From Thomasclavelia saccharogumia DSM 17460 (GTDB taxonomy: Bacteria > Bacillota_I > Bacilli_A > Erysipelotrichales > Coprobacillaceae): a stretch of 32,307 bases of DNA. Position 1 is the first letter of the stretch, and the number at the start of each line of letters is the position of its first letter. Location of the stretch: contig NZ_KK365998.1 of assembly GCF_000686665.1 (NCBI RefSeq), positions 1-32,307 on the forward strand, read 5' to 3'. This document shows positions 1-32,307 of this stretch, piece by piece. Under the pieces are notes generated by a model. It was not told where the DNA came from and searched no databases. It was given only the letters and a program-made list of their open reading frames with translations. Both the position numbers and the translations under genes were made by a program.

Positions 1-106
1 TACAAAAATGTGATATAACGAATACAGCGATAAGGAAAAGAATAGAAATATTAAATTCAATGGGATAAAATAATTTAGTGATAAATTAGAATTTATGGAG
101 GTTAAG

Positions 107-562
107 ATGAAAATAGTTGATGGTAAGAAATATATAGAACAGGTACGAAATCTCATTATTGAATATGTACAATGGCTTGATCGAGATCTTTCTTTTCAAG
201 AAATAGATGAAGAACTTGCTGATCCGGCTAAAAAATATACAGCTCCAGAAGGAGAATTTTTAGTAGTGATCGAAGATAGTGAAGTCTTAGGAATGGTTGC
301 TTATCATCGACTTTCTAATATACGCTGTGAAATGAAACGTCTCTATGTAAAGCCGAAATATCGTGGTATGAACTTGGGAGAAACTCTCATTACAGAAATT
401 ATTTTACATGCCAAAAAGGCAGGTTATAAAGAAATGGTATTAGATACGATCACCCCATTGAAATCTGTAATATATTTATATCAAAAACTAGGTTTTAAAG
501 AGTGTAAGCCTTATTATCATAATCCTATGACTGATGTTTTATATTTTAGTAAAAAGTTGTAA
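107..562 (+). CDS. GNAT family N-acetyltransferase
   Basis: A cytoplasmic acetyl-CoA-dependent N-acetyltransferase of about 151 residues; the substrate cannot be told from sequence. The GNAT core is visible in the middle: a strand ending in RLYVKPKYRG followed by MNLGETLITEI, which is the R-x-x-G-x-G/A pyrophosphate-binding loop and helix of motif A. A C-terminal YLYQKLGFKE matches the usual motif B. An in-frame ATG at 95 exists, but TGGAGG at 96-101 sits five bases before ATG 107, so 107 is the better start. It is monocistronic as far as can be seen, with decayed sequence downstream. The family call is firm; the function is not. Confidence 0.88.
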   Translation: MKIVDGKKYIEQVRNLIIEYVQWLDRDLSFQEIDEELADPAKKYTAPEGEFLVVIEDSEVLGMVAYHRLSNIRCEMKRLYVKPKYRGMNLGETLITEIILHAKKAGYKEMVLDTITPLKSVIYLYQKLGFKECKPYYHNPMTDVLYFSKKL

Positions 563-606
563 ATTATAATTTGTAAAGGAAAAATAAATAGATGGTAATA
601 TAAAGA

Positions 607-919
607 ATGGTATTATTGGATAAAACCTGGCTAAACATTGTTCAAGATGGATATGAAGTACGTTACATTATTTTAAGGGTAAGTAAAAATAAAACGAGCA
701 ATAAATCGTTCAAAATTAGATAAGGAAACAAACATAGAATTAGTGAAAATAATGTGAGAGCAGTTTAATAATTTAGGAGTTTATGAAGTAAATGCTATAG
801 ATATAACAGAATTATCAATGAGTGATGTAGTTTTTTAGTGAAAGAAAAAATCAGAAGTAAAATATTTATGTTATAAAATTGATTTATTTTTATATAAAGA
901 TAAGAAATTTATAGCTTAA
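607..919 (+). pseudogene. Decayed small ORF with frameshift and stops
   Basis: This fills most of the roughly 400-base gap between the acetyltransferase and the next gene. Reading from ATG 607 gives MVLLDKTWLNIVQDGYEVRY and then runs out. A shift of one base near the A-rich run at 685-694 continues as KRAINRSKLDKETNIELVKI, a TGA at 755, EQFNNLGVYEVNAIDITELS, stops at 836 and 839, then KKKSEVKYLCYKIDLFLYKD up to TAA 917. The continuous amphipathic, protein-like text across several stops suggests a disabled gene of about 100 codons. No family is recognised. A chance reading of AT-rich DNA is the alternative. Confidence 0.45.
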
Positions 920-962
920 AAACGAAATTAATAAATGAGATTTTTAAGGAAGTGAAACAATA

Positions 963-1397
963 ATGTGTATTGAATGTTATATTGATGAAAATAGAATAAC
1001 ACCGCTGTTAAACCCGATAGAATGTTTACAAAATCATACGCAATATATTTGTGGGACATGTGGACGGTGTATCTGTATTGAACGTGATTCTAAACGGGGA
1101 CTGCAAAGATGGAATTTTCCTTTCAAGTCATTAGAAATTGCAAAAATGTATTTGCGTACTGCTGATTACAGTATGAAAAAATCTTGTGGTATTTATGAAA
1201 TAGAAAGTGAAAACGGTAGACATTCCTATAAAATTTTTGTAAGTGATAAGGATTTACAGTTATACTTAAAAAAGAATAAAGGTAAATTTTGTAAGCGTAT
1301 GAAACCTATTTTCATTGTTGCTAAATATAAGGAATACGCAAATACCCAAATACGAAAATTGACTTTTGATGAAATACAGAAATATATGTCAGAATGA
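963..1397 (+). CDS. Hypothetical protein with Cys-rich N-terminal zinc-ribbon-like segment
   Basis: A 144-residue protein I do not recognise. The first 45 residues are rich in cysteine: MCIEC at the start, then CGTCGRCICI near residues 30-39, arranged like paired CxxC knuckles that could bind zinc. The rest is basic, with aromatic residues (LQRWNFPFKS, MYLRTADY) and a lysine-rich stretch. There is no signal peptide or membrane segment. A purine-rich AAGGAAGTG at 949-957 precedes ATG 963. The next gene follows 30 bases downstream and may be co-transcribed. Zinc binding is inference from cysteine spacing. Confidence 0.7.
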   Translation: MCIECYIDENRITPLLNPIECLQNHTQYICGTCGRCICIERDSKRGLQRWNFPFKSLEIAKMYLRTADYSMKKSCGIYEIESENGRHSYKIFVSDKDLQLYLKKNKGKFCKRMKPIFIVAKYKEYANTQIRKLTFDEIQKYMSE

Positions 1398-1427
1398 TAG
1401 ATTCCCGTTTGTGGAGGAAATGTGAAA

Positions 1428-1928
1428 ATGGAAAATAGTAATGAAATAAATCCAATCAGCAAAAAGCAGGATATCTGTTCTTTGTTACAAAGACTAAACT
1501 GCCAATATAAAATTTATAATGTAAATTCTGATAAAGAATATGAATATTTAAAAGAAAATGATATTTGTATTACTATACCTAATTCAAATTGTAAATATTC
1601 AATGTATATTGATTTAGAAGATGGTGGAGAATTTACTTTATCCTATTATAAGTGGCATACACATTATCTTGGTGAAAAATGGGATTATAATAGATTATGT
1701 GCTGATTTAACAGATATTTTAAGAAATAATAAATGTGTAATAGTTATAAATAGTAACAAAAGATGGCTATATAGTGGGTTATCAGAAACAAAAATTAATA
1801 AAAGTTATAATTATGATAATGAGATTAAAAAGTTACCAGGAGAATTTCAAAAGGAAATAAAGCAATTAAAAGGTAATGTAGAATTCTTTTATTGGGATGT
1901 CAAAGATAATATAGTAATAGACATTTAG
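1428..1928 (+). CDS. Hypothetical acidic/aromatic protein, possible immunity-like protein
   Basis: About 166 residues, soluble, no family recognised. It is rich in Tyr, Trp, Asp and Asn (for example YKWHTHYLGEKWDYN in the middle and FFYWDVKDN at the end), a composition common among small orphan immunity proteins of polymorphic-toxin systems. That resemblance is only compositional. GTGGAGG at 1411-1417 serves either GTG 1422 (4-base spacing) or ATG 1428 (10-base spacing); I chose the ATG. It follows the Cys-rich gene by 30 bases on the same strand. No toxin gene is visible in the window. Confidence 0.68.
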   Translation: MENSNEINPISKKQDICSLLQRLNCQYKIYNVNSDKEYEYLKENDICITIPNSNCKYSMYIDLEDGGEFTLSYYKWHTHYLGEKWDYNRLCADLTDILRNNKCVIVINSNKRWLYSGLSETKINKSYNYDNEIKKLPGEFQKEIKQLKGNVEFFYWDVKDNIVIDI

Positions 1929-2082
1929 GAACAAATATTAGTTTATCGTGATATAAATTGTCAAAATATTTAAATATCTGTTCGTTATAAAGCAGGATAT
2001 AAATATAAGATGTACTAAAATAAATGTTATTAGCTGCAAAGAAATAAATCATGGCTGTGAAAAATATTCTTGTTTAAGATAC

Positions 2083-2113
2083 AAAAAGATCAACTTTCTT
2101 AGTTGATCTTTTT
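2083..2113. terminator. Bidirectional rho-independent terminator
   Basis: A perfect 13-bp stem, AAAAAGATCAACT pairing with AGTTGATCTTTTT, closes a 5-base loop (2096-2100). A/T tracts flank both sides, so it can end the plus-strand genes at 963-1928 and the minus-strand cyclophilin gene ending at 2130. Confidence 0.85.
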
Positions 2114-2129
2114 AGGTTAGATTAAATTT

Positions 2130-2744
2130 TTAATCAATAATTTTAATTGAGTTGATTACTGGCTGGTTTTGAGCTTCTACTGTACCATTATCATCTGTTA
2201 CAGGTACGCTGGTAGCAATTTGATCAACAACATCCATTCCTTCATATACATATCCAAAAACAGCATATTGTCCATCTAATGAAGAAGCAGTTTGATGAAC
2301 GATAAAGAATTGTGAACTGGCACTATCATAATCTTGAGAACGCGCCATTGAAATAGCACCACGAGTGTGTTTTAAAATATTATCAACATTATTAGCACTA
2401 AATTCACCTTTGATCGTTTCATCAGAGCCACCTGTACCATCACCGTTAGGATCACCACCCTGAATCATAAAACCATCAATGATACGATGGAAAGTTAAGC
2501 CGTCATAAAATCCTTCTTTAGCAAGTTTAACAAAGTTTGTAACTGTAATTGGGGCTTCATCAGCATTAAGTTCAACTTTAATTACACCATAATCTTTAAC
2601 ATCGATTTCAGCATGATGATTACCACTTAGTAAATCATCTGTTGTACTATTTTCAGAACTGCTATCAGTATCTTTGCTGCCACCACATCCTGCTAAGGTT
2701 AAAGCAAGAAGCATAACCATACCAATTTTAAATAATTTTTTCAT
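2130..2744 (-). CDS. Lipoprotein peptidyl-prolyl cis-trans isomerase (cyclophilin type)
   Basis: A surface lipoprotein with a cyclophilin domain, expected to speed proline isomerisation in exported proteins. The N-terminus [20 protein letters not shown] is a type II signal peptide with lipobox LAGC, the cysteine being residue 20. An Asp/Ser/Thr-rich linker follows. The cyclophilin fold runs from about residue 45 to the end, with [15 protein letters not shown] (active-site arginine in FHR), SQFFIV and [16 protein letters not shown]. The length of 204 residues fits bacterial lipoprotein cyclophilins. AAGGAGAT lies just upstream of the ATG. A hairpin terminator follows the stop, and a divergent kinase gene lies upstream. 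Confidence 0.95.
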
Positions 2745-2770
2745 ACTATCTCCTTTTCATTTTCTTTTTT

Positions 2771-2800
2771 ATTATACAAAATATTACTATTAATTGTCTA
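2771..2800 (-). promoter_or_regulatory. Promoter of the cyclophilin lipoprotein gene
   Basis: On the minus strand TAGACA (2795-2800) is separated by 18 bases from a consensus TATAAT (2771-2776), placing a start site about 20 bases before the ribosome-binding site of the gene ending at 2744. Confidence 0.6.
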
Positions 2801-2905
2801 TACAAAAGTTTAGATAAATATTGTCCACATAAAAATAATCAAAACTGTCATGGTTAATTTATGCATAAATATGATAGAATTAATGACAATGAAAAGAGGG
2901 TATTT

Positions 2906-3724
2906 ATGAGACAAAAAAGAATTGTTTTAATAAATGATGTTACAGGGTACAGTCGCTGTTCTGTTGCTGTGCAGCTGCCAATTATTTCTGCTATGGCAAT
3001 CGAATGTGTATTTGTACCAACTGCTATTTTATCGATCAATACTTATCATCCTGGATATTTTTTTGATGATTACACAGATAAAATGAATGATTATATTACA
3101 ACATATAAAAATATGGAACTTGAATTTGATGGTATTGTAACTGGTTTTTTAGGTTCGGCAAAACAGATCGATATCGTTATTGATTTTATCAAATATTTTA
3201 AACATCAAAATACGTTTGTTTTAGTTGATCCTGTTATGGGAGATCATGGCAAATTATATCCTACATATAATACTAAAATGCAAGAAAAAATGCGTGAGTT
3301 AATACCTTATGCATCGATAATGACACCTAATTTAACGGAACTATGTGCTCTTTTAAATCTTGAATATCCTGATAAGATACCAGATTTCGATGAACTGTTT
3401 AAAATGTGTAAGCAGTTATCTAGCCAGGGACCTAAAATGATCGTAGTTACGGGAATTGGTATTGGTGATGAGATAATTAATTTTATCTATGAAGATGGTA
3501 AGGATTATCAAATTATCAAGGTAAAAAGAATCGGCGCAGATCGTAGTGGTACCGGTGATGTTATTAGCGGGGTAATTGCAGGAAAATATTTGTTGTGTCA
3601 TGATTTTTATCAAAGTGTCAAGGAAGCAGTTGGTTTTGCTTCTAAATGCATTGATTATAGCCAGAAAATTGGTGCTCATAATCATTTAGGTTTATGTTTT
3701 GAACCGTTTTTAAAAGAGTTATAG
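2906..3724 (+). CDS. Pyridoxal/pyridoxamine kinase (PfkB/ribokinase-like)
   Basis: A cytoplasmic ATP-dependent kinase of about 272 residues, assigned to the pyridoxal/pyridoxamine (B6 vitamer) salvage branch of the ribokinase superfamily. Visible features are the N-terminal strand IVLINDVTGYSRCSVAVQLP, the middle segment VLVDPVMGDHGKLY, MTPNLTEL, and the C-terminal anion-hole motif DRSGTGDVISGVIAGK with the catalytic aspartate in GTGD. ATG 2906 is preceded by GAGGG at 2896-2900. An upstream in-frame ATG at 2861 would overlap a TATGAT -10-like element (2870-2875), so it is rejected. The radical SAM gene starts 13 bases after the stop, indicating an operon. A hydroxymethylpyrimidine kinase is the main alternative. 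Confidence 0.88.
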   Translation: MRQKRIVLINDVTGYSRCSVAVQLPIISAMAIECVFVPTAILSINTYHPGYFFDDYTDKMNDYITTYKNMELEFDGIVTGFLGSAKQIDIVIDFIKYFKHQNTFVLVDPVMGDHGKLYPTYNTKMQEKMRELIPYASIMTPNLTELCALLNLEYPDKIPDFDELFKMCKQLSSQGPKMIVVTGIGIGDEIINFIYEDGKDYQIIKVKRIGADRSGTGDVISGVIAGKYLLCHDFYQSVKEAVGFASKCIDYSQKIGAHNHLGLCFEPFLKEL

Positions 3725-3736
3725 GAGGGAAAATAA

Positions 3737-4381
3737 ATGGTTATTTTATATACACTATATAATAATAGTTATATTGATATTAAGGAATTAGATGATTTAA
3801 AAGGTGTTACCTGTTATGTAAATAGTACTAATCGCTGTAGTTGTGCGTGTACTTTTTGTTTAAGAAATACTAAAGAAATGCTGGCATCTAATTCATTGTG
3901 GTTAGAGCAGGAACCAACCGTGGAAATGATCATAGATGAGTTTAAGAAATATGATTTAAATGATTTTAAAGAAGTTGTTTTTTGCGGGTTTGGAGAACCC
4001 TTGATGCGCCATGATGATTTAATGAAAGTAGCTAAATATTTAAAGGAAACAAGAAAAGATCTGCAAATTAGAATTAATACTAATGGTTTATCTTCAATTG
4101 TTTTAAAAAGAGATATTACTCCTGATTTTAAGGGACTGATCGATACTGTTTCAATTAGTCTAAATGCTCCAAGTAAAGAAGAATACTATCAGTTGACAAG
4201 ATCAAAATATGGTATTGATTCATTTGATTATATGCTGGATTTTACTTTAAAGACGAAGCAATATGTTGAAAATGTTGTATTGACAGTAGTTGATATTATT
4301 GGTGATGAAAAAATCGCTAAGTGTCAAAAGATTGCTGATGATCTCGGGGTGTCATTAAGAGTACGGCCTTTTGAAGAATAG
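3737..4381 (+). CDS. Radical SAM protein, TatD-associated type
   Basis: A 214-residue radical S-adenosylmethionine enzyme. The [4Fe-4S] motif CxxxCxxC is C34, C38 and C41 within NRCSCACTFC, with one extra cysteine at 36. It is followed by LWLEQEPTVEMIIDEF and VVFCGFGEPLMRHDDL, the GE/GFGEP SAM-binding element. This pattern matches the small family usually described as radical SAM proteins associated with TatD, from memory of the family. Here no tatD gene is near; the partner is the upstream B6 kinase, 12 bases away, with AGGAGGG before the ATG. The reaction is unknown. Confidence 0.88.
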   Translation: MVILYTLYNNSYIDIKELDDLKGVTCYVNSTNRCSCACTFCLRNTKEMLASNSLWLEQEPTVEMIIDEFKKYDLNDFKEVVFCGFGEPLMRHDDLMKVAKYLKETRKDLQIRINTNGLSSIVLKRDITPDFKGLIDTVSISLNAPSKEEYYQLTRSKYGIDSFDYMLDFTLKTKQYVENVVLTVVDIIGDEKIAKCQKIADDLGVSLRVRPFEE

Positions 4382-4385
4382 AAAA

Positions 4386-4414
4386 TTGTGTATCTAAAAA
4401 TGTTATGATATAAT
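4386..4414 (+). promoter_or_regulatory. Promoter of the tyrosine phosphatase gene
   Basis: TTGTGT (4386-4391), a 17-base spacer and a consensus TATAAT (4409-4414). It lies between the radical SAM stop and ATG 4437, so the phosphatase has its own start site. Confidence 0.65.
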
Positions 4415-4436
4415 TTTATCAGTGAGGTAAATTATA

Positions 4437-5171
4437 ATGATGCAATTAAGTCGAGAAGAAAGAATGTTAAAAGTGGAAAGTATGACTAATATTCGTGATC
4501 TAGGCGGGTATGAAACTCAGGCTGGTTATTATACTAAAAGTCATAAGTTTGTTCGTTCAACTAATCCAGGTAAATTGAGTGATGAAGAAAAGGAATATTT
4601 ATATGAATATGGAATCAGGGTTCAAATCGATCTACGAAGTAATTTCGAATTAGAACAGCAGCCTAGTACATTAAAAGATTATCAAGATATTAAGTATTAT
4701 CATATTAATTTGATGAAGGTCAAAGATTTAAATGTTCTACCTAAAGAGATAGCTAATTATCATGACTTGGCAGGGTTTTATATCTTTATGCTGGAAGCTA
4801 ACAAAGAGCAGTTTAAAGAAGTATTTGAAATATTTTATGATAATCCCTATGATACGATCATGTTTAATTGTTCGGCTGGTAAGGATAGAACGGGTATTGT
4901 TGCAGCTTTGTTATTAGATCTAGCGGGATGTCATGAATATGATATCGTTAAGGATTATTCAGAGTCTTATGAAAATAATTTAAAGCTGATACCAGAATTG
5001 GAAAAATTAGTGGATGTTGAAAATCGGGTTTATTTAGAATCGGAGCCACGAATGATGATGAAATTTCTTGATTATTTAAGAGACAATTATGGTAGTGCTA
5101 AGGAATATTTGATCAGTTGTGGTATGGAAGAGGAAAAAATTATAGAAATAATAGAAAATTTTGTAATTTAA
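4437..5171 (+). CDS. Protein-tyrosine/dual-specificity phosphatase family protein
   Basis: A 244-residue cysteine phosphatase of the Y_phosphatase3 type found in Gram-positive bacteria. The N-terminal signature NIRDLGGY (residues about 19-26) is followed by the P-loop NCSAGKDRTG, with the catalytic cysteine at residue 145 and the phosphate-binding arginine at 151. Such enzymes dephosphorylate phosphotyrosine, other phosphoamino acids or phosphoinositides; the substrate here is unknown. No signal peptide is seen, so it is cytoplasmic or released without a classical leader. ATG 4437 and ATG 4440 are adjacent; GAGGT upstream serves either. It is followed 49 bases later by the ArpU-like regulator. 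Confidence 0.92.
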   Translation: MMQLSREERMLKVESMTNIRDLGGYETQAGYYTKSHKFVRSTNPGKLSDEEKEYLYEYGIRVQIDLRSNFELEQQPSTLKDYQDIKYYHINLMKVKDLNVLPKEIANYHDLAGFYIFMLEANKEQFKEVFEIFYDNPYDTIMFNCSAGKDRTGIVAALLLDLAGCHEYDIVKDYSESYENNLKLIPELEKLVDVENRVYLESEPRMMMKFLDYLRDNYGSAKEYLISCGMEEEKIIEIIENFVI

Positions 5172-5220
5172 AGAAGTAAATCTCTTATTTGATTTGTATA
5201 AGATAATAGGAGGTTTTTTT

Positions 5221-5625
5221 ATGAAAAGAACTAATACTTTAACATTTAAGCAAAAGCAGGATGCGGTTGAAAATTTATTTAAGCAATATCATCGAGCTAA
5301 ATTAAAATTATATTGTTTAGAAAATGTAAACTATTATCCCCAGGTAAGTGCGGGAATTATTAAAGAGACAAAGAAGCGTTATAAAAAATCGATAGCAGAG
5401 CGTCTAAACAGCAGGATCGAAGATAAAGATGAATTAAAGAGCTTAATATCTTCTTTTGAAATAATTATCAAAGCGTTGAGTCCCGATAGTCAGATAATTA
5501 TTACCAATGAATTTGTAGATCAAAAAGAAGATGACTGGTGGGTTGATTTTTATAGTCGGGCTACTTACTATCGCTTGAAGACTAGGGCTTTAGAAGAAGT
5601 TTTATTTTATGTAAATATTATTTGA
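5221..5625 (+). CDS. ArpU/RinA-like helix-turn-helix protein
   Basis: About 134 residues. The C-terminus has the pattern of phage late-gene regulators of the ArpU/RinA kind and sigma region 4: DSQIIITNEFVDQ, then WWVDFYSRATYYRLKTRALE, where SRATYYRLKTRA looks like a recognition helix. The N-terminal half is a charged helical region. It also resembles what is annotated as the MG284/MPN403 family in Mollicutes-related bacteria; I am less sure of that. AGGAGG at 5208-5213 lies seven bases before ATG 5221, so the in-frame start at 5194 is rejected. No phage genes are nearby, so this is probably a chromosomal transcription factor. Confidence 0.72.
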   Translation: MKRTNTLTFKQKQDAVENLFKQYHRAKLKLYCLENVNYYPQVSAGIIKETKKRYKKSIAERLNSRIEDKDELKSLISSFEIIIKALSPDSQIIITNEFVDQKEDDWWVDFYSRATYYRLKTRALEEVLFYVNII

Positions 5626-5638
5626 AGCATTATTTTTC

Positions 5639-5666
5639 TTGAAATGGCATAAATTTAAGATATAAT
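5639..5666 (+). promoter_or_regulatory. Promoter of the purine permease gene
   Basis: TTGAAA (5639-5644), a 16-base spacer and TATAAT (5661-5666), then AAGGAG shortly before ATG 5698. The untranslated leader is only about 25 bases, too short for a purine riboswitch. Confidence 0.7.
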
Positions 5667-5697
5667 TAAAGAGAATTTGTAGAAGGAGAAAGAAATA

Positions 5698-7014
5698 ATG
5701 CTTGAAAGATTTTTTAAATTAAAAAAGAAGGGAACTACTGTTAAAACAGAAGTGATTGCAGGAATTACAACTTTTTTAGCAATGGCTTATATCTTAGCGG
5801 TAAATCCGAACATGTTGCAAGAAACAGGATTATCTTATGATGGAGTTTTCTTAGCAACAGCTTTATCTTCAGGAATTGCAACATTGATCATGGGTCTACT
5901 TGCAAATTATCCTGTTGCTTTAGCTCCAGGAATGGGAGTTAATGCTTTGTTTACATATACATTAGTTTTTGGAATGGGATATAGTCCAGAAGCAGCATTA
6001 GCTGCAGTAGTAGTATCAGGAATAATTTTCTTAGTTATTTCAGTAACAGGTATTCGTAAGGCAATCATTAATGCTATTCCTCAGCAATTAAAATTAGCAA
6101 TCGGGGCAGGAATTGGTTTCTTTATTGCTTTTCTTGGTTTTAAAAATGCGGGAATTATTGTTAGTGATGCATCTACGTTTGTAGCATTAGGAGATTTGAG
6201 AGATCCAGTTGTTTTACTTGCAATATTTGGAATTTTAGTAACAATTATTTTAATGGCTAGAAAAGTTCCAGCAGCAGTATTTTATGGATTGATCATTACC
6301 GCTGTTGTGGGTGTTATTTTAGGATTATGCGGGGTAGCAGGAATGCCGGAAGTACCTTCAGCTATTATATCATTCGATTTAGATACTAGTGGATTTGGAA
6401 TCTTTATGAATGGTTTTGGAGAATTATTCTCACATCCAGATTGTATCGTAGCACTATTTTCATTATTATTTGTTGATTTCTTTGATACTGCAGGAACATT
6501 GATTTCAGTAGCTAATAAAACTAATTTAGTAGATAAAAATGGTGAACTTGCAAATATTGAACAAGCTCTTATTGCCGATTCAACAGGTACAGTAATTGGT
6601 GGGATTTTAGGAACATCTACTGTAACTTCATTTGTTGAATCAACTGCTGGTGTTGAAGCAGGTGGTAGAACAGGCTTAACTGCTTGTACTACAGCTATCC
6701 TTTTCTTCTTATCAATATTTTTTGCTCCAGTTTTAAGTGTAGTAACTAATGCAGTTACTGCTCCAGCGTTGATTGCTGTAGGAATTTCTATGGCAACACA
6801 ATTAGGAGGAATTGAATGGGATGATATTGTTTTTGCAGCAGCAGGATTTATTACTGTAATTATGATGGTTTTAACATATTCAATTTCTGATGGGATCGCT
6901 TTTGGTTTTATTGTTTATGGTCTTACTAGTGCTATTGCTGGTAGAGCAAAAGATATTAAGCCAATTGTTTGGATTTTGATTCTTGTCTTTATTGCATACT
7001 TTGCTTTGATTTAG
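5698..7014 (+). CDS. NCS2/AzgA-family purine (adenine/guanine/hypoxanthine) permease
   Basis: A 438-residue polytopic membrane transporter that takes up purine bases by cation symport. AzgA-branch hallmarks are visible: VKTEVIAGITTFLAMAYIL near the N-terminus, ALAPGMGVNALFTYT (about residues 77-91), FVDFFDTAGTLISVANK (about 258-274) and the conserved TSTVTSFVESTAGVEAGGRT (about 303-322). About a dozen hydrophobic segments follow. The length is normal for the family (430-450). It has its own promoter and a strong hairpin downstream. Members called PbuG or PbuO in bacilli cannot be separated here, so no symbol is given. Confidence 0.94.
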   Translation: MLERFFKLKKKGTTVKTEVIAGITTFLAMAYILAVNPNMLQETGLSYDGVFLATALSSGIATLIMGLLANYPVALAPGMGVNALFTYTLVFGMGYSPEAALAAVVVSGIIFLVISVTGIRKAIINAIPQQLKLAIGAGIGFFIAFLGFKNAGIIVSDASTFVALGDLRDPVVLLAIFGILVTIILMARKVPAAVFYGLIITAVVGVILGLCGVAGMPEVPSAIISFDLDTSGFGIFMNGFGELFSHPDCIVALFSLLFVDFFDTAGTLISVANKTNLVDKNGELANIEQALIADSTGTVIGGILGTSTVTSFVESTAGVEAGGRTGLTACTTAILFFLSIFFAPVLSVVTNAVTAPALIAVGISMATQLGGIEWDDIVFAAAGFITVIMMVLTYSISDGIAFGFIVYGLTSAIAGRAKDIKPIVWILILVFIAYFALI

Positions 7015-7059
7015 ATTTTTAAAAGTGAATATTAAAAATTGAATTACTATATTATTATT

Positions 7060-7092
7060 AAAATGCCATGTCTTATCTAGATATGGCATTTT
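7060..7092 (+). terminator. Rho-independent terminator after the permease
   Basis: AAAATGCCAT (7060-7069) pairs with ATGGCATTTT (7083-7092); the inner bases 7070-7073 and 7079-7082 extend the stem. A T run ends the plus-strand transcript. Confidence 0.8.
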
Positions 7093-7119
7093 AAAATGAT
7101 GATCGTTAAATCAAATAGA

Positions 7120-7131
7120 TGACATATGTCA
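7120..7131. promoter_or_regulatory. 12-bp palindrome upstream of the secreted-protein gene, possible operator
   Basis: TGACATATGTCA is a perfect palindrome. It lies 25 bases before a -10-like TATGAT (7157-7162) that has no good -35 at the normal distance. That layout fits an activator or repressor site for the gene starting at 7204. The protein that would bind is unknown. Confidence 0.4.
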
Positions 7132-7203
7132 CTATTAATACACGGTTAAAATATAGTATGATGTACTTGTAATCACACATGGGAGATGGGGAGAAATGAT
7201 AAA

Positions 7204-7755
7204 ATGAAAAGAATTTTGTTTGTTATTTGTTTATTTGCATGCTGCCTAATTTCTAATAATAATCATGTATTTGCTATGGAACAAGTCTATACTGAGGATG
7301 AAGTATTAAATATAGCATTTAGAGGAAATGTACCTGAAATTATGGAATTTGAAACAACAGATGATTTAAATAGTAGTGTAGTTATTTTTGATTCTAGATA
7401 CGATTCAATTTCTAAAGCTATTTTTACACCAAGAGCAGTTCCATCAAATTATGATTATTATAGAACGTATAATTGTACTGTAGTGTGTAAAGGAACTGGT
7501 GCAGCAGCTATGTCAGCATTAAATGCACATATAAACTTTTATATTAATGTATTTTTTAAAGACATATCATGTGTAGGATATGAAAATCCTGTTGTTGTAA
7601 GTATAAATAATTATTCTGGTGCAACTGGATATTCAAATCCTAAAGTTACTGTGACATCACAAACATCTTCACGAATTACATTTAAAGGATCTTGTATTTT
7701 AACCGCTGGACAAACTTTTAATATGACAGGTACAAGTACACTTAATATACTTTGA
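7204..7755 (+). CDS. Hypothetical secreted protein
   Basis: About 183 residues, exported. The start MKRILFVICLFACCLISNNN is a Sec signal peptide with likely cleavage after VFA (about residue 24). No lipobox, membrane anchor or sortase motif is seen. The mature part has several cysteines (NCTVVCKGTG and later DISCVGY and GSCIL) that could form disulfides, and a Thr/Ser/Asn-rich beta-type C-terminus. I do not recognise the family. Start choice: GGGGAG at 7188-7193 precedes ATG 7204 by ten bases; the in-frame ATG 7186 overlaps that site. A one-helix membrane peptide follows six bases after the stop. Confidence 0.75.
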   Translation: MKRILFVICLFACCLISNNNHVFAMEQVYTEDEVLNIAFRGNVPEIMEFETTDDLNSSVVIFDSRYDSISKAIFTPRAVPSNYDYYRTYNCTVVCKGTGAAAMSALNAHINFYINVFFKDISCVGYENPVVVSINNYSGATGYSNPKVTVTSQTSSRITFKGSCILTAGQTFNMTGTSTLNIL

Positions 7756-7761
7756 TAGAAT

Positions 7762-7920
7762 ATGGCGAAAAAAAATATTAGATTTCAAGATCCTAAAAGA
7801 ACTAAAGAAATTCAAGAAGATATGAGAGACTATGGACGTGCTTTAGCAGGTCGTGGTTTAGTTATTGGTGGTTTTATTATTATTGTAATACTTTTAAGTT
7901 ATTTTTTTGGTATTAAGTAA
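7762..7920 (+). CDS. Small single-pass membrane protein (52 aa)
   Basis: A 52-codon reading frame begins six bases after the secreted-protein stop. The N-terminal half is charged and helical (KNIRFQDPKRTKEIQEDMRD), followed by one membrane helix, LVIGGFIIIVILLSYFFG, and a short tail. The hydrophobic pattern and codon use look coding. No clear ribosome-binding site is present, so it may depend on translational coupling with the preceding gene. A terminator follows. No family is recognised. Confidence 0.62.
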   Translation: MAKKNIRFQDPKRTKEIQEDMRDYGRALAGRGLVIGGFIIIVILLSYFFGIK

Positions 7921-7972
7921 GACATGAGTATGTAGAATATTTTCTGTGTGTGGTTAAAATATATTGATAAGA

Positions 7973-7996
7973 AAAAGTAGGCTCAGGCCTACTTTT
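7973..7996. terminator. Bidirectional rho-independent terminator
   Basis: AAAAGTAGGC (7973-7982), loop TCAG, GCCTACTTTT (7987-7996). The 10-bp stem separates the convergent secreted/membrane peptide genes from tspO, whose stop codon begins at its edge. Confidence 0.88.
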
Positions 7997-8456
7997 AATT
8001 ATGCAAAAAGATCCAAAAATTTAAATATAGGGCAAATAATAACCAGGCTAGATATGGAAGCAGTAGATATGCTGCAAGGGGTCTTAGTTTATAGAACATG
8101 CGAATTAAGATAACTACAGAAATATTTAAACATAATAAATCAGCTAATGCTAGAAGAAAGTTTTGATAGTTGAAAAAGATAATTGGCCAGATAAAATTTA
8201 AAGCTAACTGGAAATAATATAGAATTAAAGCAGATTCTTTATGCTTTTCATTACTACGATGAATTAGATAACTTGATAAACCAATCAATACATATAAAAT
8301 TGTCCAAATGATTGGAAAAATAAAACCAGGCGGTGCTATTTTAGGTCGATTGATTTTTATATAGAGATCCATAGCATTCATTGTAAAAAAGGCACTTAAA
8401 GCACCAATTCCTAAAGATATTGCTACATTAAGAATTATATATTTGTATTTTTTCAA
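7995..8456 (-). CDS. tspO: TspO/MBR-family membrane protein
   Basis: A five-helix tryptophan-rich sensory/translocator protein that binds tetrapyrroles and related ligands in its family. Visible: NRPKIAPPGFIFPIIWTILY (the conserved loop between helices 1 and 2), then aromatic-rich helices with NFIWPIIFF and LLLPYLAWLLFALYLNFWI. The reading frame extends to a TTG at 8483, with ATGs at 8474 and 8468, but only the TTG at 8456 has a suitable site, GGTGAT four bases upstream. That gives 153 residues starting (M)KKYKYIILN, a normal TspO length. The start remains uncertain. Confidence 0.88.
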   Translation of the reverse strand: MKKYKYIILNVAISLGIGALSAFFTMNAMDLYIKINRPKIAPPGFIFPIIWTILYVLIGLSSYLIHRSNEKHKESALILYYFQLALNFIWPIIFFNYQNFLLALADLLCLNISVVILIRMFYKLRPLAAYLLLPYLAWLLFALYLNFWIFLHN

Positions 8457-8596
8457 TTTAATCACCATAATCATTATTAACAATTTATAAAAAAATATTA
8501 AGAAGTGATAAAGATTGATAAAATATTTTCTATTTTAGAAAAAAATACTTCTATATAAAAATGCTTTCATGTATAATTAGATTGTGAGGTATCTAG

Positions 8597-9352
8597 ATGA
8601 AATTAATATCATGGAATGTAAATGGAATTAGAGCTTGTATAACTAAAGGTTTTTATGATGTTTTAAAAGAAAGTCAGGCTGATATATTTTGTGTTCAGGA
8701 AACAAAAATGCAGGAAGGACAAATTGAATTAGAGAAGCATGGCTATTTTACTTATATGAATAGTGCTAAGAAGAAAGGGTATAGTGGCACTTTAGTATTT
8801 TCAAAAATTGAACCATTGAGTTATTGTTATGGAATCAATATTGAAGAACATGATCAAGAAGGTCGGGTCATCACTTTGGAATATGATAATTTTTATTTGG
8901 TTAATTGTTATACTCCAAATAGTCAAAATGAGCTTAAGCGTTTGGATTATCGAATGTTATGGGAAGATGCTTTTTTAGCTTATTTAAAAGAGCTTGAAAA
9001 GAAGAAACCGGTTATTTTATGTGGTGATCTTAATGTTGCTCATTGTGAAATTGATTTAAAAAATCCTAAAACTAATCGTAAAAATGCTGGTTTTAGTGAT
9101 GAAGAGAGAGCAAAAATGACACAATTATTAGAAAATGGTTTTGTTGATACTTTTAGATATTTATATCCTGATTTAGAAGGTATTTATTCATGGTGGTCAT
9201 ATCGTTTTAATGCGCGTAAAAATAATGCTGGATGGCGAATTGATTATTTTATCGTATCTGATTGTTTAAAAGATAAAATCAAAGATGCGTATATTTATAC
9301 GGACATTATGGGAAGTGATCATTGTCCTGTGGGGTTAGAAATTGATTTATAG
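8597..9352 (+). CDS. xth: Exodeoxyribonuclease III / AP endonuclease
   Basis: A 251-residue enzyme of base-excision repair that cleaves at abasic sites and removes 3' ends. It belongs to the exonuclease/endonuclease/phosphatase fold: SWNVNGIR with N7, QETK with metal-binding E35, [19 protein letters not shown] (catalytic Asp and Asn) and the C-terminal [10 protein letters not shown] with the Asp-His pair. The length is standard. GTGAGGT precedes the ATG, and a TATAAT at 8572-8577 is likely its -10, with a poor -35. A 31-residue membrane peptide gene begins 24 bases downstream. Confidence 0.95.
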
Positions 9353-9376
9353 AAGATAAGCAAAGGAGATTTTGGT

Positions 9377-9472
9377 ATGACACCGATAGTATTAATATCG
9401 TTATATACATTACTAGGGGTAATAATAGTTTTCTTTGGTTGTGTAGCTTATAATAAATTAAAAAACAAGTAG
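9377..9472 (+). CDS. 31-aa membrane peptide, MetS-like (candidate transporter small subunit)
   Basis: A 32-codon frame with a strong AAAGGAGA seven bases before the ATG. The product is one hydrophobic helix (PIVLISLYTLLGVIIVFFGC) followed by a basic tail AYNKLKNK. The size and layout resemble the tiny MetS-type subunits that accompany some neurotransmitter:sodium-symporter (NSS) transporters. Its convergent neighbour 13 bases away is an NSS transporter, although MetS genes normally lie on the same strand as the transporter gene. It could instead be an unrelated small membrane protein. The ribosome-binding site makes translation likely. Confidence 0.6.
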   Translation: MTPIVLISLYTLLGVIIVFFGCVAYNKLKNK

Positions 9473-9487
9473 TAAGTACTTGTTTTT
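9461..9487. terminator. Bidirectional terminator between the small peptide and the NSS transporter
   Basis: AAAAACAAGTA (9461-9471) pairs with TACTTGTTTTT (9477-9487) around loop GTAAG. The stem overlaps the last codons and stop of the plus-strand peptide and touches the stop codon of the minus-strand transporter. Confidence 0.88.
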
Positions 9488-10850
9488 ATATTGAAATAAC
9501 ACCTAAAGTTGAAAGAATTGAACTAATTAAAATAATCATTAAACCAGGAACGACAATATATTTCATACAGAATATATATGCTTTTTTACGTTTAAATTTA
9601 GAGCTATATTCTACTTCATCAATAACTGTTTTAAATCCAGTTACTTTAATAATCAATAAACAAGTGCATATAGCTGAAATTGGCATCATAATAGAATTAG
9701 TCATAAAATCAAAGAAATCAAGAATGCTTAAACCAAGTGGAGCAATAAAATCTAAAACTCCAAAGCCTAACGAACAGGGAATCCCTAAAATACAGATAAT
9801 TATTAAAGTAATAATACAGCATTTTTTTCTTGAATAATTAAACTGATCTTGGATTACTGATACACAGCATTCCATCAATGAAATTGCTGAAGTTAAAGCT
9901 GCAAATAAAACTAACAAAAAGAAAATGATACCAACAATATTGCCTAAAGCCATACTGTTAAAGACTTTTGGTAAAGTAATAAACATTAACGAAGCCCCAG
10001 CATTTAGTGTATCTGGGTTACCACCAGAAAAAGCAAATACTGCAGGAATGATCATTAAACCAGCTAAAAAAGCAATCAATGTATCCATAACTTCAACTTG
10101 TGTAATTGAATGTTCCATATCGATTTCCTTTTTCATATATGAGCCATAAGTAAATAAAATTCCCATTCCTATTGAAAGTGAATAAAACATTTGTCCCATT
10201 GCAGCTACTATAGTCATGATTGAAAATCTAGAAAAATCAGGAATTAAATAGTATTTAGCTCCTTCAAGAGCTCCTGGTGTCAATAATGCATATCCAGCAA
10301 TAAAAATAGCCATAACTATTAAAGTAGGCATTAAAATTTTACTGCATTTTTCTACTCCTTTTTCTACCCCTAACATTACTACTACAAAAACCAGGATAGC
10401 AAATATTAATAACCAGAATACTGGTTGTATTGATGAAGCGGTAAAACTGGCAAAATATGTATCATTTATTAAACTGGCAGAGTTGTTAGTAAGATATTCA
10501 AATAAGTATTTGCATACCCATCCGCCAACGACACAATAATATGGAACGATCAGCATCGGGATAATGGCATTTAACCAGCCCCCAAATTGTAATTTTTTAG
10601 CTCCCAGCTGCTTATAAGCAGCAATGGGACTTTTTTTAGTTTTTCTACCTAAAGCAGTTTCACTAATTAAAAGTGCAAAACCAAAAGTAATTGCAAGGAT
10701 AAAATAAGTAAATAGAAAGGTGCCTCCACCATATTTAGCTGCTAAATATGGAAAGCGCCAAATATTTCCTAGACCAACAGCAGATCCTGCCACTGCCATT
10801 ACATAACCTAGCTGCCCAGAAAATGTACTACGTTTATTTTTTGTTTCCAT
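9486..10850 (-). CDS. Neurotransmitter:sodium symporter (NSS/SNF) family transporter
   Basis: A 454-residue Na+-coupled amino-acid transporter of the LeuT fold. The first helix carries the family signature GYVMAVAGSAVGLGNIWRFP (residues about 15-34), with the unwound GSAVGLGNIWRFPY sodium and substrate site, followed by KYGGGTFLFTYF. YYCVVGGW and the helix-6 region QMFYSLSIGMGILFTYGSYM are also typical. The number of helices (about 11) and length fit bacterial members. Ligand specificity is unknown. AGGAG precedes the ATG. The gene has its own promoter and ends in a shared terminator with the small membrane peptide. Confidence 0.95.
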   Translation of the reverse strand: METKNKRSTFSGQLGYVMAVAGSAVGLGNIWRFPYLAAKYGGGTFLFTYFILAITFGFALLISETALGRKTKKSPIAAYKQLGAKKLQFGGWLNAIIPMLIVPYYCVVGGWVCKYLFEYLTNNSASLINDTYFASFTASSIQPVFWLLIFAILVFVVVMLGVEKGVEKCSKILMPTLIVMAIFIAGYALLTPGALEGAKYYLIPDFSRFSIMTIVAAMGQMFYSLSIGMGILFTYGSYMKKEIDMEHSITQVEVMDTLIAFLAGLMIIPAVFAFSGGNPDTLNAGASLMFITLPKVFNSMALGNIVGIIFFLLVLFAALTSAISLMECCVSVIQDQFNYSRKKCCIITLIIICILGIPCSLGFGVLDFIAPLGLSILDFFDFMTNSIMMPISAICTCLLIIKVTGFKTVIDEVEYSSKFKRKKAYIFCMKYIVVPGLMIILISSILSTLGVISI

Positions 10851-10881
10851 TTCATTCTCCTATAATATTTTTGCATTTTTT

Positions 10882-10911
10882 ATTATAATAAATCATTAAT
10901 ATAAAAGTCAA
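10882..10911 (-). promoter_or_regulatory. Promoter of the NSS transporter gene
   Basis: On the minus strand TTGACT (10906-10911), an 18-base spacer and consensus TATAAT (10882-10887), about 25 bases before the ribosome-binding site. Confidence 0.7.
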
Positions 10912-10932
10912 TCAAAGTTGTAGAACAAATAG

Positions 10933-10969
10933 ATAGTTTTCTAATATTTAATAACTCTTAGAAAACTAT
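10933..10969. terminator. Hairpin after the TauE/SafE gene, probable terminator
   Basis: ATAGTTTTCTAA (10933-10944) pairs perfectly with TTAGAAAACTAT (10958-10969) around a 13-base loop. It lies just beyond the stop of the minus-strand exporter gene (10978). The T tract after the stem is weak, so termination is likely but not certain. Confidence 0.55.
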
Positions 10970-10977
10970 TTGAATTC

Positions 10978-11745
10978 TTAAAAATAGTTTACACCAATAA
11001 TAGCAATTCCCAGAACCGTTAAAACTATTCCGGTAGCTCGATTTAAAGTAATTGGTGAAGCTTTATTGGCAAATCGAGCGGCAATCAAAGCCCATAATAG
11101 TGTTGATAAAACACAAAAAAGCAGAGCACTAATATCAATAAGACCACCGATAGCAAAGTGACTAATTGCCCCAGTAAGAGCTGTAAAGGTCATGATAAAG
11201 ACACTTGTTCCCACAGCAGTTTTTAATTCATATCCTAAAACACTAGTGAGAATCAACAGCATCATCATACCACCACCAGCTCCAACAAAGCCACAAATAA
11301 AACCAACTAAAATTCCACATAGAATAGACTGACGAATCCTTTTTTGTTTATTTATACTAATCATTGATTCTTTTGTAGTCATAACAGGTTTAACAATAAA
11401 TTTGATACCTAAGATCAAAGTCATAAAAACTGAAAAGCTCCCCATTGTACTGCTGGGAAGAAAACTTGAGATCCAGCTGCCAATCATTGTAAAGCATAAG
11501 ACAGTAATCATCATTACGATTCCGTTTTTAATATCAATATTTTTATTTTTACCATAAGTATAAGCACTAACAGCACTAGCGAGAACATCGCTGGCAAGAG
11601 CAATTCCAACTGCCTGGTAAGCTGGAATGTTTAAAAAAGTTATTAACATGGGACTAATCACTGCAGCAGCACTCATACCAGCAAATCCGGTTCCTAGTCC
11701 GGCTCCAATTCCAGCGAGAAAACAGATAATAAATTTATATAACAT
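10978..11745 (-). CDS. TauE/SafE (sulfite exporter) family membrane protein
   Basis: A 255-residue integral membrane protein of the TauE/SafE/TSUP family, whose members move sulfite, sulfonates, thiosulfate or other small organic anions. Two repeats are visible: AGIGAGLGTGFAGMSAAAVI near the N-terminus and GFICGFVGAGGGMMMLLILT near residue 160, each holding the Gly-rich FxGxGGG-type loop. Seven to eight hydrophobic segments are present. It starts three bases after the MarR-family gene stop and shares its promoter, so its substrate is probably linked to the ligand sensed by that regulator. The true substrate is unknown. Confidence 0.92.
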   Translation of the reverse strand: MLYKFIICFLAGIGAGLGTGFAGMSAAAVISPMLITFLNIPAYQAVGIALASDVLASAVSAYTYGKNKNIDIKNGIVMMITVLCFTMIGSWISSFLPSSTMGSFSVFMTLILGIKFIVKPVMTTKESMISINKQKRIRQSILCGILVGFICGFVGAGGGMMMLLILTSVLGYELKTAVGTSVFIMTFTALTGAISHFAIGGLIDISALLFCVLSTLLWALIAARFANKASPITLNRATGIVLTVLGIAIIGVNYF

Positions 11746-11748
11746 GTA

Positions 11749-12183
11749 TTAGTCCTCCTTTAATTTTTGTTGGGCATTTCTTTGGATTTTAGAAAATGCA
11801 TTAATAATTAACAATTTTTCATCTTTTGAGAAATCTTTAAGAATCGTTTCAAAAAAATTTTTTTGTGCCTGTTGACCAGCTTTGATAATTTCATCGGCAC
11901 TATTTAATAACTTTAAATGTACAGTTTTTTTATTATTTGGTAAATATACGGGTTTGAGATAATTATTTTTAGTTAGGGACTTGATTGAAGTAGAAACATG
12001 GGATTTTGTTAGTTTACGATGTTTGATGATATCTTTTGCACTATCATATTGAGGATTGTTAGCAAGAAATAGAAGAATATCTAGTTCCATTCTGGTTAGG
12101 TTATATTGTTTACATACAGGTTCTAATGAAACTGTATATAGTTTTTTTATTGTTGTAATCGTATCTAAGAAATCAATGATCAT
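11749..12183 (-). CDS. MarR-family transcriptional regulator
   Basis: A 144-residue winged-helix dimer. Residues about 35-95 form the DNA-binding domain: LTRMELDILLFLANNPQYDS, AKDIIKHRKLTKSHVSTSIK (recognition helix) and a wing NYLKPVYLPNNKKTVHLKL. The flanking helices should make the dimer interface. It heads an operon with the TauE/SafE exporter three bases downstream. A perfect inverted repeat overlapping the transcription start (12196-12213) is its likely operator, suggesting autorepression relieved by a small molecule exported by the partner. The ATG is preceded by GGAGGT. Confidence 0.94.
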   Translation of the reverse strand: MIIDFLDTITTIKKLYTVSLEPVCKQYNLTRMELDILLFLANNPQYDSAKDIIKHRKLTKSHVSTSIKSLTKNNYLKPVYLPNNKKTVHLKLLNSADEIIKAGQQAQKNFFETILKDFSKDEKLLIINAFSKIQRNAQQKLKED

Positions 12184-12195
12184 AATACCTCCAAA

Positions 12196-12213
12196 TAGTT
12201 CTATTTAGAACTA
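12196..12213. promoter_or_regulatory. Probable MarR operator
   Basis: TAGTTCTA-TT-TAGAACTA is an 8-2-8 perfect inverted repeat. It lies immediately downstream of the -10 box and covers the expected start site of the MarR-exporter operon, the classic place for autorepression. Binding by the adjacent MarR protein is inference. Confidence 0.75.
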
Positions 12214-12218
12214 AAAAG

Positions 12219-12247
12219 ATTTTAACAATGAAGATAATATTTGTCAA
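12219..12247 (-). promoter_or_regulatory. Promoter of the MarR-TauE/SafE operon
   Basis: On the minus strand a consensus TTGACA (12242-12247), a 17-base spacer and TAAAAT (12219-12224). The start site would be near 12212, inside the operator palindrome. Confidence 0.8.
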
Positions 12248-12252
12248 GATAA

Positions 12253-12279
12253 AAGGATATTCAGTTACTGAATATCCTT
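12253..12279 (-). terminator. Terminator of the amidohydrolase gene
   Basis: A 12-bp perfect stem, AAGGATATTCAG pairing with CTGAATATCCTT around a 3-base loop, followed on the minus strand by TTTTAT. The loop TTA (12265-12267) is the stop codon of the amidohydrolase, so the stem includes coding sequence. Confidence 0.85.
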
Positions 12280-13824
12280 AGAATAAACAACAAGTCCATC
12301 TTTAATAGTTTTTAAAATATTGATTTTTAAAATTTCATCTATAGCTACTTTGCAGGGATTCTTATCTAAAATAATTAAATCAGCAATTTTACCCTCAGCA
12401 ATAGAACCTTTGACTTTTTCTTCAAAATATTGATAAGCTGCATTTATTGTAATTCCTTTTAAAGCATTGTATCTTGAGATTTGTTCATTTTTACCTAAAA
12501 TAATTCCTGATTTAGTTTCTCGCTTACAAGCACACCAGACACTTTCAAGCATATTAGGGGGAATTACTGGACTATCTTGATGAAAAGTATATGGAAGTTC
12601 TTGTTTTAAAGCACTGTGAATACAAGAAATCTGGTGAGCTCGCGAACCAAGATTTTTTAAATGAATATCACCCCAATGATAAAGATGATTGACAAAAAAA
12701 CTAGGAATCATGTTAATCGTTTTTAATTGTGGTAGTTGATCAGGGCGTAAAGTCTGACAATGAATCATGACGGGGCGAGTATTAGTAGGTCTATTTTTAA
12801 AAGCATCTAAAAGCTGTTTAGTGGCCCTATCACCATTACAATGGGTTATTAATTGAACATTGTTTTGTAAAATATAATCTACATATTTAATAACATCTTC
12901 ATCTTGATAAATAGGATAACCGCAGTAATCCCCACTGTCTAAATAAGGCTGACTTAGCCAGGCTGTTTTTCCCTGAGGGGAACCATCGAGGAAAAGTTTA
13001 TAACCACCTAATTTAAAATGATTTTGATATTGATGATATAAAGTATTTTCTTGATACAACTGCTGATGATCTTTAATATCAACATAACCAACAACATCTA
13101 AAAATAACTTCTTTTCTTTTGCTAATGAAGCTAATAAAGAAAATTCTTCTTCTTTCATATAACCTTCCTGAACAGTCGTTACACCATAACTGGCATAAAT
13201 TTTTAAGGCTTCGAGGCATTGTTCTTTTAAATTTGTATTTGTTTCGTCACTTTTTGAAGCAATCATGAGATAAGCCTGTTCTTCAAGATAACCATTTAAT
13301 TGCTGGTTTTCATCACGACCATATTTTCCCCCAGCAGGATCACTAATACTATTATCTATTTTAAATAACTTCATGGCTTTTGTATTTATAACTCCCATGT
13401 GTCCAGATACATGAGAAATCATTACTGGATAAGCTATTTGATCAAGATCTTTAGCTAAGGGATGACGGCATTCTTTTAAAGAATTATGATCGTAACCAAA
13501 CCCTACTAATAATTTATTTTTTTCTGGATTAGTTATCTTGATATATTGATTAAAACGAGAAATTATTTCTTTAATACTGGTACTATTATTTAAATCAACT
13601 AAGTTTAATGTTTTAGCCAAAGATACAAGATGGCTATGACTATCAATGAAAGAGGGCATTAGACAATTATTGTTTAAATCAATTAATTTTGTATCATTAG
13701 GAATAACTTGTTTTAAAGTGGCAAGATCACCACATTTTTTTATGATTCCATCTTCAATATAGATAGCCTCGTAACTGCTGTTTTCCATCGTTAAAATATC
13801 GCCATTATAATATAATGTTCTCAT
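12265..13824 (-). CDS. YtcJ-like metal-dependent amidohydrolase
   Basis: A 519-residue TIM-barrel hydrolase of the amidohydrolase superfamily, YtcJ branch (COG1574-like), whose members cleave amide or formamide bonds. Visible: an N-terminal beta-sandwich start, LMPSFIDSHSHLVSLAKTLN with the metal-binding HxH at about residues 63-65, the central segment GVTTVQEGY, LITHCNGDRAT, MIHCQTLRPDQL, TFHQDSPVIPPNMLESVW, and the closing KGSIAEGKIADLIILDKNPC. Length is normal. AGGAGGT precedes the ATG, and a TATAAT on the minus strand (13844-13849) may be its -10. No substrate-defining neighbour is present. Confidence 0.9.
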   Translation of the reverse strand: MRTLYYNGDILTMENSSYEAIYIEDGIIKKCGDLATLKQVIPNDTKLIDLNNNCLMPSFIDSHSHLVSLAKTLNLVDLNNSTSIKEIISRFNQYIKITNPEKNKLLVGFGYDHNSLKECRHPLAKDLDQIAYPVMISHVSGHMGVINTKAMKLFKIDNSISDPAGGKYGRDENQQLNGYLEEQAYLMIASKSDETNTNLKEQCLEALKIYASYGVTTVQEGYMKEEEFSLLASLAKEKKLFLDVVGYVDIKDHQQLYQENTLYHQYQNHFKLGGYKLFLDGSPQGKTAWLSQPYLDSGDYCGYPIYQDEDVIKYVDYILQNNVQLITHCNGDRATKQLLDAFKNRPTNTRPVMIHCQTLRPDQLPQLKTINMIPSFFVNHLYHWGDIHLKNLGSRAHQISCIHSALKQELPYTFHQDSPVIPPNMLESVWCACKRETKSGIILGKNEQISRYNALKGITINAAYQYFEEKVKGSIAEGKIADLIILDKNPCKVAIDEILKINILKTIKDGLVVYSKDIQ

Positions 13825-13893
13825 TTTTTGACCTCCTAAATATATTATAGACGCACATCTTTGATTTTATGAAAACTATAGTTAGGATTCTAT

Positions 13894-14277
13894 TTAGATA
13901 TTTTGACTTTCTACTAAAACGCAATTTAGGTAATAATTGATTTTTGTTTCTTTGATCATTGAAATCAGTTCATCATTATAAGTTCCTGGCTGCAGCCAGA
14001 TATGCTCAATTTTTAATTTTTGACATTCTTTAACATAATCAATACCAAATTTTGGACTAACGACAAATACAGCAACATCTATCTTGTGTTTGACAGCTGA
14101 TAAATCAGGATAAGTGGGGGTTCCTTCAATATTTTTATAAACAGGGGAAATTCCATAGACATTCTTACCAAGATCTTTTAAACATTGAAATATTTTATAG
14201 CCATATTTTTCTTGGTTGTCTGTAGCGCCAATAACAGCAAAATTTTTATGATCTCTTAATACATCTACAGCATTCAT
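13894..14277 (-). CDS. CoA-binding domain protein (YccU-like)
   Basis: A 127-residue single-domain protein with a Rossmann-type CoA-binding fold. Visible: KNFAVIGATDNQEKYGYKIF at the N-terminus with the nucleotide-binding loop VIGATDNQEKYG, VYGISPVYKNIEGTPTYPDL, DVAVFVVSP and HIWLQPGTYNDELISM. The family is small and widespread; its physiological role is unclear. It lies 15 bases after the stop of the 506-residue protein and is probably the last gene of that transcript. Confidence 0.9.
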   Translation of the reverse strand: MNAVDVLRDHKNFAVIGATDNQEKYGYKIFQCLKDLGKNVYGISPVYKNIEGTPTYPDLSAVKHKIDVAVFVVSPKFGIDYVKECQKLKIEHIWLQPGTYNDELISMIKETKINYYLNCVLVESQNI

Positions 14278-14292
14278 TTTTCTAACTCCTTA

Positions 14293-15813
14293 TTAAGATA
14301 ATAAAATTGGTTTTATTTGATCAAGGGCCTCTATTTTACTGAGCTCATTGATCATTTTGATCATTCCTGGTCCCATTGAAATTGGATAAGTAGTAATCAA
14401 TCCATCATAAGTAATTACATTTTTAAATGGTAAGATCAGCATTTCTGCTAATGCTGGAGCAGGAATAATTTCTCCAATGTTGGAATAAAGGCCTTTTATT
14501 TTATAACTAACATTATTTTTTGGACAAACTATCGTACAATCTTGACGATGTTCAACAATAATAAATTGGTCAATGATGCCAAATTTAAAATTATCAAGAA
14601 TTTTTAATTCTTCATCATTAAAATTAAAAGGATTATCTTTGATAAAGTCATTAATGATACTACGATGTTTTTTAAATAAAGCATCACGAATCTTAGTTAA
14701 TTTTTCAGATGGCAAGCCTTTTTTTTGATAGATTTTCTTTAGATTTGTTACACGTAATTTTTTATTGGCATATTCCAATAAACCTAGATATATTTTGAAA
14801 AATGTTTTGACATCATCTTCACACATGCGAGCATTGCTTTGAATTACAGGGGGATAAGCAGCGTCATCATTTTCAAAATAATCTGTTAAATCTAAAATTG
14901 AATGGCCGTATAAAACAGCGCAGGGATAATTGAAATAAGCTTCAGTGAATAAATCACAAAGTTCATCAAGATCAATATCTTTTTGGTAAAAAGTTTCCTC
15001 TAACCATTCACAAAATGACTCTGGATCACAAACGGTATTAACACAATTTCGAAAATTAGTAATAATAAATTCACTTTCATAAGTCATTAGATTTGCAGTC
15101 AAAAAGTTCGTAAAATCTATATAACTTTGATGATCATACTTGTCACTAGCGATGAGGCGAAGGGTATTTTTAGAAAATATTTTATATTCAAGGATCGGAT
15201 ATTCTTCTTGAAGATCAAGAATTTCATCACCGATATTTTCTCCAAGATAGTCGTAATTTTGGATTATATCATCATTAATATCAATAATGTGGTTAAGAGT
15301 TTTAGCTGTAATTAGATAGTCATATAGTTCATCGTAGTTTTTATCAGGATAATATTTTAACAGTATTTCAATAAAAGTATCGATATTCATGATACCGTAA
15401 GCCATGATCATACCTTTAATTATTTCATCTAATTCACTTTTTCTTTTTATTTTTTGTAAATCAAGTGTTTTTATGGCTTCAAGAATATATTCTCTTAATT
15501 CTTCAGGAATATAAAGCATATCATCGATAGTATTAAAGTTAGGAAGCAGGAGCATTTTTGTATATAATTCACGACTTATATTGTCATAGCTAGCTTTAAT
15601 TTGATTGTTTTGTAAAGCTTTTTTTAAAAATATTGCTTCTTTATAAGTTAAGATATCTTGAATGTTTTTGATATTACTATAAGTTTTGATGATTTCATCA
15701 AACATTTTATTACGGGTGATTTTTTTATATTCTTTAGGTTCTGTTACAATGTTGCAATAACAGTTGTAAATAAATTCTTTGCGGACAATAGTTCCAAGTT
15801 CTTTAAGTTTCAT
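14293..15813 (-). CDS. Uncharacterised 506-aa cytoplasmic protein
   Basis: I do not recognise a family. There is no signal peptide or membrane segment. The first 330 residues look all-helical and acidic, with repeated charged helices (for example LDEIIKGMIMAYGIMNIDTF and DLDELCDLFTEAYFNYPCAV). The last 110 residues turn to short beta strands (IDQFIIVEHRQDCTIVCPKN, then SYKIKGLYSNIGEIIPAPAL), suggesting a small barrel domain with an HRQDC motif. The arrangement recalls large YecA/SEC-C-related proteins, but no metal-binding SEC-C motif is present. It lies 32 bases downstream of a DUF1841-like gene and 15 bases upstream of a CoA-binding protein. Confidence 0.78.
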   Translation of the reverse strand: MKLKELGTIVRKEFIYNCYCNIVTEPKEYKKITRNKMFDEIIKTYSNIKNIQDILTYKEAIFLKKALQNNQIKASYDNISRELYTKMLLLPNFNTIDDMLYIPEELREYILEAIKTLDLQKIKRKSELDEIIKGMIMAYGIMNIDTFIEILLKYYPDKNYDELYDYLITAKTLNHIIDINDDIIQNYDYLGENIGDEILDLQEEYPILEYKIFSKNTLRLIASDKYDHQSYIDFTNFLTANLMTYESEFIITNFRNCVNTVCDPESFCEWLEETFYQKDIDLDELCDLFTEAYFNYPCAVLYGHSILDLTDYFENDDAAYPPVIQSNARMCEDDVKTFFKIYLGLLEYANKKLRVTNLKKIYQKKGLPSEKLTKIRDALFKKHRSIINDFIKDNPFNFNDEELKILDNFKFGIIDQFIIVEHRQDCTIVCPKNNVSYKIKGLYSNIGEIIPAPALAEMLILPFKNVITYDGLITTYPISMGPGMIKMINELSKIEALDQIKPILLS

Positions 15814-15845
15814 TTGTGTTTCTCCGATTTATAAATATGATATTT

Positions 15846-16790
15846 TTATTTTTTACGTTTAGATTTATGACGAATCTTTTTTCTTGCTTGTTTTTTTACA
15901 TGTTGTTTTGTTGAATGGTGATCTTTTTTAAAAAAAGAATTATGAAATGTATCTATTTTATTTTGATATAGATCATGAGTTTTATTATCTTTAGTTAAAG
16001 TATAATATAATGTTAAAGTACGAAATAATGATAATGTATCAAAATCACATTCGATTTCTGAATCGATATATTTATCTATTAATTCCTTAGCAAGATCGAG
16101 TTTATTTTGATGAATCAAACTAGATAGATAAGATTCAAGACAAGTATAATTAGAGCTGTCTTCTTCAAGCCAGTTATTATACCATTTATAAGCTTGATCA
16201 TCTTCTTTTAAAAACACTAAACATTCACCATAGGCAGCTTTGAAACGATCTAATTCATGATCGTTACAAGTAAATGAAGTTAATATTTCATTTAAAAATT
16301 CCTTTTGCTGTAAAATATCATGATTGTTGCATAGAGCTGTTAAAAAATCATCAAACCAGCTTTTTATTGAATCTTCATAATCAAGCAGGATTTCTAACCA
16401 TTCAAAAGTAACTTTGAGTTGATTACTTTGCTTAATAGCTGTTTTTATTTCATGCCATGCTGATGTCCACAGTTTAAGACATTGATCAAAGTTATCATTG
16501 TGAAAATAGTCATATCCTTGGTAAATGAGTTCAGTTGTAGTAATTGTATTTGTTTTTGAGAGTTTAGCTAAGTCATTAGCATAAGAAGTTTCGTTAAATG
16601 TAGTTTGATACATGATCATATTTCGAATATGTTTTTCTAAAACCTTGCCAATTAAATGTTTAGCTTCCTGCTTACTGCATCCTTCTCGTTGAAGCCTTAC
16701 ATATGTTTCATTGGTGCATTGAGGTTTTTTCATTTTGATTTGATTTTCAACTACATTTTGGATTTCGGTTGTTAGAATTTTATTAGACAT
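15846..16790 (-). CDS. DUF1841-like/TPR-like protein with basic tail
   Basis: A 314-residue protein. Residues about 20-75 (YVRLQREGCSKQEAKHLIGK followed by VLEKHIRNMIMYQT) match the general pattern of the DUF1841 family as I remember it. The middle (about 85-280) is a series of helix pairs with tetratricopeptide-like spacing, for example DYFHNDNFDQCLKLWTSAWH and FLKEDDQAYKWYNNWLEEDS. The last 25 residues are strongly basic (KKQARKKIRHKSKRKK), which may bind nucleic acid or ribosomes. AAGGAG precedes the ATG. It heads the three-gene group running to 13894. Function unknown. Confidence 0.78.
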   Translation of the reverse strand: MSNKILTTEIQNVVENQIKMKKPQCTNETYVRLQREGCSKQEAKHLIGKVLEKHIRNMIMYQTTFNETSYANDLAKLSKTNTITTTELIYQGYDYFHNDNFDQCLKLWTSAWHEIKTAIKQSNQLKVTFEWLEILLDYEDSIKSWFDDFLTALCNNHDILQQKEFLNEILTSFTCNDHELDRFKAAYGECLVFLKEDDQAYKWYNNWLEEDSSNYTCLESYLSSLIHQNKLDLAKELIDKYIDSEIECDFDTLSLFRTLTLYYTLTKDNKTHDLYQNKIDTFHNSFFKKDHHSTKQHVKKQARKKIRHKSKRKK

Positions 16791-16947
16791 ACGTTTCTCC
16801 TTTATAATAGATATTTTAACATGTAAATAGTAAAAATTATAGAGAAGATGTTTTAATATTAGATAATATTTAGTAAAATTTAGATAGTATTAAATACAAA
16901 GTTAAGTTTTAAAAAATATTAGCGGAAATAAAAAGGGAGTTTGAATT

Positions 16948-17409
16948 ATGGGATTAAAAATTATCTATGGTGATGTTACTTTGATGGCAACTGATGCGAT
17001 CGTTAATGCAGCAAATTCTGGTTTGAAGATGGGTGGCGGTGTTTGTGGCGCTATTTTTAAACGGGCTGGGGCTGCTAAATTACAAGCAGAATGTAATTTG
17101 AAAAAATATTGTCCCCCAGGGCAGGCGGTGATTACTAATGGTTATGATTTAAAGGCTAAATATATTATTCATGCAGTTGGTCCTGTTTACCAGGATGGCA
17201 AACATCATGAAGCAGAAGTGTTAGCTAGTAGTTATGAAAACGCGTTACTTTTAGCTAAGAAGTATAATTGTCATTCAATTGCTCTTCCTTTGATTTCATC
17301 GGGAATTTATGGCTACCCATATCAGGAAGCTTTAGATATTGCCAAAGATACGATCAAGCAGTTTTTAGCTGTTAACGAAATGGATGTCTATTTAGTGTTA
17401 TTTAAATAA
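16948..17409 (+). CDS. Macrodomain protein (O-acetyl-ADP-ribose deacetylase-like), short form
   Basis: A 153-residue macrodomain of the YmdB/MacroD type, which binds ADP-ribose and removes acetyl-ADP-ribose or mono-ADP-ribose. Visible: IYGDVTLMATDAIVNAANSG, the ligand loop GGGVCGAIFKRAG, GQAVITNGYDL, YIIHAVGPVY and the second loop PLISSGIYGYP. The usual catalytic/ligand residues N-A-A-N and GGGV are kept. The protein stops soon after VYLVLFK, so the final helix found in 170-180-residue homologues is missing. GGGAG precedes the ATG. It is a lone plus-strand gene between two minus-strand operons. Confidence 0.9.
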   Translation: MGLKIIYGDVTLMATDAIVNAANSGLKMGGGVCGAIFKRAGAAKLQAECNLKKYCPPGQAVITNGYDLKAKYIIHAVGPVYQDGKHHEAEVLASSYENALLLAKKYNCHSIALPLISSGIYGYPYQEALDIAKDTIKQFLAVNEMDVYLVLFK

Positions 17410-17447
17410 AAAGCTGTTGAACAGTTTAGTCTGTTTTAACAGCTTTT
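17408..17447. terminator. Bidirectional terminator between macrodomain and pepF genes
   Basis: AAAAGCTGTT pairs with AACAGCTTTT (17438-17447), extended by ACAG/CTGT inside, with loop TTTAGT (17425-17430). The loop contains TTA at 17426-17428, the pepF stop codon. T tracts on both sides serve convergent transcripts. Confidence 0.85.
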
Positions 17448-19171
17448 AATAATTTTTGATACAATTCAAGGTCTTCTTTAAAAGTATCAATAGAACTTTG
17501 CCAAAAAGCTTTATCTTTCAAATCAATATCAACACTTAAACAAACATCTTCTAATGACATTTTACCAGTTAAAGATAATAACTTTTCATAAGTATTACTA
17601 AATGCTGGACCCTCTTTTTGATATCTTGCATATAACCCCTTAGCTAGTAAAAGTCCAAAAGCATAGGGAAAATTATAAAAAGAGCAATCAGCATAATAGT
17701 AATGCGGTTTCCAAGTCCACATATATGGATGAAGATAATTATGATCTAGACCATCACCATAAGCATCAATTTGTGATTGAATCATTAATTCTTTGATTTC
17801 AGCGACGGCTAGAGCACCATTTTCTCTCTTTTCAAAAAAGCGGCTTTCAAATAAAAATCTTGAATAAATATCAACGATTACTTGAGTAGCACCAGATAAT
17901 TCATCTTCTAATAAAACTAGTTTAGTTTTATCATCAGCATCTTTTAAAGCAGCTTTGGTTACGATCGTTTCGCAAAAAGTAGATGCTGTTTCAGCAATTG
18001 GCATTGGGTATGCACTATTTAAAATCGATTCATCATTTAAACATTCACCATGAAAACCATGTCCTAATTCATGAGCCATCGTAATTGCATCAGCAAAGTT
18101 ATCACCATAGTTTAAAAGAAAGCGGCTTTCTTTGATGCTATGCAAATTACAACAAAAAGCGCCACCTACTTTACCGCTATGAGGGTAAACATCGATCCAG
18201 TTATTGTTGATTGCCTGGAAAGCAAAATCACCTAGATGACAAGAAAAAGTATTGAATTGTTTAATGATGAATTCACAGCTTGTTTCATAGGGATAGCTGG
18301 TATTATCTTCAACTACAGGTGCATATAGATCGTACCATGGTAGACCGTTTTGATAGCCTAAGTGGTTTGCTTTGATTTTTAAATAATCTCTAAAAAGAGG
18401 AAGATTTTCATTTATTGTTTCAAGTAAAACATCTAGCGTTTCTTTAGACATTCGGGCATTGATCAACGTCCGTTCTAATTCATTTTTATAACCCCGCAGC
18501 TTAGTCGTGTATAAAACTTCACCTTTGATTCCGTTTAAACAAGCAGCGATAGCTTGTTCTTTATCTTGATAGCTGTTGATTTCTGCTTCATAAGCTTTTT
18601 TCCTAGTTTCTTTATCTTTGCTGTAAGCCATATTTAAAACTTCAGTTAAAGGGTATTTTTGATCATCAATATTTACTTCAATTGAAGAAATAAGCTGGTC
18701 TTTTAATTTACTAAAAGCACTGCTTCCAGTGTTTTGCATATGGGCAATGATGCTTTCGCTTTTTTTATCTAAAGTATATTTTTGGTTTTGTTGGATTTCT
18801 TTTAGAATAAATAGATGTTCTTTGATCAGTTTAGAATCAAGGGTATCTAAAGCAAAAGAAGCGATCCATTGTTGATTTAAAGTATCGTCTTCGACAAATG
18901 ATGCTAGTAGATCGTCTAATTGATCACTATATTTTAAGGCGTCTTTATTAGTTGTATCAACTGATAAAGTAAGACTGATGAAATTAGCTAATTTTTCAAT
19001 CATTTCATTGATCGTTATAGTGTCTTTTAGATAATTTTCTAGGGCTTTAATATCATGATGATTACGGTAAGTATTGATTTGATCTTGAATCGTAATAATT
19101 TTATTAAAATCATTAATAAAATTTGGATCATTAAATGATGTATATAATTTACTTAAATCCCATTCTTTCAT
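17426..19171 (-). CDS. pepF: Oligoendopeptidase F (M3 metallopeptidase)
   Basis: A 581-residue cytoplasmic zinc peptidase of family M3B that degrades medium-length peptides. The HExxH zinc site is H367-E368-x-x-H371 in MAHELGHGFHGECL, and the third ligand region follows in PIAETASTFCETIV (Glu in AETAS). Downstream YNFPYAFGLLLAKGLYARYQ is the typical C-terminal helix. The length matches PepF. The minus strand has GAGGTGAT before the ATG, and an extended -10 promoter lies upstream. Confidence 0.95.
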   Translation of the reverse strand: MKEWDLSKLYTSFNDPNFINDFNKIITIQDQINTYRNHHDIKALENYLKDTITINEMIEKLANFISLTLSVDTTNKDALKYSDQLDDLLASFVEDDTLNQQWIASFALDTLDSKLIKEHLFILKEIQQNQKYTLDKKSESIIAHMQNTGSSAFSKLKDQLISSIEVNIDDQKYPLTEVLNMAYSKDKETRKKAYEAEINSYQDKEQAIAACLNGIKGEVLYTTKLRGYKNELERTLINARMSKETLDVLLETINENLPLFRDYLKIKANHLGYQNGLPWYDLYAPVVEDNTSYPYETSCEFIIKQFNTFSCHLGDFAFQAINNNWIDVYPHSGKVGGAFCCNLHSIKESRFLLNYGDNFADAITMAHELGHGFHGECLNDESILNSAYPMPIAETASTFCETIVTKAALKDADDKTKLVLLEDELSGATQVIVDIYSRFLFESRFFEKRENGALAVAEIKELMIQSQIDAYGDGLDHNYLHPYMWTWKPHYYYADCSFYNFPYAFGLLLAKGLYARYQKEGPAFSNTYEKLLSLTGKMSLEDVCLSVDIDLKDKAFWQSSIDTFKEDLELYQKLLKAVKTD

Positions 19172-19191
19172 TAATTAATCACCTCGAAGTT

Positions 19192-19200
19192 ATTATACCA
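19192..19200 (-). promoter_or_regulatory. Extended -10 promoter of pepF
   Basis: On the minus strand TGGTATAAT fits the TGnTATAAT extended -10 form, about 20 bases before the ATG region. No good -35 is seen at normal spacing (TTTACA lies 20 bases away). Confidence 0.5.
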
Positions 19201-19230
19201 GTTTTTAAGTAAAGTATTGTAAAAAGATGA

Positions 19231-22056
19231 TCAAGTTTTGCTTGTAAGATAGCTAAATAATGCATCTTTGATCGGAGTTTCTAATTTATATGTAAACTGG
19301 ATGGCCGAATTTTTATTGTCAGGGAGTTTTACATTGATAGGTCTATCTATCGCGTGTAATCGTCCCATATAATAAAATTCTTTGGAAGTAGTATCATTTT
19401 TGTTCTTTCTTACAAATAAATGTATTTGAATATGGTTATTATCTTCATCATAAATTCTTTGGATTTCATCAGAATCTATGCTTCGATTTGGTTTAGAAAA
19501 ACAAATCAGGGTGCTGTTATCAATAAATCGATGTAAATATTTACCACCATGAATGGCATCATGATCATGATTGATGAAAACTGGCATCGTGTTAGTTCGC
19601 TGATCATATTTGTAGCCGCCAATATTAAGAGGTACAGCATTTACTTCCCAGTTTAATAAACGACAGACATCTTCATAAGTGTATTTTTGATATAGGCATA
19701 AATCAGTATTTTTATATCGATCATTGTAATATCGTTGATAACGGCTGATACCAAAATCAATTACTTCAAGCAATTGATTTTTAAAATCTTTGTCTTTTAA
19801 TAAATTTTTTAATTGCGGATGAACATTTAAATCATCATCAATAAAAATTGCGTCTTGAAAAGTAGCTTTAGCTCCACCGGTTGCAAATTCTTGTTTTAAC
19901 TGGTTGATAATAGGCAGATAATTTACTTCTTTAAATTCAATATTATAATCATGGCACAGCTGTTTTTTTAATAGTGTGATGATATTGTTTTTATTTTCGA
20001 TACAGAGCTTAACAGCTAATAGTTCATGAATTCGTTTACCAGCTGCTAGTTTGTTGGAAATATATTCAAGATATTTTTCTTGCAGTCTTGTAAATTTGAT
20101 CGGATATTCTTTTTCGTATTTACTTAGAAATTTATGATAGGATCCAAGACTTTTGTTTTGAAAGATTCTTAAGGGGTCGATTGAATCATATTTATCAAAA
20201 TCTGATAAATTAGGAATTCTTCCTAATTTATCCTTTAACTGCTGATAACTGTCTTTGATTATTTTTAGATCATTAAATTTAGCTTGATCGATAGCTTCAT
20301 AAATTTTCTTTTTAGAAATTAAATCAAAGTCAATCGTTGAAGCCCCAGGCAATAATAAACTACCTTCACTTACAAATCTCCTTAGACTATCTTTGTCATA
20401 AGTATAATTGCCGCTTAAAGCAATCGGAATCAAAAAATTCTTTTCATAATTACCAATAAAATCAATAACGACAACATAATCTTTAGAAGCATTTTTACGT
20501 AAGCCGCGGCCTAGCTGCTGGACAAAGATAATTGCTGATTGGGTAGGACGTAACATGATGATTTGGTTTATTTTAGGAATATCGATTCCTTCATTAAAGA
20601 TATCGACTGTAAAGATATAATCTAAATTATCATTTTCTAATTTATCAATGGCATTTTGGCGCTTTATTTCACTATCATCACTAGTTAAAGCAACTGTATG
20701 ATAGCCTTTTTGATTAAATAAATTCGATAACTCTATTGCTTCATCTTTACGACTACAAAAAATCAAGCCACGTGCTTTATTTCCAGAATAGCCATATAAT
20801 TCAATTTTATCAATGATATGGTTGACCCGAACTTCAGTAACGAGATTATTAAATGATGTTTTATCATCGATACTTATCCCATCAACATTAATATCAGATA
20901 TTCCATAATAATGAAAAGGACACAATAAATCATATTCCATTGCCTGCTGTAAACGAATTTCATATGCGATATTATAATCAAACATTTTATAAATATCAAA
21001 ATGATCAGATCTTTCCGGTGTAGCTGACATTCCTAATAAAAATTGCGGTTTAAAATAATCGATCAATTCTTGATATGAAGCAGCACCAGCTCGATGAACT
21101 TCATCGATAATAATATAATCGAATGTATCCGGTTTAAATAACTCGCGATATTTTTGCTTATGAATAGTTTGGATCGTTGCAAAGATATAATCGCTGTTTA
21201 TATCTTTATCATTACCAGTAAAAAGGCCAAAAGTATGATTTTTAATAATATTTTTATATGTGTTCATGGCCTCATGAACAATGTTTTCACGGTGAACGAC
21301 AAAAAGCATTCTTTTAGGATCGGCATTTTTTATGGCAAAGGCACTTAAATAAGTTTTGCCTGTACCGGTTGCGGAAATCAGCAATGCTTTATCTTTCTTT
21401 TGGTTTCTTAAAGCGGTTAATGATGCAAGAGCTTCTTGTTGCATTAAATTAGGCTGGATGTTTTGGTGTTTATCATTAACAGGAGTTGATTTAGGAATAT
21501 ATGTTTTTTCATATTCTTCTATCCATTCTTTAGTTAAAGGAACAGAATGTTGCCACTGCAATTTAAATTCATTATTTATTTCTTCAACAAAATCGTTATC
21601 ATTATTAGCATCGATCATAATATTCCATTCTTGATTTGTAGCTAATGCTGACTGAGTTAAGTTGGAACTACCAATAATGATTTTATAATTGTTATTATTT
21701 TTAAAGATATAGCCTTTAGGGTGAAAGCCAATTTGTTCATCTTCATAAATGCGAACTTCAATATTATCAAATATTAGTAATTCTTTAAATACATTAGGAT
21801 GATTAAAACCTAAATATGTTGAGGTAATGATTTTACCTCTAATTCCTTTATCTTTTAAATCTATTAAGGTTTGTTTTAAGACGGCTAATCCTGATTTGTT
21901 GATAAAAGCGACAGAAAAGTAAAATGCCTCACATGCATTTAATTGAGTTATTAATTTGTGTGATATTTTGATACCTTGTTTGTAGTTGTTGGTTAATAGT
22001 TTAGCATTATCTTTATTAGTAATTACATTTTGTGATAGTAATGATATATTATTCAT
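19231..22056 (-). CDS. PLD-nuclease / superfamily 2 helicase / DUF3427-type protein
   Basis: A 941-residue multi-domain protein. Residues about 1-190 form a phospholipase-D-like nuclease half, with HPK at 112-114 in FHPKGYIF and then IIIGSSNLTQSA, the HxK...GSxN active-site pattern. Residues about 200-570 are a superfamily 2 helicase: ATGTGKT at 229-235 (Walker A), DEVH at 318-321 (motif II), GMSATPERSD (motif III) and QQLGRGLRK (motif VI). The C-terminus has the DUF3427-type NIGGYKYDQRTNTMPVFINH. AGGAG sits seven bases before the chosen ATG at 22056; a longer in-frame start at 22101 lacks one. Such proteins occur among defence genes; here it diverges from a restriction-modification group. 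A defence role is inference. Confidence 0.92.
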   Translation of the reverse strand: MNNISLLSQNVITNKDNAKLLTNNYKQGIKISHKLITQLNACEAFYFSVAFINKSGLAVLKQTLIDLKDKGIRGKIITSTYLGFNHPNVFKELLIFDNIEVRIYEDEQIGFHPKGYIFKNNNNYKIIIGSSNLTQSALATNQEWNIMIDANNDNDFVEEINNEFKLQWQHSVPLTKEWIEEYEKTYIPKSTPVNDKHQNIQPNLMQQEALASLTALRNQKKDKALLISATGTGKTYLSAFAIKNADPKRMLFVVHRENIVHEAMNTYKNIIKNHTFGLFTGNDKDINSDYIFATIQTIHKQKYRELFKPDTFDYIIIDEVHRAGAASYQELIDYFKPQFLLGMSATPERSDHFDIYKMFDYNIAYEIRLQQAMEYDLLCPFHYYGISDINVDGISIDDKTSFNNLVTEVRVNHIIDKIELYGYSGNKARGLIFCSRKDEAIELSNLFNQKGYHTVALTSDDSEIKRQNAIDKLENDNLDYIFTVDIFNEGIDIPKINQIIMLRPTQSAIIFVQQLGRGLRKNASKDYVVVIDFIGNYEKNFLIPIALSGNYTYDKDSLRRFVSEGSLLLPGASTIDFDLISKKKIYEAIDQAKFNDLKIIKDSYQQLKDKLGRIPNLSDFDKYDSIDPLRIFQNKSLGSYHKFLSKYEKEYPIKFTRLQEKYLEYISNKLAAGKRIHELLAVKLCIENKNNIITLLKKQLCHDYNIEFKEVNYLPIINQLKQEFATGGAKATFQDAIFIDDDLNVHPQLKNLLKDKDFKNQLLEVIDFGISRYQRYYNDRYKNTDLCLYQKYTYEDVCRLLNWEVNAVPLNIGGYKYDQRTNTMPVFINHDHDAIHGGKYLHRFIDNSTLICFSKPNRSIDSDEIQRIYDEDNNHIQIHLFVRKNKNDTTSKEFYYMGRLHAIDRPINVKLPDNKNSAIQFTYKLETPIKDALFSYLTSKT

Positions 22057-22159
22057 GATATAACTCCTCGTAATCATTAGTATAAAGTATTTTATTGTCA
22101 ATAACTAGTGATTTGTTTTATTTAATGATAAAATAAAATTAAGATGGGAAGTGATTATA

Positions 22160-22573
22160 ATGGCTGATTGTATGACTAAGGAACAACGCTCTAGAAATAT
22201 GTCACATATTAAAAGTAAAGATACTTCAATAGAGTTGAAAGTAAGAAAATATTTATATCATCATGGCTTTAGATATAGAAAGAATGTTAAAACATTACCT
22301 GGTAAACCAGATATTGTTATTTCAAAATATAGGGTAGTAATATTTATTAATGGCTGTTTTTGGCATCACCATTATAATTGTAAATATGCAACATTACCAA
22401 AGACAAGACAGAATTATTGGATAAAAAAAATTAATGGAAACGTTGAAAATGATTTAAAACATTATAAAGAACTTGAACAATTAGATTATAGAGTTATTGT
22501 TGTATGGGAATGTGAATTAAAAGATTGCTTTGAATATAGGATGGAGCAATTAATCGAAGAAATTTCTTACTAG
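22160..22573 (+). CDS. vsr: Very short patch repair endonuclease Vsr
   Basis: A 137-residue nuclease that nicks DNA 5' of T in T:G mismatches arising from deaminated 5-methylcytosine. Starting at ATG 22160, the catalytic positions fall on the E. coli Vsr numbers: E25 (SIELKVR), D51 (GKPDIVI) and H69 (FWHHH). E. coli H64 is Asn here (FINGCFW). The CFWHHHYNC zinc-binding region and the closing VVWECELKD are intact. GGGAAGTG lies just upstream. It is the first gene of the cluster that includes a C5-methyltransferase, the enzyme whose product makes Vsr useful. A longer GTG start at 22151 is in frame but unlikely. Confidence 0.95.
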   Translation: MADCMTKEQRSRNMSHIKSKDTSIELKVRKYLYHHGFRYRKNVKTLPGKPDIVISKYRVVIFINGCFWHHHYNCKYATLPKTRQNYWIKKINGNVENDLKHYKELEQLDYRVIVVWECELKDCFEYRMEQLIEEISY

Positions 22574-22590
22574 TTTAATATTTTTAGGTT

Positions 22591-22619
22591 TTGATAAAAA
22601 TATTTATAAATGCTATAAT
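22591..22619 (+). promoter_or_regulatory. Strong promoter of the restriction-endonuclease-like gene
   Basis: TTGATA (22591-22596), a 17-base spacer and TGCTATAAT (-10 at 22614-22619 with the extended TGn). It lies between vsr and the nuclease-like gene, so that gene has its own start site near 22626, followed by GGAGG before ATG 22668. Confidence 0.8.
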
Positions 22620-22667
22620 TTGTAAAAAATTGATATAGACATTAGAATTATATATGGAGGAATAAAA

Positions 22668-24298
22668 ATGTGGGAAGTTTTACCGATTAAAGATAAACAG
22701 GAATATCGACGGTTAATTTTAGCTTTTGCTAGTTTAACAAGTATGTTTACACAAAAATCAGAAAATGATGTAATACCTTCTCCAATTGTAAATTCTAAAT
22801 TTCAAGAAACAGTGTTTCAAAAGGTTTTTCACGCTTTGGGAGAAGATATTGGAAATACATCGTATGATGCTTCGCTTCGCTTCGCTTGGAAAATGATGAT
22901 GGAACAGAGACAAAATTTATGATAGGAATTAAAACATTTGGTATTGCTTCAGGTGATCAAAAAATTGCCCAATTTAAAACAAATCATGGCGAATGGTCAA
23001 AACTTGTGGATGAGATGGAAAGAAATGCATATGATAATAACAATAAATTAAGAAAAAAAGAAGAAATTGATAAATTAAATCATGATTTATATTTAACTTT
23101 AGCTAGAAAAGTAGCAATTATTCGTAATCAAAGAATAGATTCATCAAAAGAAAATCTTAGAGGATTTGATATTAGCAAATATGATAATATATATAGTGTG
23201 TATCATGTTTTAATGCCATCAAAAAAAGGGGAGTTACCTAAAATTTATGTGGGCGAAACGTCTTATAATAAAATAGATTTAACAAATATAAAAATCCAAG
23301 GATGTACATCAGCCAAAAATCCTTCAAACTTTATATTTGAAGATGGACTTCATATATATAAGTATACATCAGCTGATAGTCAGCTGCTTATGAAATTTAA
23401 CAATCAAGAAATAGTTATGGAAGATTGGGATGTTATTTATGCAGATAATGCGTATGAAATTTTTTCCGATATATCTAAAAAAATCTATGGTGATTCTGAT
23501 AAAAGGGATTTGATTGATGGAATAAGAATAGAAAATAAAATAGTTGAATCTTATTCATGGTCATTGTTAAATGACAAGGGAGAAATAGAGTTATTTTCAG
23601 GATTTAATAATTTCTTTGGTGTTGGATCTAAACTTGCCAAAGATACACGGAAGAGTCATATTGACAAAATCTGTGATAGATATAAAGAAGAAATTGATTT
23701 AAAAAAAAATAATTTGAAAGATTTGTTATATGATTTTTTAATGAAATCCGCTCCAACTTTTAATGAGAAAATGGAAAAAGTAGATTTAAGAGAAAAAATT
23801 AAAAAAATTGCTATAGAAATGGAAAATGAAAATCTATTGAAAGACATTAATAAATTGATATATCGACCTATGGATGAAATGTATATTCCAATTCCTAATT
23901 CAAAAAAATTTCATAATGAACATCCTGATTTCTTTGGGGAAAGAATTGGAACATTTGAAATAGATAAAATAACAGGAAAAGAAACTTCGAAGTTAGCTCT
24001 ACCGCGTGAAGAAAGAAAATTTAATCTGATTTTTGAACCTTCAGGTGATTCTATTATGTCGTATATTACACAAGATAATGGTAAAGCTATTCAATCATTC
24101 GAAAAGCAATCATATTTAGGAAAATGGATTTTGAAAAAGGTTTTTCAACTTAAAGAATATGAACCATTAACTAGTCAGAAACTAGAAGAGATAGGAATTA
24201 ATGGTATTCGATTATATAAAATGGAGAATTCGGATGATATACATTTACAGTTTATTTGGATTGACGCTGATCACTTACCAAAAGATATAATTAAATAA
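22668..24298 (+). pseudogene. Type II restriction-endonuclease-like gene, split by a pentanucleotide-repeat frameshift
   Basis: Two overlapping frames make one gene. The first (22668-22922, 84 residues) reads SYDASLRFAW and ends in TGA. The second carries on with ENDDGTETKF, then GIKTFGIASGDQKIAQFK, a long middle, and FQLKEYEPLTSQKLEEIGIN before the C-terminus LQFIWIDADHL at 24298. The split falls in a GCTTC repeat at 22869-22887, between the aspartate of YDAS and the GIK lysine, which together resemble a PD-(D/E)xK active site. Removing one 5-bp unit would give a single frame of about 541 residues. The two frames also overlap as ATGA (ATG 22919, TGA 22920), so reinitiation could make a separate C-terminal piece. 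Restriction function is inferred from vsr and the methyltransferase. The enzyme family and target site are not known. Confidence 0.8.
22869..22887. repeat. Pentanucleotide tandem repeat (GCTTC), 3.8 copies
   Basis: Three full GCTTC units plus GCTT, inside the nuclease-like coding region exactly where the reading frame breaks. With n full units the downstream frame opens when n is 2, 5 or 8; here n is 3. A 5-bp unit changes frame at every gain or loss, the hallmark of slipped-strand phase switching. The tract is short, so a fixed mutation or a sequencing error remains possible. Confidence 0.85.
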
Positions 24299-24426
24299 TT
24301 TTAAAGATTAATTTTGTGTATAGTAATAAAATATAAAATAATTAGTGATGAAAAAATATAGTTAAAATATAGATGGAAAATTGGGTGATTTTTTGAAAAA
24401 ATAAATAATTATACTAGTACATAAAA

Positions 24427-24446
24427 TGATAAATTTATATTTATCA
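24427..24446. repeat. 8-4-8 inverted repeat
   Basis: TGATAAAT-TTAT-ATTTATCA is a perfect inverted repeat in the 316-base gap after the nuclease-like gene. It has no T tract. It may be a protein-binding site or chance in AT-rich DNA. The remainder of the gap (24299-24426) shows no gene. Confidence 0.4.
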
Positions 24447-24451
24447 ATTAT

Positions 24452-24497
24452 AAGTGTATAAAATTAAACTATTTTAGTTTAATTTTATACACTTTTT
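24452..24497 (+). terminator. Long terminator before the wHTH-methyltransferase operon
   Basis: A 19-bp perfect stem pairs 24452-24470 (AAGTGTATAAAATTAAACT) with 24476-24494, closing a 5-base loop and followed by TTT. It ends the vsr/nuclease-side transcript and insulates the promoter that starts two bases later. Confidence 0.85.
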
Positions 24498-24498
24498 A

Positions 24499-24527
24499 TT
24501 GAATGCTTTTCAATGATAATATATAAT
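24499..24527 (+). promoter_or_regulatory. Promoter of the regulator-methyltransferase operon
   Basis: TTGAAT (24499-24504), a 17-base spacer and TATAAT (24522-24527). The expected start near 24534 leaves about 80 bases of untranslated leader before ATG 24615, long enough for regulation. A second TATAAT at 24592-24597 lacks a well-placed -35. Confidence 0.65.
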
Positions 24528-24614
24528 ATAATACGGTGAGATGTTTATATACACAATAAGTATATTTGTAATATGTCTTTTTGCAATAATTTATAATATA
24601 GTTGGGTGATGGAT

Positions 24615-24905
24615 ATGAAATTGCGAGAACTTGGTAATGATGTATATAAGGTTTTGGAATATATGGAATGTGTGGAAGTTGTTCATGGTGATGAAAAGAT
24701 TATTATTCACACACAACAAGAAATTGCAGATAATTTGAAGATAAGTAAGTTAAAAGTAAATAAAATAATTAGTCAATTGTTTTATTTAGGATTATTACGA
24801 CGTTATACTCAAAAAGGTAAATATCAAATTACTGAAGCAGGTTATGAAGTTTTGAGAGTGATGAATACGAACATTAAAACTGGAGGGATATATAATGACA
24901 CTTAA
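24615..24905 (+). CDS. Winged-helix regulator overlapping the methyltransferase gene
   Basis: About 96 residues. The middle is a helix-turn-helix with a wing: HTQQEIADNLKISKLKVNKI as helices 2-3, then LFYLGLLRRYTQKGKYQITE as the wing, followed by a C-terminal helix. This fits the small MarR/IclR/RepL-like winged-helix group. GGGTGATGG lies directly before ATG 24615; in-frame starts at 24606 and 24609 overlap that site. Its stop lies 11 bases inside the methyltransferase gene, so the two are translationally coupled. It probably controls expression of the restriction-modification genes, by analogy with controller proteins; this is inference. Confidence 0.8.
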   Translation: MKLRELGNDVYKVLEYMECVEVVHGDEKIIIHTQQEIADNLKISKLKVNKIISQLFYLGLLRRYTQKGKYQITEAGYEVLRVMNTNIKTGGIYNDT

Positions 24906-25872
24906 TTGTGCTTCTCTTTTTGCTGGAGTTGGTGGAATAGATTTAGGATTTAAAAATGCCGGATTTAAAATAGTGTATGCTAATGAGATAGATTCTAAAG
25001 CAGTCAAAACGTATGAACTAAATTTTAAAGATTTAAAAGTAGATAATAGAGATATTCATGAAGTAGTAAAAGATATCGAACTTGGAATTGATCCGTTTAA
25101 TGGTAAAAAAATAAATGTTGTATTGGCAGGATTCCCTTGTCAGGCATTTAGTATAGCGGGTTATCAAGAAGGTTTTGAAGATAAAAAAGGTCGAGGCGGT
25201 TTATTTTTTGAAATAATGAAAATAGTAGAATTTGCTAAACCTGAATTTATTTTTTTAGAAAATGTAAAAAATCTAATGGGACATGATAAAGGAAAGACAT
25301 ACAAAATAATAAAAGGTGCTTTAGAAGCAAAAGATTATTATGTTGACGAAAGAATCTTTAATTCTATGGAATATGGAAATGTACCACAAAATAGAGAAAG
25401 AATTTATATTGTAGCTTTTAAAAATGAAAATAGTCTAAAAAAATTTAAATGGCCTGATCCAATTAAATTAGATAAAACACTTGATAAAATTTTAGATTAC
25501 AATACAAAATTAGATGATGCATATTATTATACTAAAGAGCGTTTTAAAAGATTTAGTGAAATTGAGCCGTATATAAAAAAAAGGGATACGGTTTATCAAT
25601 GGCGAAGAGTTTATGTTAGAGAGAATAAAAACAATGTATGTCCAACTCTTACAGCCAATATGGGGACTGGTGGACACAATGTACCACTTATTTTAACTGA
25701 TTATGGAATAAGAAAATTAACACCTCGTGAATGTTTTGATTTGCAGGGATTCCCATCTAATTATAAATTGCCGGAAAAATTAGCTAACAGTTATTTATAT
25801 AAACAAGCGGGAAATTCAGTTTCCGTTTCAGTAATTCAAAGAATTGCTGAAGCGGTATTTAAAGTACTTTGA
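24895..25872 (+). CDS. DNA (cytosine-5) methyltransferase
   Basis: A 325-residue methyltransferase that puts a methyl group on C5 of cytosine in a specific site. Motifs in order: I LFAGVGGIDLGFKNAG (residues 8-23), IV GFPCQAFS with catalytic C82, VI ENV at 122-124, VIII QNRERIYIV, and IX/X in LTPRECFDLQGFP and YKQAGNSVSVSVIQRI. The target-recognition region between VIII and IX is short. With Vsr nearby the site is probably one where deamination makes a T:G mismatch, such as a CCWGG-like site, but the sequence is not readable from the gene. GGAGGG precedes the ATG. All catalytic motifs are intact, so the methylase should be active. Confidence 0.96.
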   Translation: MTLNCASLFAGVGGIDLGFKNAGFKIVYANEIDSKAVKTYELNFKDLKVDNRDIHEVVKDIELGIDPFNGKKINVVLAGFPCQAFSIAGYQEGFEDKKGRGGLFFEIMKIVEFAKPEFIFLENVKNLMGHDKGKTYKIIKGALEAKDYYVDERIFNSMEYGNVPQNRERIYIVAFKNENSLKKFKWPDPIKLDKTLDKILDYNTKLDDAYYYTKERFKRFSEIEPYIKKRDTVYQWRRVYVRENKNNVCPTLTANMGTGGHNVPLILTDYGIRKLTPRECFDLQGFPSNYKLPEKLANSYLYKQAGNSVSVSVIQRIAEAVFKVL

Positions 25873-26090
25873 ATGATTTAAAAGATGAAAAACAGTTATC
25901 GTTACTAGAGATGAGTGCCTAGCTGATAAGAGAGTATGAAATAATAAGTAATCGTGAAGCAGGACCAGCTCATTGTAGTAAAGAAGCTGATGTGAAATGG
26001 GTTGAAAAATAACTTTTATAGATTTTAGAGCTGTATAATAAAATTGTAGATTGATAGAAATAGCTCTTAAAAGAAAAAATATATAATTGA
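25869..26090 (+). pseudogene. Decayed small gene after the methyltransferase
   Basis: A single frame starting at TTG 25869, overlapping the methyltransferase stop, reads protein-like text broken by stops: LNDLKDEKQLSLLEMSA, TAG, LIREYEIISNREAGPAHCSK, EADVKWVEK, stop, LL, stop, ILELYNKIVD, further stops, LLKEKIYN, ending at TGA 26090. Cys-His pairing (AHCSKEAD) and helical character stay in phase through six in-frame stops. It looks like a short coiled/helical gene that was once the third gene of the operon. The family is not recognised. It explains most of the first part of the 580-base gap before cas9. Confidence 0.6.
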
Positions 26091-26096
26091 ATAAAT

Positions 26097-26148
26097 AAAA
26101 AAGCATGATAAATTGATGAATAAACCATCAAATATATCATGCTTTTTT
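26097..26148. terminator. Strong bidirectional terminator
   Basis: AAAAAAGCATGATA (26097-26110) pairs with TATCATGCTTTTTT (26135-26148), and an inner stem TTGATG/CATCAA extends it around loop AATAAAC. It ends the methyltransferase transcript and separates it from the CRISPR-Cas region. Confidence 0.9.
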
Positions 26149-26164
26149 AGAAACTGTAAATAAT

Positions 26165-26273
26165 GATGATAAATATTTAAATTAAAGAATTTTGTTGAGA
26201 GGAAAAGATGAAAATAGAAGCTGTTTTTGGTAAAATAATGTAAAGGCAGCAAATTTGATGATAAATATTTAAA
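26165..26273. repeat. Direct repeat of 17 bp, 92 bp apart
   Basis: GATGATAAATATTTAAA occurs at 26165-26181 and again at 26257-26273. Both copies encode DDKYL in one frame. The repeat brackets a decayed short ORF. It may mark a small duplication left by rearrangement between the restriction-modification and CRISPR loci. Confidence 0.6.
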
Positions 26274-26277
26274 ATAG
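26208..26277 (+). pseudogene. Fragment of a small ORF (MKIEAVFGKIM...GSKFDDKYLK)
   Basis: GAGAGG at 26197-26202 precedes ATG 26208, which reads MKIEAVFGKIM then TAA 26241. A shift of one base continues GSKFDDKYLK to TAG 26275. The ribosome-binding site and continuous sense suggest a broken short gene. At this length a chance reading cannot be excluded. Confidence 0.35.
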
Positions 26278-26290
26278 GAGTTATATAAAC

Positions 26291-26416
26291 AAAATAAAAA
26301 TAGTTGCATGGCAACTATTAATATATCACCTACGTGATACCGTTATAAACGGCATTAAAGCAAAGCTTTATTTTAACTCGTTATGTAATTTAGAATAGTA
26401 GTCAAATTGCTTTGAC
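26291..26416 (-). ncRNA. tracrRNA (type II-A CRISPR), antisense upstream of cas9
   Basis: Read on the minus strand from about 26416. The anti-repeat lies around 26370-26405 and ends in ACGAGTTAAAATAAAGC, close to the AAGTTAAAATAAGGC of Streptococcus pyogenes tracrRNA. Next come a nexus hairpin TAAAGC-TTT-GCTTTA (26356-26370), CCGTT/AACGG (26340-26352) and TATCAC/GTGATA (26324-26339). The last hairpin is AATAGTTGC-CAT-GCAACTATT (26299-26319), followed by a U-rich TTTATTTT terminator ending near 26291. Four consecutive hairpins with no coding sense and the anti-repeat signature make this a confident call. The crRNA repeat should begin near TTTTA, a short bulge, then GTTATGTAATT, by complement. 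Ends are estimates. Confidence 0.85.
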
Positions 26417-26422
26417 ATAATA

Positions 26423-26451
26423 AGAATAAAATAAAATGGGGAGAAAGTCAA
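26423..26451 (-). promoter_or_regulatory. Likely tracrRNA promoter, overlapping the cas9 ribosome-binding site
   Basis: On the minus strand TTGACT (26446-26451), a 17-base spacer and TATTCT (26423-26428). The -35 box ends one base before the cas9 start codon, and the spacer contains the cas9 ribosome-binding site GGGGAG (26438-26443). The -10 matches consensus at four of six positions. Confidence 0.5.
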
Positions 26452-26452
26452 T

Positions 26453-29400
26453 ATGGATAGAAGAAAAATTAAATATAGTATAGGCTTAGATATAGGAACA
26501 AGCTCAGTTGGTTGGGCCGTAATTGATAATGATTTTAAACTATTAAAAAAAGGTAATAAAAATATGTGGGGAAGTCGATTATTTGAAACGGCAGAAACTG
26601 CTGCTAATCGTCGCGAAAATCGCTCTACTCGAAGAAGATATAATAAAAGACGTGAACGAATTAGATTATTACAAGAGCTTATGGCAAACATGGTATTAAG
26701 TGTAGATCCAACATTTTTTATTCGTTTATCACAAACTACTTTTTTAGATGAAGAAGATAAAAGTGCATTATTAAATGGTAAATATCAAGGAAATTATAAT
26801 TTATTTATTGAAAATGATTATAATGATCAAGATTTTTACAACAATTTTAAAACAATATATCATTTGAGAAATTATTTGTGTCGATCTACTCAAAAAGAAG
26901 ATCCTAGATTAATATATTTAGCTTTGCATCATATTGTTAAATATCGTGGTAATTTTTTATATGAAAAGCAGGATTTTAGATTAGATGTTTCAAGTATAGA
27001 AGAAGATTTACAAAGTGTTTTAGATAAAATTAATGAATTTAACGATTTAGGTATGGTATTTGATGAGTTAACAGTTATTAAAATATTAAATATTTTAAAA
27101 GAAGATAATAATCGAAATCAAAAAATAGATAAGTGTTTAAAACAAATAGCTGTTGATAAAAAGAATAAACAGATATTTAAATATCTGTTTAGCGGGATAG
27201 TAGGAAATCAATTCAATTTTACAAAAATGGTTTCTAATGAAATCATAAAATATGAAGATGAAGATATTAAATTAAAGTTCTCGGATGATAATTTTGAAAA
27301 TAAGATAGAGGAATATAGTATTGCATTAAAAGAATATTTAGAATTTATTGAGTTGATGAAAAAAATATATAGCTGGATCACCTTAAACAATATACTTAAA
27401 TCGGGAAACAGTATATCAGAAGCTATGATCAATAGATATGATATGCATCACGATGATTTAAGAAAGTTAAAAAAATTGATTAAAGGGTATGATAGAAAAG
27501 TTTATTATGAAGTTTTTAGAAATCAAAGTGATAAATTAAAAAATTATTACAATTATATAAATCATCCTAAAAAAGTTAGTAGAGAAGAATTTTATAAATA
27601 TTTAAAAAAAGTATTAGAAAAAATCAATAGTGAAGAAGTTAATTATTTTTTAATGAGGATCGAAGAAGATGAATTGTTATTAAAGCAAAATGATCGTGAT
27701 AATGGGGCTATTCCTTACCAATTAAATTTAAATGAAATGAAGGAGATAATTGAAAATCAGTCTAAATTCTATGAAGATTTAAAAATAAATAAAGATAAAT
27801 TAATTAGCATTTTAACATTTAAAATACCATATTATTATGGTCCTTTAGATGGTAATGATAAATATGGGTGGTTAGTTAAATATCAGGATAAAAAACAGGA
27901 ACGAATTACGCCATGGAATCATAGTGAAGTTGTAAATATAGAAGAAACAGCTTCTGATTTTATTAAACGTTTAACTAATTTTTGTACATATTTACTTGAT
28001 AAACCAGTTATGCCTAAAAATTCATTAACTTGTAATATGTTTGAACTTTTGAATGAATTAAACAAGATTAGGGTAAATGGAAAATTATTGGGAAGAGATA
28101 TTAAAACAAGAATAGTTGAAGAATTATTTATGAATAAAAAAATCATTAAAGAGAAGGATTTGAAAAAGTGGTTTGTTACAAATAAGATCTATTTAGAAAT
28201 TGATGAAATTTCTGGATATCAAAAAGATAAAATGTTTTCTGCTTCATTAGGTTCATGGATTGATTTTAAAAAGATTTTTGGTGTTATTGATGATTCAAAT
28301 TATTTGATTATTGAAAGAATTATTGAAGATATTACAATTTTTAATGAAAAAAATATTTTAAAGAAACGTCTAAAAAATGTTCATAAGTTATCTAATGAGC
28401 AAATAAAAGCAATTTTAAAATTAAATTATAGTGGATGGTCAAGACTATCCTATGAATTAATTAATGGAATTAAGGCTGATAATCGTTATGGAAGTTCAGT
28501 AACTATTTTAGACGTAATGAAGGAATCAAATCTTAATTTAATGCAGATAATTAATGATGATAAGTTGGGTTATAAAAAAATCATAGACGAGAAGAACTGT
28601 TTTGAAACAGATAAAAAACTCAATTATGATGATGTGATAAAAAAATTACCTGGATCTCCAGCAATAAAAAAAGGAATTTGGCAAGCACTTCAAATTATAG
28701 AAGAAATAACAAAGTATATGAAACATCAACCCAAAAATGTTTACATCGAATTTGCACGTGAAGAAGGGAAGAAAGGACGAACAGAAACGCAAATAAAAAG
28801 ACTTAAAAATATTTACAAAGAGTTGGATTTGCAATTAGAATATGATATTTCGGTAAGAAATAAACTCAATCAAGAAAAAGATTATCGTAAATTTGGTAAT
28901 GAAAGAATGTATTTATACTATACTCAAATGGGAAAATGTATGTATACAGGTGAACCAATCAAAAATATAGGTGATATTTTTAGTGACGAGTTATATGAAA
29001 TCGACCACATAATTCCGCGTTCAATTATTAAAGATGACAGTATTGATAATAAAGTATTAGTGAAAAGGAAAGAAAACCAAAGAAAGTCAAATGATGTTAT
29101 TCCTTTATCAATTAGAGAAAAACAAATTCATCGTTGGAAATATTTGTTGGAACATAAATTGATATCTCAAAAGAAATATTTTAATCTAATTCGTGATGAA
29201 ATGGATCCTCAAACAATAGAAAAATTTATTAATCGCCAACTGGTCGAAACAAGACAGATCATTAAACATGTGGCTAATATTATTGATAACCATTATACTA
29301 ATACATCTGTAGTAGCAATAAGGGCTAATATAATTCATGATTTTAGAATAAAATACAATATTTATAAAAATCGTAATGTAAATGATTATCATCATGCACA

Positions 29401-30415
29401 TGATGCATATATTGCTTGTTTTATAGGACAGTATATGAAGATACGTTATCCACAATTTAATGCAAAATATGCTTATAATGAATATATGCGTTATGGTAAT
29501 AATGAACATGATAAATCAGGATTAATTTTAAATAGTATGAATTATGAAAGTTATGATGAAGATACTGGTGAGATGATATGGCATCCTGATAAAATCAAAG
29601 GAATTTTAAAATGTTTTAATTATAGAGATTGTTATATCACCAAAAAACTTGAATCAAGTGATGGAGAATTATTTGATGCAACTATACATTCACCAAAAAG
29701 TAATAAAAAAGATCTAATTCCTGTAAATAAATTTAGAGCAAATAGTAATAAGTATGGCGGTTTTTCTGGATTAAACTATATTATTTATGCTATTGAAGGA
29801 ATCAATGAAAAATCGTCTGTTGTGCGTAGAATTGTTAAGGTTCCACTTATTTATAAAAATGAAAAACTAGAAACAATAATTTCTTATATTGAAAAAAGTA
29901 ATAATTATAAAGATGTTAAACTACTAAAAATTATCAAAAAAAATCAATTAGTTGAAATAGATGGTGGTTTTTATTACATCACATCACCAACTGAATTAAA
30001 TACTGCTTGGCAGTTAGTTTTAAATCCACATGAAAATGCTATAGTATATAAAATTAATCAGGCGCTAAAAAATAGTGTTGATAAAGAGCTGGATATTGAG
30101 GAATTGGATTTACTATATTTAAGTTTGATTGATAAATTAAATAATTATTATCCTGAATATCAAGATAAAATAAAAAACAAATTAATTGCTCTACATGAAC
30201 AATTTAAAAATCTATCATTACTTGATGCAGCAAAAGTAATTGAACAATTATTAACTGCTATGTCTGCTGGTCCTCAAAATGGTAAAATTGAACTGCCTAA
30301 TTTTAAAATTGGTGATCGTATTGGAAGATTAAAAAAACAAACTATTTTACTAGATAAAATTACATTTTATGATCAGTCAGTTACTGGTTTATATTCAAAA
30401 AAGGTAAAGTTATGA
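26453..30415 (+). CDS. cas9: CRISPR-associated endonuclease Cas9 (type II-A)
   Basis: A 1320-residue RNA-guided nuclease that cuts both DNA strands using crRNA and tracrRNA. RuvC-I is GLDIGTSSVGWAV with D13. The arginine-rich bridge helix follows at about 50-75 (RRENRSTRRRYNKRRERIRL). RuvC-II is VYIEFARE with E766, HNH is YEIDHIIPRS with D851 and H852, and RuvC-III is YHHAHDAYIA with H981 and D984. All catalytic residues are present. The C-terminal 250 residues should form the PAM-interacting domain. It is slightly shorter than S. pyogenes Cas9 (1368). GGGGAG lies nine bases before the ATG. The cas1 start overlaps the stop by four bases. Confidence 0.98.
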   Translation: MDRRKIKYSIGLDIGTSSVGWAVIDNDFKLLKKGNKNMWGSRLFETAETAANRRENRSTRRRYNKRRERIRLLQELMANMVLSVDPTFFIRLSQTTFLDEEDKSALLNGKYQGNYNLFIENDYNDQDFYNNFKTIYHLRNYLCRSTQKEDPRLIYLALHHIVKYRGNFLYEKQDFRLDVSSIEEDLQSVLDKINEFNDLGMVFDELTVIKILNILKEDNNRNQKIDKCLKQIAVDKKNKQIFKYLFSGIVGNQFNFTKMVSNEIIKYEDEDIKLKFSDDNFENKIEEYSIALKEYLEFIELMKKIYSWITLNNILKSGNSISEAMINRYDMHHDDLRKLKKLIKGYDRKVYYEVFRNQSDKLKNYYNYINHPKKVSREEFYKYLKKVLEKINSEEVNYFLMRIEEDELLLKQNDRDNGAIPYQLNLNEMKEIIENQSKFYEDLKINKDKLISILTFKIPYYYGPLDGNDKYGWLVKYQDKKQERITPWNHSEVVNIEETASDFIKRLTNFCTYLLDKPVMPKNSLTCNMFELLNELNKIRVNGKLLGRDIKTRIVEELFMNKKIIKEKDLKKWFVTNKIYLEIDEISGYQKDKMFSASLGSWIDFKKIFGVIDDSNYLIIERIIEDITIFNEKNILKKRLKNVHKLSNEQIKAILKLNYSGWSRLSYELINGIKADNRYGSSVTILDVMKESNLNLMQIINDDKLGYKKIIDEKNCFETDKKLNYDDVIKKLPGSPAIKKGIWQALQIIEEITKYMKHQPKNVYIEFAREEGKKGRTETQIKRLKNIYKELDLQLEYDISVRNKLNQEKDYRKFGNERMYLYYTQMGKCMYTGEPIKNIGDIFSDELYEIDHIIPRSIIKDDSIDNKVLVKRKENQRKSNDVIPLSIREKQIHRWKYLLEHKLISQKKYFNLIRDEMDPQTIEKFINRQLVETRQIIKHVANIIDNHYTNTSVVAIRANIIHDFRIKYNIYKNRNVNDYHHAHDAYIACFIGQYMKIRYPQFNAKYAYNEYMRYGNNEHDKSGLILNSMNYESYDEDTGEMIWHPDKIKGILKCFNYRDCYITKKLESSDGELFDATIHSPKSNKKDLIPVNKFRANSNKYGGFSGLNYIIYAIEGINEKSSVVRRIVKVPLIYKNEKLETIISYIEKSNNYKDVKLLKIIKKNQLVEIDGGFYYITSPTELNTAWQLVLNPHENAIVYKINQALKNSVDKELDIEELDLLYLSLIDKLNNYYPEYQDKIKNKLIALHEQFKNLSLLDAAKVIEQLLTAMSAGPQNGKIELPNFKIGDRIGRLKKQTILLDKITFYDQSVTGLYSKKVKL

Positions 30416-31281
30416 CATGGCGGACTATTTTTATAAAATCAAAAGCCAAATTATCTTATAAAAACGATTATCTGGTAGTTCGAAATGAAGAGATACATAT
30501 GATTCATTTGTCAGAAATAAACACAGTAATAATTGATTCTACTGCAGTTACAATTACTTCCTACTTAATATCGGAAATGTTAAGTAGGAAGATCAAATTA
30601 GTTTTTTGTGATGATAAAAGAAATCCGCAAGGAGAGGTTGTACCATATTATGGTTGTCATGATTCAAGTAAAAAAATCCATGAGCAGTTAAAATGGGATG
30701 AATATGTATCCGTGGTATGGACTAGAATTATTAAAGAAAAAATTATAAATCAATCAAAGTTACTTCATTATTATGAAAATGATAATTATAAAAAATTAGA
30801 ATTATATGCTAGTCAATTATTAGCAAATGATATAACTAATCGTGAAGGACATGCAGCTAAAGTATACTTTAATTCATTATTTGGGTTAGAATTTAATCGC
30901 GAAGATGTTAGTGACATTAATGCTTCTTTAAATTATGGGTATGCTGTAATTTTGTCGCAGTTTAATAAAGAAATTGTGGCAAGTGGGTATTTAACACAGT
31001 TGGGAATTAAGCACAGTAACTATTTCAATTTCTTCAATCTGTCTTCAGATTTAATGGAGCCATTTAGACCATTAATAGATAAAATTGTAAAAGATAATTA
31101 TGGAAATGTATTTGATACAACAATGAAATTAAATTTAGTTGATGTTTTAAATAAAAAAGTAAGAATAAAAAATAGAGAGCAGTATGTAAGTAATGCTATT
31201 GGTATATACGTAAAAAGTGTAATAAAGGCAATCCAAAAGAAAAATATAGAATTATTAGACTTTTTTGATTATGAGTTATAG
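30412..31281 (+). CDS. cas1: CRISPR-associated integrase Cas1
   Basis: A 289-residue metal-dependent integrase that, with Cas2, inserts new spacers into the CRISPR array. The N-terminal beta-domain begins WRTIFIKSKAKLSYKNDYLV, and the helical domain has the conserved NREGHAAKVYFNSLFG (catalytic Glu), LNYGYAVILSQ and GIKHSNYFNFFNLSSDLMEP (His and Asp region). Length and motifs fit type II Cas1. Its ATG overlaps the cas9 stop (ATGA), so the two are translationally coupled; cas2 begins 11 bases before its stop. Confidence 0.97.
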   Translation: MTWRTIFIKSKAKLSYKNDYLVVRNEEIHMIHLSEINTVIIDSTAVTITSYLISEMLSRKIKLVFCDDKRNPQGEVVPYYGCHDSSKKIHEQLKWDEYVSVVWTRIIKEKIINQSKLLHYYENDNYKKLELYASQLLANDITNREGHAAKVYFNSLFGLEFNREDVSDINASLNYGYAVILSQFNKEIVASGYLTQLGIKHSNYFNFFNLSSDLMEPFRPLIDKIVKDNYGNVFDTTMKLNLVDVLNKKVRIKNREQYVSNAIGIYVKSVIKAIQKKNIELLDFFDYEL

Positions 31282-31591
31282 ATATATGAGAATATTAGTA
31301 TTTTATGATTTACCAGTAGAAACATATGCTGAACAAAAAGAGTATCGTAGATTTCAGAAGAGTTTAATTAAAAGTGGTTATATAATGATGCAAGAAAGCG
31401 TATATTGTAAGCTGGCGCTGAATAATTCTATTGTAAAAAGTGAAAAGCAGAAATTATACAAAAATAAGCCCAAGTGTGGAATTGTTCAAGTTCTTGTTGT
31501 TACAGAGAAGCAATTTGCTCAAATTGAATATATAGTCGGGAAAAAATCAAATATTAAAGAAGATAGAGATAATAGGTTAATAGTATTATGA
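31271..31591 (+). CDS. cas2: CRISPR-associated protein Cas2
   Basis: A 106-residue ferredoxin-fold protein that dimerises between two Cas1 dimers in the spacer-acquisition complex. The start MSYRYMRILVFYDLPVETYA followed by EYRRFQKSLIKSGYIMMQES is typical of type II-A Cas2, with the conserved Asp in FYDLP. ATG 31271 was chosen over TTG 31265 and over the internal ATG 31286, because the Y-R-Y-M-R-I opening matches known homologues. It overlaps cas1 by 11 bases and the csn2 start by four. Confidence 0.95.
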   Translation: MSYRYMRILVFYDLPVETYAEQKEYRRFQKSLIKSGYIMMQESVYCKLALNNSIVKSEKQKLYKNKPKCGIVQVLVVTEKQFAQIEYIVGKKSNIKEDRDNRLIVL

Positions 31592-32262
31592 AAATGAAGA
31601 TAATTGGATTTGATATGGATATAGATTTTAATGATTCAACAGATACGATTTTAATTATTAAAGATAGTAAATTATTTTCAAAAATTGCATTCGAGATTTA
31701 TAATTATTCATCAGATGATAAATGTGAAATAATTATATTAGATGATTACGGAGAAATAATCAAGAATAATCTTATTGAGTGCATACACGATATAATTAGC
31801 TATGATTTAACCTCTAAAAAGGTATTAGCAAAAATATATATGACAATAAAAAATAATATAGTAGATGATGTAGATAAAGAAACTGTTCTTTTAAATGATA
31901 TAAATAAAATAAATAGATTGTTTATTGAAGAATTAGAAAATTATAATTTGGATTATTCTTATGAGACGAATATAAAGATAGAAAATTATTTAAAACTGTT
32001 AAATTTAAAGATTTTAAGTTCTGGAGAATCAGTATTTAATAAGATGATAGATTTAATTGAGATTTATTCTGAATTGTTTAGTGAACATGTTATAATATTT
32101 ATAAATATTATGTCATATTTAAGTGATGATGAATTAGAAGAAGTTTTAAAATATAAGCGATATAAAAAACTAAAATGCATATTTATTGAGAATAATTTTA
32201 CTAGAAATGTATCAGTAAATAAGTATATAATTGATGATGATTTATATATGTATAAAGTATAA
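31588..32262 (+). CDS. csn2: CRISPR-associated protein Csn2 (type II-A)
   Basis: A 224-residue protein of the Csn2 family, a ring-forming, DNA-end-binding protein needed for spacer acquisition in type II-A systems. I place it by position (fourth gene of the cas9-cas1-cas2 operon) and size, with weak sequence marks: alternating hydrophobic strands near the N-terminus (KIIGFDMDIDFNDSTDTILI) and a central helical region. The ATGA overlap with cas2 shows coupling. Its presence defines subtype II-A. Alternative ATG 31594 is six bases later. Confidence 0.9.
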   Translation: MKMKIIGFDMDIDFNDSTDTILIIKDSKLFSKIAFEIYNYSSDDKCEIIILDDYGEIIKNNLIECIHDIISYDLTSKKVLAKIYMTIKNNIVDDVDKETVLLNDINKINRLFIEELENYNLDYSYETNIKIENYLKLLNLKILSSGESVFNKMIDLIEIYSELFSEHVIIFINIMSYLSDDELEEVLKYKRYKKLKCIFIENNFTRNVSVNKYIIDDDLYMYKV

Positions 32263-32307
32263 TACTATCTAAATAACAGATGAAGTCGTTATTCATTTAT
32301 GCTTTTA
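32263..32307. other. Short tail after csn2, possible CRISPR leader start
   Basis: The last 45 bases after the csn2 stop contain no gene. In type II-A loci the leader and repeat-spacer array usually follow csn2, so the array is probably just outside this window. No repeat copy matching the tracrRNA anti-repeat is visible here. Confidence 0.3.

Follow-up and report, generated by a model that had tools for sequence, protein, structure and literature searches.

By its sequence, the restriction nuclease of a Type II restriction-modification (R-M) system in Thomasclavelia saccharogumia DSM 17460 is switched off in the sequenced genome by the wrong number of units in a GCTTC pentanucleotide tract. 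The best explanation, which we hold with about as much confidence as doubt, is that this tract has slipped and is most likely a reversible ON/OFF switch of restriction. The analysis concerns a stretch of 32,307 nucleotides (the window), the relevant features of which are collected in Table 1.

Table 1 Features of the restriction-modification locus and its surroundings (positions in the window)
Feature	Position	Strand	Evidence or remark
956-aa PLD + helicase protein	19231-22101	-	PADLOC mREase_IV PDLC03658, E 3.4e-223
Vsr mismatch endonuclease, adjoins R-M genes	22160-22573	+	
Extended -10 promoter-like site TTGATA-17-TATAAT, ahead of nuclease gene	22591-22619	+	11/12; consensus match only
Nuclease gene, split between two frames	22668-24298	+	
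5' part of nuclease gene	22668-22922	+	84-aa truncated ORF in 3-unit state, with likely catalytic Asp (YDAS)
GCTTC tract, 3 full units + GCTT, perfect	22869-22887	+	TRF: 3.8 copies, 100% match
3' part of nuclease gene, other frame	22886-24298	+	470 open codons, GIK Lys
ATGA, stop of truncated ORF overlapping in-frame ATG of 3' part	22919-22922	+	
Long, terminator-like hairpin between nuclease gene and methyltransferase unit	24452-24494	+	Consensus match only
Small winged-helix protein, overlaps methyltransferase gene start	24606-24905	+	
DNA cytosine-C5 methyltransferase, intact	24895-25872	+	325 aa

The tract lies at the point where the two halves of the nuclease gene overlap, and its unit count sets the frame. 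When the frame was rebuilt in silico for zero to eight units, two, five and eight units gave products of 541, 546 and 551 aa, all other counts within this range gave 72-89 aa, and the present three units gave 84 aa with a stop at the TGA at 22920-22922. An earlier note on this DNA had closed the three-unit frame at the same TGA, which the translation bears out; its figure of about 541 codons for two or five units is right for two, with five giving 546. The locus is thus a tandem repeat in a coding frame, with a unit that is not a multiple of three and a unit number that decides between a full-length and a truncated product. Variation of that number among cells or strains, a further feature of phase variation, is represented in our data by one strain and one sequence.

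Which frames belong together can be read from two homologous loci, L003 and L004, with intact nucleases (542 and 537 aa) that are each followed, in the same order, by a methyltransferase of the same C5 family. Residues 1-72 of the L004 protein match window positions 22668-22880 and residues 76-115 match 22910-23029, and since the match is split between 22880 and 22910, the break in homology coincides with the tract. The repeat finder and the homologues thus agree with the earlier note in placing the GCTTC repeat exactly at the frame break. Full-length homologues number six, namely these two and the more distant L018 (473 aa), L052 (366 aa), L053 (379 aa) and L019, the last being full-length only under code 4, and a scan of genome contigs gave three more distant loci. 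No nuclease homologue was found in eight genomes of the same genus, plasmids and phages gave no match beyond the C-terminal domain, and the viral contigs yielded neither a nuclease homologue nor the tract junction pattern.

That the broken gene encodes a restriction nuclease, as had been proposed, is supported by the match of the full-length homologues to the PADLOC REase_II models PDLC03446 and PDLC03479, by the C-terminal B3-like DNA-binding domain in the 3' part (Pfam RE_NgoFVII_C match) and by the C5 methyltransferase gene downstream. Sequence family and C-terminal domain are those of these models. Enzymes of the NgoFVII/NgoAVII type have a PLD-type nuclease domain ahead of a similar C-terminal domain, whereas the N-terminal domain of the window nuclease is likely of the PD-(D/E)xK type; a profile search against solved structures gave no match. 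Glu48, Asp68 and Lys83 (L004 numbering) are invariant in five aligned sequences (L003, L004, L018, L019 and the window), and the frame break does fall between two of these, the Asp of YDAS and the Lys of GIK. The suggested PD-(D/E)xK site is likely, but in a non-canonical form, with Gly two positions before the Lys and the invariant Glu48 upstream. The predicted structure of the L004 protein, a poor model with a mean pLDDT of 44.8, has strands at residues 65-73 and 76-85 with helices on either side, and on this ground the tract may, at low confidence, be placed in the hairpin between the Asp68 strand and the Lys83 strand of the nuclease core. As the repeat would code for a hairpin loop, several ON alleles of different length might be tolerated. 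The distance from Asp to Lys is 15 residues in L003, L004 and L018 and 11 in L019, L052 and L053; it would be 20 in the two-unit form of the window nuclease, a loop longer than that of any homologue. The repeat is absent from the hairpin of the other homologues, and the tract is not conserved as would be expected of a long-standing switch. Its first unit forms Ala-Ser codons (GCTTCG), which are present once in the homologue of genome G046, where the single GCTTCG is a possible seed of the repeat.

How unusual the tract is was judged from a repeat survey that covered, in stretches, 1,240,525 bases (39%) of the 3.14 Mb genome. It exceeds in length every other perfect repeat of period 4-10 bp within these bases, and of the three perfect period-5 tracts of at least three units the other two are AT-rich and 15 bp long. 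For tracts of 19 bp or more, an order-3 Markov model puts the expectation at 0.1 per replicate. The sampled 39% showed no further tract of period 4-10 that comes near this one in length, and hence nothing to suggest that the genome has a general repertoire of switches. The 14-mer GCTTCGCTTCGCTT is unique within the 3.14 Mb genome, and the 15-mer GCTTCGCTTCGCTTC was found in none of 147 related genomes. Since so rare a tract sits exactly at the frame break, slippage is its likely cause, a strong inference that we regard as well supported.

The order of events that we propose would start from a two-unit, in-frame state encoding 541 aa, from which the tract would have gained one unit by strand slippage. 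The methyltransferase would go on protecting the chromosome, so that the OFF state would be harmless and only restriction would be given up. As the same slippage in reverse could restore the frame, the tract would most likely act as a reversible switch of restriction, of low to moderate frequency. The bottom strand, AAGCGAAGCGAAGCGAAGC, holds three overlapping copies of GCGAAGC, and d(GCGAAGC) forms a DNA mini-hairpin known for its exceptional stability, with melting near 78 C (PMC4686876). Going by these published melting data, the mini-hairpin could promote slippage at few copies; a nearest-neighbour energy model gave no stable fold for the tract DNA and did not reproduce the mini-hairpin.

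The partner gene is intact, as the earlier note had held. Along its entire length the methyltransferase matches PF00145 (E 9.5e-84) and TIGR00675 (E 2.9e-93), its PCQ, ENV and QxRxR motifs are visible, and the locus is a Type II R-M system of nuclease and C5 methyltransferase. A GGAGG ribosome site stands just 5' of the nuclease ATG at 22668. Because the nuclease gene and the methyltransferase unit have separate promoter-like and terminator-like signals, loss of the nuclease frame need not affect methylation, and in the three-unit state the cell would no longer restrict but would keep its protection. The winged-helix gene ahead of the methyltransferase, not seen between the two R-M genes of L003 and L004, encodes a possible regulator of the methyltransferase. 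Past the methyltransferase gene come a gene whose 1320-aa product reads as Cas9 and then what are likely cas1 and cas2, so that the Vsr and R-M genes, the divergent mREase_IV-type gene and the likely type II CRISPR-Cas genes together form a defence island.

The earlier note had called the tract shorter than most known switches, yet going by published cases so few units may be enough. Four GACGA units within the Haemophilus influenzae hsdM gene switch at a high rate, similar to that of tetranucleotide tracts of far greater length (PMC2651432), a review lists three or more GACGA units as hypermutable, at 1e-5 to 1e-2 (PMC4235727), and in lacI the chief hotspot for indels is a run of three CTGG units (PMC3485313). 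With 3.8 units, our tract is inside the range of three or more listed for GACGA and below the cut-off of five units that PhasomeIt applies to pentamers (PMC6321876). A close parallel is the HindI Type I R-M system of H. influenzae, in which a pentanucleotide tract of few units in an R-M gene likewise sets the frame and phage sensitivity changes with the number of (GACGA)n units in hsdM (PMC2651432). HindI, however, switches a Type I methylation subunit, and thereby restriction and methylation together, whereas the window tract would concern a separate Type II nuclease only; moreover, variation among strains has been observed for HindI, while the window locus is known from a single sequence. 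The Type IIG enzyme of Campylobacter jejuni NCTC11168 is a fused methylase-nuclease with a homopolymer tract, in contrast to the window, where a pentamer affects the nuclease alone. Its gene, like that of the window nuclease, belongs to a Type II R-M system, and a repeat drives its phase variation (PMC4889913). The (CTGG)3 tract of lacI, also three tandem units in a coding gene, gives rise to most spontaneous indels and is reversible in principle (PMC3485313), but it is no evolved switch, which shows that mutability of a short tract does not by itself make a phase-variation locus. Set against these cases, the locus plausibly behaves as an R-M gene that varies in phase through a short tract.

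A serious contender, if one we put somewhat below an even chance, is a one-off inactivation, in which the slip killed the nuclease, the methyltransferase stays, decay is beginning, and reversion is possible without playing any role. The homologue in genome G046 (L017, contig C21, about 166095-167700) is evidence that nucleases of this family do get lost: with at least three frame breaks beside an adjoining methyltransferase open over 341 aa, it is, to judge from its reading frames, a natural case of nuclease loss by plain decay with the methylation gene retained. That the window tract has three full units only, that the homologues lack the repeat and that the evidence is one sequence speak for the same course of events. 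What argues against it is that the lesion sits in the most slippage-prone tract of the sampled genome, and that the gene bears neither a second lesion nor excess divergence. No stop occurs in the 470 codons past the tract, although 269 of 4230 single substitutions (6.4%) would make one, which by our own calculation caps neutral change after the frameshift at about 46 substitutions, or about 3% (95%). Identity to relatives is 55-56% for the nuclease tail and 55-60% for the methyltransferase, as against 67-71% and 82-89%, respectively, between pairs of relatives, where the nuclease diverges faster; the similar values here indicate that the nuclease is not unusually fast-evolving in the window. 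On both counts the frameshift looks young. Of the phase-variable switch that the earlier note had proposed, the part that stands is the breaking of the nuclease frame by the unit count, while an inactivating slip, whether fixed or young, accounts for the sequence roughly as well as a switch does. Our preferred reading is that a mutable tract slipped recently, that the change could in principle be undone and that the tract may be a true switch.

An error of sequencing or assembly, such that the true unit number differs and the nuclease is intact, seems improbable to us. The sequence does come from one draft genome in 133 contigs, and the GCGAAGC strand makes unusual hairpins, but any read easily spans a 19-bp tract, and Illumina sequencing is reported to read pentanucleotide repeats with an accuracy close to that for non-repetitive DNA (PMC4235727). 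We give even less credence to the idea that the three-unit state is something other than a plain OFF, translation restarting at the overlapping ATG to yield a 459-aa C-terminal part beside the 84-aa piece. Such a product, made up of the GIK strand and the DNA-binding domain, would be a DNA binder that does not cut, or part of a weak split enzyme. Protein splits in hairpins are often tolerated, the present split may lie in one, and the ATGA is in the right frames; against this, no good ribosome site precedes 22919, and the Met is missing from the intact relatives L003 and L004, which read YLVGIK, so that the ATGA overlap is probably due to chance.

Should the slipped tract be a switch in the full sense, it would be one of the nuclease only, a claim that we advance tentatively and think rather doubtful: the pentamer, with its GCGAAGC strand, would toggle restriction while methylation stays on, and the population would hedge phage defence against DNA uptake while always keeping its self-protection. 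In the published examples that we compared, repeat-driven phase variation of R-M systems mostly hits methyltransferase or specificity genes, with changes in the methylome as the outcome, and switching of the nuclease only has merely been suggested, for HsdR of Mycoplasma agalactiae (PMC9465063). A nuclease-only Type II switch, if true, would uncouple defence against phages from epigenetic regulation and make it possible to test cleanly if selection for switching in R-M genes comes from phage defence as opposed to gene regulation.

Some observations on other loci were made along the way. The L019 homologue (genome G214, contig C3, about 39100-41300) was considered as a second decayed copy and rejected, since its stop is a TGA at a Trp of the relatives and the gene is open under code 4. 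Both its nuclease and its methyltransferase have TGA where relatives have Trp (SGLNQW, YQW), and in this 0.8 Mb genome TGA apparently codes for Trp. At L104:6023-7649 (genome G049), a methyltransferase 58% identical to that of the window comes after an unrelated 188-aa protein without a Pfam match, a possible partner swap, perhaps with a different nuclease family. Finally, the genome of the window, with a GC content of 30%, carries at L086:14470-14513 (contig C5, about 74470-74513) a perfect 11-bp repeat, AGACCACCGAA, in 4.0 copies, which begins seven bases past the stop of a Schlafen/AlbA_2 + RecG-C-like gene (468 aa). Its 11-bp unit would shift a frame, and may cause variation downstream or an alternative C-terminus.
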